Below are positions 1 to 64,000 of a stretch of DNA of 64,000 nucleotides, in pieces. Position 1 is the first letter of the stretch; every line of letters starts with the position of its first letter. Location: NCBI RefSeq assembly GCF_900188355.1, contig NZ_FZNX01000001.1:915754-979753 (forward strand), read 5' to 3'. Source of the stretch: Lutibacter flavus (lineage in GTDB: Bacteria; Bacteroidota; Bacteroidia; Flavobacteriales; Flavobacteriaceae). Made by a program: the position numbers and the translations under genes. The notes under the pieces are model-generated. The model had not been told where the DNA came from, did not search any database, and worked only from the letters and a program-made list of their open reading frames with translations.

Positions 1-1013
1 CTAAATTAAATAGTTATATCGTTACAAATTTACCTTCAAAAATTTTCATATTAGTTGATGAAAATACCAACGAAAATTGCTTACCAATATTAATGCAAGA
101 ACTTGAAACTACAATAGGTATTGAAATTATTGAAATTGAAGCTGGTGAAGAAAATAAAAATTTAGATACTTGTTCTGGAGTTTGGCTTGCACTTACAGAA
201 CTTGGCGCAGATAGAAAAAGTTTATTGATAAATTTAGGAGGTGGGGTAATCACTGATTTAGGCGGTTTTGTCGCTTCTTGTTTTAAAAGAGGAATTTCTT
301 TTATTAACATTCCCACAACCTTATTAAGTATGGTTGACGCCTCTGTAGGCGGAAAAACTGGTGTGGATTTAGGCGTTTTAAAAAATCAAATTGGATTATT
401 TTCTGATCCGGAGATGGTATTGATTGATACAACTTATTTAGATACAGTAACGGAAAGAGAAATACGTTCTGGACTGGCAGAAATCATTAAATATGGATTA
501 ACTTATGATGTGAATCTTTGGAATAAAATTAATGATTTTAAAGAACTTAATCTTAACAATATTACTACTCTAATTCATCGTTCAATTGAAATTAAAAACG
601 AAGTGGTTACTGAAGACCCTAAAGAAGCTGGAATAAGAAAAGTTTTAAATTATGGCCATACTTTAGGACATGCAATTGAATCATATTTTCTGGAATCTAA
701 TGACAAAGAAAATTTAACACATGGAGAAGCAATTGCAATTGGGATGATTACTGAAGCTTATTTATCAGAAAAATTGCTAAATTTTTCATCAGATAAGTTG
801 AACCATATTAAACAAAAACTAATTAAAATTTATGGTAAGGTTATAATTGAGCCTCAAGATTATAACGCTATTATGGAACTTTTAATTCACGACAAGAAAA
901 ATGTTAGCGGACAAGTTAATTTTGTATTGTTAACTGATTATGAGCATTTTAAATTTGATTGCGTTGTTAAAAAAGACTTGTTAATACACGCATTAGATTA
1001 CTATAATAGTTAA
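1..1013 (+). CDS. aroB: 3-dehydroquinate synthase, 5' end cut by window edge
   Basis: This enzyme converts DAHP to 3-dehydroquinate, the second step of the shikimate pathway to aromatic amino acids, in the cytoplasm with NAD and a divalent metal. The glycine-rich NAD motif GGGVITDLGGFVA lies near nt 237-275 and is followed by IPTTLLSMVDASVGGKTG. The metal ligands are visible as the Glu in SGLAEIIKYG (about nt 470), the His in NYGHTLGHAIES (about nt 645) and the His in LTHGEAIAIGM (about nt 715). The reading frame stays open from the ATG at 93 back to position 3, with family-like sequence (KIFILVDENT), so the gene starts outside the window and 93 is not the real start. It converges with bshA. 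Confidence 0.95.
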   Translation, partial: KLNSYIVTNLPSKIFILVDENTNENCLPILMQELETTIGIEIIEIEAGEENKNLDTCSGVWLALTELGADRKSLLINLGGGVITDLGGFVASCFKRGISFINIPTTLLSMVDASVGGKTGVDLGVLKNQIGLFSDPEMVLIDTTYLDTVTEREIRSGLAEIIKYGLTYDVNLWNKINDFKELNLNNITTLIHRSIEIKNEVVTEDPKEAGIRKVLNYGHTLGHAIESYFLESNDKENLTHGEAIAIGMITEAYLSEKLLNFSSDKLNHIKQKLIKIYGKVIIEPQDYNAIMELLIHDKKNVSGQVNFVLLTDYEHFKFDCVVKKDLLIHALDYYNS

Positions 1014-1135
1014 TTATTAATTACGAATAATTAATTAAAAATTATAAGTTAATAAATTCTTTCTATATTTTTTATTCTATTCTTTTTTTTATAAAGAACT
1101 AATGTCTAATCGCCAAAAGCGAATAACTTTAAAGC

Positions 1136-2269
1136 CTAACAACAGCCTACAATAACTTCTCTATATACTTCTTTATAAGCAGGCAATACATTTTGTAAGC
1201 TAAAACGTTTGGCTTGTTCTAATGCATTCTCTTTAAACTGTTGTAATCTATCCGAATCTTCTAAAATAAATATACCATTTTTAGCCATATCATCGGTATC
1301 TCCTACATTACTCATAAATCCTGTAACTCCATTTATATTTACTTCTGGTAAACCTCCGGCATTGGTAGAAATCACAGGTGTTCTTGCTGCCATTGCTTCT
1401 AAAGCTGCTAAACCAAAACTTTCAGTTTGTGATGGTAATAAAAACAAATCAGAATAGCATAATAATTTATTAACTTCATTACTATTTCCTAAAAACAGCA
1501 CTTTGTCTAGAATCCCTAAATCTTTAGCCTGGCATTCAATATTCTCTCTATCAGGTCCTTCACCTACTAACAATAATTTTGAAGGAATTACTTTTTGAAT
1601 TTTATAAAAGATTTCCATTACATCAGATGCCCTTTTAACAGGTCGTAAATTGCTAATATGTGTTATAATTCGCTCGTTTTCATTAGCAATTGTATTTCTT
1701 TGGCACTCTGGAGCTTCAATTTCAGGATATTTTTCAAAATCAATAAAATTATGAATCACATGAATTTCCTTAGTTATATTAAATAAACGCAAGGTATCAC
1801 TCTTTAAACTTTCTGAAACCGTTGTAACAACATCAGAATTATTAATGCTAAATTCAACTGCAGTTTTATAATTTGGATGACTTCCTACTAAAGTAATATC
1901 TGTACCATGAAGTGTTGTAACCACTTTTATATCAATACCCTTTTCCTTTAACATTTGCTTTGCCATATAAGCTGCATATGCGTGTGGAATTGCATAATGA
2001 ACGTGCAAAATCTCTAAATCATACATTTGAACAACTTCTACCATTTTGCTCGATAACGCTAATTCATAAGGTTGAAATTGAAATAATGGATATTCTTCAA
2101 CAAATACTTCGTGAAAATGAATGTCATTTGAAATAAAATCCAAACGAACCGGTTGTTTATACGTTATAAAGTGAACGTGATGTCCTTTTTGGGCCAAAGC
2201 CATTCCTAATTCAGTTGCTACTACTCCACTTCCTCCAAATGTTGGATAACAAACAATACCTATTTTCAT
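1136..2269 (-). CDS. bshA: N-acetyl-alpha-D-glucosaminyl L-malate synthase BshA
   Basis: BshA transfers GlcNAc from UDP-GlcNAc to L-malate, the first step of bacillithiol synthesis; bacillithiol is the low-molecular-weight thiol of Bacteroidetes and Firmicutes. The 377-residue protein is a complete GT-B fold, family 4 glycosyltransferase. Its N-terminus reads MKIGIVCYPTFGGSGVVATE, the donor/acceptor glycine loop typical of BshA. HGTDITLVG follows near residue 121, and the C-terminal lobe carries the E-x7-E region in SQTESFGLAALEA near residue 280-292. Other family 4 glycosyltransferases share the fold, but the N-terminal loop and the malate-type HGTD segment favour BshA. No other bacillithiol gene lies nearby. 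Confidence 0.9.
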   Translation of the reverse strand: MKIGIVCYPTFGGSGVVATELGMALAQKGHHVHFITYKQPVRLDFISNDIHFHEVFVEEYPLFQFQPYELALSSKMVEVVQMYDLEILHVHYAIPHAYAAYMAKQMLKEKGIDIKVVTTLHGTDITLVGSHPNYKTAVEFSINNSDVVTTVSESLKSDTLRLFNITKEIHVIHNFIDFEKYPEIEAPECQRNTIANENERIITHISNLRPVKRASDVMEIFYKIQKVIPSKLLLVGEGPDRENIECQAKDLGILDKVLFLGNSNEVNKLLCYSDLFLLPSQTESFGLAALEAMAARTPVISTNAGGLPEVNINGVTGFMSNVGDTDDMAKNGIFILEDSDRLQQFKENALEQAKRFSLQNVLPAYKEVYREVIVGCC

Positions 2270-2399
2270 GAAATTATTTTAAAAATTAAAAGATTTAAAA
2301 ATTGAAAAGAACATCAATCTTCAGCACTTCAATAATAGTTGTAAATATAATTGTAAACTTACAATTTTAAGGTTTGAATATTATAAAAATATCATAAAA

Positions 2400-2433
2400 A
2401 AAACCTCTTTCAAATTAATTTGAAAGAGGTTTT
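2400..2433 (-). terminator. Rho-independent terminator after the transketolase subunit
   Basis: A perfect 17-bp inverted repeat (arms 2400-2416 and 2417-2433, core AACCTCTTTCAAATT) is followed on the minus strand by a run of eight T. It lies about 50 nt after the transketolase stop codon, so the transcript ends here rather than running into bshA. Confidence 0.85.
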
Positions 2434-2483
2434 AAATATTTTATAAAATATCCAGTTTAAACTTTAACGCCTAATCCTGTAAA

Positions 2484-3329
2484 TTAATAATCTCCTAATG
2501 TTTCAGGATTTTGTCTTAGCGCTTCTTCTAGTTGCTCATCACTTGGAGCTTTACCATGCCAAGCGTGCGTATGCATCATAAAATCAATTCCATTCCCCAT
2601 TTCAGAATGTAATAATATACATACAGGTTTTCCATTTCCTGTTAATGTCTTAGCTTCAGCCAATCCCTTTTTAATACTGTCAATATCATTTCCTTTTTCA
2701 ATATCTAAAACAATCCATCCAAAAGCTTCAAATTTAGCTCTTAAATCACCCATAGGCATTACTTGGTCTGTAGAACCATCTATTTGTTGCCCGTTATAAT
2801 CTATTGTTGCAATTAAATTATCAACTTTTTTACCTGCAGCATACATAATTGCTTCCCAATTTTGTCCTTCTTGTAATTCTCCATCACCATGCAATGTGTA
2901 AACCAATTTAGAATCTCCATTTAATTTTTTAGCTTGAGCAGCACCTAAAGCAACACTCATACCCTGACCTAAAGATCCAGAAGCAATTCTAACACCTGGT
3001 AAACCTTCGTGGGTTGTTGGGTGACCTTGCAACCTTGTATTTAAAAGTCTAAAAGTACCTAATTCTTTTACAGGAAAATAACCACTTCTTGCCAAAACAC
3101 TATAATAAACTGGAGAAATATGACCATTTGATAAAAAGAATAAATCTTCATTTACACCATCCATAGTAAAATCAGTAGAATACTCCATTACTTCTTGATA
3201 TAAAACTGTTAAAAATTCATTACAACCTAATGAGCCTCCGGGATGTCCAGATTTTACAGCATGTACCATTCTAACTATATCTCTTCTTACTTGTTGTGCA
3301 AAATCTTGCAATTGTTGTGTAGTTGACAT
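2484..3329 (-). CDS. Transketolase, N-terminal (TPP-binding) subunit
   Basis: This is the thiamine-diphosphate-binding half of transketolase, which moves two-carbon units in the non-oxidative pentose phosphate pathway. In many bacteria the enzyme is split into N- and C-terminal subunits, and this 281-residue protein matches only the first half. SGHPGGSLG is at residues 27-35, and the TPP motif starts GDGE at 148-151 with the Asn at 157. The protein ends at a normal N-half terminus (ETLGDY). The C-terminal subunit would be expected next to it but is absent on both sides: a strong terminator and bshA follow, and an unrelated gene precedes. A full promoter lies 25 nt upstream. Confidence 0.9.
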   Translation of the reverse strand: MSTTQQLQDFAQQVRRDIVRMVHAVKSGHPGGSLGCNEFLTVLYQEVMEYSTDFTMDGVNEDLFFLSNGHISPVYYSVLARSGYFPVKELGTFRLLNTRLQGHPTTHEGLPGVRIASGSLGQGMSVALGAAQAKKLNGDSKLVYTLHGDGELQEGQNWEAIMYAAGKKVDNLIATIDYNGQQIDGSTDQVMPMGDLRAKFEAFGWIVLDIEKGNDIDSIKKGLAEAKTLTGNGKPVCILLHSEMGNGIDFMMHTHAWHGKAPSDEQLEEALRQNPETLGDY

Positions 3330-3354
3330 TTCTTTGTTTTTTATTTTAAAAGCA

Positions 3355-3384
3355 CAAAAATACTATTTTAGAATTATGAGACAA
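3355..3384 (-). promoter_or_regulatory. Bacteroidetes sigma-70-type promoter of the transketolase subunit
   Basis: TTG (3384-3382), a spacer of exactly 19 nt and TATTTTTG (3362-3355) match the Bacteroidetes housekeeping consensus TTG-N19-TAnnTTTG. The ATG is 25 nt further on. Confidence 0.8.
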
Positions 3385-3617
3385 TAACTTTTATCAATAA
3401 AGTTTTAATTGTGTTATTAACAGTTTTACCTCTTGGCTTTAAGCAATTAGCTTTTGGTATTTGGTTATCTATCATACTATACAACATTAAAGCATACGAT
3501 TGTCTAAATTTTATTTCAAAAACTTCCTATCAAAGAAGTTTATTCTTATTTAATCCAATAATTAAATAACATTCAAACTTTGAGGATTTGAAACTTTTAA
3601 CTTTCAGACTTTAGGTA

Positions 3618-4904
3618 TTAGGTTTTCTGCTTTTTCTTTTTTGCTGCTGGAAAAAGGACATTATTTAAAATAAGTCGATATCCCGGAGAATTTGGGTGTA
3701 AATCTAATTCTGTTTTTGGGTCTCCTACTCTATGTTGGTAATCTTCAGGATCGTGACCTCCATAAAAAGTAAACATTCCTTTTCCTTTTACCCCATGAAT
3801 ATAACGGGCTTCTCTATTTGATTTTATTTCACCCATAACCAAAACACTAGATTTAACAGCATCTCTGTCAAAACTAGTCGTTTGTCCCATAAACCCTTTA
3901 ACTAATTGTGTATGATTTTGACATAGCATAGTTGGAATTGGATCCCATTTTGCTGAATATTCTTTCAATGAAAAATAATCTGATGTTCGTTGAATACTCC
4001 TACGTTTACGAGTCATGTCTATAGAAGAAAATTCATATTCAACTGGACTTCTAACCAAAGTAAAATCTTTAAACGCAAATGTTTTATTGTAATCTATTTT
4101 ATTTTGATAGTCCACTTCTGATGGATCTCCATCAAACATAGTTTCACATATATCAACACCATCTGCGGCTAATGCAATGTCAAAACTATCTGTTGCTGAG
4201 CACATTGCAAACATAAAACCACCACCGTAAACAAAATCTCTAATTTTTTTTGATACTGCTAATTTTTCTTCAGAAACTTTTGAAAATCCTAATTTGGTTG
4301 CTAATTCTTCTGCAGCCTTTTTTTGCTCTAAATACCAAGGGGCAGCTCTATAAGAACCATAAAATTTACCAAACTGCCCTGTAAAATCTTCATGATGTAA
4401 GTGCAACCATTCGTATAATAATAACTTATCATTTAAAACTTCTTCATCATAAACAACATCAAAAGGGATTTCGGCATAGGTTAAAACCATGGTAACTGCA
4501 TCGTCCCAAGGCAATTTATCTTTGGGAGAATATACAGCTATTTTTGGTGCTTTTTCCAAAACAACTGCTTCCATATTTTTTGAAGGACTACTTATTTCTT
4601 CTAGAATATGCGCTGCTTGTGTATCTGAAATAACTCGAAATGTAACTCCTCTGATTTTACATTCATTTCTTGTAGCTTCATTATCTTCTAATAAAAAGGA
4701 TCCACCTTCGTAATTTAATAACCACTGTGCTGTATTTCCTTTTTCTAAAGACCAAAATGTAATTCCATAAGCTTTTAAATGATTCGTCTGTGTAATAGCA
4801 TCCATTGGAATTAAAATGAATGAGGCATAAATTGTAGATGTGCATAAAAACACAAAAACAATAAAAAGTTGTTTAAAAATTGATTGAATTCTATTTTTTA
4901 GCAA
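3618..4904 (-). CDS. Conserved envelope protein, commonly mislabelled 'asparagine synthetase B'
   Basis: I recognise this 428-residue protein as a highly conserved flavobacterial family that databases often call asparagine synthetase B. The sequence does not support that name. There is no N-terminal nucleophilic Cys and no ATP-pyrophosphatase SGGxDS motif. It begins with a hydrophobic signal or anchor segment (about residues 12-28). The segment IAVYSPKDKLPWDDAV, the GGGFMFAMCSATDS stretch with a buried Cys, and the C-terminal SPGYRLILNNVLFPA recall glutamine-amidotransferase-like (ThuA-type) folds, but that is inference. It follows dnaB with a 10-nt gap, so the two are probably co-transcribed. 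Its function is unknown. Confidence 0.75.
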   Translation of the reverse strand: MLKNRIQSIFKQLFIVFVFLCTSTIYASFILIPMDAITQTNHLKAYGITFWSLEKGNTAQWLLNYEGGSFLLEDNEATRNECKIRGVTFRVISDTQAAHILEEISSPSKNMEAVVLEKAPKIAVYSPKDKLPWDDAVTMVLTYAEIPFDVVYDEEVLNDKLLLYEWLHLHHEDFTGQFGKFYGSYRAAPWYLEQKKAAEELATKLGFSKVSEEKLAVSKKIRDFVYGGGFMFAMCSATDSFDIALAADGVDICETMFDGDPSEVDYQNKIDYNKTFAFKDFTLVRSPVEYEFSSIDMTRKRRSIQRTSDYFSLKEYSAKWDPIPTMLCQNHTQLVKGFMGQTTSFDRDAVKSSVLVMGEIKSNREARYIHGVKGKGMFTFYGGHDPEDYQHRVGDPKTELDLHPNSPGYRLILNNVLFPAAKKKKQKT

Positions 4905-4914
4905 ATTGTTTTAT

Positions 4915-6432
4915 TTAAAATGGAACGTCTCCATCATCTAAATTATCTACAGATCCAAATGCATCTTCAGGACTTACCTGATTTCCTGCAGCAATTGCAG
5001 TATTCATTTTAGACTGAAACTCATTTCCAAAATCTTCATCTAAGTTACTAAATTGAGCTAAATGCCCTGTAAATTTTAACCTAATGTTTTCTAAACCACC
5101 ATTTCTGTGTTTTGCAACTATAAATTCTGCCTGACCTTCACAAGGTGTTCTCTCTTCATCATCCCATTCTGTTAGGCCGTAATATTCTGGTCTAAAAATA
5201 AATGATACAATATCTGCATCTTGTTCAATTGCACCAGATTCACGTAAATCTGATAATAAAGGTCGTTTACTTCCTCCACGCGTTTCAACTGCCCTTGATA
5301 ATTGCGAAAGTGCAATTACAGGAATTGCAAGTTCTTTTGCTAATGCCTTTAAATTACGAGAAATTGTTGAAATTTCTTGTTCACGATTTCCTCCAGATGA
5401 ATTACCAGCAGTCATTAATTGCAAGTAATCAATAACTATAATTTTTATACCATGTTGAGATGCTAAACGACGTGCTTTTGCACGTAAATCAAAAATAGAT
5501 AATGATGGAGTATCATCAATAAAAATTGGAGCTTTTGATAGGTTTTTAACTTTTACATTTAACTGTTCCCATTCATGTGGTTCTAAATTTCCTTTTCTTA
5601 ATTTCCCTGAAGAAATTCCAGTTTCACTAGAAATCATACGAGTTATTAACTGTACAGAAGACATCTCTAATGAAAAAATAGCAACTGGTGTATCAAAATC
5701 TATTGCCATATTTTTAGCCATAGACATTACAAATGCCGTTTTACCCATACCAGGACGCGCAGCTAAAATAACTAAATCTGAAGGTTGCCATCCAGATGTT
5801 AATTCATCTAATCGATTAAAACCAGTGGCCACACCACTCATTCCACTTTTATTAGAAATCTCCTGAATCTTTTTTATCGCCTGTGTTACAAGCCCTTGAG
5901 CATCTTCGGAACCTTTTTTAAGATTTCCCTGAGTTACTTCAAATAGTTTTGTTTCTGCATCATCTAACAAATCAAAAACGTCTACAGTTTCATCATATGC
6001 TTCTTCAATTATTTCGGCAGAAATTGAGATTAATTTACGTTGTATATATTTTTGAAGAATAATACGTGCGTGAAATTCGATATGCGCAGATGAAGATACC
6101 TTTTGAGTTAAACCAACCAAATAAAAATCACCACCTACTAAATCTAAATTACCTGTTTTACGTAATTGATTTGCAACGGTTAATAAATCTGTTGGTTCAG
6201 AATTTTGAAACAAAGTATAAATCGCTTCATAAATATGTTGATGTGTTTCTTTATAAAAAACTTCAGGGTGTAAAATATCAATTACATCATCAACACCTTT
6301 TTTGTCAATCATCATTGCACCTAACACAGCCTCCTCTAAATCAAGAGCTTGAGGAGGAAGCTTTCCTTTTTCAAGACTAATTACTGAACTCTTTCTTAAT
6401 GTTTTAGCTGGAATAGGTTTTAAATTTTTCAC
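4915..6432 (-). CDS. dnaB: Replicative DNA helicase DnaB
   Basis: DnaB is the hexameric 5'-3' helicase that opens the replication fork and works with primase. The 505-residue protein has the N-terminal DnaB domain (LDLEEAVLGAMMIDK, residues 30-45), a linker, and a RecA-like C-terminal domain. Walker A is ARPGMGKTA near residue 225 and Walker B is IIVIDYLQL near 331-340, followed by LSQLSRAVETR. The protein ends in an acidic tail (DNLDDGDVPF). No intein is present, since all helicase motifs are contiguous. It is the first gene of a pair with the downstream envelope protein. A possible promoter box TACATTTG lies at 6547-6540, giving a leader of roughly 100 nt. Confidence 0.97.
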   Translation of the reverse strand: MKNLKPIPAKTLRKSSVISLEKGKLPPQALDLEEAVLGAMMIDKKGVDDVIDILHPEVFYKETHQHIYEAIYTLFQNSEPTDLLTVANQLRKTGNLDLVGGDFYLVGLTQKVSSSAHIEFHARIILQKYIQRKLISISAEIIEEAYDETVDVFDLLDDAETKLFEVTQGNLKKGSEDAQGLVTQAIKKIQEISNKSGMSGVATGFNRLDELTSGWQPSDLVILAARPGMGKTAFVMSMAKNMAIDFDTPVAIFSLEMSSVQLITRMISSETGISSGKLRKGNLEPHEWEQLNVKVKNLSKAPIFIDDTPSLSIFDLRAKARRLASQHGIKIIVIDYLQLMTAGNSSGGNREQEISTISRNLKALAKELAIPVIALSQLSRAVETRGGSKRPLLSDLRESGAIEQDADIVSFIFRPEYYGLTEWDDEERTPCEGQAEFIVAKHRNGGLENIRLKFTGHLAQFSNLDEDFGNEFQSKMNTAIAAGNQVSPEDAFGSVDNLDDGDVPF

Positions 6433-6669
6433 TCTATAATTCGTAATTTATTTTTTGAAATATTTTATATTTATAAATTAATGGGACTATAAAAATAGTT
6501 ATTAATTTAGGAAATAAGGCTTCTTATTTTTGAACAAAGCAAATGTAATTTTTATTACACTAAATCACTTCCAATTTCTAATTTTATTTTTTGAACAAAA
6601 TATTGTTAAAAATTTCCCAATCCTTGTTAACAACTTTTTTTTAACGGAATCATTTGATAATTTATTTCA

Positions 6670-6677
6670 TATTTTTG
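6670..6677 (+). promoter_or_regulatory. TAnnTTTG box immediately before the DUF3810 gene
   Basis: TATTTTTG ends 4 nt before the ATG. If it is a -7 element, transcription starts at or beside the start codon and the mRNA is leaderless. No TTG lies at the ideal 19-nt distance. Confidence 0.55.
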
Positions 6678-6681
6678 AAAA

Positions 6682-7755
6682 ATGAATTCCAAAAAAACAT
6701 ATAAAATTCTAACATTATTATTGTTAATGCAATGGGCTTTTATTCAAATCATAGCTAACTATCCAAACTACATAGAAAAATATTATTCGAATGGATTATA
6801 TATTTATGTGTCCCGCTTTTTTCGTATTCTTTTTGGTTGGTTACCCTTTTCAATTGGTGATTTGTTGTATTTGAGCTTAATTATATTAATTATTAGGGCA
6901 ATTATCTCAGTTATTAAAACTAAAAAAATAAACTTTAAAAGAACAGTATATAAAGTTTTAGGAATTAGTTCAATTATTTTTTTTGTATTTCATTTTAACT
7001 GGGGATTAAATTACTTTAGAGTTCCTTTAAATGAAACATTAAATATTGAAAAAGAAAACTATTCAAATACAGAATTAATTAATTTCACTAAAAAATTAAT
7101 TTTGAAAACAAATGAAATTCATGTTTCAATTACAAAAAACGATACCATATTAATTGAGAATCCAGCTTCAAAAAAGGAAATAAAAGAAAGTGCACAATTA
7201 GCATATAATGAGTTAGAATCTAATTTTCCTCAATTTTCATATAAAAATCCAAAAGTAAAACACTCACTTTTTAGTGTACCTTTAACTTATATGGGATTTG
7301 CAGGTTATTTAAATCCAATTACCAATGAGGCTCAGGTAAATTCATTAATTCCAAAAAATAATTATGCCGCTACTGTCTGCCATGAAATAGCACACCAAGT
7401 TGGTATTGCTTCAGAAAGCGAAGCAAATTTTGTTGGGTATTTGGCTGCAACACATTCTAAAGATAAATATTTTAATTATTCGGGATATTCATTGGCATTG
7501 CGATATTCTTTATTTGAAGTATATAGAAAAGATTCCGTGCAATTTGAAAATTTAAAACCTTTAATAAATAAGGGTATTTTAAAAGACTTCAAACAAAGTC
7601 AAGATTTTTGGGAATCATATCATAATTGGACTGAAAAATATTTTAAGACTTTTTATGATAATTATCTTAAAGCAAACAAGCAAAAAGATGGTATTAAAGG
7701 CTATAATAAATTAGTTACACTATTAATAAATTATTATAAAACTAAAGATATCTAA
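6682..7755 (+). CDS. DUF3810 membrane protein with a zinc-protease motif
   Basis: This 357-residue protein matches the DUF3810 family of Bacteroidetes. It has three N-terminal hydrophobic segments (about residues 9-25, 60-77 and 93-108), followed by a soluble domain probably outside the membrane. The motif HEIAHQ at residues 234-239, with SESEAN at 245-250, is the arrangement of a zincin metallopeptidase (HExxH plus a downstream Glu). Proteolysis is therefore likely but not shown for the family, and no substrate is known. The gene is divergent from dnaB and is followed 24 nt later by a TrmH-like gene with its own promoter box. The ATG is preferred because a TAnnTTTG box ends 4 nt before it. 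Confidence 0.85.
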   Translation: MNSKKTYKILTLLLLMQWAFIQIIANYPNYIEKYYSNGLYIYVSRFFRILFGWLPFSIGDLLYLSLIILIIRAIISVIKTKKINFKRTVYKVLGISSIIFFVFHFNWGLNYFRVPLNETLNIEKENYSNTELINFTKKLILKTNEIHVSITKNDTILIENPASKKEIKESAQLAYNELESNFPQFSYKNPKVKHSLFSVPLTYMGFAGYLNPITNEAQVNSLIPKNNYAATVCHEIAHQVGIASESEANFVGYLAATHSKDKYFNYSGYSLALRYSLFEVYRKDSVQFENLKPLINKGILKDFKQSQDFWESYHNWTEKYFKTFYDNYLKANKQKDGIKGYNKLVTLLINYYKTKDI

Positions 7756-7767
7756 TTAATTAACTGT

Positions 7768-7775
7768 TATTTTTG
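7768..7775 (+). promoter_or_regulatory. TAnnTTTG box immediately before the TrmH-like gene
   Basis: TATTTTTG ends 4 nt before the ATG, with the same geometry as the box in front of the upstream gene. It suggests a separate, leaderless transcript. Confidence 0.55.
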
Positions 7776-7779
7776 CACA

Positions 7780-8583
7780 ATGCACAAACAGATTTCAAGT
7801 ATACATAATCCTTTTATTAAAGACCTTTCTCAATTAAAAGAAAAGTCACGAATTAGAAAAAAAACTCAAACTTTTTTAATTGAAGGTTTGCGTGAAATAT
7901 CTTTAGCAATTGCTGGTGGATATACTATTAAAACAATTTTAGTAGATTTTTCAAAAATAAATCAAACTGAAATAGATAGCCTCTTAACAACCTCAATATC
8001 AGAATTTGAAGTAATAGAAATTTCTAATAATGTATATGAAAAACTGGCAATTAGAGAAACCACAGAAGGTATTTTAGCAGTTGCCAATTCTAAAAATTTA
8101 GCATTGAAATCAATTGAATTTAAAACAGAAAATCCTTTAATTTTAGTTGCTGAAGCTCCTGAGAAACCAGGAAATATTGGTGCTTTGTTGAGAACTGCCG
8201 ATGCGGCTGGAATTGATGCTGTTTTTATTGCAAATCCAAAAACAGACCTTTACAATCCTAATATTATTAGATCAAGTGTTGGTTGTTTATTTACAACAAC
8301 AATTGCAACAGGAACCACTTCAGAAATTATTTCTTTTTTAAAAGAGAAAAACATTAATATATACAGTGCAGCTCTAACGGCTTCTGTTGAATATCAAACA
8401 ATTGACTTTAAAAAACCTTCTGCAATTATAGTTGGCACAGAGGCAACAGGACTCACTGATGAATGGTTAGAAAATACAACTTCAAATATTATCATTCCTA
8501 TGCGAGGTGCAATAGATTCTATGAATGTTTCAGTAAGTGCTGCTATTATTTTATTTGAAGCCGTGAGACAGCGGAATTCATAA
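7780..8583 (+). CDS. SpoU/TrmH-family RNA 2'-O-methyltransferase
   Basis: This 267-residue protein is a SPOUT-class, SAM-dependent methyltransferase that methylates a ribose 2'-OH in rRNA or tRNA. The N-terminal part (FLIEGLREISLAI) is the substrate-binding domain found in RlmB/TsnR-type members. The trefoil-knot domain carries the three SpoU motifs: PEKPGNIGALLRTADAAG (about residues 127-144), IVGTEATGLTDEW, and IPMRGAIDSMNVSVSAA near the C-terminus. The last of these holds the Asn and Ser that line the SAM knot. The exact RNA target cannot be read from the sequence. A second, differently built TrmH protein is encoded near 32 kb. Confidence 0.9.
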   Translation: MHKQISSIHNPFIKDLSQLKEKSRIRKKTQTFLIEGLREISLAIAGGYTIKTILVDFSKINQTEIDSLLTTSISEFEVIEISNNVYEKLAIRETTEGILAVANSKNLALKSIEFKTENPLILVAEAPEKPGNIGALLRTADAAGIDAVFIANPKTDLYNPNIIRSSVGCLFTTTIATGTTSEIISFLKEKNINIYSAALTASVEYQTIDFKKPSAIIVGTEATGLTDEWLENTTSNIIIPMRGAIDSMNVSVSAAIILFEAVRQRNS

Positions 8584-8604
8584 TTTATAATATAAATTAT
8601 GAAT
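8576..8604. repeat. Perfect AT-rich palindrome at the TrmH-like stop codon
   Basis: Two 14-nt arms (8576-8589 and 8591-8604) around a single A form a perfect 29-nt inverted repeat that includes the stop codon. It has almost no GC and no T-run after it, so it is at best a weak terminator or an RNA-stabilising 3' hairpin. Confidence 0.5.
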
Positions 8605-8640
8605 AATAAATTTTACAATTAAACCTTTAAACATTAATAA

Positions 8641-9873
8641 ATGACTCCACAAACACTATTTTATATTTTAATAGGTATTATTATTGCCAAATATTTATTT
8701 GACACGTTTTTAAATGCTTTAAATTCAAAACATTTTAATGATGCTATTCCAAAAGAATTAGAAGGCATTTATAATGAAGAAGAATACTTAAAATCACAGA
8801 ATTATAAAAAGGAAAAATATAAATTTTCAATCTTAACAAGTACTTTTTCTGTGTTACTTACGGTGTTGTTTTTTGTATTTGATGGTTTTGCATATGTAGA
8901 TGCTATTGCAAGAAATATTTCAGATAATTCAATTATAATAACACTAATTTTCTTCGGAATCATACTGTTTGCAAGTGATTTTATTACTTTACCCTTTTCA
9001 TATTATAATACTTTTGTAATTGAAGAAAAATTTGGTTTTAATAAATCGACCGTTAAAACTTTTATTTTTGATAAAATTAAAGGTTGGTTAATGCTTTTAA
9101 TAATTGGAGGTGGAATTTTAGCTTTAATAACTTGGTTTTATAAGTTAACTACAACTAATTTTTGGCTATACGCCTGGGCACTAATTGCTGTTTTTACAAT
9201 TTTAATGAACCTTTTTTATTCAAAATTAATTGTTCCTTTATTTAATAAACAAACAGCTTTAGAAGACGGTGAATTAAAAACAGCTATTAATACTTTTGCA
9301 AATAATGTTGGTTTTAAACTTGATAATATTTATGTAATTGATGGCTCTAAAAGATCAACAAAAGCAAATGCCTATTTCTCGGGATTTGGTTCTCAAAAAA
9401 GAATCACTTTATTTGACACACTTATAAATGATTTAGAAATTGATGAAATTGTTGCCGTTCTGGCTCATGAAGTTGGTCATTACAAAAAAAAGCACATTAT
9501 ATATAATTTAATAATGTCTCTTGTTTTAGCTGGCTTCACATTTTATATATTGTCGTTACTTGTAGGTAATAATTTATTATCCCAAGCGTTAGGTGTAGAA
9601 ATAACAAGTTTTCATATAGGATTAATTGCTTTTGGAATATTATACAGCCCAATTTCAGAAATTACAGGATTTTTTATGAATGTTGTATCGAGAAAATTTG
9701 AATATGAAGCAGATGATTATGCTAAAACTTATTCCAATGCTGATGCTTTAATTTCCTCATTAAAAAAATTATCTAAAAACAGTTTGAGTAATTTAACACC
9801 TAACAATTTGTACGTTAAAATGCATTACTCCCATCCTACTTTATTACAACGAATTTTAAACTTAAAAAAATAA
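8641..9873 (+). CDS. M48-family (Ste24-like) membrane zinc metalloprotease
   Basis: This 410-residue integral membrane protein matches the CAAX prenyl protease 1/Ste24 group of M48 peptidases. In bacteria such proteins are thought to degrade damaged or misfolded membrane proteins. Several transmembrane segments precede the catalytic motif AHEVGHYKKKH (HEVGH at residues 276-280). The third zinc ligand is the Glu in FEYEADDYA near residue 356, and both lie in the expected order. The N-terminal loop FVIEEKFGFNKST is typical of Ste24 members. It lies between a TrmH-like gene and relA/spoT, each of which seems to have its own promoter. Confidence 0.9.
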   Translation: MTPQTLFYILIGIIIAKYLFDTFLNALNSKHFNDAIPKELEGIYNEEEYLKSQNYKKEKYKFSILTSTFSVLLTVLFFVFDGFAYVDAIARNISDNSIIITLIFFGIILFASDFITLPFSYYNTFVIEEKFGFNKSTVKTFIFDKIKGWLMLLIIGGGILALITWFYKLTTTNFWLYAWALIAVFTILMNLFYSKLIVPLFNKQTALEDGELKTAINTFANNVGFKLDNIYVIDGSKRSTKANAYFSGFGSQKRITLFDTLINDLEIDEIVAVLAHEVGHYKKKHIIYNLIMSLVLAGFTFYILSLLVGNNLLSQALGVEITSFHIGLIAFGILYSPISEITGFFMNVVSRKFEYEADDYAKTYSNADALISSLKKLSKNSLSNLTPNNLYVKMHYSHPTLLQRILNLKK

Positions 9874-9883
9874 TAATTATAAA

Positions 9884-9913
9884 TTGTTTAGTCAATATAA
9901 AATACTATTTTTA
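9884..9913 (+). promoter_or_regulatory. Bacteroidetes promoter of the (p)ppGpp synthetase gene
   Basis: TTG (9884-9886), exactly 19 nt of spacer and TATTTTTA (9906-9913, one mismatch to TAnnTTTG) end 4 nt before the ATG. Both boxes at ideal spacing make this the best-supported leaderless candidate in the window. Confidence 0.65.
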
Positions 9914-9917
9914 AGCA

Positions 9918-12137
9918 ATGACATATAATTTAAGCATAGAAGAAGAAAATAAAGAAATAGCAAAACGATATAAAGATTTGCTAAAAGGTGCTTACCAGTC
10001 ATTTACTGATTCTGATAAAAAAGAAATTAGGAAAGCGTTTGATATTGCATTAGAAGCGCATAGATCTCAGCGCAGAAAAACAGGTGAACCATATATTTTT
10101 CATCCAATTGCAGTAGCAAAAATAGTTGCCTATGAAATTGGATTGGATACAACATCTATTGTTGCTGCATTATTGCATGATGTTGTTGAAGACACAGATT
10201 ATACTTTAGAAGATATAGAACGTTTATTCGGTGAAAATGTAGCGAGAATTGTTAATGGTTTAACAAAAATTTCTCATTTAAATAAAGAACAAAACGCCTC
10301 CATACAAGCAGAAAATTTTAGGAAAATGTTGTTGACATTGCACGACGATGTGCGTGTAATATTAATTAAAATTGCTGATAGATTGCACAATATGCAAACT
10401 ATGGATGCAATGCCTGCCGACAAACAATTAAAAATTTCATCGGAAACTATTTATATATATGCCCCATTAGCACATAGATTAGGGCTATATAATATTAAAA
10501 CAGAACTTGAAAATTTAGGCTTGAAATATACCGAGCCCGAAGTTTATAATGATATTTCTGAAAAAATTACTCAAAGTAAAGAAGAACAAAATATTTATAT
10601 TGAAACTTTTTCAAATATTATAAAAGAATCATTGGATAAAGAAGGTTTTAAATACTTAATAAAAGGTCGTAGAAAATCAATTTATTCTATTCGCAAAAAA
10701 ATGCTTTCTCAAGGTGTAACTTATGATGAGATTTATGACAAATTTGCAATTAGAATTATCTATAACTCTACTTTAAAAGATGAAAAGTTTGATGCTTGGA
10801 AAATATATTCAATTGTTACTGACCATTTTAGGCCAAATCCAAGCAGATTAAGAGATTGGATTAGCCAACCCAAATCTACAGGATACGAATCTTTACATAT
10901 TACGGTAATGGGCCCATTGGGAAAATGGGTTGAAGTTCAAATCCGTTCAGCAAGGATGGATGAGATTGCCGAAAAAGGATATGCCGCACATTATAAATAT
11001 AAAAACAATTCTGATAAGGAAAGTGGATTAGATGATTGGTTAAATAAAATTCAAGAATCACTTGAAAATTCTGACAGTAGCGCCATAGATTTTGTAGAAG
11101 ATTTTAAGTTAAATTTATATTCCAAAGAAGTATTTATATTTACTCCTACCGGAGAATTAAAAGCGCTTCCAAAACATGCAACAGCGCTTGATTTTGCATT
11201 TTCCATTCATACTCAAGTTGGTATGAATTGTAGAGGAGCTAAAATCAATGGAAAATTAAAGCCTATAAGTCAAGAATTATTTAGCGGTGATCAGGTTGAA
11301 ATTATTACTGCTAAAAATCAAAAACCAAATGTTGGATGGTTAGATTTTGTTGTTACTGCAAGAGCTAGATCCAGAATTAAAAATATCCTTAAAGAAGATC
11401 AAAAGAAAATTGCGGAAGAAGGAAAAGAAGTTTTAACTAGAAAATTAAAACATCTTAAAATAACTTTAAATGAAAAAGTTGTTAATGAACTTGTTGTGTT
11501 TTTTAAACTTAAAACAAGTTTAGATTTGTTTTATAGAATGGGAAGCGGATCTATTGACAATAGCCAGCTTAAGGAATTTATAGCACAACGTAATAATGCT
11601 TTTGTAAGTTTCTTTAAAAATAGAATGAAAAGAAGCCCTTCTAAGTTAGAAAATATTGAAAAAGATGAAATTAACTCAAATTATGATTCTTTAGTTTTTG
11701 GAAAAGAAGAAGAACGACTGGAATACAAAATTTCGCAATGTTGTAATGCAATTCCAGGTGATAAAGTTTTTGGTTTTGTAACAATAAATGATGGAATTAA
11801 AGTTCATAAAAAAGATTGTCCAAATGCAATAAGTCTGCAAGCGAACTACGCTTATAGGATAATGAGTGCTAAATGGATTGATTCCACAAATCAAGAATTT
11901 AAGGCAATTCTTAAAATTCATGGTGTTGATCACGTTGGTCTTGTAAATGAAATTACCAAAGTTATTTCAAGAGATATGGATGTAAATATTCATAACCTAA
12001 ATATATCTGGTCATGACGGAATTTTTGAGGGAAAAATAACAGTAAGTGTTAGAAATAAAACCCAACTTCAAAGATTAAGTGATAATATTAAAAAATTAGA
12101 AGGAATTGACAAAGTTGATCGAATTTATAAGCACTAG
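9918..12137 (+). CDS. Bifunctional (p)ppGpp synthetase/hydrolase, RelA/SpoT family
   Basis: This 739-residue enzyme makes and degrades the stringent-response alarmone (p)ppGpp. Its domains come in the standard long-RSH order. The HD hydrolase domain has LLHDVVEDT with the HD pair at 87-88 and ADRLHNMQT further on, so hydrolase residues are kept. The synthetase domain includes GRRKSIYSIRKKM and STGYESLHITVMGP. A TGS domain (VFIFTPTGELKALPKHATALDFAF), a helical/zinc-finger region with CCNAIPGD, and a C-terminal ACT domain follow. Both active sites look intact, as expected for the main Rel/SpoT protein of a Bacteroidetes genome. The ATG is supported by a well-spaced promoter that ends 4 nt upstream. 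Confidence 0.95.
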   Translation: MTYNLSIEEENKEIAKRYKDLLKGAYQSFTDSDKKEIRKAFDIALEAHRSQRRKTGEPYIFHPIAVAKIVAYEIGLDTTSIVAALLHDVVEDTDYTLEDIERLFGENVARIVNGLTKISHLNKEQNASIQAENFRKMLLTLHDDVRVILIKIADRLHNMQTMDAMPADKQLKISSETIYIYAPLAHRLGLYNIKTELENLGLKYTEPEVYNDISEKITQSKEEQNIYIETFSNIIKESLDKEGFKYLIKGRRKSIYSIRKKMLSQGVTYDEIYDKFAIRIIYNSTLKDEKFDAWKIYSIVTDHFRPNPSRLRDWISQPKSTGYESLHITVMGPLGKWVEVQIRSARMDEIAEKGYAAHYKYKNNSDKESGLDDWLNKIQESLENSDSSAIDFVEDFKLNLYSKEVFIFTPTGELKALPKHATALDFAFSIHTQVGMNCRGAKINGKLKPISQELFSGDQVEIITAKNQKPNVGWLDFVVTARARSRIKNILKEDQKKIAEEGKEVLTRKLKHLKITLNEKVVNELVVFFKLKTSLDLFYRMGSGSIDNSQLKEFIAQRNNAFVSFFKNRMKRSPSKLENIEKDEINSNYDSLVFGKEEERLEYKISQCCNAIPGDKVFGFVTINDGIKVHKKDCPNAISLQANYAYRIMSAKWIDSTNQEFKAILKIHGVDHVGLVNEITKVISRDMDVNIHNLNISGHDGIFEGKITVSVRNKTQLQRLSDNIKKLEGIDKVDRIYKH

Positions 12138-12199
12138 TTTATTCACAATTAAAGTTAATAAATATAAATAACACGCTTAATTTTTAAAAAAAATAGAGT

Positions 12200-12207
12200 T
12201 AACTTTG
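12200..12207 (+). promoter_or_regulatory. Probable -7 box of the fur gene
   Basis: TAACTTTG matches TAnnTTTG and lies 33 nt before the ATG at 12241. It overlaps an in-frame TTG at 12205, which argues against using that TTG as the start codon. Confidence 0.5.
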
Positions 12208-12240
12208 TTGTTTAATTTTATAATTAAAATAGCAGTTTTT

Positions 12241-12684
12241 ATGAGTAATGATAATCAAAAAATTGTAAAAAACGTTTTTGTTAATTTTCTGGAAGCAAAT
12301 AGCCATAGAAAAACTCCAGAACGATTTGCAATTCTTCAAGAAATTTATGATTTAAACGACCATTTTGATATAGAATCACTTTATATTCAAATGAAAAATA
12401 AAAATTATAGAGTTAGTAGAGCTACTCTCTATAATACTATAGAGTTACTTTTGGAATCTGGCTTAGTAAGAAAACATCAATTCGGTCAAAATCAAGCACA
12501 TTACGAAAAATCTTATTTTGATAAACAACACGATCACGTAATACTCACAGATACAGGTGAAGTTATTGAATTTTGTGATCCAAGAATACAAATAATAAAA
12601 AAAACGATTGAAGAAACTTTAAACATAGAGATTCACAATCATTCATTATACTTCTACGGAACAAAAAAACAAAAAGACAACTAA
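12241..12684 (+). CDS. Fur-family transcriptional regulator
   Basis: Fur-family regulators are metal-sensing DNA-binding repressors. This 147-residue protein has the winged helix ([13 protein letters not shown] and [21 protein letters not shown]) and the HDHVI metal-site segment, followed by [10 protein letters not shown]. It has only one Cys, so the structural zinc site built from two CxxC pairs is missing; in my recollection this is usual for flavobacterial Fur proteins. I chose the ATG at 12241 over the in-frame TTG at 12205 because the TTG overlaps a promoter box and would add an atypical hydrophobic leader. purA follows 19 nt later and is probably in the same transcript. Confidence 0.85.
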
Positions 12685-12703
12685 CATATTATTAAGCAAA
12701 AAA

Positions 12704-13975
12704 ATGGCTGTAAATTTATTACTAGGATTGCAATGGGGAGATGAAGGTAAAGGAAAAATTGTAGATGTACTTACATCTAATTATGATATAATTGCACGTT
12801 TTCAAGGTGGTCCAAATGCTGGGCATACTTTAATTTTCGACGGACACAAACATGTGCTTCATACAATTCCATCTGGGATTTTTCATAAAGAAGCAATTAA
12901 TGTAGTTGGAAATGGTGTTGTTATAGACCCTGTAATTTTCAAAAAAGAATTGGATAATTTATCTCAATTTAATTTAGATTTTAAAACTAAATTATTAATC
13001 TCAAGAAAAGCACATTTGATTTTACCAACCCACAGATTATTAGATGCTGCAAGTGAAACTTCAAAAGGTAAGGCCAAAATTGGTTCTACTTTAAAAGGTA
13101 TTGGTCCAACTTATATGGATAAAACTGGTAGAAATGGAATGCGCGTTGGTGATTTAGAACTTGAGGATTGGAAAGATCGCTATGCTGCATTAACAGCAAA
13201 GCATATTAAAATGATTGACTTTTTTGATGTTCAACTTGAGTATGATTTAAAAGAATTAGAAGCTGAATTTTTCGTAGCAGTTGAAAGATTAAAGGAACTA
13301 ACTTTTATTGATAGTGAAGAATATTTAAATAATGCCATGAAAAATGGTAAAACAGTTTTAGCAGAAGGTGCTCAAGGATCTATGTTAGATATTGATTTTG
13401 GAACCTATCCTTTTGTTACATCTTCTACCACAACTGCCGCTGGTGCTTGTACTGGTTTGGGAGTAGCACCAAACAAAATTGGAGATGTTTTTGGAATTTT
13501 TAAAGCATATACAACTCGTGTAGGTTCTGGACCGTTCCCTACTGAATTATTTGATGAAGATGGAGCTACAATGTCGAAAATTGGTCAAGAATTTGGAGCA
13601 ACAACTGGACGTCCACGTAGATGTGGTTGGTTAGATTTAGTTGCACTAAAGTATGCGATTGATATAAATGGTGTAACTCAGTTGATGATGATGAAAGGTG
13701 ATGTGCTATCAGGATTTAAAACTTTAAAAGTTTGTACTTCTTATAATTATAAAGGAACAGAAGTAAAACATTTGCCTTATAATATTGAAGAACATAACGT
13801 AACTCCAATTTATACAGAAGTTAAAGGTTGGGCTCAGGATTTAACTGGTATGACCACTAAAGATACACTTCCAAAAGAATTAATAGATTATATTAAATTT
13901 ATTGAAGATTTTGTTGAAGTTCCTGTGAAAATTGTATCTGTTGGTCCAGATAGGAAACAAACAATAATGAGATAA
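12704..13975 (+). CDS. purA: Adenylosuccinate synthetase
   Basis: PurA joins IMP and aspartate using GTP, the first committed step from IMP to AMP. The 423-residue protein has the family's usual length. The N-terminal GTP loop GLQWGDEGKGKIVD holds the catalytic Asp, and the segment FQGGPNAGHT holds the catalytic His. Further family segments are GIGPTYMDKTGRNGMRVGDL, EGAQGSMLDIDFGTYPFVTSS (shown here only as a location marker around residue 223) and TTGRPRRCGWLD. It sits 19 nt after fur and is closed by a clear terminator, so fur-purA is probably one unit. Confidence 0.97.
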   Translation: MAVNLLLGLQWGDEGKGKIVDVLTSNYDIIARFQGGPNAGHTLIFDGHKHVLHTIPSGIFHKEAINVVGNGVVIDPVIFKKELDNLSQFNLDFKTKLLISRKAHLILPTHRLLDAASETSKGKAKIGSTLKGIGPTYMDKTGRNGMRVGDLELEDWKDRYAALTAKHIKMIDFFDVQLEYDLKELEAEFFVAVERLKELTFIDSEEYLNNAMKNGKTVLAEGAQGSMLDIDFGTYPFVTSSTTTAAGACTGLGVAPNKIGDVFGIFKAYTTRVGSGPFPTELFDEDGATMSKIGQEFGATTGRPRRCGWLDLVALKYAIDINGVTQLMMMKGDVLSGFKTLKVCTSYNYKGTEVKHLPYNIEEHNVTPIYTEVKGWAQDLTGMTTKDTLPKELIDYIKFIEDFVEVPVKIVSVGPDRKQTIMR

Positions 13976-13980
13976 TATTA

Positions 13981-14009
13981 AAAAAGCTTCAAACACATTG
14001 AAGCTTTTT
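13981..14009 (+). terminator. Rho-independent terminator after purA
   Basis: A 12-bp stem (AAAAAGCTTCAA at 13981-13992 with its complement at 13998-14009), a 5-nt loop and a T-run to 14013 start five bases after the purA stop codon. Confidence 0.9.
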
Positions 14010-14048
14010 TTTTAACACACTATTATAATTTACAAACTACTTTTTCGT

Positions 14049-14056
14049 TAGTTTTG
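14049..14056 (+). promoter_or_regulatory. Probable -7 box of the OstA/LptA-like gene
   Basis: TAGTTTTG matches TAnnTTTG and lies 18 nt before the TTG start codon, between the purA terminator and the next gene. Confidence 0.5.
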
Positions 14057-14074
14057 TGTTTAAATTAATTTGTC

Positions 14075-15712
14075 TTGAAAAAAATTATAATTATAATTAT
14101 TGCTTTAATAACAATTCAAGGGTTTTCTCAATCTAAAAGAATTAAAATATTAAAAGCCGATAATACATTTATTGATGAGAGATTTCCAGGAGCAACAATT
14201 TCAACTGGAAATGTTTTTGTTGAACATGAAGGAGCTACTCTCCGTTGTGATAAAGCCTATATATATCAAGAAGAAAAATTGATTAAAGCGATGGGAAATG
14301 TAATCATCAATCAAGGAGATACTATTATACAATATAGTAAATATGTTGATTATGATTCCAATAAAAAAGTAGCAACTTCTTGGGGAGATGTAATTCTTAA
14401 GGACGAATTTATGACTTTAAAAACAGATACTTTATACTTTGATAGAGTTGAGCAACATTTGTTTTATAAAAGTGGAGGAACTATAAAAGACACTACAAAT
14501 CTTTTAAAAAGTAGAGAAGGAAATTATTATTTAAGAACCAATAAATTTCAGGCTTTTAAAAAAGTTGATGTTACTAATAAAGACAGTAAATTAATTTCAG
14601 ATCATTTAGATTATTTTACAAGTACCGGAATTGCCGAATTGTTTGGTCCATCAACAATTACAAGTGCAGAAAATTCTATTTATACAGAAAAAGGGCATCA
14701 TAATTCTAAAACTAATATTTCTCATTTTTTAAAGAATTCTAAAATATTATATGGAGACAGAACTATTAAAGGTGATAGCTTATACTATAATAAAAACATA
14801 GAATATGCGTCCGCAACAGGAAATATCTCAGTTTTAGATACAACAAATAGTACTATTATTAGAGGTGGATATGCTGAATTTTTCAAGTTAAAAGATTCCG
14901 TTTATATAACCGATAAAGCTGTTGCAGTATCAGCTATGGAAAATGATTCTATTTATATTCATGGAGATAAATTAATGGTAACTGGGGAGGTTGAAAATCG
15001 AGTAATCAAGGCTTTTAGAAGAGTTAAAATTTTTAAATCCGATATTCAAGGAAAATGTGATTCACTAGTATCAGACGAAAAAACTGGACTAACTAAATTA
15101 TATACAAATCCAGTATTATGGGCAGAAGGAAGTCAAATTACAGGTGATACAATTCACTTCCTGTCAAATCAAAAAACAGAACAATTAGACTCGTTAAAGG
15201 TGTTAAACAACGCCTTAATGGTACAAAAGGATTCTTCAGGCTACAGTCAGCTTAAAGGGAAAAATATGTATGGTAAGTTTAAAAATAATAACTTAGAATC
15301 TTTAGATGCTGTTGGAAATAGCGAAACAATATTTTTTTTAAGAAATGAAGAGCAGGTACTTTTTGGAATAGATAAAAAACAGTGCAGCAATAATATTTTG
15401 ATTCTTTTTGAAAATAATGATGTTAAAAGCATTGATTATAACAATATGGTGACTGGTAAAACGTACCCTCCATCAGAATTTGAAAAGTTAAAAGAAAATG
15501 ATAAACTTCTCAAAGGATTTGTTTGGCGAGCGGATGAAAGACCTCTTACTAAAGATGATATTTTTATAAAAGATGAAGAATTAATTGTGCCTGAAGGAAA
15601 AAAAGAAATTAGTGAGAAGATCGAAACAGCCGATTTGCCTGTAACTAAACCAGTAAAAGAAAAACCAATTCCAAAAGGAAAACCATTACCAAAAGTAATT
15701 CCTGAAAATTGA
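14075..15712 (+). CDS. OstA/LptA-like periplasmic protein
   Basis: This 545-residue protein belongs to the OstA-like group related to LptA, the periplasmic bridge that carries LPS from inner to outer membrane. The start is TTG: translation from there gives a clean signal peptide (MKKIIIIIIALITIQGFSQ). The body has repeated short beta-strand units of the type VxxxHEGATLRCDKAYIY and GDTIIQYSKYVDYDS, consistent with a long beta-jellyroll. The C-terminus is rich in Pro and Lys. It is much longer than E. coli LptA, as is common in Bacteroidetes. It overlaps the next gene by 4 nt (TTGA), so the two are translationally coupled. lptB is encoded separately near 49.4 kb. Confidence 0.8.
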   Translation: MKKIIIIIIALITIQGFSQSKRIKILKADNTFIDERFPGATISTGNVFVEHEGATLRCDKAYIYQEEKLIKAMGNVIINQGDTIIQYSKYVDYDSNKKVATSWGDVILKDEFMTLKTDTLYFDRVEQHLFYKSGGTIKDTTNLLKSREGNYYLRTNKFQAFKKVDVTNKDSKLISDHLDYFTSTGIAELFGPSTITSAENSIYTEKGHHNSKTNISHFLKNSKILYGDRTIKGDSLYYNKNIEYASATGNISVLDTTNSTIIRGGYAEFFKLKDSVYITDKAVAVSAMENDSIYIHGDKLMVTGEVENRVIKAFRRVKIFKSDIQGKCDSLVSDEKTGLTKLYTNPVLWAEGSQITGDTIHFLSNQKTEQLDSLKVLNNALMVQKDSSGYSQLKGKNMYGKFKNNNLESLDAVGNSETIFFLRNEEQVLFGIDKKQCSNNILILFENNDVKSIDYNNMVTGKTYPPSEFEKLKENDKLLKGFVWRADERPLTKDDIFIKDEELIVPEGKKEISEKIETADLPVTKPVKEKPIPKGKPLPKVIPEN

Positions 15713-16896
15713 AAAAAGATTTTTTTATATACCAAGCGCAAACTAGCTCTAAGCCTTTAGCTTTAGAAATTTCAAAAGCAAGTGGTTGTTATGTGTATGA
15801 CAAGCATGGAAAAGAATATCTCGATTTTATAGCAGGAGTTTCTGCAAACACACTTGGACATAATCATCCTATAATTTCACAAGCAATTAAAAATCAGGTT
15901 GATAAATATACTCATGTAATGGTTTACGGGGAATTTATTCAACAGCCTCAAGTAGATCTTACCAAATTACTTGCAACCAATTTACCAAATTCTTTAGAAA
16001 CAGTTTATTTAACAAATTCTGGAACAGAAGCAACAGAAGGGGCTTTAAAATTAGCTAAAAGATTTACAGGAAGACACGAAATTATCGCTGCAAAAAACGG
16101 TTATCACGGTAATACACAAGGCGCAATGAGCGTTTGTGGAGCAGAAGAAAAAAATAGTGCTTTTAGACCTTTAATACCTGGTATTAAGTTTATTGAATTT
16201 AATAATTTAGTTGATTTAGAAAAAATAACTACCAAAACAGCTGGTGTCATATTAGAAACCATTCAAGGTGGTGCTGGTTTTATTGAACCTGCAAATGATT
16301 ATTTAAAAAAGGTTTTGGCTAAATGTAATAAAGTTGGTGCCTTACTTATATTGGATGAAATTCAATCTGGAATAGGAAGAACCGGTAAATTATTTGGTTT
16401 TGAAAATTATAATGTGATTCCACATATTATTGTAACGGGAAAAGGATTGGGTGGTGGAATGCCCATTGGGGCATTTATTTCATCTAATGAAATAATGAGT
16501 TGCTTAAAGGAACATCCTAAACTTGGCCATATTACTACTTTTGGAGGGCATCCGGTTATTGCTGCAGCTGCACATGCAAATTTAAAAGAATTGCTACATT
16601 CAGATTTAATATCTGAAACATTAAATAAAGAGCTATTATTTAAAAAACTTTTAATTCACCCTTTAATTACTGAAATTAGAGGAAAAGGATTGATGTTAGC
16701 CGCAATGGTTGAATCCAGTGAAATAGCTTCAAAAGTAATTTTGAATTGTTTAGATAATGGTTTACTGTTGTTTTGGCTTCTATTTGAAGGCAAAGCTATT
16801 AGAATTACTCCTCCCCTTACCATTACAGAAGATGAAATTTATAAAGGATGCAATATTATTATTGAATCTTTAAATAAGATTCTTTCTGATTATTAA
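15709..16896 (+). CDS. Class III PLP-dependent aminotransferase
   Basis: This 395-residue enzyme belongs to the class III (acetylornithine/4-aminobutyrate-like) aminotransferases. The PLP-binding Lys is in TGKGLGGGMPIGA (about residue 245), the ring-nitrogen Asp in LILDEIQSGIGRTG (about 216), and the cofactor phosphate segment is NSGTEATEGALKLA. The substrate is not clear; no arginine genes lie nearby, so ArgD cannot be claimed. The TTG start overlaps the stop of the OstA-like gene by 4 nt, giving an operon of two unrelated functions. There is no terminator immediately after it. Confidence 0.85.
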   Translation: MKKDFFIYQAQTSSKPLALEISKASGCYVYDKHGKEYLDFIAGVSANTLGHNHPIISQAIKNQVDKYTHVMVYGEFIQQPQVDLTKLLATNLPNSLETVYLTNSGTEATEGALKLAKRFTGRHEIIAAKNGYHGNTQGAMSVCGAEEKNSAFRPLIPGIKFIEFNNLVDLEKITTKTAGVILETIQGGAGFIEPANDYLKKVLAKCNKVGALLILDEIQSGIGRTGKLFGFENYNVIPHIIVTGKGLGGGMPIGAFISSNEIMSCLKEHPKLGHITTFGGHPVIAAAAHANLKELLHSDLISETLNKELLFKKLLIHPLITEIRGKGLMLAAMVESSEIASKVILNCLDNGLLLFWLLFEGKAIRITPPLTITEDEIYKGCNIIIESLNKILSDY

Positions 16897-17044
16897 ACCC
16901 TTAACTTTTAATTAACAATTAACCTAAAAGTCACTTTTAATCCGTTAAATATTTGTTAATACAGTACTATGCTATACATTATAGCGTAACATTTAGTGGC
17001 CTTCAACGTCATTTAAGTGTATAACAACTATAAAAGACGATATT
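16897..17044 (+). other. Upstream region of the 40-codon gene
   Basis: This AT-rich stretch lies between the aminotransferase stop and the small gene. It probably holds the small gene's promoter, but I see no clear TAnnTTTG box and no sigma-54 or ECF match, so the control element is not identified. No further ORF is credible here. Confidence 0.35.
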
Positions 17045-17167
17045 ATGAAAACTTTAAATTTAACCACACAGGAAAACAAAAAGAAAAAAGTAATAATGGT
17101 AAATTACACAAACACTAAAAGAATTCAATGGGATAGATTTAGAAGATATGGACTTTATGCTTCTTAA
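17045..17167 (+). CDS. Unrecognised 40-residue basic protein
   Basis: This short ORF encodes a 40-residue, strongly basic peptide. It has a lysine cluster (ENKKKKV) in the first half and an aromatic, arginine-rich end with WDRFRRYGLYAS at the C-terminus. I do not recognise the family. It has no signal peptide or membrane segment, so it should stay in the cytoplasm; its charge and aromatic residues would suit nucleic-acid or ribosome binding, but that is only inference. Support for a real gene is its isolation in a 534-bp gap, an ATG start and a strong terminator 38 nt after the stop. A leader peptide is the alternative, but nothing follows on the same strand. Confidence 0.55.
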   Translation: MKTLNLTTQENKKKKVIMVNYTNTKRIQWDRFRRYGLYAS

Positions 17168-17204
17168 AGAATTCTAAAATAATTTTATATGAGAACTAAA
17201 AAAT

Positions 17205-17235
17205 AAACCTATAGTATTTAATTTACTATAGGTTT
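17205..17235 (+). terminator. Terminator after the 40-codon gene
   Basis: A perfect 12-bp stem (AAACCTATAGTA at 17205-17216, complement at 17224-17235) with a 7-nt loop is followed by T to 17238. It ends the small plus-strand transcript. Confidence 0.85.
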
Positions 17236-17297
17236 TTTGTTATCTACTATTAACTCTTATTTTATGAAATAAAAATTTTAGAATTATCAACTTAAAT

Positions 17298-17345
17298 TTA
17301 TAAAATCCCAGCTTAACCCAAAGGATAAGCAATGAGATTTTATAA
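17298..17345 (-). other. Long imperfect hairpin downstream of the ECF operon
   Basis: The outer stem pairs 17298-17307 with 17336-17345 and the inner stem pairs 17311-17318 with 17323-17330 (one mismatch) around a CAAA loop. It could terminate the anti-sigma transcript, or be the 3' end of a short RNA started from the ECF-type promoter at 17393-17420. The T-run is weak. Confidence 0.45.
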
Positions 17346-17392
17346 CTTGTAACTAAATTGTAAAAATTTAAATTATTAACCTATTATCTTCT

Positions 17393-17420
17393 ATACGTTC
17401 TAAATAAACAAAACGCTACA
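17393..17420 (-). promoter_or_regulatory. ECF-type promoter motif facing a non-coding stretch
   Basis: On the minus strand TGTAGCG (17420-17414) and AACGTAT (17399-17393) are separated by 14 nt. The same boxes with the same spacing stand upstream of the lipoprotein gene at 20422. It lies 10 nt after the anti-sigma stop and points away from it, towards the hairpin at 17298-17345. Confidence 0.5.
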
Positions 17421-17430
17421 AGATTTTTTA

Positions 17431-18831
17431 TTATTTTCTTTGAAAACTAAAATTATAACGTAAATGGATTCCTAAGCTTGAAAAGTCAACTTTTTGTTGA
17501 GTAACTGGAGTTAACGAATATTTAAAATAAGGTTCTATAATTACAGATTGAAGTTGATTATTAATTGGAAGTTCAATACCAAATGAAAGGTTCAAAATAT
17601 TAGCGAAATTGAAGCTGTTTGAATTAGATGGAGTCACAACCTTACTATCAGTTTGCACCAACTCATATTTTACTATATTGTTTCCAAAAGTATCTTGAGT
17701 AGCAATTTCAGTTCTATTGTTTACTAAATAACTAGCCTCTACATCCTCTTTAAAATATGAAGTAGATGAAAATCCTGCAGAAATAAATAAGTTATTTTCA
17801 TTAAATGAAAAATTATATTTTAAATTAACTGGAATTTCAATTCCCTTAATAACTGCCTCTTTATTTACTAATTGGCTTGCACTTTTTGAACTTACAACAT
17901 CCGATAAATAGCTAGTTTGTTCGTTTAAATTAAGCTTTTGATCTGCATAAATTATTCCTGTACCTATGTTAAACTTTTTTGAAATTGGGATCTCTACAGT
18001 AACCCCTCCTGCAAAACCAACATTTGAATTTTCACCTTCTTGATTGTAGTCTAAAATTGGTGAAATATCTACACCATATTTAATTGGTTTTCTAATCTTC
18101 TCATCTTCAGATTTTTCTTCTTTAACCAAAGCCATAACTTCTTTTTTAATTGTTAAAGAATCATTTTTAATTTTTTGATCAATTTCAGCAAGGTTTTTTT
18201 TACTAATTATAGAATCTATATTTTTTTCTTTATCAATAGAAAAGGCTAAATTTTCATTCTTAGATTTAATGTCCTTATGAGCGATAGTAGTATTACCTTT
18301 TAAAGAATCAGTCAAAATTTCAATTTTATCTATAGCTGGAGGAATAACATTCTTATTTTTAATAGGTTGTTTTTTGTTATTAATTTCAGTAGAAGCAACT
18401 GCCTCTTTTACATTAAAATCGTTAGAGTTATTAAATTTACTCTTATTATTTATTGTTGTAGAATCAATTAAACTAACATTAGAATCCGATTGATTTAGAC
18501 TATCAATATAATCTGGTCCTGATGTAATAAAAATTTTCTCATTTAATTTTAAGCTATCAATTCTCAATGAATCATTTTTGTTGTCTAAAATAATTTGAGG
18601 ATTAATAACATCATTTGAATCTGAAGTGCTAAAGAAATATTTACCCAAACCTCCAGCTATTATAGAGAGCATAAAAAATGCTGCAATACGCCAATAAAAA
18701 AAGATTCTTCTCTTGTCTTTTTTCTTTTTAGCCACCAACATTTTCCAATGTTCTGGATTGTAGGGGATGTCTCTGTTTTCAGCTACTTCCTTAATTTTAT
18801 CACTTAATATTTTATCAAATTTATCTTTCAT
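17431..18831 (-). CDS. Anti-sigma-like membrane protein with C-terminal beta-barrel domain
   Basis: This 466-residue protein follows the ECF sigma gene by 5 nt, the usual place for an anti-sigma factor. The first ~40 residues are charged and probably cytoplasmic (MKDKFDKILSDKIKEVAENR). One transmembrane helix follows near 45-66, then a long Ser/Asn/Lys-rich stretch, and from about residue 250 a beta-rich domain (YGVDISPILDYN, FNIGTGIIYADQKLNL, LRYNFSF at the end) typical of outer-membrane beta-barrel families in Bacteroidetes. Proteins of this shape occur often in Bacteroidetes ECF loci. That it sequesters the sigma factor is inference from position and topology. Confidence 0.7.
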   Translation of the reverse strand: MKDKFDKILSDKIKEVAENRDIPYNPEHWKMLVAKKKKDKRRIFFYWRIAAFFMLSIIAGGLGKYFFSTSDSNDVINPQIILDNKNDSLRIDSLKLNEKIFITSGPDYIDSLNQSDSNVSLIDSTTINNKSKFNNSNDFNVKEAVASTEINNKKQPIKNKNVIPPAIDKIEILTDSLKGNTTIAHKDIKSKNENLAFSIDKEKNIDSIISKKNLAEIDQKIKNDSLTIKKEVMALVKEEKSEDEKIRKPIKYGVDISPILDYNQEGENSNVGFAGGVTVEIPISKKFNIGTGIIYADQKLNLNEQTSYLSDVVSSKSASQLVNKEAVIKGIEIPVNLKYNFSFNENNLFISAGFSSTSYFKEDVEASYLVNNRTEIATQDTFGNNIVKYELVQTDSKVVTPSNSNSFNFANILNLSFGIELPINNQLQSVIIEPYFKYSLTPVTQQKVDFSSLGIHLRYNFSFQRK

Positions 18832-18836
18832 TTATT

Positions 18837-19391
18837 CTAAAAGTTTTTATTAAACAAAACTCTTAACTTCTTTTTAGCTCTTGTTAAAAATACTCTTGAA
18901 GTACTTTCGCTAATTACAAGTTTTACAGATATTTCCAAATGACTAAACCCTTGTATTTCATATAAGTTAAAAACAAGTCGGTGCATTTCTGGTAATTGAT
19001 CTAATAATTTTAAAATATCTTCAACATTTAAATTATCTATACTATTTTCATCAGGTATTAAATCTTCAACTTCTTCTATTTCTAATTGATAATAATGCTT
19101 TGAATTTTTTCGAATATTATCAATTGCAGTGTTAATTAGAATCCTTCTTAACCAGTTCTTAAATGGAACAGTGTCATTGTATCCTTTTTTTTGTATTGAA
19201 GAAAAAACCTTTAAAAAACTATCATTTAAAATACTAACAGCATCATCATTAGAATATGTATATAGCCTGCAAATACTTAAAGAATAGCCATAAAAATGCT
19301 TGTACAACAATTCTTGTTGTATTACATTACCTTTCTTACAACCGGTGATAAGCTTTTCTAAAAATATGTGTTTATCTATTTCCTGTTCCAA
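18837..19391 (-). CDS. ECF RNA polymerase sigma factor
   Basis: This 184-residue protein is an extracytoplasmic-function sigma factor. Region 2 lies near residues 25-95 (DDAVSILNDSFLKVFSSIQKK and PFKNWLRRILINTAID). Region 4 lies near 134-180 (LPEMHRLVFNLYEIQGFSHLEIS, then a helix-turn-helix ending RVFLTRAKKKLR). The start is TTG, with the first residues EQEIDKHIF. A TAAGTTTG box 22 nt upstream suggests transcription by the housekeeping polymerase, while its likely targets use the TGTAGCG-N14-AACGTAT motif. The barrel/anti-sigma gene follows in the same transcript. Confidence 0.9.
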   Translation of the reverse strand: MEQEIDKHIFLEKLITGCKKGNVIQQELLYKHFYGYSLSICRLYTYSNDDAVSILNDSFLKVFSSIQKKGYNDTVPFKNWLRRILINTAIDNIRKNSKHYYQLEIEEVEDLIPDENSIDNLNVEDILKLLDQLPEMHRLVFNLYEIQGFSHLEISVKLVISESTSRVFLTRAKKKLRVLFNKNF

Positions 19392-19413
19392 ATTGAATTT
19401 GGTTAACCTTTTA

Positions 19414-19421
19414 CAAACTTA
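19414..19421 (-). promoter_or_regulatory. Probable -7 box of the ECF sigma gene
   Basis: TAAGTTTG on the minus strand matches TAnnTTTG and lies 22 nt before the TTG start codon. It suggests constitutive supply of the sigma factor. Confidence 0.5.
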
Positions 19422-19442
19422 ATACCTTAATTATCAATCGAT

Positions 19443-19976
19443 TTAGTTAATTACAACATCAGCTTCTTCACCTGAATTATAAGTGCTATAAATATGATAT
19501 GCACAGCTATCTTTATAAACAACATCACCAACTAATTCTTTTAAATTTATACTAATAGTTTCAGTTATTAAAGCTTCACAATCATCATTATTGCTATCAT
19601 GAATAAGTAATAAATTCATATGGCAAGGTTCATCTGTATACACAATTCCATCCCAAATAATTTCGAAGCCATGTTGTTTGCAACCCCCACTGTATGACAA
19701 ATTTATTTGAATCGAATCTTTTTCTCTTTTCGCACTATTTATAACATAAGATTCACCTGAACTTAAATTGTTCAATCTATTACTATTTAATGTATAAAAA
19801 ACCTCACTATTTATGCGTAATACAGCAGACACTTGTGAAAATTCTGATTGAGATGTATAAATGGCATCATTAAATGCATCAGAAACTTCACTATCTTCTA
19901 AACTATCTGAACAAGAAGTGCTGCTCAGTGCAATTATAAAAACTATTGATAAAAGTTGAAAAAATATATTTTTCAT
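19443..19976 (-). CDS. Predicted lipoprotein of the ECF locus
   Basis: I do not recognise this 177-residue protein. The N-terminus is a lipoprotein signal (MKNIFFQLLSIVFIIALSSTSC) with the lipid-attachment Cys in SSTSC at residue 22, followed by acidic residues (SDSLEDSEVSD). The mature part is beta-rich and contains four further Cys (in GGCKQHGFE, EPCHMN, DDCEAL and DSCAYH), which may form disulfides outside the cytoplasm. It starts 5 nt after the preceding lipoprotein gene, so the two form a pair under the ECF-type promoter at 20494-20521. A role in envelope sensing or stress is inferred from context only. Confidence 0.65.
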   Translation of the reverse strand: MKNIFFQLLSIVFIIALSSTSCSDSLEDSEVSDAFNDAIYTSQSEFSQVSAVLRINSEVFYTLNSNRLNNLSSGESYVINSAKREKDSIQINLSYSGGCKQHGFEIIWDGIVYTDEPCHMNLLLIHDSNNDDCEALITETISINLKELVGDVVYKDSCAYHIYSTYNSGEEADVVIN

Positions 19977-19981
19977 TTTAA

Positions 19982-20422
19982 TTAAATTTTAACCTGAATA
20001 ATTCCAGTAATATTTGATTCTGTATACTCATAAGTTTGAAGATTAAAATTTTCTACAACAAAATAAGAACAACACTCTTCACTTATATGATCCATATCAA
20101 GTTCAAAAATTACCGAAACTTCATCACTTAATTTAACAGTATATACTTTTGGGTCTAATTCCCAACCTATTTCACTGAGTGTTAATATATATCTTTCATT
20201 GTAAAATATTATTTGAAAATTTACGTCATCATCATTTTCATCAATAACAATTACTGCATCTTTGTCAAAAGTATCATTTACAAATAAATTTTCTTCGGTA
20301 TCTTTGTCAACAAATTCAAAATTAAATTGTCTTGGCGGTGTAAAACAACTGCCACAATCATCCTTAAGGTCACATGAAACTACTGTTAAAAATATAACAA
20401 ACAACACTAAAATTCTTTTCAT
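19982..20422 (-). CDS. Predicted Cys-rich lipoprotein of the ECF locus
   Basis: This 146-residue protein has a short lipoprotein signal (MKRILVLFVIFLTVVSC, lipid Cys at residue 17). The mature part begins with DLKDDCGSCFTPPRQF and has a second pair of Cys in SEECCSYF near residue 116. The predicted strands and length suggest a small beta-sandwich. I have seen similar CGSCFTPP-type lipoproteins in flavobacteria but know of no function. It is the first gene after the ECF-type promoter, with a leader of about 70 nt, and the second lipoprotein gene follows by 5 nt. Confidence 0.65.
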   Translation of the reverse strand: MKRILVLFVIFLTVVSCDLKDDCGSCFTPPRQFNFEFVDKDTEENLFVNDTFDKDAVIVIDENDDDVNFQIIFYNERYILTLSEIGWELDPKVYTVKLSDEVSVIFELDMDHISEECCSYFVVENFNLQTYEYTESNITGIIQVKI

Positions 20423-20493
20423 TTCTTTAACTTTTTAAATTTTACAAAATATAATTAATTGAAATCATCTAAAATTGAAATCTTATATTCTCA

Positions 20494-20521
20494 ATACGTT
20501 TAAAAAGTTAAAAACGCTACA
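20494..20521 (-). promoter_or_regulatory. ECF-type promoter of the lipoprotein pair
   Basis: TGTAGCG (20521-20515) and AACGTAT (20500-20494) are separated by 14 nt, identical in boxes and spacing to the motif at 17393-17420. This resembles Bacteroidetes ECF promoters (GTAAC ... CGT). Control by the adjacent sigma factor is inferred. Confidence 0.55.
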
Positions 20522-20539
20522 TTAAATTCTATTTTGTTG

Positions 20540-21097
20540 TTATTCCAGTATCAATTTATCTAACAAGTTTCTTACTTTGGTACTATTCCAATTTGCAGAA
20601 CCCGTTTTAGAAATTAAAATATTCCCCTCTTTATCAATTAAATAAGTAGCTGGTATACTGTTAGTCTCTGTTAATTTTTTTGGCGGTAGACTTTGGGAAT
20701 TATAACTCGGTAAATTATATTCATTTTTAATATAGAATTTCTCAACTGTTTCCCAACTTTCATTTGTTACAAACACAAAAGAAACTTTGTCCTTATAATC
20801 ATTATATAATTCTTGAATCATAGGCATTTCCGCTCTACAAGGTGGACACCAAGTTGCCCAAAAATTTACAAAAACTACTTTATCTTCTAATTCACTAAAA
20901 TTTATGCTTTCTGCATTCAACCCTTTCAGTTGCCAGTTATAAGTATCTATTTTTTCTGAACTCTCTACATTTTCAACACTTGGAGCAAATGCAATTTGAC
21001 GCATAACCCATTCTCTAGAGGGTGGATATAATAGAACTGCAATAGCTATTACAAAAATTATATTTGAAATAGACTTACGATTTATTTTAAAATTCAT
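20540..21097 (-). CDS. TlpA-like membrane-anchored thioredoxin
   Basis: This 185-residue protein is a thioredoxin-fold oxidoreductase of the TlpA/ResA type, held in the inner membrane and facing the periplasm. An N-terminal anchor (about residues 12-25) precedes the fold, and the active site WATWCPPC has its Cys at 84 and 87. Typical TlpA features follow: an insertion before EMPMIQELY, and IPATYLIDKEGNI with the cis-Pro at about residue 150. Such proteins keep periplasmic or cytochrome thiols reduced. It lies just upstream of the Cys-rich lipoproteins, which could be its substrates, though the ECF-type promoter between them suggests separate transcription. Confidence 0.88.
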   Translation of the reverse strand: MNFKINRKSISNIIFVIAIAVLLYPPSREWVMRQIAFAPSVENVESSEKIDTYNWQLKGLNAESINFSELEDKVVFVNFWATWCPPCRAEMPMIQELYNDYKDKVSFVFVTNESWETVEKFYIKNEYNLPSYNSQSLPPKKLTETNSIPATYLIDKEGNILISKTGSANWNSTKVRNLLDKLILE

Positions 21098-21154
21098 AAA
21101 ATTTAATTTTTAAAATTAGTAGTAATTAATCTTATTACTTACAAGTAAAACGAA

Positions 21155-21181
21155 AAAAACCTTTGAAAATCAAAGGTTTTT
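21155..21181 (-). terminator. Terminator after sucD
   Basis: A 12-bp stem (arms 21155-21166 and 21170-21181, core AACCTTTGA) with a 3-nt loop is followed on the minus strand by a T-run. It lies about 30 nt after the sucD stop. Confidence 0.88.
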
Positions 21182-21213
21182 AAAATTATATAAAACAACT
21201 AATTTTTAGTTAA

Positions 21214-22086
<873 letters not shown>

Positions 22087-22163
22087 TTATGTATGTTTTA
22101 AATTAAATACTTATGCAAATACAAAAGTAATTTTTTTAGTTGTTTCCGTTAAAATAATAGTAA

Positions 22164-23084
22164 TTATTTTTTATCTTTTATTAATCTTTTTATTTCAACC
22201 ATTTCTTTCAATTTTTTTCTTGATTCTTCTATTGGGGTTCCAAAATAAGTTCGTTTTCCTTTTACAGATTTTGTTACACCTGTTTGACCCAAGATAACTG
22301 CTCCTTCTCCAATTGTAATTCCACTGTTTGTACCAACCTGCCCCCATATAGTTACATTATCTTCAACAATAACACAACCTGCAATACCAGTTTGAGAAGC
22401 AATTAAACAATTATTTCCAATAACTGTATCATGTCCTATTTGAACCTGATTATCAATTTTTGAACCTTTTTTTATAATTGTATTTCCAGAAACACCTCTA
22501 TCAATTGTACACAAAGCGCCAATATCCACATTATCTTCAATAATTACAGATCCACCACTTAATAGTTTATCATAACCACTTTTACGTTTTTTATAATAAA
22601 AGGCGTCAGCTCCCAAAATTGTTCCTGAATGAATAGTAACATTATTTCCTATTATAATATTATCATATATAGTCACATTTGGATGAATAGTACAATTATT
22701 TCCAATGCGTACATTATTACCAATAAAAACATTTGGCTGAATAATACAATCAATTCCTATTTTTGCGGAATCTGAAATTAATAAATTTGATGGTTTAAAT
22801 GGCTTAAAATGTTGAGTAAGTTTATTAAAATCTGAAAATGGATCTTTCGATATTAACAATCCTTTTCCCTCAGGACAATCAACCCTTTTATTTATTAATA
22901 CGACAGAAGCCTTTGATTTTAACGCTTTATCATAATATTTCGGATGATCAACAAAAACAATATCTCCTTCTTCAACAACATGAATCTCATTACAACCAAG
23001 GACAGGAAAATTTGGAGACCCTACAAATTCTACTTTTAATAACTGCGCAATTTCTTGTAAACTAAATTCACGTGGAAATTTCAT
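22164..23084 (-). CDS. Second LpxD-like acyltransferase
   Basis: This 306-residue protein resembles LpxD, which adds the N-linked 3-hydroxyacyl chain to UDP-3-O-acyl-glucosamine. It has an N-terminal nucleotide-binding-like domain (residues 1-100) and a left-handed beta-helix of hexapeptide repeats (about 105-275). The catalytic His position is kept in QVQIGHDTVIG (residue 218). It is a paralogue of the full lpxD at the head of the same operon and lacks that protein's longer C-terminal helix. The different N-terminal domain suggests another substrate, perhaps a different acyl chain or sugar nucleotide. It lies 5 nt after efp. Confidence 0.75.
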   Translation of the reverse strand: MKFPREFSLQEIAQLLKVEFVGSPNFPVLGCNEIHVVEEGDIVFVDHPKYYDKALKSKASVVLINKRVDCPEGKGLLISKDPFSDFNKLTQHFKPFKPSNLLISDSAKIGIDCIIQPNVFIGNNVRIGNNCTIHPNVTIYDNIIIGNNVTIHSGTILGADAFYYKKRKSGYDKLLSGGSVIIEDNVDIGALCTIDRGVSGNTIIKKGSKIDNQVQIGHDTVIGNNCLIASQTGIAGCVIVEDNVTIWGQVGTNSGITIGEGAVILGQTGVTKSVKGKRTYFGTPIEESRKKLKEMVEIKRLIKDKK

Positions 23085-23089
23085 ATACT

Positions 23090-23656
23090 TTATTCTTTAA
23101 CTCGCTCTAAATAAGCTCCTTTTGATGTGTCAATTTTAACTTTATCACCTTCATTAATAAATAAAGGTACGTTTATTTGTGCACCTGTTTCAACTGTTGC
23201 AGGCTTTGTTGCATTTGTTGCTGTATTTCCCTTAACACCAGGTTCGGTATGGGTTATTTCCAAAACAACACTTGCCGGCATATCAACCGAAAGTGGCATA
23301 CTGTCTTCAGTATTAAAAATTATGGTTACAACTTCTCCTTCTTTTAAAAGATCAGGACAATCAAGCGTTTCTTTTTGAAGCTCAATTTGATTGTAATCAT
23401 CTGTATTCATAAAGTGAAACGTATCACCTTCAGGATATAAGAATTGATATTTTCTAGTTTCAACACGTATATCTTCAATTTTTCTTCCAGCTGGAAATGT
23501 GTTATCCAAAACTTTACCAGAAGTAAGACTTTTTAATTTTGTTCTTACAAATGCTGGACCTTTTCCTGGTTTTACATGTAAAAATTCTATTACTTTAAAA
23601 ATATCATTATTATGTCTAATACATAATCCATTTCTAATATCTGATGTTGTTGCCAT
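23090..23656 (-). CDS. efp: Elongation factor P
   Basis: EF-P binds ribosomes stalled at polyproline and promotes peptide bond formation. The 188-residue protein has the three OB-like domains of the family. The tip loop of domain I reads HVKPGKGPAF, with Lys at position 32, the site modified in many bacteria; no modification gene is visible here. It lies inside the lipid A operon between lpxA (24 nt upstream) and the second lpxD-like gene. Confidence 0.96.
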   Translation of the reverse strand: MATTSDIRNGLCIRHNNDIFKVIEFLHVKPGKGPAFVRTKLKSLTSGKVLDNTFPAGRKIEDIRVETRKYQFLYPEGDTFHFMNTDDYNQIELQKETLDCPDLLKEGEVVTIIFNTEDSMPLSVDMPASVVLEITHTEPGVKGNTATNATKPATVETGAQINVPLFINEGDKVKIDTSKGAYLERVKE

Positions 23657-23680
23657 ATTTTCTATTTATTTTTTAAATTT

Positions 23681-24463
23681 TTAGCTACCTGTATACCCTT
23701 TCATAATTCCCCTTTGAGAATTTTTAATGAAAAGAATAATTTGATCTCTTTCACTTGTAGCTTCCATTTCTGCTTCAATAATTTCTACTGCTTGTGTTGT
23801 ATTATAATTTTTTTGATACAAAAGCCTAAATATATTCTGAATTTCTCTTATTTTTTCTGTTGTAAAGCCTCTTCTTCTTAATCCTATTGAATTAATTCCA
23901 ATATATGAAAGCGGTTCTTTTCCAGCTTTTGCAAATGGAGGTACATCTTTTCTTACTAAAGATCCTCCAGATACCATAGCATGTTCTCCTATATGAATAA
24001 ATTGATGAACAGCAACTAAGCCACTTAAAATGGCAAAATCTCCAACTGTTACATGACCTGCAATTACAGATCCATTTGCCAAAATACAGTTATTTCCAAT
24101 TACACAATCATGTGCAATATGCGAGGTTGCCATTATCAAACAGTTATCTCCTATTTGGGTTTTTCCAAGGGCTTTTGTTCCTCTATTAACTGTAACACAT
24201 TCTCTAATTGTAGTATTATCTCCAATTACTGCCAAAGAATCTTCACCATCAAATTTTAAATCCTGTGGAATTGCAGAAATTACTGCTCCTGGAAAAATTC
24301 TACAATTCTTACCAATTCTGGCACCTTCCATAATGGTTACATTAGATCCTATCCAGGTTCCCGAGCCAATTATTACATTATTATGAATTGTAGTAAATGG
24401 TTCTACCACCACATTGGTTGCAATTTTTGCACCTGGGTGAATATATGCTAAAGGTTGATTCAT
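23681..24463 (-). CDS. lpxA: UDP-N-acetylglucosamine acyltransferase LpxA
   Basis: LpxA transfers a 3-hydroxyacyl chain from ACP to the 3-OH of UDP-GlcNAc, the first step of lipid A synthesis. The 260-residue protein is a left-handed beta-helix with regular hexapeptide repeats to about residue 180 and a C-terminal helical part (RRRGFTTEKIREIQNIFRLLY). The catalytic His corresponds to residue 118 in SHIAHDCVIG, and HQFIHIGEHAMVSGGS follows as in the family. Its ATG shares one base with the stop of lpxC-fabZ, so translation is coupled. Confidence 0.95.
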   Translation of the reverse strand: MNQPLAYIHPGAKIATNVVVEPFTTIHNNVIIGSGTWIGSNVTIMEGARIGKNCRIFPGAVISAIPQDLKFDGEDSLAVIGDNTTIRECVTVNRGTKALGKTQIGDNCLIMATSHIAHDCVIGNNCILANGSVIAGHVTVGDFAILSGLVAVHQFIHIGEHAMVSGGSLVRKDVPPFAKAGKEPLSYIGINSIGLRRRGFTTEKIREIQNIFRLLYQKNYNTTQAVEIIEAEMEATSERDQIILFIKNSQRGIMKGYTGS

Positions 24464-25860
24464 TATTCTTTAGGTTTTTTTGCTATTTGCGCCATTAATT
24501 CTGCTTCAACAACTAATTTACCATTTGCGTATCCATAAGACTGCATATGACAAATTCCTCGCCTTATAGGTGAAATTAATTCGGCTTTAAAAATTAAAGT
24601 GTCTCCTGGCAATACTTTTTGTTTAAACTTAACATTATCCATTTTCATAAAATATGTTAAATAATTTTCAGGATCTGGTACCGTACTTAAAACTAAAATA
24701 CCACCACATTGTGCCATTGCTTCTACTTGTAAAACTCCTGGCATTACTGGTGCACCTGGAAAATGACCAACAAAGAAATCTTCATTCATGGTCACATTTT
24801 TCATTCCAACTACATGTTTATCAGAAAGTTCTATAATTCTATCTATCAATAAAAATGGTGGCCTGTGTGGTAGAATACTCATAATTTTATGAATATCCAT
24901 TAATGGAGGTAAATTTAAATCAAACGAAGGAACCTTATTTCTTTTCTCGTATTTTATAATTTTTTGAAGTTTTTTTGCAAAAACCGTATTTACTAAATGC
25001 CCTGGTTTATTTGCAATTACTTTACCTCTTATTCTAGTTCCAACCAATGCTAAATCACCAATAACGTCTAACAATTTGTGCCGTGCAGCTTCATTAGCCC
25101 AGCGCAATGTTAAATTATCTAAAATTCCATTTGGCTTAACATTCAACGTTTTTTTATTAAACGCTTTTTTTAATTTATCCATAGTTTCTTCAGATATTTC
25201 TTTATCTACATAAACTATGGCGTTATTTAAATCTCCTCCTTTTATTAAATTATTATCTAAAAGCATTTCTAATTCATGCAAAAAGCTAAAAGTACGGGCA
25301 TCAGAAATTTCATCTTTAAAATCTGCTAATGAATTTAAAGTTGCATTTTGTGTTCCTAAAACCTTTGTACCAAAATCTACCATTGCAGTAATTTGATATT
25401 CATCTGAAGGCATTAAAATAATTTCACTTCCAGTTTTTTCGTCTTTATATGATATTATTTCTTTAACTACATATTCTTCTCTTAAAGCATCTTGTTCTTG
25501 AATTCCTGCTTTTTCCAGCGCTTCAACAAAGTGTTTTGAAGAACCATCCATAATTGGAGGTTCAGGGTTGTTTATTTCAATACAAATATTATCTATACCT
25601 AATGCTACGACAGCAGCTAATACATGCTCCGAAGTATTTACAAAAACACCTCTTTTTTCTAAATTTGTGCCTCGTTGCGTATTTACAACATATTCAGCAC
25701 TTGCTTCAATAATAGGCTCACCTTCCAAATCAATTCTAACAAAAGCATATCCGTGATTTATTGGAGCTGGCTTAAATGTCATAGTAACTTTATTTCCAGT
25801 ATGTAAACCCACCCCTGAAAGTGTTACTTCTTTTTTAATTGTCTTCTGTTTAGTACTCAT
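24463..25860 (-). CDS. lpxC-fabZ: LpxC-FabZ fusion: UDP-3-O-acyl-GlcNAc deacetylase / 3-hydroxyacyl-ACP dehydratase
   Basis: This 465-residue protein joins two enzymes. The N-terminal LpxC part (about 1-310) is the zinc deacetylase committing lipid A synthesis; its zinc ligands are His79 (NTSEHVL), His261 and Asp265 (ARHKLLD), with His288 (NKPGHLV) in the active site. The C-terminal FabZ part (about 318-465) dehydrates 3-hydroxyacyl-ACP, with His366 and Glu380 in FVGHFPGAPVMPGVLQVEAM. The fusion is known and typical of Bacteroidetes. It places the enzymes competing for 3-hydroxyacyl-ACP supply and use in one polypeptide. It shares single-base junctions with lpxD and lpxA. Confidence 0.96.
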   Translation of the reverse strand: MSTKQKTIKKEVTLSGVGLHTGNKVTMTFKPAPINHGYAFVRIDLEGEPIIEASAEYVVNTQRGTNLEKRGVFVNTSEHVLAAVVALGIDNICIEINNPEPPIMDGSSKHFVEALEKAGIQEQDALREEYVVKEIISYKDEKTGSEIILMPSDEYQITAMVDFGTKVLGTQNATLNSLADFKDEISDARTFSFLHELEMLLDNNLIKGGDLNNAIVYVDKEISEETMDKLKKAFNKKTLNVKPNGILDNLTLRWANEAARHKLLDVIGDLALVGTRIRGKVIANKPGHLVNTVFAKKLQKIIKYEKRNKVPSFDLNLPPLMDIHKIMSILPHRPPFLLIDRIIELSDKHVVGMKNVTMNEDFFVGHFPGAPVMPGVLQVEAMAQCGGILVLSTVPDPENYLTYFMKMDNVKFKQKVLPGDTLIFKAELISPIRRGICHMQSYGYANGKLVVEAELMAQIAKKPKE

Positions 25861-26894
25861 TATTTTTCCTTTAAAGCTTTAATTTCTTTTTCTAATGAAT
25901 TTAATTTAGCGACAAGGTCTGGCAATTTTTTAAAATAAACATAAGACTTGTTAAAATCATTATATCCAAATGCCGGAGTTCCTTGAATAATTTCATTATC
26001 CTTTATATTTCTACCAATACCAGATTGTGCTTGTATTCTAACATTGTTTCCAATTATTAAATGACCGGCTATACCAACTTGACCACCAATCATACAACTT
26101 TCACCTATTTTTGAAGATCCAGCAATACCTGTTTGAGCGGCTATTACAGTATTTTTGCCAATTTCTACATTATGTCCAACTTGAATTTGATTGTCTAATT
26201 TTACACCTTTTCGTATAATTGTTGAACCCATAGTTGCTCTGTCAATTGTTGTAGCAGCACCTATATCTACATAATCTTCAATAATTACATTTCCAATCTG
26301 AGGGATTTTTGCATAAATACCATCCTTACTTGGAGCAAATCCAAATCCATCCGCTCCAATAATTGCCCCTGAATTAATTACACAATTTTTTCCAATTTCA
26401 GTTTCAGAATAAATTTTAGCACCTGAAAATAATATCGTATTATCTCCAATGGTTACATTATCACCAATATACACATTTGGATATATTTTAACATTATTAC
26501 CAATATTAACTTCGCTTCCAATATGTGAAAATGCTCCTAAATAAACAGCATCCCCTAATGTAGCGCTATCGCTTACAAAAGAAGGCGTTTCGATACCAAT
26601 TTTATTTAATTTAACCTGACTGTAATATTCTAATATTAACGCAAATGATTCATAAGCGTCTTCAACTTTAATAAGCGTAGTTTCAAACTCTTTTTCAGGA
26701 GTGAAATTTTTGCCAACAATTGCAACAGAAGCTTTTGTTGAATAAATAAATGGCGTATATTTTGGATTGGATAAGAATGTTAATGAACCTTCTTCTCCCT
26801 CTTCAATTTTAGAAAGTTTAAATACTTCAATATCTCCATCACCAACAATATCACCTCCTAAAATTTCTGCTATTTGATTTGCTGTAAATTTCAT
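25860..26894 (-). CDS. lpxD: UDP-3-O-(3-hydroxyacyl)glucosamine N-acyltransferase LpxD
   Basis: LpxD adds the second, N-linked acyl chain in lipid A synthesis. The 344-residue protein has the usual length: a uridine-binding N-terminal domain (1-100), the hexapeptide beta-helix (about 105-310) with catalytic His241 in QVGHNVEIG, and a C-terminal helix (KKLPDLVAKLNSLEKEIKALKEK) used for trimer and ACP contacts. It heads the operon lpxD, lpxC-fabZ, lpxA, efp, lpxD-like. A TACTTTTG box ends 5 nt before its ATG, so the operon mRNA may have almost no leader. Confidence 0.95.
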   Translation of the reverse strand: MKFTANQIAEILGGDIVGDGDIEVFKLSKIEEGEEGSLTFLSNPKYTPFIYSTKASVAIVGKNFTPEKEFETTLIKVEDAYESFALILEYYSQVKLNKIGIETPSFVSDSATLGDAVYLGAFSHIGSEVNIGNNVKIYPNVYIGDNVTIGDNTILFSGAKIYSETEIGKNCVINSGAIIGADGFGFAPSKDGIYAKIPQIGNVIIEDYVDIGAATTIDRATMGSTIIRKGVKLDNQIQVGHNVEIGKNTVIAAQTGIAGSSKIGESCMIGGQVGIAGHLIIGNNVRIQAQSGIGRNIKDNEIIQGTPAFGYNDFNKSYVYFKKLPDLVAKLNSLEKEIKALKEK

Positions 26895-26899
26895 TGCTG

Positions 26900-26907
26900 C
26901 AAAAGTA
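26900..26907 (-). promoter_or_regulatory. TAnnTTTG box immediately before lpxD
   Basis: TACTTTTG on the minus strand ends 5 nt before the lpxD ATG. It is the probable -7 element of the lipid A operon and lies between the HD-hydrolase stop and lpxD. Confidence 0.55.
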
Positions 26908-26927
26908 AAAAAAAAGAATAACTATAC

Positions 26928-28157
26928 CTATTTCTTTGGGTAACACATATAATACTTATTCACTGGTTTTGAAAGTGCCTGTATATTTAAATGATCAGAT
27001 GCCTCCATAACATCTTTTAATTCACCATTTTTAAATAAAAGTTTAATAATGTTTTTAGTTGAATCATAGGCTTGATTAGATATTTTTCCACTATAAACAA
27101 AATAATCAAGTTCAAATTCATTAAGATTTAATGAACTCTTAACTTGTTGTCTAATATCTTCAAGTTGCGCATCCGAAAATGGATCATTTCTTAATTCAAC
27201 TTTTGGTAACCTTCTATTTATTAAACTTTCAGATAATTTTGAAAGAATCGTATCTTCATTAGAAATCCATTCTTTTATAGATGCTAGTACATCATAATCA
27301 TCAAGTTTTGCAAATATTCTCAGGGTTTTTATTGAAAAATTATCTTCATTAATTTGATTATTTAAAAAATACTCAAAAGCTTTACTTGTGGGTAATTTAA
27401 CACCTGCTAAAACAAGTTCTTTTGCTCTAATTAGAATTTTTTCTAACAATTTTTCTGCTACCAAACTTGTTTTATGCAAATAGACTTGCCAATACATTAA
27501 TCTTCTGGCTACAATAAATTTTTCAACAGAGTAAATTCCTTTTTCTTCAACTACCAAGTAATCATCTTTAACATTTAACATTGTAATTAAACGCTCCGAA
27601 TTAATATTTCCTTCTGAAACACCGGTATAAAAACTATCTCTTTTCAAATAATCCAATCGATCCATATCTAACTGACTTGCAATAAGTTGATATAGGAATT
27701 TACGATGATATTTTCCTTTAAAAATAGTAATTGCAAGCGAAATTTGTCCATCAAAATCTTGATTTAAAGCCTCCATAAACTTTAATGATATGGATTCATG
27801 ATGTACTCCAGTTGCAATACTTTGCTCTAATGCATGTGAAAATGGACCGTGGCCAATATCGTGTAATAAAATTGCAATATAAAGTGCATTGGATTCATCA
27901 TCAGAAATTTCAACGCCTTTAAACCTTAGAATTCGAACTGCTTTTTGCATTAAATGCATACTTCCCAATGCATGATGAAATCTGGTATGGTGCGCTCCTG
28001 GATAAACTAAATGAGACAAACCCATTTGAGAAATTCTTCTTAATCTCTGGAAGTAAGGGTGTTCTATTAAATCATAAATTAAAGCATTTGGAATAGTAAT
28101 AAAACCGTAAATTGGATCGTTTAATATTTTTAGTTTGTTCGTTTTTTTCTCGTTCAA
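26928..28157 (-). CDS. HD-domain phosphohydrolase (dNTPase-like)
   Basis: This protein belongs to the HD superfamily close to YdhJ/SAMHD1-like dNTP triphosphohydrolases. It starts NDPIYGFITIP and carries LGHLVYPG-type (here MGLSHLVYPGAHHTRFHHALG), then LLHDIGHGPFSHALE with the HD pair near residues 99-100, and QLDMDRLDYLKRDSF with the final metal Asp. The substrate is inferred. The frame stays open back to an ATG at 28211, but that would run into porX, which starts at 28195 on the other strand, and across a promoter box at 28182-28189. I therefore place the start at the TTG at 28157 (409 residues, LNEKKTNKL). Confidence 0.8.
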   Translation of the reverse strand: MNEKKTNKLKILNDPIYGFITIPNALIYDLIEHPYFQRLRRISQMGLSHLVYPGAHHTRFHHALGSMHLMQKAVRILRFKGVEISDDESNALYIAILLHDIGHGPFSHALEQSIATGVHHESISLKFMEALNQDFDGQISLAITIFKGKYHRKFLYQLIASQLDMDRLDYLKRDSFYTGVSEGNINSERLITMLNVKDDYLVVEEKGIYSVEKFIVARRLMYWQVYLHKTSLVAEKLLEKILIRAKELVLAGVKLPTSKAFEYFLNNQINEDNFSIKTLRIFAKLDDYDVLASIKEWISNEDTILSKLSESLINRRLPKVELRNDPFSDAQLEDIRQQVKSSLNLNEFELDYFVYSGKISNQAYDSTKNIIKLLFKNGELKDVMEASDHLNIQALSKPVNKYYMCYPKK

Positions 28158-28181
28158 AACAAATAATTTATAATTATAGCA

Positions 28182-28189
28182 CAAAGATA
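28182..28189 (-). promoter_or_regulatory. Probable -7 box of the HD-hydrolase gene
   Basis: TATCTTTG on the minus strand lies 24 nt before the TTG start at 28157 and only a few bases from the porX ATG, so the two divergent genes share a very short control region. Confidence 0.5.
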
Positions 28190-28194
28190 ACAAT

Positions 28195-29745
28195 ATGGGC
28201 GAAATAAACATTTTATGGGTTGATGATGAAATTGATATTTTAAAACCTCACATTCTTTTTTTAGAAAAAAAAGGTTATAAAGTTACTACTTGCAATAATG
28301 GTGCAGATGCCATAGACTTGTGTGATGAGAATAATTATGATATTATTTTTTTAGACGAAAATATGCCTGGTCTATCGGGATTAGAAACGTTGGCTGAAAT
28401 AAAAAGTAAACAAGCCAATCTTCCAGTGGTTATGATTACAAAGAGTGAAGAAGAATATATTATGGAAGATGCAATTGGAAATAAAATTGCCGATTATTTA
28501 ATAAAACCTGTAAATCCACATCAGATATTGCACAGTTTAAAGAAGAATTTAGATTCTTCTAGATTGGTCTCAGAAAAAACAACTTCTAATTACCAACAAG
28601 AATTTAGGAAAATAACTATGGATTTAGCAATGGTAAATTCATATGAAGAGTGGATTGATGTTTATAAAAAATTAATTTACTGGGAATTAGAACTTGAAAA
28701 TATTAGTGATTCTGGAATGGTTGAAATTTTAGAGAGCCAAAAACAAGAAGCAAATTCTTTATTTTTTAAATTTATAAAGAACAATTATATAGATTGGATA
28801 AAAGATGATGAAGATGCTCCAATTTTATCACATACTTTATTTAAAAAGGTACTCTTACCTGAAATAAAAGACTCCAAAGGAACACTTTTGGTCGTAATAG
28901 ATAATTTACGTTATGACCAGTTTAATATCATAGAAAAAACGATTAATAAGTATTATAAAAAACAGCAAGAAGTTCCTTATTTATGCATTTTACCAACAGC
29001 AACTCAATATGCAAGAAATGCTATTTTCTCTGGATTAATGCCTTTAGAAATGGAACAAAAGCATCCTGATTTATGGAAAAATGACATAGATGAGGGTGGC
29101 AAAAACCTATTTGAAGAAGAATTTTTAAAAGCCCAATTACAAAGATTAAAAGAACAACTAAAATTTGAATATTATAAAATTACCAATCTTAAATCTGGTA
29201 AACAATTGTCGGATAATTTTAATTCAATAAAAGAGAATGATTTAACTGTAGTTGTTTATAACTTTGTTGATATGCTCTCTCACGCTAAAACCGAAATGGA
29301 AGTTATTAAAGAACTGGCTAGTGACGATAAAGCTTATAGATCACTTACCAATAGTTGGTTTTTAAATTCTCCTTTATTGGAAATGATTCAAAAAGCACAA
29401 AAATTAGGATTAAAATTAATTATTACAACTGATCACGGAACAATAAACTCAAAAACTCCTTCAAAAGTAATTGGAGATAAAAATATAAGTTCTAATTTGA
29501 GATATAAAACCGGGAAAAGTTTAACCTACGAAGAAAAAGAAGTTTTTGCGGTTAAAAATCCTAAAGATATTTTATTACCTTCTTTAAATATGAGTAGTTT
29601 ATTTATTTTTGCAAAAGAAGATTACTTTTTTGCGTACCCAAATAATTACAACCATTTTGTAAAATATTATCGAAACACCTATCAACATGGTGGAATCTCT
29701 TTAGAGGAAATGATAATTCCTTGTGCTATATTTGCACCAAAATAA
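28195..29745 (+). CDS. porX: PorX: response regulator with PglZ/alkaline-phosphatase-like domain
   Basis: PorX is the response regulator that controls the type IX secretion system of Bacteroidetes, working with the kinase PorY and an ECF sigma factor. The 516-residue protein has a CheY-like receiver (residues 1-120) with the acidic pocket at DD10-11, the phosphorylation site Asp54 in IIFLDENMPG, and the YLIKP Lys. A helical linker and a PglZ domain of the alkaline phosphatase superfamily follow (LLVVIDNLRYDQF, LIITTDHGT). Published PorX structures describe nucleotide phosphodiesterase activity for this domain. The genes after it, tsaE and alanine dehydrogenase, are close and co-directional. 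Confidence 0.92.
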   Translation: MGEINILWVDDEIDILKPHILFLEKKGYKVTTCNNGADAIDLCDENNYDIIFLDENMPGLSGLETLAEIKSKQANLPVVMITKSEEEYIMEDAIGNKIADYLIKPVNPHQILHSLKKNLDSSRLVSEKTTSNYQQEFRKITMDLAMVNSYEEWIDVYKKLIYWELELENISDSGMVEILESQKQEANSLFFKFIKNNYIDWIKDDEDAPILSHTLFKKVLLPEIKDSKGTLLVVIDNLRYDQFNIIEKTINKYYKKQQEVPYLCILPTATQYARNAIFSGLMPLEMEQKHPDLWKNDIDEGGKNLFEEEFLKAQLQRLKEQLKFEYYKITNLKSGKQLSDNFNSIKENDLTVVVYNFVDMLSHAKTEMEVIKELASDDKAYRSLTNSWFLNSPLLEMIQKAQKLGLKLIITTDHGTINSKTPSKVIGDKNISSNLRYKTGKSLTYEEKEVFAVKNPKDILLPSLNMSSLFIFAKEDYFFAYPNNYNHFVKYYRNTYQHGGISLEEMIIPCAIFAPK

Positions 29746-29754
29746 TTTAAGAAT

Positions 29755-30171
29755 ATGGTTAAAAATTACTCTTTGCAAGAATTACCTGAAATTGCAAAAG
29801 AAATTATTCAAAATTGCAAACATAAAATATTACTTTTTTATGGTGAAATGGGCGTTGGTAAAACAACGCTTATAAAAGAAATTGTAAAGCAACTAGGTGT
29901 TTTAGATAATGTTAGCTCACCTACCTTTTCTTTAGTTAATGAATATCACACTTCAAATAGTGATAAGGTTTATCATTTTGATTTTTATAGAATTGACGAT
30001 GAAGAAGAGGCTTTAGATATGGGAGTTGAAGAATATTTTTATAGTAATAATTGGTGTTTAGTAGAATGGCCAAATAAAGTTGAAAATTTATTACCTTTAA
30101 AATCTGTAAGTATTACAATTACTTCAGATAGTAATCAAGTAAGAACCATTACAATTAAAGATAATGAGTAA
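29755..30171 (+). CDS. tsaE: tRNA threonylcarbamoyladenosine biosynthesis ATPase TsaE
   Basis: TsaE is the ATPase that, with TsaB, TsaC and TsaD, installs t6A at position 37 of ANN-decoding tRNAs. The 138-residue protein is of normal length. Walker A is GEMGVGKTT at residues 30-38, SSPTFSLVNEY follows, and the conserved YHFDFYRIDDEEEALDMG and CLVEWPNKVE segments are present. It follows porX by 9 nt and overlaps alanine dehydrogenase by 8 nt, so all three are probably one transcript. Confidence 0.95.
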   Translation: MVKNYSLQELPEIAKEIIQNCKHKILLFYGEMGVGKTTLIKEIVKQLGVLDNVSSPTFSLVNEYHTSNSDKVYHFDFYRIDDEEEALDMGVEEYFYSNNWCLVEWPNKVENLLPLKSVSITITSDSNQVRTITIKDNE

Positions 30172-31366
30172 AAAAATTAATTCACCATTTAGTAGACAAG
30201 AGTTAATTCCACAAGAGGAAACCTTAGAAATTATTAAACAAAAAGGTGAACTTGTAATTGGGATTCCAAAAGAAACTCATTATCAGGAAAAAAGAGTTTG
30301 TTTAACTCCGGACGCTGTTGCTGCTTTAACAAATCAAGGGCATAAATTTGTAATTGAAACTGGCGCTGGTGAAGGGGCAAATTTTTCAGACAAAGAGTAT
30401 TCTGAAGCTGGAGCAAAAATTTCGTACGATGTTAAGGAAGCATTCGGCTGTCATATAGTTTTAAAAGTTGAACCACCTTCTTTTGATGAAATTAAATTAA
30501 TAAACCCCCAGAGTATTCTTTTTTCCGCACTGCAATTAAAAACACAAACTAAAAAATATTTCGAAGCATTAGCAAGTAAACGAATTACTGCTGTTGCTTT
30601 TGATTATATTAGAGATGAACATGGAATTTATTCAGTGGTTAAATCTTTAAGTGAAATTGCAGGAACCGCTTCTATATTAATTGCTGCAGAAATGATGAGT
30701 AAGGGAAATGAAGGTAATGGATTGCTACTAGGAAATATAAGTGGAGTACCTCCTACCGAAGTTGTAATTCTTGGAGCTGGAACTGTTGCAGAGTTTGCGG
30801 CTCGTTCTGCAATAGGATTGGGTGCTAACGTAAAAGTGTTTGACAATTCTTTAACAAAATTGAGAAGCTTACAGCATAATTTAGGAAGACCAATTTACAC
30901 GTCAACCATACAACCCAAAACACTTAAAAAGGCATTAATGCGCTGTGATATTGCTATTGGAGCAGTTAGAGGAACTTCTAGAGCTCCAATTTTAGTTACA
31001 GAAGAAATGGTGGAAAGAATGAAACCAGGCTCTGTAATTGTTGATGTTAGTATTGATCGGGGAGGTTGTTTCGAAACTTCAGAAGTTACAACTCATAAAA
31101 ATCCTACAATCGATAAATATGGAGTTATTCACTATTGCGTTCCTAATATCCCTTCTAGATATTCCAGAACTGCCACAGTATCAATAAGTAACATATTTAC
31201 TCCATACCTTTCTAATATTGCAGAAGAAGGTGGTTTTGAAAATGCTGTAAGATTTGATAAAAGTTTACAAAAAGGGATGTACTTTTACCACGGAATTTTA
31301 ACCAATAAAACGGTTGCAGATTGGTTTAATATTCCATTTAGAGATATCAATTTATTATTTTTGTAA
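30164..31366 (+). CDS. ald: Alanine dehydrogenase
   Basis: This 400-residue enzyme belongs to the alanine dehydrogenase/pyridine nucleotide transhydrogenase family and interconverts alanine and pyruvate plus ammonia with NAD. Sequence markers are IGIPKETHYQEKRVCLTPDAV near residue 35, a Lys in LKVEPPS, and the NAD fold VVILGAGTVAEFAARSA near 203. The C-terminal segment VIVDVSIDRGGCFETS and the following VPNIPS are typical of Ald. It has about 25 more residues at the N-terminus than many Ald proteins. Its last codons overlap the promoter box of the next gene. Confidence 0.88.
   Translation: MSKKINSPFSRQELIPQEETLEIIKQKGELVIGIPKETHYQEKRVCLTPDAVAALTNQGHKFVIETGAGEGANFSDKEYSEAGAKISYDVKEAFGCHIVLKVEPPSFDEIKLINPQSILFSALQLKTQTKKYFEALASKRITAVAFDYIRDEHGIYSVVKSLSEIAGTASILIAAEMMSKGNEGNGLLLGNISGVPPTEVVILGAGTVAEFAARSAIGLGANVKVFDNSLTKLRSLQHNLGRPIYTSTIQPKTLKKALMRCDIAIGAVRGTSRAPILVTEEMVERMKPGSVIVDVSIDRGGCFETSEVTTHKNPTIDKYGVIHYCVPNIPSRYSRTATVSISNIFTPYLSNIAEEGGFENAVRFDKSLQKGMYFYHGILTNKTVADWFNIPFRDINLLFL
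31356..31363 (+). promoter_or_regulatory. TAnnTTTG box overlapping the end of the ald gene
   Basis: TATTTTTG ends 4 nt before the next ATG and overlaps the last codons of alanine dehydrogenase. Its geometry matches the other leaderless candidates in this window. Confidence 0.5.
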
Positions 31367-31367
31367 A

Positions 31368-31736
31368 ATGACATTTAAACAACGATTACCTTTTTTTTTA
31401 GGAGGTTTAACAATAGGAATTATAGTAGTAGTCTTTTTTTTAGGTAAAAAAGAAACTACTTTCGATTACTTACCAAACGCCCGCGTTTTAAAAAATATTA
31501 ATACTAAAGAGCGTATTTATTCAGATGAATCTTTAGCAATTATAAATTCAATGCAAATTGATACTTCTCAAATTTCTAAAATATTAAAAAAAGGAAATGT
31601 TGATATCCTTAATAAAATAAAAACAGCATCTTGTATCGAATATAATATTGAAGGTAAAAAGGAATTAAAAAATGTCACTTTAACCGTTGAAAACTGCAAA
31701 ACAATCGCTATTATAAAAAAAATTGTTATTCGTTAA
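31368..31736 (+). CDS. DUF4258-like small membrane-anchored protein
   Basis: This 122-residue protein matches my recollection of the flavobacterial DUF4258 proteins. It starts MTFKQRLPFFLGGLTIGIIVVVFFLG with one transmembrane helix at residues 8-26. The soluble part contains FDYLPNARVLKNINTKERIYS and a C-terminal strand region with two Cys (TASCIEYN and VENCKTI). The frame is open back to 31314, but that ORF start lies inside ald; I use the ATG at 31368, which has a promoter box 4 nt upstream. The 3' end overlaps trmH on the other strand by 11 bp. The function is unknown. Confidence 0.75.
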   Translation: MTFKQRLPFFLGGLTIGIIVVVFFLGKKETTFDYLPNARVLKNINTKERIYSDESLAIINSMQIDTSQISKILKKGNVDILNKIKTASCIEYNIEGKKELKNVTLTVENCKTIAIIKKIVIR

Positions 31737-32406
31737 TTATTTTTGAATAATAATTTTCTTTGATTTTTTTTATACTTTTTATTGTTTTTTCTAACCAATC
31801 CTGATATTTTTCTCTTTTTTCTAGATCCGTTAAACACCAATCAACATTAGACTTTTTAAGTTTTTCAGTTAAATTTTGAAGGATTATGGCTACCGCAACG
31901 GAAATATTTAAGCTTTCTGTAAAACCAACCATTGGAATTTTTAAAAAACCATCTGCATTTTTCATAACATCATCAGATAAACCTTGTTTTTCAACACCAA
32001 AAAAGAATGCTGACTTTTGAGTAACATCAAAATCCTGTAATAAACAAGAATCGTTGTGTGGTGTTGTTGCTATAATCTTATAACCTTTTTCTCTTAAATT
32101 TTCAATACAATCTAATGTATTATTGGTATCTCTTTTATTATACATTGAAAAATCAATCCATTTTTGTGCGCCTTTTGCCACTTGATTTGATGCATAAAAA
32201 GAATATTTACTTTCTATAACCTGTAAATCCTGAACTCCAAAAACATCACATGTTCTAACAATTGCACTTGCGTTTTGAGGTTGAAAAATATCTTCAATAG
32301 CAACTGTAAAATGCCTTGTTCGTTCTTTTAATACTTTATTAAATAGATTTTTTCTGTTTTCAGTTAAAAATTGCTCTAAGTACTCAATATATTTTTCATC
32401 TGCCAT
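31726..32406 (-). CDS. trmH: tRNA (guanosine-2'-O-)-methyltransferase TrmH
   Basis: This 226-residue SPOUT methyltransferase fits TrmH, which methylates the 2'-OH of G18 in tRNA. Unlike the longer TrmH-like protein near 8 kb, it lacks a separate N-terminal substrate domain and has a basic C-terminal helix (KREKYQDWLEKTIKSIKKI), as in TrmH. The SpoU motifs are IFQPQNASAIVRTCDVFG near residue 40, FFGVEKQGLSD near 135, and IPMVGFTESLNISVAVAI near 157. The active-site Arg is in the first motif. It is divergent from the sirtuin gene. Confidence 0.88.
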   Translation of the reverse strand: MADEKYIEYLEQFLTENRKNLFNKVLKERTRHFTVAIEDIFQPQNASAIVRTCDVFGVQDLQVIESKYSFYASNQVAKGAQKWIDFSMYNKRDTNNTLDCIENLREKGYKIIATTPHNDSCLLQDFDVTQKSAFFFGVEKQGLSDDVMKNADGFLKIPMVGFTESLNISVAVAIILQNLTEKLKKSNVDWCLTDLEKREKYQDWLEKTIKSIKKIKENYYSKIINE

Positions 32407-32422
32407 TTAATATGTGTTTTTT

Positions 32423-32444
32423 CAAAGATAAAATTTTACTTTTG
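32423..32444. promoter_or_regulatory. Back-to-back promoter boxes for trmH and the sirtuin gene
   Basis: On the minus strand TATCTTTG (32430-32423) lies 16 nt before the trmH ATG. On the plus strand TACTTTTG (32437-32444) ends 4 nt before the sirtuin ATG. Only six bases separate the two boxes, so polymerases probably compete for this 42-bp intergenic space. Confidence 0.55.
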
Positions 32445-32448
32445 ATAT

Positions 32449-33135
32449 ATGAAAAAAATTGTGATACTTACTGGAGCAGGAATGAGTGCCGAAAGTGGAA
32501 TTAAAACTTTTCGAGAGGCAGATGGTTTATGGGAAGGTCATGATATTCTTGAAGTTGCATCCCCTGTCGGGTGGAATAAAAGTAATAAACTAGTTTTAGA
32601 TTTTTACAATAAAAGAAGAGCTCAATTATTAACGGTTTCTCCTAATTTAGCACATCAATCTTTAGTTAAACTAGAAAAAAAATATAGTGTTAATATAATA
32701 ACTCAAAATATTGATGATTTACATGAGCGAGCTGGTAGTTCAAATGTTTTACATTTGCACGGTGAATTATTAAAAGTGCGAAGCACTAAAAATTCTAATT
32801 TAATTTATAATTGGACAAAAGATTTAAATATTGGTGATGTTTGTCCTGAGAATTCTCAATTAAGACCACACATCGTTTGGTTTGGAGAAAATGTGCCAAT
32901 GTTAGACAATGCAATTGAAATTACATCAGAAGCTGATATTCTAATTATTATTGGAACCTCTATGCAAGTATATCCAGCCGCCAACTTGATAAATTATACT
33001 AAGTCAAGTATTCCAATATATTTTATTGATCCAAAACCTTCAATTAGAGAAAATTATTTTAGAAATTTAACTGTAATTCCAGAAAAAGCCTCTATTGGAG
33101 TAACTAATTTAGTTAACCAATTAATTGAGCCATAG
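32449..33135 (+). CDS. cobB: Sirtuin-type NAD-dependent protein deacylase
   Basis: This 228-residue sirtuin removes acyl groups from lysines using NAD. The NAD motifs are TGAGMSAESGIKTFR (residues 8-22), TQNIDDLHERAG (85-96) and the catalytic His104 in LHLHGEL. Tyr53 and Arg56 (FYNKRR) match the Y-x-x-R pair that lets SIRT5/CobB-type enzymes bind succinyl or malonyl lysine. The small domain has only one Cys (in GDVCPENS), so the usual four-Cys zinc site is absent. The rest (LRPHIVWFGENVP, IIGTSMQVYPAA) is normal. It overlaps the convergent DUF6495 gene by 23 bp. Confidence 0.88.
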   Translation: MKKIVILTGAGMSAESGIKTFREADGLWEGHDILEVASPVGWNKSNKLVLDFYNKRRAQLLTVSPNLAHQSLVKLEKKYSVNIITQNIDDLHERAGSSNVLHLHGELLKVRSTKNSNLIYNWTKDLNIGDVCPENSQLRPHIVWFGENVPMLDNAIEITSEADILIIIGTSMQVYPAANLINYTKSSIPIYFIDPKPSIRENYFRNLTVIPEKASIGVTNLVNQLIEP

Positions 33136-33583
33136 TTTTAAATAATTTCCCTTTTGAAATTGAACTCCCCATTTCAATCAACTTAAAAACCTCTATATTT
33201 CTTTCTTTTTTATATTTTTTTGAAGCTTTAAAATATTCTATACGGTCATCCATTGGATTATTTAAAAACCATTGAAAATCAGAATCGTTTAAAAAACTTT
33301 TCGTTTTATCATTCAACTGAATGTAAATTCTGATAATTTCTTTAGATGTACATTTAAACAAATTAATATGGTTATCTGAAATATGTTCTAAATATTCAGC
33401 TTTTGTTAATACATTTTCCCAAACAACATCGCTAAAAATATTTAATTCTTCTTCAGCCATTGAAGGTTTGTCCTTCTTAATTATTTCCCATTCTTTTACA
33501 TCAATTTGCTGGGTAGCTAAAAACTCAGCAAACTCCTTGTGCAATTCTAAAAACTGCTCTTTTGTTAATTGTCTGTATTTCAT
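33113..33583 (-). CDS. DUF6495-like cytoplasmic protein
   Basis: This 156-residue protein matches my recollection of DUF6495, a family seen in flavobacteria. It begins MKYRQLTKEQFLELHKEFAEFL and contains VWENVLTKAEYLEHISDNHINLFKC (given as a location marker, residues 63-87). It has no signal or membrane segment and is rich in charged, probably helical sequence. The frame continues upstream to 33676, but that part lies in the terminator and the 3' end of the receptor gene; the ATG at 33583 begins the family-like sequence. A TATATTTG box at 33627-33620 may drive it, which places a hairpin in its leader. The function is unknown. Confidence 0.75.
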   Translation of the reverse strand: MKYRQLTKEQFLELHKEFAEFLATQQIDVKEWEIIKKDKPSMAEEELNIFSDVVWENVLTKAEYLEHISDNHINLFKCTSKEIIRIYIQLNDKTKSFLNDSDFQWFLNNPMDDRIEYFKASKKYKKERNIEVFKLIEMGSSISKGKLFKTMAQLIG

Positions 33584-33598
33584 ATTTAGGCATAAAAA

Positions 33599-33619
33599 AA
33601 CCGCCCAATTTGGGCGGTT
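33599..33619 (-). terminator. Terminator after the Oar-like receptor gene
   Basis: A GC-rich stem (AACCGCCC against GGGCGGTT, arms 33599-33606 and 33612-33619) is followed on the minus strand by seven T. It lies 20 nt after the receptor stop and just 15 nt before the ATG of the next gene. Confidence 0.9.
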
Positions 33620-33639
33620 CAAATATAATATATTTGGAA

Positions 33640-36600
33640 TTAAAATGTATATCTTAATCCAAATTGCACTTGCCATCTTGATAATAAACTTGCATCATAC
33701 ACAAATGTGTCTTTTAAATCTGAGCTAAATGTATACGTTGGAGTTCCAGACCCATTAACAGAGACGCCAATTGGCTGCACTGCATTTGGTTGTTGAACCA
33801 ATCCCCAATTAGAGCTTAATAAATTACCAAAGTTTAAAACATCAATGCTAAATTGTAATGAATTGTCTTGTGAGACTTTTAAATCCTGAAGAATTTTTAC
33901 ATCCCATCTTCCTCTCCAAGGAGCTAAAGCACCATAACGTTCAACATAATTTCCTCTTCGTCCACTTAAATAATCATCTTGTTGAATAAATTGTTCAAAA
34001 GCTTCACCTTGTCCTGCTCCAGAAAATTGCATCTGACCAATTTCAGAAGCAGTTGGAACATAAATTAAATCATTTAAAGAAGAACCGTCATTATTTATAT
34101 CACCAGCATATGTATAATTAAATCTTCCTCCTTGGGCATATTCAAATACTGTAGAAATTGTAGTTCCCCATTTGTCATCAACTCCATAAGTCCAATTTTT
34201 ACTTACAATACCTAAAACTCTATGCGTATCTCCATATTTAGAATACGCTAAAGTTGCATCATTTGCATTGCTTAATACTGGATTAAAATCAAATGCATCG
34301 CCAGTAATTTCAGCTTCAATAGAGTTTACATCTTTAGAATTTAAATAGTTATATGCTAAACTTGTATACAAACCATTTTCAAATGATTTTTGAGCTTTAA
34401 AGGTTGCATTAAAAGTTCTTCCTTTATCAGAATTTGTAAAAACATAAGCTGTATTTCCTTTATCCGAATCAGTATAAATCCCTCTATTATCAACACCGCT
34501 TAAGGTTCCTGATGGATTATTAAGTCCCCAGTTTTGTACGTGGGCTCCATTTATATCTTTTGTATAAGATAAATCAGTAGTAAGTACTAATCCATTTTCT
34601 AATTTTTTATCTACACCTAAACTTGTTCTCCAAACTTGAGGAAATTTAAAATCAGGATCAACAACTTGATAATAATAAACATTAGGATTTGCTATTTGGT
34701 TACCTAACCAAACAAAAGGAAAACGACCTGTAAACAACCCTGTTCCTCCTCTAATCTGCAAAGTATTGTCTCCATTTACATCCCAGTTAAAACCAACTCT
34801 TGGAGAAATTAAGAAATTGTTATCTGGCATTTTTGTTGAATCAAAGAAAACTGTTTCACCAGTTGAAGGTTTTGTATAAGGAATACCAGGAACATAAACG
34901 GCACCTCTATCAATTACTTCTTGTGCTTTCTTTGCAGAATCAAAGAATAAAGGTTTATCAAATCTTACACCATATGCTAATTTAAAATTATCATTAACAT
35001 TCCATTCATCTTGTAAGTAAAATGCCATTTGACCAACATTTGTTTCAGCTAAAGCCCAAGAATCATTCGCATTATTAGCAGCATAAACCCCTTCTGCAGC
35101 TGCCATTGCATCTGCTAAGAATCCATTTGCAATTGCATCGTTAAATGCTCCCATATTTGCAAAATCTCCAAAGAAAGCTCCTACATATCCTCTGTCATCA
35201 CCGTATCCATAAGCACCTAAATTAAATGAGTTATCAAATTGAAATTTTTCAAAAGAAAAACCAATAGTATAATTATGATTTCCTTTACTAATATTCAAAT
35301 TATTAGTTACCTGAAAAACTTTTTGATCTAAAGTATTATGAATAGAAAAAGGTTCATGACCTGTAATAATATAATTTCCTCCACTTCCATCTTGAATTCT
35401 AAAAGCTGGCATAGGAGAAGATTTTGCATTTCTAAAATCATCAAAATGCGTAAATCCTATTTGAAATTTATTTGTAACATTATCATCAAATTTAGAATTT
35501 AATTCAGCTAAAAAAGATTGAATTTTATTATTTATTTGATAACCAGCATTTTCAAATTGAAGCATTTGAGAATTTGGTCCTCTAAACCCTAGTGCAGTTG
35601 GATGCGCTGTTTTATCTTTTGATGCATCTAAAAAGTTGTAAATAAGAGCTAAACGATTATCTTCATTAATATTCCAATCTAATTTCAAAATTCCTTTTGT
35701 ACTTTCTGAATTATGCAAATAACCTTCATATTCTCCTGGATCGTATCCTATACTTCTTAATCCTGCCTGGACAGTCATTAAATCCGCAACAGAAACTCTA
35801 GATTCATTAATCGCTCCTGAACCCGTATTTGGTAACCAAGACTGACCTAAATCTGATCTTTCATCTTTTTCAAAGTTTGCAAAAACAAATAATTTATCTT
35901 TAATAATTGGAGCTCCAATACTAAAACCATATTGTTTTTGCTCTAATTTTGGAACAAAAATACTTTCTCCTTTAATTTTACTTCCAGTTAAATCTTGATT
36001 TCTGAAATAACCATAAACTGTACCTGAAACTTTGTTTGTACCACTTTTAGTTACGGCATTTATGGATGCTCCGGTAAAACCAGATAAAGTTACATCATAA
36101 GGAGCCGTAGACACAGAAATTTGCTCAATTGCATCCAAAGAAATTGGTTGAGAATCTGTTTGTCCACCTGGTGTTGCAGCGTCTAATCCAAAAGGATTGT
36201 TGAAAATTGAACCGTCTAAAGTAAAATTATTAAACTGGTCATTTCTACCTCCAAATGAACCTCCTGAAGCTGATGGATCTAATCGAGTAAAGTCTGAAGC
36301 TGATCTAGAAATTGAAGGTAAATTTGTTAGTTCTCTTTTACCAACACTTGTTTCTGCTCCTGTTCTATTATTATTAAAAGTAGAATTTCTTCCTCCTGTA
36401 ATAACCACTTCACTTAATTGCTCACTTTCACTAACCATTTTAACATTTAGGTCAAATGCCTTTCCTAAATCTAAATAAATGTCTGTATACTCGATAGTTT
36501 TAAATCCAACATAACTAAAAGTTACGGTATAAGGACCTCCAACACGTAAGTTTGGTATTGAAAATCTTCCTCCTTCCAGAGTCATAGTACCCGAAATAGT

Positions 36601-36759
36601 TCCGGTAGGTGTATGTTTTGCAACCACATTTGCTCCAAATAGACCAGCTGATGTTTCATCATGTACAACACCTTGTATTTTAGAACTTGTAACTTGAGCA
36701 AAACCTGAAGCAACAAAAATAAGGGTAATAAACAATGTTAATTGTAATTGTTTTTTCAT
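33640..36759 (-). CDS. TonB-dependent receptor, Oar-like outer-membrane protein
   Basis: This 1039-residue protein resembles the Oar (OmpA-related) group of TonB-dependent receptors. A signal peptide (MKKQLQLTLFITLIFVASGFAQ) is followed by a carboxypeptidase regulatory-like domain (about 28-110, IQGVVHDETSAGLFGANVVA) and a plug domain (about 125-240, with TLDGSIFNNPFG and ASINAVTKSGTN). The long beta-barrel ends in the aromatic RWQVQFGLRYTF typical of outer-membrane insertion. The ligand is unknown, and no SusD-like partner is nearby, so it is not a classical polysaccharide utilisation pair. A TACATTTG box at 36804-36797 may be its promoter. Confidence 0.9.
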   Translation of the reverse strand: MKKQLQLTLFITLIFVASGFAQVTSSKIQGVVHDETSAGLFGANVVAKHTPTGTISGTMTLEGGRFSIPNLRVGGPYTVTFSYVGFKTIEYTDIYLDLGKAFDLNVKMVSESEQLSEVVITGGRNSTFNNNRTGAETSVGKRELTNLPSISRSASDFTRLDPSASGGSFGGRNDQFNNFTLDGSIFNNPFGLDAATPGGQTDSQPISLDAIEQISVSTAPYDVTLSGFTGASINAVTKSGTNKVSGTVYGYFRNQDLTGSKIKGESIFVPKLEQKQYGFSIGAPIIKDKLFVFANFEKDERSDLGQSWLPNTGSGAINESRVSVADLMTVQAGLRSIGYDPGEYEGYLHNSESTKGILKLDWNINEDNRLALIYNFLDASKDKTAHPTALGFRGPNSQMLQFENAGYQINNKIQSFLAELNSKFDDNVTNKFQIGFTHFDDFRNAKSSPMPAFRIQDGSGGNYIITGHEPFSIHNTLDQKVFQVTNNLNISKGNHNYTIGFSFEKFQFDNSFNLGAYGYGDDRGYVGAFFGDFANMGAFNDAIANGFLADAMAAAEGVYAANNANDSWALAETNVGQMAFYLQDEWNVNDNFKLAYGVRFDKPLFFDSAKKAQEVIDRGAVYVPGIPYTKPSTGETVFFDSTKMPDNNFLISPRVGFNWDVNGDNTLQIRGGTGLFTGRFPFVWLGNQIANPNVYYYQVVDPDFKFPQVWRTSLGVDKKLENGLVLTTDLSYTKDINGAHVQNWGLNNPSGTLSGVDNRGIYTDSDKGNTAYVFTNSDKGRTFNATFKAQKSFENGLYTSLAYNYLNSKDVNSIEAEITGDAFDFNPVLSNANDATLAYSKYGDTHRVLGIVSKNWTYGVDDKWGTTISTVFEYAQGGRFNYTYAGDINNDGSSLNDLIYVPTASEIGQMQFSGAGQGEAFEQFIQQDDYLSGRRGNYVERYGALAPWRGRWDVKILQDLKVSQDNSLQFSIDVLNFGNLLSSNWGLVQQPNAVQPIGVSVNGSGTPTYTFSSDLKDTFVYDASLLSRWQVQFGLRYTF

Positions 36760-36809
36760 TTGTTTTATATTTTAATTAATTGAGTTAATTATAAATCAAA
36801 TGTAAAAAA

Positions 36810-36832
36810 AAGCCCACTTCAAAAGTGGGCTT
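36810..36832 (-). terminator. Terminator after rplI
   Basis: A 10-bp stem (AAGCCCACTT at 36810-36819, complement at 36823-36832) with a CAA loop is followed on the minus strand by a T-run. It ends the ribosomal protein operon. Confidence 0.9.
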
Positions 36833-36863
36833 TCATATAAGTTTATTAACTAAAAACTGTTAA

Positions 36864-37316
36864 TTACTTTGCTTCAGCAATAATATCAATAGGTAATTCT
36901 ACTACAACTGCTCTATGTAATCTAATAGTAGCATTGTATTTACCAAGTCTTTTGATGTTTCCACCTTCAACTTTAATGTATTTTTTATCTACTTCATGAC
37001 CAGCAGCAGCTAATGCTTCAGCAACATTGCCATTGCTTACAGAACCAAATAATTTTGTTCCATCTCCAGTTTTAGCACTGATTTTAATTTCTAGCTCTTT
37101 AATTGCATCTGCAATTTTTGTAGCGTCTTTAATTAGTTTTTCTTCTTTAAAAGCACGTTGCTTTAAAGTTTCTGCTAATACTTTTTTCGCTGAAATAGTT
37201 GCTAATACTGCAAATCCGTGAGGAATTAAAAAGTTACGACCGTAACCATTTTTTACAGTAACAACATCATCTATAAAACCTAAGTTTTCAACGTCTTGTT
37301 TTAATATAATTTCCAT
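36864..37316 (-). CDS. rplI: 50S ribosomal protein L9
   Basis: L9 binds 23S rRNA near the base of the L1 stalk. The 150-residue protein has the typical N-terminal domain (EIILKQDVENLGFIDDVVTVKNG, then GYGRNFLIPHGFA), a long connecting helix, and the C-terminal domain (LFGSVSNGNVAEAL, RLGKYNATIRLHR). It is the third gene of rpsF-rpsR-rplI, with 13 nt after rpsR, and is followed by a strong terminator. Confidence 0.98.
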   Translation of the reverse strand: MEIILKQDVENLGFIDDVVTVKNGYGRNFLIPHGFAVLATISAKKVLAETLKQRAFKEEKLIKDATKIADAIKELEIKISAKTGDGTKLFGSVSNGNVAEALAAAGHEVDKKYIKVEGGNIKRLGKYNATIRLHRAVVVELPIDIIAEAK

Positions 37317-37329
37317 GATCCTCTTTCTT

Positions 37330-37623
37330 TTATTTTAACATATCGCCAACATAAGGCATTAAAGCTAAGTGACGTGCTCTTTTAATAGCAACAGAAACTT
37401 TACGTTGAAATTTTAATGATGTTCCAGTTAAACGACGTGGTAAAATTTTACCTTGTTCATTTACCAAGTATAATAAGAAATCGGCATCTTTATAATCAAT
37501 ATACTTGATACCATTCTTTTTAAAACGACAGTATTTTTTAACCTGTTTAGTGTCAATATCTAATGGAGTTAGGTAACGAACCTCACCTTGTTTTCCTCCT
37601 TTTGCTTGTTGTTCTATAGACAT
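37330..37623 (-). CDS. rpsR: 30S ribosomal protein S18
   Basis: S18 binds 16S rRNA in the platform together with S6. The 97-residue protein has a short flavobacterial N-terminal extension ([19 protein letters not shown]) before the family core [18 protein letters not shown], followed by [32 protein letters not shown] as a location marker near residues 55-90. It lies 5 nt after rpsF. Confidence 0.98.
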
Positions 37624-37628
37624 AACTC

Positions 37629-37970
37629 TTATTTTTTAGATGCGTTATTTCTTACTCTTCTCTTTTCAGCCCAAGCAACAGCATGTTTATCTAATGCTAC
37701 AGTTAAATAACGCATAACGCTATCATCTCTTCTGAACTCAAGTTCGAATGGAGTAATTGATTGTCCATCTACTTTGTACTCAAATAAGTGGTAAAATCCA
37801 CTTTTTTTGTTTTGAATTGTGTAAGCTAATTTTTTTAGCCCCCAATTTTCTTGTGAAATCATTTCGGCACCTTTAGAAACAAGATAGTCCTCGAACTTCT
37901 TTACTGTTTCCTTTATCTGTACATCAGATAAAACGGGATTCAAAATGAAAACAGTTTCGTAATGATTCAT
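37629..37970 (-). CDS. rpsF: 30S ribosomal protein S6
   Basis: S6 pairs with S18 on the small subunit. The 113-residue protein begins [20 protein letters not shown] and has the ferredoxin-like pattern of the family, with [23 protein letters not shown] near 43-66 and [18 protein letters not shown] near 80-97. It is the first gene of rpsF-rpsR-rplI and has a full Bacteroidetes promoter 32 nt upstream. Confidence 0.98.
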
Positions 37971-38002
37971 AATTAATAATTTAAGTTTTACTTTTAAGGC
38001 TG

Positions 38003-38032
38003 CAAATATACTATTATTTACTTAAATGGCAA
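38003..38032 (-). promoter_or_regulatory. Bacteroidetes promoter of the rpsF operon
   Basis: TTG (38032-38030), exactly 19 nt of spacer and TATATTTG (38010-38003) form a perfect TTG-N19-TAnnTTTG promoter. The rpsF ATG is 32 nt downstream. Confidence 0.85.
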
Positions 38033-38055
38033 GGCCTAATTTTAATTAAATGAAC

Positions 38056-40497
38056 TCAATAATTATCAACGTCAATATTAAACTTAATTGGCCTAAATTC
38101 TTTAATCGCCTGAAAAGAGTTTTTAACTCGTAATATGTTAGTTTTAGTTGCTCCCAAAGCCTGTTTTTGAGGAATTTTAATAATAATATGACGAATATAA
38201 TAATTCCTTATTTTTGATATAGCCGGGGTTGTAGGACCTAAAACATTTTCTTTAAATTGAGAAGTTAATGATTTACCTAACCAATTAGCGCCTTCATCTA
38301 CCCTATTAAAATCTTTATGTCTAAGTGTAATTTTAATAATTCTATAAAATGGCGGATAATGATATTGCCAACGTTCGTCTAACTGCTCTTTATACATTTC
38401 TTCGTAAGAATTGGTAGAAACTTGTTGTAATATTTGATGATGAGGATTAAATGTTTGAATGGCAACTTTCCCTCTTACCTTTTTACGCCCAGCCCTTCCA
38501 GAAACCTGAACCATTAATTGGTAACTACGTTCATGGGCTCTAAAATCAGGAAAATTTAACATTGTATCTGCATTCATAATACCTACTAAAGATACATTCC
38601 CAAAATCCAATCCTTTTGAAAGCATTTGAGTACCTACTAAAATATCTATTTCCTGTGCTTCAAACTGACCAATAATTTTTTGATATCCATATTTACCACG
38701 CGTAGAATCCAAATCCATTCTTCCAATTTTGTGATTTGGAAATAACTCTCCTAATTCCAGTTCAATTTGCTCTGTACCAAAACCCTTCGTATTTAATTTT
38801 TCACTCCCACAAGCTCCGCAATTATGCCGCATTGCTTGTCTATATCCACAATAATGACAGCGTAATTCTTTTCTAAAACTATGAAATGTTAAACTAACAT
38901 CACATTGAGGACATTGTGGCGAAACACCACAAGTTTCGCATTCTACAACAGGCGCATATCCACGTCTATTTTGAAATAAAATAATTTGTTCTTTTTCATT
39001 TAAAGCATCGTTCATCATTTCAAGCAATCTATCCGAAAAATGACCGGTCATTCTTTTTTTACGATGCTTTTCTTTAATATCAACTAGTTCAATTTCAGGC
39101 AATAAAACATCTCCAAACCTTCTATTAAGTTCTACTAAGCCATATTTACCTTGTTGTGCATTATAATAAGTTTCTACACTTGGTGTGGCAGTACCTAACA
39201 ATACTTTTGCATTATGGTGGTTTGCCAATACAATTGCAGCATCACGTGCATGATATCTTGGAGCAGGATCATATTGTTTAAAAGAAGGTTCGTGTTCTTC
39301 ATCAACTATTATCAAACCAATGTTGGAAAAAGGTAAAAATAGTGATGATCTAGCTCCTAAAATTAGTTGTGCCTTTTGTTTATTTTCTAATACATTATTC
39401 CAGACTTCAACACGTTCATTCATTGAATATTTTGAATGAAATACTGATAAATATTCTCCAAAATAATATTGTAATCTTTCAATTAATTGAGTTGTTAACG
39501 CTATTTCCGGAAGCAAATACAATACTTGTTTTCCATCTTCAAGTAATTGTTTAATTAATTTAACATATATTTCTGTTTTGCCACTACTTGTAATTCCTTT
39601 TAATAATACCGTGTTTTTAGTTTGAAAAAAAGTTTTAATGGCTTCATAAGCTATTTCCTGATGTTCAGTTAACTCTTTTATTTTAGAAGATTTTCCATTA
39701 AAACTGATACGATCTTTTTGAATAAAATAATATTCAAAAATATCCTTATCAACTAAAGATTTAATAACGGCTAAAGAACAATTTGAATCTTCCTGAAGCT
39801 TTGAAACTTTAATAGGCTTCTTACCAGTTTGTAATTGAAAATATCTTAATATTAACTCACGTTGTTTTTTTGCCCGACTTAATGTTTCTAATAATTCTGA
39901 CAGCTTATCATTAGAATTCCACTCCTCTTTTAAACGAATGTATTTCACCAACTTTGGCTTATACTGCTCGTAAATCTGCTCTTTAACAACAATTACATTT
40001 TTCTCTATCAAGCTTTTAATAATAGGAAAGACTGATTTTTTCCCTAAAATTTCAATTACTTTAAAAATAGAAAGTTGGGATTGATGTTGTAAGGCTTCAA
40101 AAATTAAAAATTCTTCACCCGAAAGCTCATTTTCTTTTGAAAAACCTGCAACAGCCTGAATTTCAGTTTCACTTTCCAACAAAAATGCTGATGGTAAGGC
40201 TGCTCTAAAAACTTCACCTAAAGAACACATATAATATTTAGCAATCCATTCCCAATGTTTTAGTTGAATATCATTTACAACAGGTGTTTCATCTAAAATT
40301 TGATGAATTTCTTTAGCTTCATACCCTTCCGGAGCTATAGTATGAATTGAATAAACTAGCGCTGTGTATATTTTTGATTTTCCAAATTCTACGGCAACTC
40401 GCATTCCTGGCTTTAAAAAGTCAGCTTCAGCTTCGGTTATTTTATAGGTAAATAACTTTTGAAGTGGTATGGGTAATATTGTATTTATATAATTAAT
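38056..40497 (-). CDS. priA: Primosomal replication helicase PriA, probable AUU start
   Basis: PriA restarts stalled replication forks and helps load DnaB. The helicase core has Walker A in LKGITSSGKTEIY and the DEEH box in IIVDEEHEPSFKQYD. The zinc region has paired Cys in VECETCGVSPQCPQC, HCGYR-type (here CHYCGYRQ) and CGACG, and the C-terminal SGRAGRK motif VI is intact. The first ATG is at 40404 and gives 782 residues starting MRVAVEFGKSK. The frame continues upstream with clearly PriA-like sequence (ILPIPLQKLFTY, then ITEAEADFLKPG). An in-frame TAG at 40506-40504 limits it, and there is no ATG, GTG or TTG. The codon matching the usual Met is ATT at 40497-40495. Confidence 0.85.
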   Translation of the reverse strand: MNYINTILPIPLQKLFTYKITEAEADFLKPGMRVAVEFGKSKIYTALVYSIHTIAPEGYEAKEIHQILDETPVVNDIQLKHWEWIAKYYMCSLGEVFRAALPSAFLLESETEIQAVAGFSKENELSGEEFLIFEALQHQSQLSIFKVIEILGKKSVFPIIKSLIEKNVIVVKEQIYEQYKPKLVKYIRLKEEWNSNDKLSELLETLSRAKKQRELILRYFQLQTGKKPIKVSKLQEDSNCSLAVIKSLVDKDIFEYYFIQKDRISFNGKSSKIKELTEHQEIAYEAIKTFFQTKNTVLLKGITSSGKTEIYVKLIKQLLEDGKQVLYLLPEIALTTQLIERLQYYFGEYLSVFHSKYSMNERVEVWNNVLENKQKAQLILGARSSLFLPFSNIGLIIVDEEHEPSFKQYDPAPRYHARDAAIVLANHHNAKVLLGTATPSVETYYNAQQGKYGLVELNRRFGDVLLPEIELVDIKEKHRKKRMTGHFSDRLLEMMNDALNEKEQIILFQNRRGYAPVVECETCGVSPQCPQCDVSLTFHSFRKELRCHYCGYRQAMRHNCGACGSEKLNTKGFGTEQIELELGELFPNHKIGRMDLDSTRGKYGYQKIIGQFEAQEIDILVGTQMLSKGLDFGNVSLVGIMNADTMLNFPDFRAHERSYQLMVQVSGRAGRKKVRGKVAIQTFNPHHQILQQVSTNSYEEMYKEQLDERWQYHYPPFYRIIKITLRHKDFNRVDEGANWLGKSLTSQFKENVLGPTTPAISKIRNYYIRHIIIKIPQKQALGATKTNILRVKNSFQAIKEFRPIKFNIDVDNY

Positions 40498-40520
40498 AGG
40501 ATTCTATTTAAAATGGTATA

Positions 40521-40528
40521 CAAAAATA
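40521..40528 (-). promoter_or_regulatory. Probable -7 box of priA
   Basis: TATTTTTG on the minus strand lies 23 nt before the proposed ATT start codon of priA and 116 nt before the first ATG. Its position fits translation starting at the ATT. Confidence 0.5.
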
Positions 40529-40622
40529 ATTATTTGAATTTCCTAATCACTTAAAATTTCATTTTTTAAACAATAATATTTTACTTCACTGATAATTAAA
40601 CCTTTATGATTTAATTAATTTT

Positions 40623-40638
40623 TTGGCACGCTGTTTGT
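40623..40638 (+). promoter_or_regulatory. Sigma-54-type promoter
   Basis: TTGGCACG, four bases and TTGT match the sigma-54 (RpoN) -24/-12 consensus TGGCACG-N4-TTGC closely, with T for C at the last base. It lies 60 nt before the repeat-protein gene. No RpoN or activator gene is in the window. Confidence 0.7.
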
Positions 40639-40698
40639 AACTAAGTAAACATATAATGCTTACCAACATTATAAGTATTAACATTAAAACCCAATATT

Positions 40699-42012
40699 AT
40701 GAAAAACAACATATTTTTATTCGCAACATTTTTATTAGTAAGTTTAGGAGCAGTTGCTTCAAACACTACTAATTCAAAATCAACAAACTTTAATCCATAT
40801 TATGACAATAATGGAAATTCATTCACATTTGTTGAGAGAGGCGTAACATTTTCTGTTTTTCAAAATGGAGAATTCGATTTCTACATGAACTCTCGAAATG
40901 GTGTTAATGCAAGCTATCAAAGCAATGGTATTAATATTAGTTATAACTCTGGTTACAATTATGATGCCTATGTACAATATGATGATTTTGGAGCCATCAT
41001 TCAAATTGAAGATATTCCAATTTATTACGACTATTATGGTCGTGTTGAACGAGTTGGGAATATAAATATCAATTATAATAATGGTAGATTGGCACGATTG
41101 GGAGGTTTAAGAGTACACTATAACAATTACGGTTCTTATTCTCACTATTCAGGATTTATAAACATACACAACCGTAATTATGTATATCATCCATACCATA
41201 ACTATTTTTCAAGACCTTTATTCGATTTTAGAATTGTAAGTTACAGACCTTATAGAAATCATTATAAAGCAAATAGATATACATATAATAGAGACCATTC
41301 TAGAAACCATTATTACAATAACAATAAATATTATCGTAATAACAATAAACATTACAATAACAACAAACGTAATGGTCATAATACAAGACAACGTGTTGCA
41401 ACTCAAAATGTTCCTAAAAGAAGAAATGATAATCAAATAGCGAGCCGAAACAGGCACGATATGAAATCGAATACTAGCATTAAAAGAAATACAAAAGGTA
41501 TTAAATCTAATGACAGAAGTATTAATAGAAACACAACTGCAAACAGAACTAATGGAAATTCCAGAGTAGATAGAAACAGAAACACAACTGCAAACAGAAC
41601 TAATGGAAATTCTAGAGTAGATAGAAACATAAACACAACTGTAAACAGAACTAATGGAAATTCTAGAGTAGATAGAAACATAAACACAACTGCAAACAGA
41701 ACAAATGGCAATGCTCGAGTAGAAAATACAAGAAATAGAACCGCTAATAGAGTTAAAGATAATTCAAGAACTGTTAAGAATAGAAATAGTAACGTTACTA
41801 ATAGAAGTCAAAACAGAGTTACTCAAGATCGTTCTGTAACTAATAGAAAGCCTGCTAAAACACAAGAAAGAAGATCTGTAGCAACACAAAACAGATCAAA
41901 AACAACTCAAACTCGCAAACCTGTAAGAGTTCAAAATAGAAAAAGTACATCATCAACTGCTTCTAGACAATCAGGAAAGAATAATAGTAATACAAGAAAA
42001 AGAAGAGGATAG
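40699..42012 (+). CDS. Secreted Arg/Asn-rich repeat protein
   Basis: I do not recognise a function for this 437-residue protein. A signal peptide (MKNNIFLFATFLLVSLGAVA) precedes a Tyr/Asn-rich, beta-type domain to about residue 200 (GVTFSVFQNGEFDFY, IEDIPIYYDYYGRVERVGNI). The rest is low-complexity, very basic and rich in Asn, Arg, Thr and Ser. It contains four 17-residue units of the type NTTANRTNGNSRVDRNR, encoded by 51-bp DNA repeats. The C-terminus is strongly basic (NTRKRRG). It could bind polyanions such as polysaccharide or DNA at the surface, but that is inference. It has a sigma-54-type promoter and its own terminator, so it is a single-gene unit. Confidence 0.75.
   Translation: MKNNIFLFATFLLVSLGAVASNTTNSKSTNFNPYYDNNGNSFTFVERGVTFSVFQNGEFDFYMNSRNGVNASYQSNGINISYNSGYNYDAYVQYDDFGAIIQIEDIPIYYDYYGRVERVGNININYNNGRLARLGGLRVHYNNYGSYSHYSGFINIHNRNYVYHPYHNYFSRPLFDFRIVSYRPYRNHYKANRYTYNRDHSRNHYYNNNKYYRNNNKHYNNNKRNGHNTRQRVATQNVPKRRNDNQIASRNRHDMKSNTSIKRNTKGIKSNDRSINRNTTANRTNGNSRVDRNRNTTANRTNGNSRVDRNINTTVNRTNGNSRVDRNINTTANRTNGNARVENTRNRTANRVKDNSRTVKNRNSNVTNRSQNRVTQDRSVTNRKPAKTQERRSVATQNRSKTTQTRKPVRVQNRKSTSSTASRQSGKNNSNTRKRRG
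41530..41733 (+). repeat. Four tandem 51-bp repeats in the Arg/Asn-rich gene
   Basis: Units 41530-41580, 41581-41631, 41632-41682 and 41683-41733 each encode 17 residues. The first three are nearly identical, while the fourth has several changes. Their length is a multiple of three, so copy changes would keep the frame. Confidence 0.9.
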
Positions 42013-42029
42013 AAAATTGAGTTTACAAA

Positions 42030-42057
42030 AAAAGCTTTACAGAAATGTAAAGCTTTT
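42030..42057 (+). terminator. Terminator after the repeat-protein gene
   Basis: A 12-bp stem (AAAAGCTTTACA at 42030-42041, complement at 42046-42057) with a GAAA loop and T to 42060. It separates this gene from the convergent methyltransferase gene. Confidence 0.9.
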
Positions 42058-42082
42058 TTTATGTTCAATATTTTAGAAAAAA

Positions 42083-43276
42083 TTAATCTTCTTTGTTTTC
42101 ACTCTCGTCTTCATAATTAATTTGTTTCTTGGCTTTTTTGCTTCCTGCATACATATCATAACGCACATAAATACAGTCTAAATCACCATTTTTCAATTTT
42201 ATTCTTCTTGAAGTTCGCAAACCAACATGTTTAATTGCGTCTAAATTTGATGTAATAAACCAAACTGTAGAATCTGGATATCCACCCTTTAAAGTATCTC
42301 CAATTTTTTTATAAAATTCTTGCATATCAATATCCAAACGCTCTCCATAAGGAGGGTTGAATAATATAGTTGTTTGTCCAAAAACTTCTTTCATAGAATT
42401 AAAGAAATTGACATGATGAATCCCAATAAACTCACTTAAATTAGCGTTTTCAACATTTTCTTTGGCTTTTCTAACAGCAGATGGAGCTTTATCAAATCCC
42501 ATAATTTTAAAATGAGAACTTCTAATTTTCTTCAATAAAGATTCCTGAATAGTAAAATACAAATCTTCATCATAATCTTCCCATTTTTCAAAACCAAATT
42601 CTTTTCTATTGATATTTGCAGGTATATTATTAGCAATCATAGCTGCTTCTATTAAAATAGTACCGGAACCACACATTGGATCAATAAAATTACAATCTCC
42701 GGTATATCCTGAAAGCAATACTAAACCGGCAGCCAGTACTTCATTAATTGGTGCAATATTAGTAGCACTTCTATAACCTCTTTTATGTAAAGAATCTCCA
42801 GAACTATCTAAAGAAACTGAACATAGATCACCTTGAATATGTACATGAATTTTTAAATCTGGATATTTTATATCTACATTTGGACGTTTGTGGTATTTAT
42901 GTCTAAAATAATCTGCAATTGCATCTTTAGATTTTAATGAAATATAATGAGAATTTGTAGTAAAGTTCTTTGAATTTACAACCGCTCCAATAGCAAATGT
43001 ACTATCAACAGTCATAAATCGTTCCCATTCTATTTGCATTAATTTTTTATACAAATCATCTTCATCAGCTACTTTAAAACGTTTTATTGGCTTTAAAATT
43101 CTAATAGCTGTTCTTAGGGCTATATTAGCTTTGTACATAAAACCTTTATCTCCTGAAAAAGAAACATTTCTTACTCCAACTTGAATGTCCTGTGCTCCTA
43201 AATTCTTTAGTTCAGTTTCCAAAACTTCTTCTAAACCAAACATTGTGGTGGCAACCATTTTAAAATTATGATTCAT
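42083..43276 (-). CDS. THUMP-domain 23S rRNA guanine-N2 methyltransferase (RlmL N-part type)
   Basis: This 397-residue protein is a class I, SAM-dependent RNA methyltransferase of the RlmL/YcbY group, which makes m2G in 23S rRNA. The N-terminal THUMP domain (about 5-160) starts FKMVATTMFGLEEVLETEL. The catalytic domain has a SAM motif around NFIDPMCGSGTILIEAAMIA (about residue 197) and the NPPYGERL motif near 310, which defines exocyclic amino methylation. It lacks the second, RlmK-like domain of E. coli RlmL. The C-terminus is a charged tail (KKAKKQINYEDESENKED). It has its own well-formed promoter. Confidence 0.88.
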   Translation of the reverse strand: MNHNFKMVATTMFGLEEVLETELKNLGAQDIQVGVRNVSFSGDKGFMYKANIALRTAIRILKPIKRFKVADEDDLYKKLMQIEWERFMTVDSTFAIGAVVNSKNFTTNSHYISLKSKDAIADYFRHKYHKRPNVDIKYPDLKIHVHIQGDLCSVSLDSSGDSLHKRGYRSATNIAPINEVLAAGLVLLSGYTGDCNFIDPMCGSGTILIEAAMIANNIPANINRKEFGFEKWEDYDEDLYFTIQESLLKKIRSSHFKIMGFDKAPSAVRKAKENVENANLSEFIGIHHVNFFNSMKEVFGQTTILFNPPYGERLDIDMQEFYKKIGDTLKGGYPDSTVWFITSNLDAIKHVGLRTSRRIKLKNGDLDCIYVRYDMYAGSKKAKKQINYEDESENKED

Positions 43277-43291
43277 ATCTTTTTATTTTTG

Positions 43292-43321
43292 CAAAAGTAC
43301 TTAAATATTTAACCCTTTCAA
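43292..43321 (-). promoter_or_regulatory. Bacteroidetes promoter of the THUMP methyltransferase gene
   Basis: TTG (43321-43319), 19 nt of spacer and TACTTTTG (43299-43292) match TTG-N19-TAnnTTTG. The ATG follows after 15 nt. Confidence 0.8.
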
Positions 43322-43360
43322 TATTTAACGATAAATACACCCCAAAATAAAACATTTGAG

Positions 43361-43368
43361 TATTTTTG
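43361..43368 (+). promoter_or_regulatory. Probable -7 box of the SAM methyltransferase/ZIP pair
   Basis: TATTTTTG on the plus strand lies 16 nt before the ATG at 43385, in the region shared with the divergent THUMP methyltransferase. No TTG stands at the ideal distance. Confidence 0.5.
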
Positions 43369-43384
43369 TTTCCATTTTAAAATT

Positions 43385-44113
43385 ATGACAAAAAATAAAG
43401 AATGGTTTGCTTCGTGGTTTGATACCAGTTATTATCACATTTTATATAAACATAGAAATTTTTCAGAAGCTCAGGAATTTGTACAAAATTTAGCTTCTTT
43501 TTTAAAAATTAAAAAAGAAGATTTAGTACTGGATTTAGCTTGTGGAAAAGGGAGACATTCTATTTATTTAAATAAATTAGGATTTAATGTAGTTGGTGCC
43601 GATTTATCTAAAAACAGTATTCGTTTAGCTAAAAAGTTTGAAAATAGCACCTTACGATTTGTCGAGCACGATATGCGAAATCCTTTTAAAAACAAATTTG
43701 ATGTAATTTTAAATTTGTTTACCAGTTTTGGTTTTTTTGAAGATGACAAAGAAGATATTGGAGTTTTAAAAAATATAAAAGATGGCTTAAACCCTAATGG
43801 AACAGCTGTAATTGATTTTATGAACTGTAAAAAAGTAATTGCAAATTTAGTTCCAGAAGAAATTCAAGAAATTGATGGTATTACTTTTAAAATATCCCGT
43901 TATCTAAAAAATGGTTTTATTGTAAAGGAAATTAATTTTGAAGCAGATGGCAAGCATCACACTTACTTTGAAAAGGTAAAAAGTTTAGATTTAACAAAAA
44001 TTAATTCATATCTGACCGCAGTCGGTTTTAAAATAAAACATACTTTTGGTAATTATCAGTTAGATCCTTTTAATGAAGAAGTTTCAGATCGTTTAATTTT
44101 AGTATTAGAATGA
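43385..44113 (+). CDS. Class I SAM-dependent methyltransferase
   Basis: This 242-residue protein is a Rossmann-fold methyltransferase. Motif I is LVLDLACGKGRHSIYLNKLG near residue 47, the acidic residue after strand 2 is in VVGADLSKNSI, and motif II/III is around FDVILNLFTSFGFFED near 111. The N-terminal MTKNKEWFASWFDTSYYHILY and the C-terminal beta strands are typical of a family common in Bacteroidetes, but the substrate is not known. It overlaps the next gene by 4 nt (ATGA), so the two are co-translated. Confidence 0.85.
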   Translation: MTKNKEWFASWFDTSYYHILYKHRNFSEAQEFVQNLASFLKIKKEDLVLDLACGKGRHSIYLNKLGFNVVGADLSKNSIRLAKKFENSTLRFVEHDMRNPFKNKFDVILNLFTSFGFFEDDKEDIGVLKNIKDGLNPNGTAVIDFMNCKKVIANLVPEEIQEIDGITFKISRYLKNGFIVKEINFEADGKHHTYFEKVKSLDLTKINSYLTAVGFKIKHTFGNYQLDPFNEEVSDRLILVLE

Positions 44114-44781
44114 CATATTTAGCGCTAATTTTATCAGTTTTAATAGGTGTAATTATTGTTTTTGGGCTAAAGCCAAGCAATAAGTTTGTTCAACTTTTAC
44201 TGGCTTTTAGTGGGGCTTATTTACTATCTATTACAATTTTACATTTATTTCCAGAAGTTTATATTGGTAATAAATCAAACATTGGTTTATATATTATTCT
44301 TGGACTTTTACTTCAATTAATATTAGATTTTTTCTCAAAAGGTGCTGAACATGGACATATTCATATACATGATAATATTGCTTTTCCTTGGGCCTTATTT
44401 ATAAGTTTAGGGATTCATGCATTTATGGAAGGAATTCCTTTAGCCCATAACCATAATCATGAACATTTACTTTGGGCAATTGTGATTCATAAAATTCCGA
44501 TTTCAATTATTTTGGCAACATTTTTTGTGAAATCAAAAATATCTAAAAATCACGCTATTTTATTTTTGATATTATTCGCTTTAATGTCACCATTTGGAAG
44601 TTTAGCTGGTGAAAACATATCAATATTAGCTACTTATAAAACTGAAATTACAGCAATAATAATAGGGGTATTTTTACATATTTCAACTATTATTCTATTT
44701 GAAACATCTAAAGATCATAAATTTAATTTATTGAAATTTATTGCGATACTTGTTGGTATGATTGTAGCTTATTTAGCTTAA
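44110..44781 (+). CDS. ZIP-family metal transporter
   Basis: This 223-residue membrane protein fits the ZIP family, which takes up zinc or related divalent metals. It has about seven or eight hydrophobic segments. A His-rich loop (EHGHIHIHDN, near residues 79-88) precedes the metal-path helices HAFMEGIPLAHNHNHEH and IVIHKIPISIILATFF, which carry the ZIP signature His and Glu residues. It is on the short side for the family. Coupling with an uncharacterised methyltransferase gives no clue to its metal. Confidence 0.85.
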   Translation: MTYLALILSVLIGVIIVFGLKPSNKFVQLLLAFSGAYLLSITILHLFPEVYIGNKSNIGLYIILGLLLQLILDFFSKGAEHGHIHIHDNIAFPWALFISLGIHAFMEGIPLAHNHNHEHLLWAIVIHKIPISIILATFFVKSKISKNHAILFLILFALMSPFGSLAGENISILATYKTEITAIIIGVFLHISTIILFETSKDHKFNLLKFIAILVGMIVAYLA

Positions 44782-44783
44782 TA

Positions 44784-46982
44784 TTAATTGGCAACTTCAC
44801 TAATAAACTTAATACGCATTAACCTTAATTCGTCATCGTCATAATCTCCATCAAATTCATCTAATGCCTTTTGAATACTATCATCCTCTGCTTCCATAAA
44901 GTATTCAAAAATCTCTTCTTGTTGATCTTCATCTAATAATTCATCGATGCAATAATTAATATTAATTTTTGTACCACTATAAACAATACGCTGCATCTCC
45001 TCTATCAATTCCTTGAATTCCAAACCTTTAGCCTTTGCAATATCTTCCAAAGGAAGTTTTCTGTCTGTATTTTGAATGATATACAATTTTAATCCAGAAT
45101 TTACACCTGTACTTTTTACAACAAAATCATCAGGTCTTAAAATATCATTTTCATCAACATATTTTGCTATTAAATCAATAAAAGGTTTTCCAAATTTTCG
45201 TGCTTTACCTTCGCCAACTCCATAAATATTCTTTAATTCATCCATTGTAATTGGATATTTTAAAGCCATATCATCTAATGAAGTTTCTTGAAAAACAGCA
45301 TATGGCGGAACCCCATTTTTTTTAGCAACTGTTTTCTGAAGTTCTTTTAGTAATTTAATAAGAACTTCATCTGCAGAAGAACCACCTGCTTTTGAATTTG
45401 TAACAATTGTAATATCATCACCTTCTTCATACATATGATCTTCTGTCATCATAAAAGACTCAGGTTTTTCAATAAAATCCAGACCTTTATCTGTAATTTT
45501 CACAACACCATATTGTTCAATTTCCTTCCTAATAAAACGAGCTACCAACGCCTGTCTAATAAGTGCCATCCAATACTTATCATCTTGATTTTTACCCGAC
45601 CCAAAATAAGGTTGTTGATCTGTTTTATGAGAATGAATTAGCGCATTTACTTTTCCTATTAAAATACTAACAATATCTTTAGATTTGTATTTTTCATTAG
45701 AAAGTTTAACACATTCCAACAGCGTTTTTAAATCGTCTTTTGCTTCATGCTTTTTCTTAGGATTTCTAACATTATCGTCCATATTGGCTCCTAAACCATT
45801 AACTTCATCAAATTCTTCACCAAAATAATGCAATAAATATTTTCTACGAGACATTGAAGTTTCTGCATACCCTACAACTTCCTGTAACAAAGCATTTCCA
45901 ATTTCTTGCTCAGCTATAGGTTTTCCAGATAAAAATTTCTCCAACTTCTCAATATCCTTATAAGAATAATATGCTAAACAATGTCCTTCTCCTCCATCAC
46001 GACCGGCTCTACCAGTTTCCTGATAATAACTTTCTAAACTTTTTGGAATGTCATGGTGTATAACAAACCGAACATCAGGTTTGTCAATTCCCATACCAAA
46101 TGCAATGGTAGCTACTACAACATCTACATCTTCCATTAAGAACATATCCTGATGTTTTGCGCGTGTTTTTGCATCTAATCCTGCGTGATATGGCACTGCT
46201 TTAATTCCATTAACTTGCAAAACCTGTGCAATTTCTTCAACCTTTTTTCTACTTAAACAATAAATAATACCCGATTTATTTAAGTGCAACCTAATAAAAC
46301 GAATTATATCAGAGTTTATATTACTGGTTTTTAAGCGTACATCATAATATAAATTAGGTCTGTTAAAAGATGCTTTAAATGTTTTAGCAGTAGTCATTCC
46401 TAAGTTTTTTAAGATATCTTCCTGAACCTTTTCTGTGGCTGTTGCAGTTAATCCTATAATTGGTACATCATCTATTCTCTCAATAATAGACCTTAAATTT
46501 CTATACTCTGGTCTAAAATCATGTCCCCATTCAGAAATACAATGCGCTTCATCTATTGCAACAAATGAAATTTTTTGAGATTTTAAAAATTCTACATACT
46601 CTTCTTTAATAAGCGATTCAGGAGCAACATATAATAATTTTGTTATGCCATTTACAATATCACTTTTAACCTGAGCTACATCTGTTTTATTTAACGATGA
46701 ATTTAAAACGTGTGCAATTCCTTTATGTGAAGAAATCCCTCTAATTGCATCTACCTGGTTTTTCATTAAAGCTATTAATGGAGAAACTACAATTGCCGTA
46801 CCTTCTTGAATTAATGCAGGTAGTTGATAACAAAGCGATTTTCCACCTCCAGTTGGCATAATAACAAATGTATCATTACCATCAAGAATACTTTTTATTA
46901 CTTCCTCTTGCAATCCCTTAAACTTATTAAAACCAAAATAAGTCTTTAATTCCTTATAAATATCAATGTCTTTACTTGTCAT
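44784..46982 (-). CDS. recQ: ATP-dependent DNA helicase RecQ
   Basis: RecQ is a 3'-5' helicase in recombination and fork repair. The 732-residue protein has the helicase core with Walker A MPTGGGKSLCYQ (about residue 41), DEAH box AIDEAHCISEWGHDFRPEY (about 140) and motif VI YYQETGRAGRDG (about 320). The RQC region follows, but the usual four-Cys zinc site is not obvious: RRKYLLHYFGEEFDE lacks the typical following Cys cluster. A winged helix and an HRDC domain (PPYAVFQETSLDDMALKYP) come next. The C-terminal extension is acidic. It converges on the ZIP gene with a 2-nt gap. Confidence 0.93.
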   Translation of the reverse strand: MTSKDIDIYKELKTYFGFNKFKGLQEEVIKSILDGNDTFVIMPTGGGKSLCYQLPALIQEGTAIVVSPLIALMKNQVDAIRGISSHKGIAHVLNSSLNKTDVAQVKSDIVNGITKLLYVAPESLIKEEYVEFLKSQKISFVAIDEAHCISEWGHDFRPEYRNLRSIIERIDDVPIIGLTATATEKVQEDILKNLGMTTAKTFKASFNRPNLYYDVRLKTSNINSDIIRFIRLHLNKSGIIYCLSRKKVEEIAQVLQVNGIKAVPYHAGLDAKTRAKHQDMFLMEDVDVVVATIAFGMGIDKPDVRFVIHHDIPKSLESYYQETGRAGRDGGEGHCLAYYSYKDIEKLEKFLSGKPIAEQEIGNALLQEVVGYAETSMSRRKYLLHYFGEEFDEVNGLGANMDDNVRNPKKKHEAKDDLKTLLECVKLSNEKYKSKDIVSILIGKVNALIHSHKTDQQPYFGSGKNQDDKYWMALIRQALVARFIRKEIEQYGVVKITDKGLDFIEKPESFMMTEDHMYEEGDDITIVTNSKAGGSSADEVLIKLLKELQKTVAKKNGVPPYAVFQETSLDDMALKYPITMDELKNIYGVGEGKARKFGKPFIDLIAKYVDENDILRPDDFVVKSTGVNSGLKLYIIQNTDRKLPLEDIAKAKGLEFKELIEEMQRIVYSGTKININYCIDELLDEDQQEEIFEYFMEAEDDSIQKALDEFDGDYDDDELRLMRIKFISEVAN

Positions 46983-47093
46983 TCTATCTTTTGAACTTCT
47001 AATTATTTAAAATAAATATGAATTAAACTTTCATATTTAATAATCAATTTTTTATTTTTCTATTACTTTATTCAATTTCTAATTAAATAAATA

Positions 47094-47101
47094 TATTTTT
47101 G
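47094..47101 (+). promoter_or_regulatory. Probable -7 box of the kdsD operon
   Basis: TATTTTTG matches TAnnTTTG and lies 46 nt before the TTG start of kdsD. The region up to recQ (165 bp) holds no ORF. Confidence 0.45.
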
Positions 47102-47147
47102 TTTTCATTAAAGATAAAACTTTTTTTTAATAGTAAAACTTAATCTT

Positions 47148-48113
47148 TTGAAAAATAAAAATACAATTATAGATATCGCTAAACAAACAATTTTGGATGA
47201 AAGCGAAGCAATTGCGAATTTAGCAAATTTATTAAATGAAGATTTTACAAAAACTGTAAATTTTATTCATTCTTCAAATGGAAGAGTAATTGTTACTGGT
47301 ATTGGGAAAAGTGCAAATATTGCAACTAAAATTGTAGCAACTTTTAATTCCACCGGAACACCAGCCATATTTATGCATGCTGCGGATGCTATTCACGGGG
47401 ATTTAGGAAATATTCAAAAAAATGATGTTGTAATTTGTCTTTCAAAAAGCGGAAATACACCCGAGATTAAGGTATTACTTCCTTTAATTAAAAATTACGG
47501 CAACAAAGTGGTGGCAATTACAGGAAATTTAGAATCCTTTTTAGGCACTCATGCAGACTTTGTTATTAATTCATATGTTGAAAAAGAAGCTTGTCCAAAT
47601 AATTTAGCACCAACATCAAGTACAACTGCTCAATTAGTTATTGGTGATGCTTTGGCTGTTTGTTTGTTAGAGAAAAACAATTTTTCAAGTAAAGATTTTG
47701 CCAAATATCATCCTGGGGGATCATTAGGAAGAAAATTATATTTAAGAGTTCATGATTTAATTGATAAAAATGAGTTACCAGTGGTACATCCACAAACTCC
47801 AATAAAAGATGTTATTATAGAAATTTCAAAAAAGCGTTTAGGAACCACTGCTGTAATAGAAAACGATAAAATTGTTGGAATAATAACTGATGGAGATTTA
47901 AGAAGAATGCTAAAAGACAATTTAGATATTGGCAGTTTAATTGCAAAGGATATAATGGGAAAAAATCCTAAAACTATTTCAGTGGATGCTATGGCTGCTG
48001 AAGCTCTGGAAACTATGGAACGAAATAATATTACACAAATTTTAGTTGAAGACCGCTCAAAATATGTAGGAGTTGTACATTTGCATGATTTATTAAAAGA
48101 AGGAATTTTTTAA
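47148..48113 (+). CDS. kdsD: D-arabinose 5-phosphate isomerase KdsD (KpsF/GutQ family)
   Basis: KdsD converts ribulose 5-phosphate to arabinose 5-phosphate, the precursor of Kdo in LPS. The 321-residue protein has an N-terminal SIS domain (about 30-180: GRVIVTGIGKSANIATKIVATF and CLSKSGNTPEIKVLLP) with ACPNNLAPTSSTTAQLVIGDALA as the family's signature region. Two CBS domains follow (about 205-321: IVGIITDGDLRRML and ITQILVEDRSKYVGVVHLHDLL). The start is TTG (KNKNTIIDIAKQTI). tatC begins one base after its stop, so the genes form an operon with the AhpD-like gene. Confidence 0.93.
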   Translation: MKNKNTIIDIAKQTILDESEAIANLANLLNEDFTKTVNFIHSSNGRVIVTGIGKSANIATKIVATFNSTGTPAIFMHAADAIHGDLGNIQKNDVVICLSKSGNTPEIKVLLPLIKNYGNKVVAITGNLESFLGTHADFVINSYVEKEACPNNLAPTSSTTAQLVIGDALAVCLLEKNNFSSKDFAKYHPGGSLGRKLYLRVHDLIDKNELPVVHPQTPIKDVIIEISKKRLGTTAVIENDKIVGIITDGDLRRMLKDNLDIGSLIAKDIMGKNPKTISVDAMAAEALETMERNNITQILVEDRSKYVGVVHLHDLLKEGIF

Positions 48114-48114
48114 A

Positions 48115-48942
48115 ATGGCCAAAAAAATAAAAGAAGAAAAAGAAATGTCTTTTTTAGACCATGTAGAAATACTAAGATGGCATTTAGTACGCTCCACAGC
48201 TGTTGTATTTATTTTTGCAATTGGAGCGTTTATCATGAAAGATTTTGTATTTAATACAATTCTATTTGCACCAAAAGACGCCAATTTTATTACATATCGT
48301 TTTTTTTGTGAAGTATCTAAAGTATTTGGCACAGATGGCTTATGTATAGATAACATCCCTTTTACTTTTCAAAGTTTGGCGATGGCTGAACAATTTAGTG
48401 TACACATTTGGACTTCATTAACGGTTGGATTTATAATTGGATTTCCATTTATAATATGGGAGTTTTGGAAATTTATAAGCCCTGGCTTGTATGAGCAAGA
48501 ACGTAAAGGAGCTTCCATCTTCATTATTATATCTTCAATTTTATTCTTTATAGGTGTATTATTTGGTTACTATTTAGTAACACCTCTTTCTGTAAATTTT
48601 TTAGGAAATTATTCTGTAAGTGAAGTAGTTGAACGAAATATTACTATAGGGTCATACATTTCACTTGTACGCTCATCATCATTGGCTTCTGGTTTAATAT
48701 TTGAACTACCTATTGTGATGTTTTTCTTAACAAAAATGGGACTTATTACTCCAGATTTTTTAAAAAAATATAGAAAACATGCATTGGTTGTAGTCCTGAT
48801 ATTAGCTGCAATTATCACACCACCAGATATTATTAGCCAAGTAATTGTAGGTATTCCTATTATGGTTTTATATGAAGTGAGTATTATTATTTCTAAAATA
48901 GTTGTTAAACGAGAACTTAAAAAAGAAAAGCAAAATGCCTAA
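48115..48942 (+). CDS. tatC: Sec-independent protein translocase subunit TatC
   Basis: TatC is the twin-arginine signal receptor of the Tat export system in the inner membrane. The 275-residue protein has six transmembrane segments. The family start is MSFLDHVEILRWHLVRS (residues 10-26), with the conserved Glu in HVEILRW, and FWKFISPGLYEQERK lies in the second cytoplasmic loop. The C-terminal segments VLILAAIITPPDIISQVIVGIP are typical. TatA/B are not in the window. It overlaps the next gene by 8 nt. Confidence 0.95.
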   Translation: MAKKIKEEKEMSFLDHVEILRWHLVRSTAVVFIFAIGAFIMKDFVFNTILFAPKDANFITYRFFCEVSKVFGTDGLCIDNIPFTFQSLAMAEQFSVHIWTSLTVGFIIGFPFIIWEFWKFISPGLYEQERKGASIFIIISSILFFIGVLFGYYLVTPLSVNFLGNYSVSEVVERNITIGSYISLVRSSSLASGLIFELPIVMFFLTKMGLITPDFLKKYRKHALVVVLILAAIITPPDIISQVIVGIPIMVLYEVSIIISKIVVKRELKKEKQNA

Positions 48943-49282
48943 TCAAGTTGAAGAATTTAATGCGTATCGATTAAAAATGAATGATAAAATTTTGGCTGAA
49001 GACAATAAAGTCATTAAAAGAATCTTTAATTTAGATACAAATGCATTTAAAAAAGGACATTTAGACGTTAAAACAAAAGAATTATTAGGTTTAGTGGCTT
49101 CAACAGTTTTAAGATGTGATGATTGTATAAAATACCATCTTGAAACAGCTTATAATGAAGGTATTACTAAAGAAGAAGTTATGGAAACACTTTCCATTGC
49201 AACTTTAGTTGGTGGTACCATAGTGATACCCCATTTAAGAAGAGCCTATGAATTTTGGGAAGAACTGGAATCAAAGGGTTAA
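48935..49282 (+). CDS. Carboxymuconolactone decarboxylase-family (AhpD-like) protein
   Basis: This 115-residue protein has the AhpD/CMD fold. The CxxC pair with nearby His is in LRCDDCIKYHLETAYNEG (residues 61-78), the arrangement of AhpD-like peroxidase-coupled disulfide reductases, and TLSIATLVGGTIVIPHLRRAYEFW completes the family pattern. An earlier in-frame ATG at 48902 lies inside tatC; I use the ATG at 48935 (MPNQVEEFNAYRLKMN), which overlaps the tatC stop by 8 nt. Its substrate is unknown, though antioxidant function is plausible. Confidence 0.88.
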   Translation: MPNQVEEFNAYRLKMNDKILAEDNKVIKRIFNLDTNAFKKGHLDVKTKELLGLVASTVLRCDDCIKYHLETAYNEGITKEEVMETLSIATLVGGTIVIPHLRRAYEFWEELESKG

Positions 49283-49359
49283 GAGTTCTATTAAGATAAT
49301 AAAGACCAAATTAAACAATTTTACATTTAAACAATTTATCGATTTAACAACTATTCAAA

Positions 49360-50094
49360 ATGAAATTAAGAGCTGAAAATATCAAAAAGAAATACGGTAG
49401 CAGATATGTTGTAAAAGGAATTTCTCTTGAGGTTGAACAAGGTCAGATTGTTGGGCTTTTAGGTCCAAATGGAGCAGGAAAAACTACTTCATTTTATATG
49501 ATAGTTGGTATGATAAAACCAAATGAAGGGGAAATTTATTTAGATGATCAGCCAATTACGGACTTTCCAATGTACAAAAGAGCGCAGGAAGGTGTTGGTT
49601 ATTTAGCACAGGAAGCTTCTGTGTTTAGAAAATTATCTGTTGAAGATAATATTATGTCAGTCCTTCAATTTACTGATTTATCAAAAAAGGAACAAAAGGA
49701 TAAATTAGAATCTTTAATTGAAGAATTTAGTTTAGGTCATGTTCGTAAAAATCGTGGAGATTTATTATCTGGTGGAGAACGTAGAAGAACTGAAATTGCC
49801 CGAGCATTGGCATCAGATCCAAAATTTATTTTATTAGATGAACCTTTTGCAGGGGTAGACCCTATTGCGGTTGAAGATATTCAAAGTATTGTAGCCCATT
49901 TAAAAGATAGAAATATTGGTATTCTTATTACTGATCATAATGTGCAGGAAACGTTGGCTATTACAGATAAAACATACTTAATGTTTGAAGGAGGTATTTT
50001 AAAAGAAGGAACTCCTGAAGAACTTGCTGCAGATGAAACCGTTAGACGTGTTTATTTAGGTAAAGATTTTGAATTGAAAAAGAAGAAATTTTAA
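49360..50094 (+). CDS. lptB: LPS export ABC transporter ATP-binding protein LptB
   Basis: LptB is the cytoplasmic ATPase that drives LPS extraction from the inner membrane with LptF, LptG and LptC. The 244-residue protein has Walker [14 protein letters not shown] (about 36-48), the Q-loop [12 protein letters not shown], the signature [15 protein letters not shown] (about 140) and Walker [23 protein letters not shown] and the C-terminal [17 protein letters not shown] are typical of LptB. It follows the kdsD operon by 77 nt, in the same direction, which matches its LPS role. Confidence 0.95.
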
Positions 50095-50135
50095 ATTTAC
50101 GCAGAGATTCTTCTCTATCAAATAGAATAAAAACA

Positions 50136-50885
50136 TTATTTATTCTGAAGGAGCGACATTACTACATAAATTAAAATAACAATTGGTATTGCCACAAACT
50201 GAAATAACACGCATAACAATGCCGTTATTAAAATAAATACAAATTTCACTTTGTTGTTTTTCCAGCTATAATCCTTAAATTTTAATGAAAACAACGGTAT
50301 TTCTGCATTCATTAAAAAACAAAGTAATAATGTTACTCCTATTAAAAACCATTTATTTTCAATTAAACTAGTAGCAAATTGAACAGAGCTAAACTTTAAA
50401 ATTAGTGGCAAAGACAAAACAACCAAAGTTGCAGCTGGTGTTGGCAAACCTATAAAAGAACTTGTTTGACGTTCATCTATATTAAATTTAGCCAGTCTAT
50501 AGGCTGCTGCCAAGGTAAATAGCAAACCCATAAAAGGTAACCAATGCCAATGACTTTCACTAAAAGAAACCCAATTGCCAACTTCACAAGATAAACCATC
50601 AACCCAATTTTCGTGAACTATTTTAGATAACAACTGAAACATTACAATACCTGGCACTACTCCACTTGTAACAACATCTGCCAACGAATCTAATTGTTTT
50701 CCTAATTCACCCTGAACATTTAATAAACGTGCCGAAAAACCATCAAAAAAATCAAAAAATATTCCTAAAAACACTAAATAAGCTGCAATTACCAATTCAC
50801 CATTTACAGCATATATAACTGCAATAGTTCCTGATAATAAGTTTAATAAGGTTAATAAATTTGGAATGTATTTTTTAATCAACAT
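50136..50885 (-). CDS. pssA: CDP-diacylglycerol-serine O-phosphatidyltransferase
   Basis: PssA makes phosphatidylserine from CDP-diacylglycerol and serine, en route to phosphatidylethanolamine. The 249-residue membrane protein has several hydrophobic segments and the CDP-alcohol phosphatidyltransferase motif D-G-x2-A-R-x8-G-x3-D-x3-D in DGFSARLLNVQGELGKQLDS followed by LAD (about residues 48-70). The N-terminus reads IKKYIPNLLTLLNLLSGTIA. It converges with lptB. An 8-bp AT-rich inverted repeat (50124-50131 / 50139-50146) overlaps its 3' end but is a weak terminator candidate. Confidence 0.93.
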   Translation of the reverse strand: MLIKKYIPNLLTLLNLLSGTIAVIYAVNGELVIAAYLVFLGIFFDFFDGFSARLLNVQGELGKQLDSLADVVTSGVVPGIVMFQLLSKIVHENWVDGLSCEVGNWVSFSESHWHWLPFMGLLFTLAAAYRLAKFNIDERQTSSFIGLPTPAATLVVLSLPLILKFSSVQFATSLIENKWFLIGVTLLLCFLMNAEIPLFSLKFKDYSWKNNKVKFVFILITALLCVLFQFVAIPIVILIYVVMSLLQNK

Positions 50886-50966
50886 CTTTTATAAATTTCA
50901 GTAAATTTAACAAAATGTTTTTCAGAAAGATTAATTATATTTATTTTTTAAATATCTCTTTTTTAT

Positions 50967-51935
50967 ATGCCAATAATTGAATCTAGTTACAAACCCTCGT
51001 TACTATTTAAAAATCATCATTTTAACACGGTTTATAAAACATTGTTTAATTCCGAAACAATTATTTATAAAAGAACCCGGATTGAAACGAGCGATAATGA
51101 TTTTATTGATTTGGATTTTTCATTAAAAAACTCAAACACATTAGTAATTGCAATGCACGGATTGGAAGGTAGCTCTAAATCAAAATATATAGTCTCCGTT
51201 GTTAACTACTTAAATTTAAACAATATAGACTGTGTTTCTGTCAATTTTAGAGGTTGTAGTGGTGAAGATAATAACAATGTTTACTCGTACAATAGTGGAA
51301 AAACCGACGATGTTTCCTTAATCATAAATTATATTTTAACTCATTACAATTATAAAAATATTGTTTTGTTGGGTTACAGTATGGGAGGAAATATTACCTT
51401 AAAATATATGGGTGAAAATTCAGAAACTCCATCAATCATTAAAGGTTCAATTGCAGTATCTGCTCCCTGTGACTTGGAAGGTTCGTCAAATGTATTGTCT
51501 AAATGGCATAATGCTGTTTATTTGAATCGATTTATGAGTACTCTCAAGGAAAAATCGATATTAAAGTTGGAAAAATTTCCAAATAGTGGACTAAATAAAG
51601 AGGCAATATTAAATGCTGAAAATTTTAGGGATTTTGACAATGCCGTTACCGCGCCCCTTTTTGGATATAAAAACGCGCATGATTATTGGAAAAAATGCAG
51701 TTCAAAACAATTTTTAGAAGGAATTAATCTACCAACCTTATTAATAAATGCGCTTGATGATTCCTTTTTATCCGAAAGTTGTTATCCTTTTGAAGCAGCA
51801 AAAAATCATAAATATTTAACCTTAGAAGTTCCCAAATATGGTGGTCATGTTGGATTTAATACTTCTTTTTTTGGAAAGGATTTATTGTGGAGCGAAAAAA
51901 GGATATTGCATTTTATTCAACATATTATTTCTTAA
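50967..51935 (+). CDS. YheT-family alpha/beta hydrolase
   Basis: This 322-residue protein belongs to the YheT/EMB8-like alpha/beta hydrolases. The nucleophile Ser is in LLGYSMGGNITLKYMGE (about residue 144), and the acidic residue and His of the triad are in NALDDSFLS and KYGGHVGFN. The N-terminal YKPSLLFKNHHFNTVYKTLF, and MHGLEGSSKSKYI with the oxyanion loop, are family features, as is VNFRGCSGEDN. The substrate is not known; YheT relatives act on lipid-like esters. It is divergent from pssA. Confidence 0.88.
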   Translation: MPIIESSYKPSLLFKNHHFNTVYKTLFNSETIIYKRTRIETSDNDFIDLDFSLKNSNTLVIAMHGLEGSSKSKYIVSVVNYLNLNNIDCVSVNFRGCSGEDNNNVYSYNSGKTDDVSLIINYILTHYNYKNIVLLGYSMGGNITLKYMGENSETPSIIKGSIAVSAPCDLEGSSNVLSKWHNAVYLNRFMSTLKEKSILKLEKFPNSGLNKEAILNAENFRDFDNAVTAPLFGYKNAHDYWKKCSSKQFLEGINLPTLLINALDDSFLSESCYPFEAAKNHKYLTLEVPKYGGHVGFNTSFFGKDLLWSEKRILHFIQHIIS

Positions 51936-51988
51936 AATTCAACGTTAACTTATAAAGTTTTTTTACTTTCGTTTAAAAATAATTCACC

Positions 51989-53053
51989 TTGAAAAAATAT
52001 ATACTCATTTTTTTATTTTCAATTCAATTAGTATCTGCTCAATCAGTTAGAAAATATTCGAATGAATTTTTAAATATTGGCGTAGATGCAGCTGCTTTTG
52101 GAATGAGTAAAGCTGTTGTAGCAACAAGTAACGATGTAAATTCAAATTACTGGAATCCAGCTGGTTTAGTAGGAATTAAAGATTATCAAGGTGCAATAAT
52201 GCATGCAGAATATTTTGCAGGAATTGCAAAGTATGATTATATAGGTTTTGCAATGGCTGTTGATGAAAAAAGCGCTGTTGGTATTTCATTAATAAGATTT
52301 GGAGTAGATGATATTTTAAATACTACGGAACTTATTGACAATGAGGGAAATATAGATTATAATCGAATAAGTTTATTTTCGGCAGCTGATTATGCATTAA
52401 ATTTATCATATGCCAGAAGTTTACCAATTGAAGGTCTTAACCTAGGTTTAAACACTAAAATTGTAAGAAGAATTATTGGGAAATTTGCTACTTCCTGGGG
52501 GTTCGGACTAGATGCCGGTGTTCAATATGAAAAAAATGATTGGAAATATGGTTTAATGTTAAGAGATATTACAACTACTTTTAATTCCTGGAGTATTGAT
52601 GAAGCTGAATTCGAAAAAATTAAAAATTCAATTCCAGACCAAAATCAGGAATTACCTGAAACAAATGAGATTACCTTACCAAAAGCACAATTAGGAATTG
52701 CAAGAAAATATACTATTTCTAAAGATTTCAATTTATTGACGGAAGTTGATTTAAATATGAGATTTACAAAAACAAATGATATTATTTCAACTGATTTTGT
52801 AAGTATAGACCCAGCAGTTGGGTTTCAATTAGATTATTTAAATATGGTTTTTTTACGAGCTGGTGTTGGAAATATTCAAAAAGAGTTACAATTTGATACT
52901 TCGGAAGAAGTAGTTTTTCAACCAAATTTTGGAGTTGGCTTTAATTATAAAGGAATCCAAATTGATTATGCTTTAACTAATATTGCGTCTGTTGGAAATG
53001 CATTATATTCAAACATATTTTCTATAAAAGTAGATTTTGATTATTTCAACTAA
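51989..53053 (+). CDS. PorV/PorQ-family outer-membrane beta-barrel protein
   Basis: This 354-residue protein fits the PorV/PorQ group of FadL-like outer-membrane barrels, some of which serve type IX secretion. Translation from the TTG start gives a clear signal peptide (MKKYILIFLFSIQLVSAQS). It is followed by YSNEFLNIGVDAAAFGMSKAV and SNYWNPAGL, the N-terminal hallmark of the family, and many amphipathic strands end in FSIKVDFDYFN. It is not the canonical PorV by context: no porU or other T9SS gene adjoins it. A near-consensus TACTTTCG box lies 17 nt upstream, and the DUF4105 gene follows after 35 nt. Confidence 0.82.
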   Translation: MKKYILIFLFSIQLVSAQSVRKYSNEFLNIGVDAAAFGMSKAVVATSNDVNSNYWNPAGLVGIKDYQGAIMHAEYFAGIAKYDYIGFAMAVDEKSAVGISLIRFGVDDILNTTELIDNEGNIDYNRISLFSAADYALNLSYARSLPIEGLNLGLNTKIVRRIIGKFATSWGFGLDAGVQYEKNDWKYGLMLRDITTTFNSWSIDEAEFEKIKNSIPDQNQELPETNEITLPKAQLGIARKYTISKDFNLLTEVDLNMRFTKTNDIISTDFVSIDPAVGFQLDYLNMVFLRAGVGNIQKELQFDTSEEVVFQPNFGVGFNYKGIQIDYALTNIASVGNALYSNIFSIKVDFDYFN

Positions 53054-53088
53054 TTTTAAAATTCTATTAAAATAACATTTATTAATTG

Positions 53089-54267
53089 ATGAAAATTAAG
53101 CCATTATTTACCTTTTTTCTTTTTCTATTTTCAGTTATATCTTATGCTCAGATTAAACTATCTGACAAAGCAACTATTAGTGTAGTTACTTGTGGTCCAG
53201 GAGATGAACTTTATTCTACATTTGGGCATAGTGCTTTTAGAGTGTACGATGCTGTTAATAAATTAGATAAAATTTATAATTATGGAACCTTTAATTTTAA
53301 TGCTCCTAATTTTTATCTCAATTTTGCAAAAGGGAAACTAACCTACCAACTATCCACTACCCGATTTGGGTATTTTTTACAAGTTTATAATTATGAAAAC
53401 AGATGGGTTAAAACGCAGGAATTAGACCTGAATTATAATGAAGTTCAAGCTACATTTGAATTTTTAGAAAACAATGCAAAACCAGAAAACAAAGATTATG
53501 AGTACGATTTTTTCTACGACAATTGTTCAACAAAAATTGAAGATGTTATAAAAACTGTTTTAAATGACAAGGTTACTTTTCATAACAACCATATTACCAC
53601 ACATAAATCTCATAGAGATCTAATAGCCGATTATACTAAAAATCAAAAATGGGGAAAATTTGGAATTGATTTAGCTCTGGGTTCTGTTATAGATAAAGAA
53701 GCTACAGAAAATGATTATAAATTTTTACCCGATTATATTTATGAGGCATTTGAAAATGCAACTATTACAACCGATAATGGGATAAAACCTCTGGTAAAAG
53801 AGAATAAAACAATTATTAATCCTAAAAAAGAACTTTCTATTAAACCTTTAGCTTTTGTATCCACACCATTTTTTACACTGCTATTAATTAGTTTAATTAT
53901 TGTTTATTTCACTTTTAAAAATTACAAGAAAAAAGCAAGATCAAAATGGTTGGATTTCATAATTTACTTTTTAACAGGAATTATTGGAATTGCTGTATTA
54001 CTTTTATGGTTTGCAACCTCACATACAGCTACTTATAAAAATTTAAATTTCTTATGGGCTTTTGCTCCTAATTTGGTTGTTGCTTTTTATCTATTGAAAT
54101 CGAAATTACCTAAATGGATTTATTATTATAACATCTTATTAATTGCTTTAATTTTAATTCTGGCAATTTTATGGTTGTTTAAAATTCAGGTATTTAATAG
54201 TGCTATGATTCCTTTATTAACTGCTTTGGGAATAAGATATTTATTTTTGGTGAAATCTAAATACTAA
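53089..54267 (+). CDS. DUF4105/Lnb-like membrane protein, possible lipoprotein acyltransferase
   Basis: This 392-residue protein has a signal peptide (MKIKPLFTFFLFLFSVISYAQ), a periplasmic domain (about 25-230) and five hydrophobic segments in the C-terminal 140 residues. The domain is DUF4105, now linked to Lnb, which transfers acyl chains on lipoproteins in some Firmicutes and, as I recall, in Bacteroides. A likely catalytic pair is His47 in STFGHSAFRVYD and Cys146 in FFYDNCSTKIED, as in NlpC-like enzymes. N-acylation of lipoproteins is therefore an inference. I use the ATG at 53089, not the TTG one codon earlier. An inverted-repeat element starts 2 nt after its stop. Confidence 0.8.
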   Translation: MKIKPLFTFFLFLFSVISYAQIKLSDKATISVVTCGPGDELYSTFGHSAFRVYDAVNKLDKIYNYGTFNFNAPNFYLNFAKGKLTYQLSTTRFGYFLQVYNYENRWVKTQELDLNYNEVQATFEFLENNAKPENKDYEYDFFYDNCSTKIEDVIKTVLNDKVTFHNNHITTHKSHRDLIADYTKNQKWGKFGIDLALGSVIDKEATENDYKFLPDYIYEAFENATITTDNGIKPLVKENKTIINPKKELSIKPLAFVSTPFFTLLLISLIIVYFTFKNYKKKARSKWLDFIIYFLTGIIGIAVLLLWFATSHTATYKNLNFLWAFAPNLVVAFYLLKSKLPKWIYYYNILLIALILILAILWLFKIQVFNSAMIPLLTALGIRYLFLVKSKY

Positions 54268-54268
54268 C

Positions 54269-54547
54269 TTCTCGATACAATTTTTCTCCATTGCATTTCT
54301 AAAAACCACTCGAAGTGACGTTGATTATGTAAAAATTCCGTCAGTACTAGATACAATTTTTCTCCATTGCATTTTTAAAAATCACTCGAAGTGACGTTGA
54401 TTATGTGAAAATTCCGTCAGTACTAGATACAATTTTTTTTACATTGTATTTCTAAATACCACTAGAAGTGATGTTGAGAGTTACAACTACTCGTCAGTTC
54501 GAGTGATTTCAATAAGAATGAAATTCTTAGTGAAATTGTATCGAGAA
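54269..54547. repeat. 279-bp element with terminal inverted repeats and 76-bp internal tandem repeats
   Basis: Perfect 15-bp inverted repeats (TTCTCGATACAATTT at 54269-54283 and its complement at 54533-54547) bound the element. Inside, 76-bp units start at 54274, 54350 and 54426; the first two differ at three positions, and the third is degenerate. The right end holds a REP-like palindromic piece. It exactly fills the gap between the stop codons of two convergent genes. It has no ORF and no transposase, so it is best described as a MITE- or BIME-like repeat. Confidence 0.85.
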
Positions 54548-55936
54548 CTAAGTACCTCTAAAAAACAAAACTGTACTAATTGTTTTAATTACAATTTTAA
54601 AATCCATTAATAAGTTACGTTCTTTAATATAATAAAGATCATATCGAAGCTTTACGAATTGCTCTTCTTTGGTACTTGCATAAGGATATTCCACTTGAGC
54701 CCAACCTGTTAATCCAGGTTTAATTACGTTTCTAATCGTATAGAAAGGAAAATTTTCACTTAATTCTTCAACAAATTCCGGACGTTCAGGTCTGGGACCA
54801 ATAATACTCATATCGCCCTTTAAAATATTTATAAATTGAGGAACTTCATCAAGTCTGGTTCTTCTTAAAAATTTACCAAATTTTGTAATTCTATTGTCAT
54901 TTTTAACTGCCCAAACTGCACCAGATTTTTCGGCATTTGAAATCATGGTACGCAATTTTATTATTTTAAATAACTCACCTCCTTTACCAACACGTTCCTG
55001 ATAATAAAATAATCTACCTTTATTCCAAAGTAAATTTCCAATTAGTACAAAAGGAATTATCATAATAAAAAATAAAATTCCAAATACAGCTCCAATAACA
55101 TCAAATGCTCTATGAAAAATTAAATAAGCTCTATTTTGCTGACTATTACTAAATGTTAAATGATTATAAAAACTTTCGTTTAAATGTGTTTCAGGAATTT
55201 TTTTAGATATAGATTCAACAAACTCCTCAGAACTAGTGATATGATACCCCTTTTTAAAAAGCGAAATTAATTGTGGCGTGTATTTATTTGTAAACTCATT
55301 TTTATGATAATTATCTACAACAATTTCAGATATATGGTGAGTTAAAACTAGCTCATTTAAGGAGGTGTTTTCTACATTAAAACGCTGAATTGACTGATCT
55401 AAAATTGGTTCTGAACAAATATAACCAACAATAAAATTATCAGGAGCTTTGGTTTTTATCAATTCGACTAATTTAAAAATTTCCTCTTTATTTGATCCTA
55501 TTATTATAATACGATTAAAAAAAAGTGGTGAAAATATAAATTGTATGTAGGCCAACCTCCAAACATAAACAGATGCAGTTATTGCAACAAATAAATAAAT
55601 TACTTGCATTCTGTTTTCTGGCAATACAGGAGTAATTATTGGTGTGAAAATATAAAATAAGGTTGTGAAAATTCCAGTTAAAATAGCACTTCTTAAAACC
55701 AGGTATTTATCATTGGCAATTTTTAAATTATACATTTCAAAAATTTGACCCAATAACAGTAAATACCCTGCTAAAATTAGCATCCATTTATAAATGTTCT
55801 CATTTGTGCTATTAAAATAATGAAAGTCAAAAATAAATGACATAATTGCCAATCCTTCTATTGCAAAAACAACATCAAAAACACGCAATAATAATTTACG
55901 TTCCGAAATTGAAAAGCTGTTGTTCTTTGGGGGCAT
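54548..55936 (-). CDS. Polyprenyl glycosylphosphotransferase starting surface polysaccharide synthesis
   Basis: This 462-residue enzyme transfers a sugar phosphate to undecaprenyl phosphate, the first step of surface polysaccharide repeat-unit assembly. The N-terminal half has four or five transmembrane segments and a nucleotide-binding-like soluble domain (RIIIIGSNKEEIFKLVE). The C-terminal catalytic domain is of the WcaJ/WbaP type, with YYQERVGKGGELFKIIKLRTM near residue 310, FLRRTRLDEVPQFINILKGD, IGPRPERPEF and GLTGWAQVEYPY. The sugar is not predictable. It is last in the minus-strand cluster and shares one base with the preceding gene; its stop abuts the inverted-repeat element. Confidence 0.92.
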   Translation of the reverse strand: MPPKNNSFSISERKLLLRVFDVVFAIEGLAIMSFIFDFHYFNSTNENIYKWMLILAGYLLLLGQIFEMYNLKIANDKYLVLRSAILTGIFTTLFYIFTPIITPVLPENRMQVIYLFVAITASVYVWRLAYIQFIFSPLFFNRIIIIGSNKEEIFKLVELIKTKAPDNFIVGYICSEPILDQSIQRFNVENTSLNELVLTHHISEIVVDNYHKNEFTNKYTPQLISLFKKGYHITSSEEFVESISKKIPETHLNESFYNHLTFSNSQQNRAYLIFHRAFDVIGAVFGILFFIMIIPFVLIGNLLWNKGRLFYYQERVGKGGELFKIIKLRTMISNAEKSGAVWAVKNDNRITKFGKFLRRTRLDEVPQFINILKGDMSIIGPRPERPEFVEELSENFPFYTIRNVIKPGLTGWAQVEYPYASTKEEQFVKLRYDLYYIKERNLLMDFKIVIKTISTVLFFRGT

Positions 55937-57150
55937 TAAAATAGTTTTAGATATTTATCACTTAAATATCCAAAGTTATGATATTTTCTAACATATATAA
56001 GCCCATTTTCACCAATTCCTTCTAATTTTTTAGTTGACATTTTTTGTAATTCTAAAATACCCTCTACAATTGCTTTTCCACTCTCTGGTAATACTGTTAT
56101 TCCACAATTAGACAATTCAACTGGGCTTTTAATAAAATTAGATGATTCTAAAACCGGTTTGGAAGCGAGCATATAGTCAAAATACTTATTTGAGGAAACA
56201 CCATAATCAAATAAAGGGGTATCGTTTCTGCCAACAAAACAAACATTAAAATGTTTTAAAATGCTTTGAACCTGACCTTTATTAATTTTATCTATAAATG
56301 TGATATTTAAATTTCCTGCTGTCTTTTGCATTAAACTTTTCTTTAAGTAACCGTTTCCTACTAAAACAAAATGAACTTCCTTATTTTGAACCATTAAAAT
56401 AGATGCTTCAATTAAATACTCCAATGCATTTGCCATTCCCATAGTTCCTGTGTATCCAATTATAAATTTATTATTGGGTATTTGTTTTATTATTGAGTCT
56501 GGCAAAGACTCTTTTAAAAGTAATTTTTCATCTATTCCATTCGAAATCCAATTAAATTTTGATGCATCTCCAGATATTTTATTAATATAAGAACTAGCGT
56601 TAGGAAGCAAGGATACAATGTTATCCGATTTTTTATATCCTTTTTTTTCTATCCAACTCATTAAAATTATCATAGGATGAAATTTTGAATATCCAGATAA
56701 ATACATTGGAGTTAGAGGCCATAAATCTCTAATTTCAAACAATAATTTTTTAGAATTAAATTTTTTCTTTAAATAAATTCCAGATAAAATTGGAAAAATT
56801 GGCATTGAAGAAACTATAATATTAGATGGCTTTTCTAACAAGGAACTTTTTAAAAACAGTACTTTAAAAGCAAATACAATCATACTCCACAATTTAAAAA
56901 TACTTCCCCCATCATATGGTGGTATTTTTACCCAACAAAATGTAATATTTTCTTCAATTTCTTCAAGTGTAAATGTTTTGTTAGAGATCTTTGGTTGATT
57001 AATAAAAAGGTGATTGTATGAACCTGAAATTATTTTAACCTTATACCCTTTTGAAATCCAGTATTTTGAAAAATTAAAATGGCGTTCTCCCCAACCAGAA
57101 TCTGGTTTTCCAGCAGTTTGATTTATTATCCAAATAACTTTTTTACTCAT
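55936..57150 (-). CDS. Glycosyltransferase family 4 (WbuB-like)
   Basis: This 404-residue GT-B enzyme adds a sugar to the growing lipid-linked oligosaccharide. Its N-terminal lobe begins KVIWIINQTAGKPDSGWGERHFNFSK, with the glycine and Arg-His elements of WbuB-like enzymes, and carries LLFEIRDLWPLTPM. The C-terminal lobe has IGYTGTMGMANALEYLIEA and the nucleotide-sugar site near FDYGVSSNKYFDYMLASKPV (about residue 320). It overlaps the upstream CapK-like gene by 8 nt. Donor and acceptor are unknown. Confidence 0.88.
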   Translation of the reverse strand: MSKKVIWIINQTAGKPDSGWGERHFNFSKYWISKGYKVKIISGSYNHLFINQPKISNKTFTLEEIEENITFCWVKIPPYDGGSIFKLWSMIVFAFKVLFLKSSLLEKPSNIIVSSMPIFPILSGIYLKKKFNSKKLLFEIRDLWPLTPMYLSGYSKFHPMIILMSWIEKKGYKKSDNIVSLLPNASSYINKISGDASKFNWISNGIDEKLLLKESLPDSIIKQIPNNKFIIGYTGTMGMANALEYLIEASILMVQNKEVHFVLVGNGYLKKSLMQKTAGNLNITFIDKINKGQVQSILKHFNVCFVGRNDTPLFDYGVSSNKYFDYMLASKPVLESSNFIKSPVELSNCGITVLPESGKAIVEGILELQKMSTKKLEGIGENGLIYVRKYHNFGYLSDKYLKLF

Positions 57151-58516
57151 TCCTCAGATTTGAAATTACTGCCTTAAATTTACCGTTTTTTGTTCTTTCG
57201 ATTTCTAAAACATACTCAAAAATAATACTTAAACCTCCAAGTTGACTTGTTATTCGTTGTTTAATTAATTTTTCATTATTTGTGTCAAACGATTTTTCTA
57301 CAACTAATTTAACTATAATTTCTTCAAGTGAAAGTTGTATTACTTGACTCATAACTAAATACGGAATATTTATAAAAACACTGTGAAAACGAACCATTTG
57401 TTGCCCATTTCTACCAATTATAACATCTTCAACTCTGCCTTCTATTTCATCAATTTTAAGCATTGCATTATTTTGTTCTTTTGCAATTTTAACCTGATCC
57501 CCTATTCTGTATCGAATCAATGGTTGATCATAATTTAAAAAACCTGTCGCAATAACTTCTCCCATTTCTCCATTATTTACATATTTCCCTTTTGAATCAA
57601 TAACTTCCATAATCCCAGAATCCATACTAAATAATAGCTCTCCTTTATTATTTTCAGAAATTAAACCACAAGCCTCCACGCCGCTATACGCATCAAATAC
57701 TTTACATTTAAAGGCTTCTTCAATAGTTTCTCTCATTTTATAAGTTAATTTTTCACTGGATGTTAAAACAGCTTTTAACTTTGGAGTTTTCAATTCAAGT
57801 TTTAAAATACTTTTTGCCAACAAATAAATACTCATTGCATAGCCAACTAAATATTTGCTTTGTGAATCAAACAATCCTTTTACATAATCTGTAGCCGTTG
57901 ATTCAGAAATATGGTAAGCTGAAAAATACGCTTGAGATTCTGCCTTATTATATCTGTAAAATGGTTTTTTAGTTTTAGAATTTGATAAAACTTTCCTACC
58001 GCCAATCATAGCTCTTGGCATTTTATAATGTACTCCTGACCAATTTCTAACGCGCACTTCATAAAGCGCTGACCAAGTTTGATGAAATTTTCTGCTTAAA
58101 TAAATACTTGTAGGTGTTCCGCTACTTCCACTACTAAAATAAAATTTTCCTTTTTCTTTTTTAGCTGATAACAATTGAGAAGTCCCATATTTTCTTAATT
58201 CATCTTTTTCTAAAAATGGTAATTTTTTTAAATCCTCTAATTCAAATTTCTCAAAATCACTTAACTCAAAGCCATTTTTTTTGTATAATTTTTCATAAAA
58301 TGGAACTGTAGTAAATGCATGAATAAGTAATTTTCGAAGTTCCAAGGTTTGATAATTATGCCATTCACTTTCAGAGTAATTATCATGAACTCTAAACTTT
58401 TCTAGTTTATTTTTGAAACAACCACTAAAACGTCTATTCTTCCAATAATATCCATACATAGAAAGCATCATATTTTGAATAAAAACTGGAGAAACAGAAT
58501 AAATTTTATTTAACAT
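57143..58516 (-). CDS. CapK/PaaK-like adenylate-forming protein
   Basis: This 457-residue protein resembles the CapK branch of the phenylacetate-CoA ligase family, often found in capsule gene clusters. The ATP-binding loop is FYFSSGSSGTPTSIYLSRK near residue 131, and DAYSGVEACGLISE near 270 and LIRYRIGDQVKI near 336 are the other adenylate-forming motifs. Such proteins are thought to activate an acid that decorates the polysaccharide, but no substrate is proven. It lies between two glycosyltransferase genes and overlaps the next by 8 nt. Confidence 0.82.
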   Translation of the reverse strand: MLNKIYSVSPVFIQNMMLSMYGYYWKNRRFSGCFKNKLEKFRVHDNYSESEWHNYQTLELRKLLIHAFTTVPFYEKLYKKNGFELSDFEKFELEDLKKLPFLEKDELRKYGTSQLLSAKKEKGKFYFSSGSSGTPTSIYLSRKFHQTWSALYEVRVRNWSGVHYKMPRAMIGGRKVLSNSKTKKPFYRYNKAESQAYFSAYHISESTATDYVKGLFDSQSKYLVGYAMSIYLLAKSILKLELKTPKLKAVLTSSEKLTYKMRETIEEAFKCKVFDAYSGVEACGLISENNKGELLFSMDSGIMEVIDSKGKYVNNGEMGEVIATGFLNYDQPLIRYRIGDQVKIAKEQNNAMLKIDEIEGRVEDVIIGRNGQQMVRFHSVFINIPYLVMSQVIQLSLEEIIVKLVVEKSFDTNNEKLIKQRITSQLGGLSIIFEYVLEIERTKNGKFKAVISNLRNE

Positions 58517-58523
58517 TAATAAT

Positions 58524-59537
58524 TTATTTCAAAAGATTGTACCATTGAACTTTGATTTTTTCTATATCAAATTGTTCTGAAAATAAACGAGCTGATAAAG
58601 ATAATCGATTCGCTTCATCCGGATTATTTAAAATATTAATAATAGCATTTGCCATTTCTTGTTCATCATTCGCAGAAACTAAAATTCCATTTTCTTTATT
58701 CTTAATCAAATACGGAATACCTCCAACATTTGTTGAAATTATTGGCAGTCCTAAAGCCATCGCTTCAAGCAGACTCACTGGCATATTATCTATATTTGTA
58801 GTATTTATAAAGATATCATATTCATTTGAAAGTTGATGCCAATCTTCTTTTTTAAGAACCCCCGTAAATTTGATGTTTTCAGTCAAATTTAATTTATCAA
58901 CCAATAATTGAACTTCCTCAAAAGTACCATCCTTAGTTGGACCAACCATACATAATTTTGCGTTTTCGAATTGTTTTTTTACTAAATTCAATACTTTAAC
59001 AGCTAATAAAGGATTGTATGTTTTATCAAAAGCCCTAACCCATAATATTTTTGGGCTTAAATGCTGTCTTTCTTTAAAATTATATTCTTTTATAGGGATA
59101 CTATTTGGAATGTACTCAGTTTTATATCCTCGAGCACTAAACTCTTTTTGTAAATATATTGAAGGTGATATGTTCTTATATGAATTTTTAAAAATTAACT
59201 TAGACGTGAACTTTGAATTTTCTATTCTAAAAGGTAAATTTCCTCCGTGCAAAATTGGAATATATTTAATGTTTAATAATCGAGCAAATTGAGAAATCAC
59301 AAAAGCATAATAAAAATTTAATGTACTAAAAGTATCTATTAATAGTACATCTACTTTATTTCTATTCTTAAGAACACATATAACCATATCAAATAATCTC
59401 AATATTTTATTTGATTTATCGGAAGAAACAGTTACAGAAAATCCTTGTTGTAGTAACAATTCAGTTAATGTAGCCATTGTAGAATTGTATGCTGTTTTTT
59501 TAGTTAAATTATTTCCTATGTATACTATTCTTTTCAT
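58524..59537 (-). CDS. Glycosyltransferase family 4
   Basis: This 337-residue GT-B enzyme has an N-terminal lobe starting MKRIVYIGNNLTKKTAYNSTMATLTELL and a C-terminal lobe with ILWVRAFDKTYNPLLAVKVL, FTGVLKKEDW and the donor-site E-x7-E region in NMPVSLLEAMALGLPIISTNVGG. Sugar specificity cannot be predicted. An earlier in-frame TTG at 59546 would add three residues; the ATG at 59537 is the more likely start. Either way the gene overlaps the 3' end of the O-antigen-ligase-like gene by about 29 bp, so the two are closely coupled. Confidence 0.88.
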   Translation of the reverse strand: MKRIVYIGNNLTKKTAYNSTMATLTELLLQQGFSVTVSSDKSNKILRLFDMVICVLKNRNKVDVLLIDTFSTLNFYYAFVISQFARLLNIKYIPILHGGNLPFRIENSKFTSKLIFKNSYKNISPSIYLQKEFSARGYKTEYIPNSIPIKEYNFKERQHLSPKILWVRAFDKTYNPLLAVKVLNLVKKQFENAKLCMVGPTKDGTFEEVQLLVDKLNLTENIKFTGVLKKEDWHQLSNEYDIFINTTNIDNMPVSLLEAMALGLPIISTNVGGIPYLIKNKENGILVSANDEQEMANAIINILNNPDEANRLSLSARLFSEQFDIEKIKVQWYNLLK

Positions 59538-60852
59538 CTTTTGCAATTGTTACAAGGCTTAAACCATATATAAAGGCAGGAAATGCAACTCTCATTGCAG
59601 AATGGTTAATAGTAAAGAACCAAAATACTAAGAATGCGCTTAAAAGAGCTCTAAAAATTAGAGGTTGCCTTAAAATATGTTTCAAAGGAATAACTAATAA
59701 CAATATTAATATAACCAAACCAATCACACCATGTTCACTTAATAATCTACTCAATTCATTATGGGAAGCTGCTACAATTCCTTGCTCTTCCATCCGTTCA
59801 TATTTTGAACCTCCAACACCAATTCCAAAAAAAGGGTGTTCATAAAAATTATCCAATTCACTTTTAAATAAATCTATTCTACCAGTTGTAATATCATCTT
59901 TAGTAACTCCTGCTGCATTTTTATTGGTATATCTGTTTTCAAGCATACCACCGGTTAAATTTGATGTATAAATCCAAAGAGCAACTCCACTTAATACAAT
60001 AATACCCCCATATTTAACAATATTTTTAAATTTATCTTTTGAAGCAGCAATATAATAAAAAACAAAAAATGTTATTGCTATAAATGCGGTTAACATGCCT
60101 CCTCTAGAAAATGTGATTAACCCTCTAAATACCAGATATATAAAAACAAACACATCTACAAACAGCACAAAAAATACGCGCTTTTTAAAAAACAGAAATA
60201 CTGCAAAAATAAAAACTCCAAATCCTAGTAAAGTTGCAACTTGATTGGGACCAAAACCTCCAGATGCCATAATATTTGCAGCACCTCCAAAACTTATATC
60301 TTGAAAATCAGGTGTTTTAAAATATAAAAAACTTAACATAGAAATAATTGGTAATCCCGCTACAAATAACACATCCAAAATAGTAGACAAGGTTATTTTT
60401 CTTTTATAAAAATAAATTGAAGCAACTCCTAATAAAACTGGTCCACTTAAATTAAAAGCGATTGCCGTTCTAATTGATTCATTAAAAGGAATATCCACAA
60501 AAGCAATTCCAATAAGCAACAATAAAATGTAAATTAAATAACTTACAGATATATGATGTTTTTTTGTCTCAATATAAAGTCCAAAAAATAAAAAAAGTAA
60601 AACTGAATATTTTGGTAATTCATGAAAAACCATACTACCAGCCATTCTAAAAAGCACTTCACCTCCAACTAAATAGGCACTCCAAAATATGGCTTCATTA
60701 TACTTGTTCTCAGATTTATAAATTGAGAAAACACCTATTACAACAATTAATAATGAATAGTATTTAGTAATAGATCCCGATAATAATAAAACTCCTAAAA
60801 CAAGATGAAATAAGGCTAAATAAAAACGCGTATATTTTGAAAAACTAATCAA
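59509..60852 (-). CDS. O-antigen ligase/polymerase-family membrane protein
   Basis: This 447-residue integral membrane protein has about eleven or twelve hydrophobic segments. A large outer loop contains GRIDLFKSELDNFYEHPFFGIGVGGSKYE and then ASHNELSRLLSEHGVIGL, the pattern of the Wzy_C/WaaL family (an Arg in the loop and the His near SHNE). Such proteins either polymerise repeat units (Wzy) or ligate glycans to a lipid carrier (WaaL); the sequence alone does not decide which. The cluster's other genes suit a Wzy-type role. It overlaps both neighbouring glycosyltransferase genes. Confidence 0.87.
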   Translation of the reverse strand: MISFSKYTRFYLALFHLVLGVLLLSGSITKYYSLLIVVIGVFSIYKSENKYNEAIFWSAYLVGGEVLFRMAGSMVFHELPKYSVLLFLFFGLYIETKKHHISVSYLIYILLLLIGIAFVDIPFNESIRTAIAFNLSGPVLLGVASIYFYKRKITLSTILDVLFVAGLPIISMLSFLYFKTPDFQDISFGGAANIMASGGFGPNQVATLLGFGVFIFAVFLFFKKRVFFVLFVDVFVFIYLVFRGLITFSRGGMLTAFIAITFFVFYYIAASKDKFKNIVKYGGIIVLSGVALWIYTSNLTGGMLENRYTNKNAAGVTKDDITTGRIDLFKSELDNFYEHPFFGIGVGGSKYERMEEQGIVAASHNELSRLLSEHGVIGLVILILLLVIPLKHILRQPLIFRALLSAFLVFWFFTINHSAMRVAFPAFIYGLSLVTIAKDEKNSIHRK

Positions 60853-61939
60853 ATTGATAAATTTTTATTAATTTTTTCAGAAAACTTTCTTCTGAAAATT
60901 CTGTTTTAATCTTATTAAAAAAAATTTTACCAAAAGTGCTACGATTTAATTCATTTTCAATTAAATACATCAAACCATCTGCCAATTCTTTTTCATTTTT
61001 TGAATGAACCATCATACCACTTTTCATATGTTCTATAACCTGAGAACAATCTCCAACATTTGTAACAACAACTGGTAAAGACGCCAAACCATATTCTAAC
61101 AATGATACTGGTAACCCTTCTGATTTGGAACTCAATACCCCTATTGTTGTTTGTTCTAGTATATGATAAATATCCAAACGACTACCATACAAAAATACAG
61201 CGTTTTCTAATCCTTCTTCTTTTATAAAAGATTTTATTTTATCTGAATATTCATCATATAAATCCAATCCAACTAAATGTAAGGTCCAATTATTTAAATC
61301 GTTTTCAATAAGTTTAATGGCTTTTAATAAGTTTAAATGATCTTTTTGAGGTCTTAAGTTTGCTAAACAAATTATCCTTTTTCCATTAGTCCCTTTTAAT
61401 ACTGTTTCAATTTTAATTCTATTATTTAATGTTGCAAAATTCGGCAGATAAAATCTATTTTTAGTGTTCAATTTCTTTAAAGACCAATCAAATAATAGTT
61501 TATTTACAGCAATAGTGCTATTAAAAAAATAAGAACAAACTTTTAAAGCAACTGATTTTCTATTTGTTAAAGATTCACTAGATCCGTAATGATCGTGCCA
61601 AACAACATTCAAAAAAGGGTTTATCAATTTTAATTGTACAGCAATAAAAAATGAAGACGAATGGGCATGAATAGTATTAATTTGATGAGATTTAGCATAT
61701 GAATTTAATTTTAAAATTGCTTTTAAATCTAAACTTCTTTTTTTATTCAAAAACAAATAACCAACACCTTTTACTATGCTGTTTTTTAAATCACCTTCTT
61801 TACGAGTTACGCATAAATGAGAATTTACTCCAATCTTATTTAATCCATTTGCTATATTTACAGCCATCATTTCAGCTCCTCCAGGATTTAGAGAATCTAT
61901 GATTTGAATAACTTTTAGCTCATTAACTAATTTCGTCAT
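60845..61939 (-). CDS. Glycosyltransferase family 4
   Basis: This 364-residue enzyme begins with a typical GT4 loop, VIQIIDSLNPGGAEMMAVNIANG, and continues with NTIHAHSSSFFIAVQLKL and VVWHDHYGSSE. The donor lobe has RIICLANLRPQKDHLNLLKAI and KSEGLPVSLLEYGLASLPVVVTNVGD (as a location marker near 273-298), with the two Glu of the E-x7-E motif. Specificity is not known. It overlaps the O-antigen-ligase-like gene by 8 nt. About 76 bp separate it from the next upstream gene, and that gap carries a remnant of a repeat. Confidence 0.88.
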   Translation of the reverse strand: MTKLVNELKVIQIIDSLNPGGAEMMAVNIANGLNKIGVNSHLCVTRKEGDLKNSIVKGVGYLFLNKKRSLDLKAILKLNSYAKSHQINTIHAHSSSFFIAVQLKLINPFLNVVWHDHYGSSESLTNRKSVALKVCSYFFNSTIAVNKLLFDWSLKKLNTKNRFYLPNFATLNNRIKIETVLKGTNGKRIICLANLRPQKDHLNLLKAIKLIENDLNNWTLHLVGLDLYDEYSDKIKSFIKEEGLENAVFLYGSRLDIYHILEQTTIGVLSSKSEGLPVSLLEYGLASLPVVVTNVGDCSQVIEHMKSGMMVHSKNEKELADGLMYLIENELNRSTFGKIFFNKIKTEFSEESFLKKLIKIYQFD

Positions 61940-61980
61940 GTCGGACTTTAATACTTTCTGTTTATTTTAACTACTCTTTA

Positions 61981-62015
61981 ATGAGATCCCCCAAGGCAAG
62001 CTGAGAACGAAGTTT
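61981..62015. repeat. Intergenic remnant of the REP-like sequence
   Basis: ATGAGATCCCCC followed by CAAGCTGAGAACGAAG resembles the cores inside the adjacent glycosyltransferase gene (62546 and 62630). It fills about half of the short gap between two co-directional genes. The match is partial. Confidence 0.4.
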
Positions 62016-63326
62016 TTAAACCAACAACTTCCCTACTTCTTTTTCAAACTTTTCCAAAGTGTATTGTCTAGACCATTCCATCGCTTTATCTACTTGTTCT
62101 TCGAATTTTTTAGGGTTATGAATATACGATTCAATAACTTCAACAATCTCATTAATACTTGGATTCACTATAGATCCTCTTTTATTATTTTCTAACATAT
62201 ATGAAATGCAAGATACATCACTTGTAATTGGTAAACAACCCCAAAACATAGCCTCTGCTACTACTTTTGGCCATCCTTCTGATTTTGATATAAATAATAA
62301 AAAATGTGCTTCTTTATAGGCTTTTTTAACGATTTCTTTATAAGTATTTCCATGTAATCTTACTTCGTTTTCTAGGGAGTTATCTAAAATATATTCTGTC
62401 AAATTAGTTCTTTCTATTCCTTCTCCATACATATCTAATTTTACTAGATATCCTTTTTTCTTTAATTCATGAATAACTTGAACACTTAATAAAGGCTGTT
62501 TTCCAGGAGTTAAACCACCAACAAATAGAAAGTTTAATTCAGCTTCATGAGATCCCCATTCAAGCTGTGAATGACGTTGTTCTTCGTTATCTTCAACTTG
62601 ATTGGAGATTTGTTCATTGTGCTCCATATCATGAGATGCCCAGTCAAGCTGGGATTGACGTTGTTCTTCGTCATTTAAAACTTGATCAAACGTATGTTCT
62701 TGAAATCCAGAAATATCCCTTACCATAATATCTTCAATCTCCAATTCTGAATAACTTGCTGTAAAAAAAGGAACAATATTCTTACTTTGTTTCGGCCATT
62801 TACCATAAACCAACACATTACAATTCTTAGTTAAAAAAGTATTGCTAACAATCCATTTTTGTAAACGGTAACTTAACGGTTGTTTGCTTTTAGGATCCCA
62901 ATTGCCAGCATACTTTACTGTTTTTGGTTTGGAAGGAAATAAAATTTGAACAAAACATCCTAATAAGCCAATATTACCTGGACAACGTAAATGAATATGA
63001 TCTGCCCATTGCATGGCGTTGTAGATTTGAAAACAAATTTTAGAGATTTTAAAAATTGCATTGATACCATTCTTCATTGAAGTAATATCAAAGGAAGGTA
63101 TTTTAATTAGTTCCAAATCGTCATCTCCAACTTGATTGAAGGTCTGTTTATTAAACCGATAGTTACTTTCTATTGAAGTAATATCTTCTTTAGAAAGAGG
63201 CGCAACAATTTGTACCTCATCTACATATTTTAACCACAAATTCATTTCACGAACATAGGGTTCGTAAGCAAAAATCCCTAGTTCATTTGATTTATGTTCA
63301 ACGTGCGTAATTATTACAAACTTCAT
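62016..63326 (-). CDS. Glycosyltransferase family 4 carrying an in-frame repeat-derived insertion
   Basis: This 436-residue protein is a GT-B glycosyltransferase of the surface polysaccharide cluster. The N-lobe contains ADHIHLRCPGNIGLLGC and KYAGNWDPKSKQPLSYRLQ, and the C-lobe starts LNFLFVGGLTPGKQPLLSVQV and has FISKSEGWPKVVAEAMFWG with the donor-site Glu pair. Between the lobes, residues about 208-263 are Glu/Gln/Ser/His-rich and contain two similar segments (EEQRQSQLDWASHDMEHN and EEQRHSQLEWGSHEAELN) encoded by REP-like DNA. This lies in the interdomain linker, where extra length may be tolerated. The frame is intact, so the protein may be active. It follows the GT2 gene by 3 nt. Confidence 0.85.
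   Translation of the reverse strand: MKFVIITHVEHKSNELGIFAYEPYVREMNLWLKYVDEVQIVAPLSKEDITSIESNYRFNKQTFNQVGDDDLELIKIPSFDITSMKNGINAIFKISKICFQIYNAMQWADHIHLRCPGNIGLLGCFVQILFPSKPKTVKYAGNWDPKSKQPLSYRLQKWIVSNTFLTKNCNVLVYGKWPKQSKNIVPFFTASYSELEIEDIMVRDISGFQEHTFDQVLNDEEQRQSQLDWASHDMEHNEQISNQVEDNEEQRHSQLEWGSHEAELNFLFVGGLTPGKQPLLSVQVIHELKKKGYLVKLDMYGEGIERTNLTEYILDNSLENEVRLHGNTYKEIVKKAYKEAHFLLFISKSEGWPKVVAEAMFWGCLPITSDVSCISYMLENNKRGSIVNPSINEIVEVIESYIHNPKKFEEQVDKAMEWSRQYTLEKFEKEVGKLLV
62546..62713 (-). repeat. Two REP-like 84-bp units inside a glycosyltransferase gene
   Basis: Units starting at 62546 and 62630 are 84 bp apart (28 codons). Each begins CATGAGAT, then a hairpin-like core (CCCAGTCAAGCTGGG in the second, decayed in the first), then TGACGTTGTTCTTCGT and ACTTGAT. 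The phase keeps the coding frame. Confidence 0.8.
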
Positions 63327-63329
63327 AGT

Positions 63330-64000
63330 TTATTTGGGTGTATTCAAAAATAATGAAAACCATCCAACCAATCTACCCAATGCTTCAGTAAATGCCTCTT
63401 TTTTATGAATTCCATAAAAACTATTCAAAAATCTAATTTTTAAAAGCACTATTACATTTAGATGAAATAGTACTTTAGCTTTTATACCTGGATTTGGATA
63501 TTTAACTCTCCATACATACCAGCCATTTCTAACAACCATTTTACCATAGCAATATTTATTTGGTCTTCCAGCAGCTTCGTGATGATGTTCTAATTTGGCT
63601 GCAGTGTTTACATATAACTGTCCTAATTTTGAAGCTCGCAAACAAAAATCCATATCTTCATACAAACCATAACCTTCAAAATAGGTTGAAAATTGAATGG
63701 TGTTAAATACTTCTTTTTTATAAGAAGAAACACCTCCCATAAAAAAATCAACAGGGTAAGTTTTATTCGAAGAAGGTAAAAAACCGATAGATCTACCGTG
63801 CGAATATATTGGCATATACCCAGGTAATGTTTCATCAATTAATCCTAATTTCTTTCTTAATTTAAAACGCAAACTTTCATTTCTACAATAACCATCTAGG
63901 CAATAACCATTCTTAATAAAATTAGAAGACCATGCTACCTCATTTGATATATAACCCCCAACACCTAAAGCATTTTTCTCCTTTATATAAGTTTGTATTA
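63330..64000 (-). CDS. Glycosyltransferase family 2, 5' end beyond the window
   Basis: This is the C-terminal part of a GT-A fold, family 2 glycosyltransferase. Visible features are VDFFMGGVSSYKKEVF and FEGYGLYEDMDFCLRASKLG (the ED acidic catalytic region), followed by LEHHHEAAGRPNKYCYGKMVVRNGWY and one or two C-terminal hydrophobic segments. A TTG at 63872 could be read as a start, but the frame remains open to the right edge with family-like sequence upstream (ALGVGGYISNEVAWSS), so the gene is cut by the window. It belongs to the same minus-strand polysaccharide cluster. Confidence 0.85.
   Translation of the reverse strand, partial: IQTYIKEKNALGVGGYISNEVAWSSNFIKNGYCLDGYCRNESLRFKLRKKLGLIDETLPGYMPIYSHGRSIGFLPSSNKTYPVDFFMGGVSSYKKEVFNTIQFSTYFEGYGLYEDMDFCLRASKLGQLYVNTAAKLEHHHEAAGRPNKYCYGKMVVRNGWYVWRVKYPNPGIKAKVLFHLNVIVLLKIRFLNSFYGIHKKEAFTEALGRLVGWFSLFLNTPK

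What the first reader, a model, noticed from the sequence alone, without database searches (positions are those of the whole stretch)
62540..62713. REP-like repeats turned into coding sequence between the two lobes of a glycosyltransferase
Two 84-bp units with a palindromic core, of the kind usually found between genes, lie in frame and encode EEQRxSQLxWxSH-type segments. Both unit length and insertion keep the frame, and the site is the flexible linker between the two Rossmann lobes. The second core still forms a clean hairpin, while the first is decayed, which suggests ageing after duplication. This looks like repeat DNA being exapted as a protein linker.
Basis: partly seen in the sequence, partly recalled or inferred. 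Interest (0 to 1): 0.62.

Follow-up and report, generated by a model that had tools for sequence, protein, structure and literature searches.

The report
Intergenic palindromes translated inside a glycosyltransferase
Short palindromic repeats that normally sit between genes have settled, in frame, in two loops of a sugar-transferring enzyme in almost every copy of that enzyme found in one bacterial genus, and the amount of repeat-made protein differs greatly from species to species.

Summary
Confirmed and enlarged. The gene at 62016-63326 (-) is a 436-aa GT4-type glycosyltransferase. The inter-lobe linker is 18 aa in 16 of 16 other-genus orthologues aligned and in one same-genus orthologue (G018); it is 33-221 aa in the other 15 same-genus orthologues aligned. 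A second, N-lobe site (21-23 aa outside the genus) reaches 177 aa, and at least about 525 in one species. 12 of 17 same-genus orthologues hit a REP matrix. Element subtypes and copy numbers differ by species; sites and frames do not: all 108 REPs counted use the same two frames, and 91 of 91 neighbour spacings keep frame against 75 of 176 elsewhere. One equally open but hydrophobic frame is never used. Intragenic REPs are known (Rickettsia RPEs; Di Nocera 2013), so this is an extreme variant of a known kind. Best reading: an old foothold in two permissive loops, then lineage-specific duplication and replacement, filtered for frame and hydrophilicity. Adaptive exaptation is not shown. The window's core was not found elsewhere in its own genome at up to 3 mismatches.

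The parts
62016..63326 (-). GT4-type glycosyltransferase, 436 aa (host gene)
   Evidence: PF00534 E 3.6e-22 and PF13692 E 4.6e-16 on the C-lobe
62532..62750 (-). site 2: inter-lobe linker, 73 aa here, 18 aa in 16 of 16 other-genus orthologues aligned
   Evidence: end points computed from anchor residues
62545..62576 (-). REP, tag in gene direction, encodes RHSQLEWGSH
   Evidence: 42.1 bits (this copy is in the training set); frame
62585..62616 (+). REP in opposite orientation, encodes EQISNQVEDN
   Evidence: 27.4 bits; frame
62629..62660 (-). REP, tag in gene direction, encodes RQSQLDWASH
   Evidence: 27.0 bits; frame
62668..62702 (+). decayed opposite-orientation REP (second unit)
   Evidence: 66% to its counterpart; not in the model's list
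63102..63197 (-). site 1: N-lobe loop, 32 aa here, 21-23 aa in 16 other-genus orthologues aligned
   Evidence: end points computed from anchor residues
63119..63150 (+). REP in opposite orientation in the N-lobe, encodes KQTFNQVGDD
   Evidence: 27.8 bits; frame
61979..62012 (-). possible REP relic in the 3' spacer
   Evidence: 12.1 bits, E 0.36, weak; five relatives have clusters of 6 or more REPs in the spacer on this side

Best explanation
CGTC-tagged REPs entered this glycosyltransferase early in the genus: once at the inter-lobe linker, and later, in a subgroup, at a loop of the N-lobe. Both sites accept extra chain, so the insertions were kept. Later duplication and replacement of whole REPs or head-to-head pairs made the tracts grow, shrink and change subtype. 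Copies survive only if they keep the frame and read as hydrophilic peptide (RHxxLDxxSHD in one orientation, QxxNQVxND in the other). The tracts are most likely tolerated disordered passengers with little function of their own. Shown: sites, frames, absence from the other-genus orthologues seen, subtype differences. Inferred: order of gains, turnover by recombination, tolerance, disorder.
For: Linker 18 aa in 16 of 16 other-genus orthologues aligned and in G018, 33-221 aa in the 15 other same-genus orthologues aligned; N-lobe site 21-23 aa outside against up to 177, and at least 525 aa in G015, where the assembly breaks inside a 240-bp array with 100% matches. REP matrix hits in 12 of 17 same-genus orthologues; on the same 657,760 bases read backwards the matrix gives 0 hits, against 309 forwards, at that cutoff. 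Frames: 60 of 60 tag-sense REPs in one frame and 48 of 48 opposite ones in one frame (63 distinct sequences; G015's two contigs may count some copies twice). Spacing keeps frame in 91 of 91 neighbours within 260 bp in the gene, against 75 of 176 elsewhere. The alternative sense frame is stop-free in 55 of 60 gene copies and in 220 of 238 distinct copies outside the gene, but is hydrophobic (mean KD +1.19 against -0.93) and unused. Elsewhere, of 216 sampled REPs in six genomes, 198 lie between ORFs of 120 aa or more, 7 overlap an edge and 11 lie inside. REPs are abundant in other genera whose copy of this gene carries none (54, 60 and 62 matches in G149, G215, G119). The core tree groups 15 of 16 same-genus proteins apart from insert-free G018.
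Against: Tree support is weak: 0.72 for the 15-protein group, 0.10 for the group holding site 1. If tracts were renewed from each genome's present REP pool they should resemble it best; this held for only 6 of 37 distinct elements in five genomes. For the opposite orientation stops alone explain much of the frame bias: the used frame is open in 163 of 238 outside copies, the next best in 97, and that one is still mildly hydrophilic (-0.36 against -1.26). Four orthologues (G001, G014, G021, G032) have 28-57 extra residues at site 2 but no matrix hit; calling them REP relics is by eye. The structure prediction failed (mean pLDDT 37.6), so loop positions and disorder rest on sequence.
Confidence: 0.6

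Rival explanations
1. Insertion hotspot: the two sites are DNA targets, and different REP families inserted independently in each species.
For: Different subtypes sit at the same two sites in different species. REPs also crowd the adjacent 3' spacer in five of 13 loci, while 6 stretches of 20 kb elsewhere in G006 and G009 gave no matrix hit.
Against: G018 and the 16 other-genus orthologues aligned keep an untouched linker although several such genomes are REP-rich. The window's four REPs match those in other species' copies of this gene at 24-29 of 32 positions and its own genome's other REPs at 23-24; but REPs elsewhere in other genomes match as well (25-29). Pairs coding the same pattern, R/LHxxLDxxS then xxNQVxND, recur in the gene in G000, G006, G009 and G028 with small departures, and with a variant in G008; the CAGCTTGA core itself is in G000, G006 and G009 and in G015.
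Confidence: 0.21
2. Functional exaptation: the hydrophilic repeat linker changes enzyme behaviour (lobe movement, partner binding, solubility) and length variation is selected.
For: Only hydrophilic frames are used. Wobble columns are more variable than expected: resamples reaching the observed value 3 of 2000 (opposite) and 54 of 2000 (sense). Median dN/dS 0.58 over 180 between-species pairs of the 76-nt pair module.
Against: Sequences are not independent. The dN/dS control (0.99) rests on 20 pairs, mostly from one array; a second control had 1 pair (0.85). The length varies nearly 7-fold at site 2 (33-221), which argues against a precise role. Filtering against hydrophobic or stop-bearing reads explains the frame bias without benefit.
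Confidence: 0.14
3. Nucleic-acid role: the palindromes act in the mRNA or DNA and the peptide is a by-product.
For: Pairing is well kept in the gene (means 7.10 and 7.31 of 8, against 7.54 elsewhere).
Against: The window's own four copies keep 6, 8, 6 and 7 pairs. Young copies would be well paired anyway.
Confidence: 0.05

Closest known systems
CGTC-tagged REPs, including intragenic ones (Di Nocera et al. 2013, PMC3733652; abstract, passages and sections 6 and 15 seen)
   Same: CGTC/TGTC tag, 8-bp stem opening with AT, 5-nt loop, dimers, mostly between genes, some inside ORFs in frame; different REPs at about the same site in two Xanthomonas recB genes; no dedicated transposase. Bacteroidetes are among its five phyla.
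   Different: Their larger REP-coded regions are 43-82 aa; here up to 203 extra aa at one site and at least about 525 at the other. Here two fixed sites are shared by most orthologues found in a genus. The tail is not the CCA they give as consensus.
Rickettsia palindromic elements, especially RPE-4/6/7 (PMC3767692, passages seen; PMC10969869, passages seen; Ogata 2000 and 2002 only as cited there)
   Same: Palindromes read in frame in protein genes; orthologues carry different RPE groups at the same locus or near it; ATGAC motif, the complement of our GTCAT; the same open question, hotspot or one old insertion.
   Different: Obligate intracellular Rickettsia with inserts spread over many genes; here Flavobacteriaceae, and one gene with multi-copy arrays stands out.
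GT4 glycosyltransferases (PF00534)
   Same: C-lobe matches PF00534 above cutoff. The insert-free G018 protein has remote PDB relatives such as WlaC 6eji (E 4.3e-9, C-lobe).
   Different: Two REP-filled sites. The best stretches of the 14 PDB hits all start at residue 181 or later, so none covers the N-lobe.

Membership tests
CGTC-tagged REP | terminal CGTC or TGTC tag | tested here: met
   19 of 23 aligned elements have CGTC, 3 TGTC, 1 TGCC; most were picked with a pattern that asked for such a start, so partly circular. The window's four: three CGTC, one CGTT
CGTC-tagged REP | 8-9 bp stem opening with AT, 4-5 nt loop | tested here: met
   RNAalifold structure: 8 bp, 5-nt loop
CGTC-tagged REP | short unpaired tail, mostly CCA | tested here: not met
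   tails here are forms such as CTCATGA, CTTATGA or CTGTTTC; the paper says 'most', so not strictly defining
CGTC-tagged REP | head-to-head dimers predominate | tested here: inconclusive
   close neighbours elsewhere: 70 head-to-head, 38 tail-to-tail, 68 same direction; clusters were over-sampled
CGTC-tagged REP | dispersed, mainly between genes | tested here: met
   198 of 216 sampled between ORFs of 120 aa or more in six genomes, 7 overlapping an edge, 11 inside
RAYT-mobilised REP | Y1 transposase (PF01797) in the genome | tested here: not met
   0 in the window genome; matches in 2 of 10 same-genus genomes searched, G009 (one, with an internal stop) and G015 (four)
Intragenic palindrome (RPE-like) | in frame inside an ORF, host domain intact | tested here: met
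Intragenic palindrome (RPE-like) | orthologues occupied at the same site | tested here: met
Intragenic palindrome (RPE-like) | insert is translated in the cell | not testable with these tools
   needs proteomics
GT4 glycosyltransferase | Glycos_transf_1 domain above cutoff | tested here: met
   79.1 bits against 26.4

The most novel reading that the evidence does not exclude
A polysaccharide glycosyltransferase serves a whole genus as a standing host for extragenic palindromes: two loops have carried translated REPs since early in the genus, and array growth and subtype replacement give each species its own repeat-made linker, so that intergenic repeats feed a fast-evolving, selectable protein segment.
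Probability: 0.22. Interest if true: 0.8.

Novelty: new variant of a known kind. Interest (0 to 1): 0.6.

Why it matters
The Rickettsia japonica paper (PMC3767692, passages) leaves open whether same-site palindromes in orthologous genes mean an insertion hotspot or one old insertion that later changed. Here one gene in many species offers empty sites (G018, other genera), filled sites, several subtypes and an intergenic pool for comparison. It is also a natural series of linker lengths, from 18 to 221 residues, in one enzyme.

Tried and rejected
Chance repeat: rejected (none of 100 shuffles had a match). Pseudogene or non-coding array: rejected for the window by the intact ORF and the strict frame pattern. 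Renewal from each genome's present REP pool: tested, not supported (6 of 37). RAYT mobilisation: no PF01797 in the window genome. 'Only this gene': rejected. Seven further REPs in six genes lie well inside ORFs in G000, G006 and G009. The four other REPs inside ORFs of 120 aa or more are within 11 residues of the ORF's start (three) or score weakly (one, 16.1). Five more lie in doubtful ORFs of 87-93 aa. Structure prediction on a two-sequence alignment was too poor to use (pLDDT 37.6), and no fold search was run. Literature: the listings showed no title or abstract start reporting REPs in a glycosyltransferase or in this genus; a held library only, and capped listings.

Dropped before counts: ORFs under 300 aa in L084 (an 87-aa and a 222-aa frame with 3 and 13 matrix hits) and one weak matrix hit in a 404-aa ORF of L087; G015's N-terminal span (contig end) from the site-1 range; G004 (truncated) from the alignment and tree; 16 of 30 fetched other-genus proteins, the best scoring ones, were used in the tree and the span count, two of them from one genus. 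G029 and G004 were counted for REPs but not for frames. The family search scored at most 6 candidates per genome. Genome searches with the model scored 150 of 816-2736 candidates per genome, so copy numbers are lower bounds, 17 of 23 other-genus genomes had matches. Stretches used were mostly chosen because they hold the gene or because a search had hit there; the 6 stretches L092-L097 were not. It gave confidence 0.62, now 0.60, with the hotspot and exaptation rivals raised by 0.01 each, because REPs elsewhere in other genomes match the window's copies as well as other species' gene copies do.

Full report
OBSERVATION. The reverse-strand ORF 62016-63326 encodes 436 aa. Its C-lobe matches Glycos_transf_1 (79.1 bits, cutoff 26.4) and Glyco_trans_1_4. 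Two units spaced 84 bp lie at 62545-62615 and 62629-62699, 80% identical. Part of the unit recurs 450 bp away at 63118-63152. A covariance model R1 (23 elements from same-genus loci, the window copy at about 62545-62576 among them; 8 pairs, 5-nt loop) finds four elements in the window: 62545-62576 (-), 62585-62616 (+), 62629-62660 (-), 63119-63150 (+). A weak relic-like match lies 3' of the stop.

WHAT THE ELEMENT IS. It has a CGTC tag, an 8-bp stem opening with AT and a 5-nt loop, the features of CGTC REPs as described in PMC3733652 (abstract, passages and sections 6 and 15 read). The tail differs from the consensus CCA. That paper reports intragenic REPs, more than half of them dimers or groups coding 20-30 aa, with larger regions of 43-82 aa, and different REPs at about the same site of recB in two Xanthomonas species. 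PMC3767692 (passages) reports that Rickettsia orthologues can hold different RPE groups at one locus and leaves open hotspot or common origin.

OWN GENOME. At up to 3 mismatches the core occurs only in this gene. With R1 the genome has 40 matches at E 0.01, four of them in this gene (150 of about 1,950 candidates scored, so a lower bound). The gene's copies match the genome's other sampled REPs at 23-24 of 32 positions, other species' copies of this gene at 24-29, and REPs elsewhere in other genomes at 25-29. With pools of equal size the means over 27 positions are 20.5 (own pool), 22.0 (other pools) and 22.5 (best in other species' gene). So the window's copies were not drawn from the genome's present pool as sampled; inheritance within the gene is the likeliest reading, not the only one.

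ORTHOLOGUES. Of 38 genomes of the genus, 17 match the protein at E 1e-40. One named record, L003, is titled Lutibacter (Flavobacteriaceae), and its 675-aa protein agrees with that of G022; the genus of the G genomes is thus taken as Lutibacter by this one record. Of 299 genomes of the family, 112 have the gene at E 1e-60, the window genome among them. Of the other 111, 106 have frames of 368-403 aa (one with an internal TAG); five have 446-846 aa and no REP by the matrix in the stretch fetched. In an alignment with 16 other-genus proteins the linker spans 18 residues in all 16 and in G018, and 33-221 in the remaining 15 same-genus proteins; the N-lobe site spans 21-23 outside and up to 177 inside. 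In G015 the N-lobe tract is longer than the assembly resolves: 525 residues on one contig, 535 on the other, with a 240-bp array of 100% matches on the latter. REP matrix hits fall in 12 of 17 orthologues; G018 has neither hits nor extra residues; G001, G014, G021 and G032 have extra residues without hits.

FRAME. Over 11 loci of 10 genomes, 60 of 60 tag-sense REPs use one frame and 48 of 48 opposite ones use one frame; 63 distinct sequences. Neighbour spacing keeps frame in 91 of 91 cases in the gene and 75 of 176 elsewhere. Of 238 distinct REPs outside the gene, 224 are open in the used sense frame and 220 in the next one, which is hydrophobic and never used; in the opposite orientation 163 are open in the used frame and 97 in the next. 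Wobble columns are relatively more variable in the gene than in resampled REPs (54 of 2000 and 3 of 2000 resamples reach the observed value). Median dN/dS for the 76-nt pair module is 0.58 over 180 between-species pairs; the control, 0.99, has 20 pairs mostly from one array. These last signals are weak because the sequences are related.

SPECIFICITY. In six genomes, of 216 sampled REPs outside the gene's loci 198 lie between ORFs of 120 aa or more, 7 overlap an ORF edge and 11 lie inside. Of the 11, seven lie well inside six other genes: methylmalonyl-CoA mutase/MeaB and Mfd in G000, diphosphomevalonate decarboxylase in G006 (two REPs) and G009, and a P-loop protein in G006 and G009; the last two kinds of gene are hit at matching sites in both species, by eye. 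Mfd is named from its Pfam domains, and 'P-loop protein' is my reading of weak Pfam matches. Three of the remaining four are at ORF starts and one scores weakly. In five of 13 loci (G008, G009, G015, G022, G028) clusters of 6 or more REPs also fill the 3' spacer of the gene, and G023 has two there. Six stretches of 20 kb elsewhere in G006 and G009 gave no matrix hit; R1 gave one weak hit there (E 0.12). Of 23 other-genus genomes searched, 17 have R1 matches, up to 62; the three richest have this gene without inserts.

HISTORY. A core tree puts 15 of 16 same-genus proteins together (support 0.72), with G018 among the outgroups (0.43), and puts the eight site-1 carriers together with very low support (0.10). 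One gain at each site is the simplest reading but is not proven. The idea that tracts are refreshed from the present pool was tested and held for only 6 of 37 elements.

MECHANISM. Most likely two permissive loops received REPs long ago, and later copies spread and changed by duplication and recombination under a frame and hydrophilicity filter. How CGTC REPs move is unknown; no PF01797 transposase was found in the window genome, and 2 of 10 same-genus genomes have matches. The structure prediction was too poor to use.

JUDGEMENT. A new variant of a known kind: intragenic REPs, unusually large and shared across a genus in a single enzyme. 'Exapted as linker' goes beyond the evidence.

Noticed in passing
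L187, L188, L189, L190: Orthologues in two other genera carry a different kind of repeat-like insert in the C-lobe (QWSVVSGQW, TDNPQP-type text). In L189 and L190 the enzyme is fused through such text to what looks by eye like a homologue of the neighbouring glycosyltransferase (window 60845-61939).
   Followed up: partly
L128 (65-3502) and L153 (1084-4101): The window's genome has single in-frame REPs inside a methylmalonyl-CoA mutase/MeaB protein and inside a protein with the domains of the repair helicase Mfd.
   Followed up: partly
L156/L180 and L158/L171: Diphosphomevalonate decarboxylase and a P-loop protein carry different REPs at what looks like the same site in two species.
   Followed up: partly
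L084:7412-8873: In G022 the 3' spacer of the enzyme gene holds a REP array, open for 222 aa in one part, with a pair module very like the one inside the gene.
   Followed up: partly
window 54271-54499 and 41473-41778: Tandem repeats: three copies of 76 bp, and copies with a 51-bp period.
   Followed up: no
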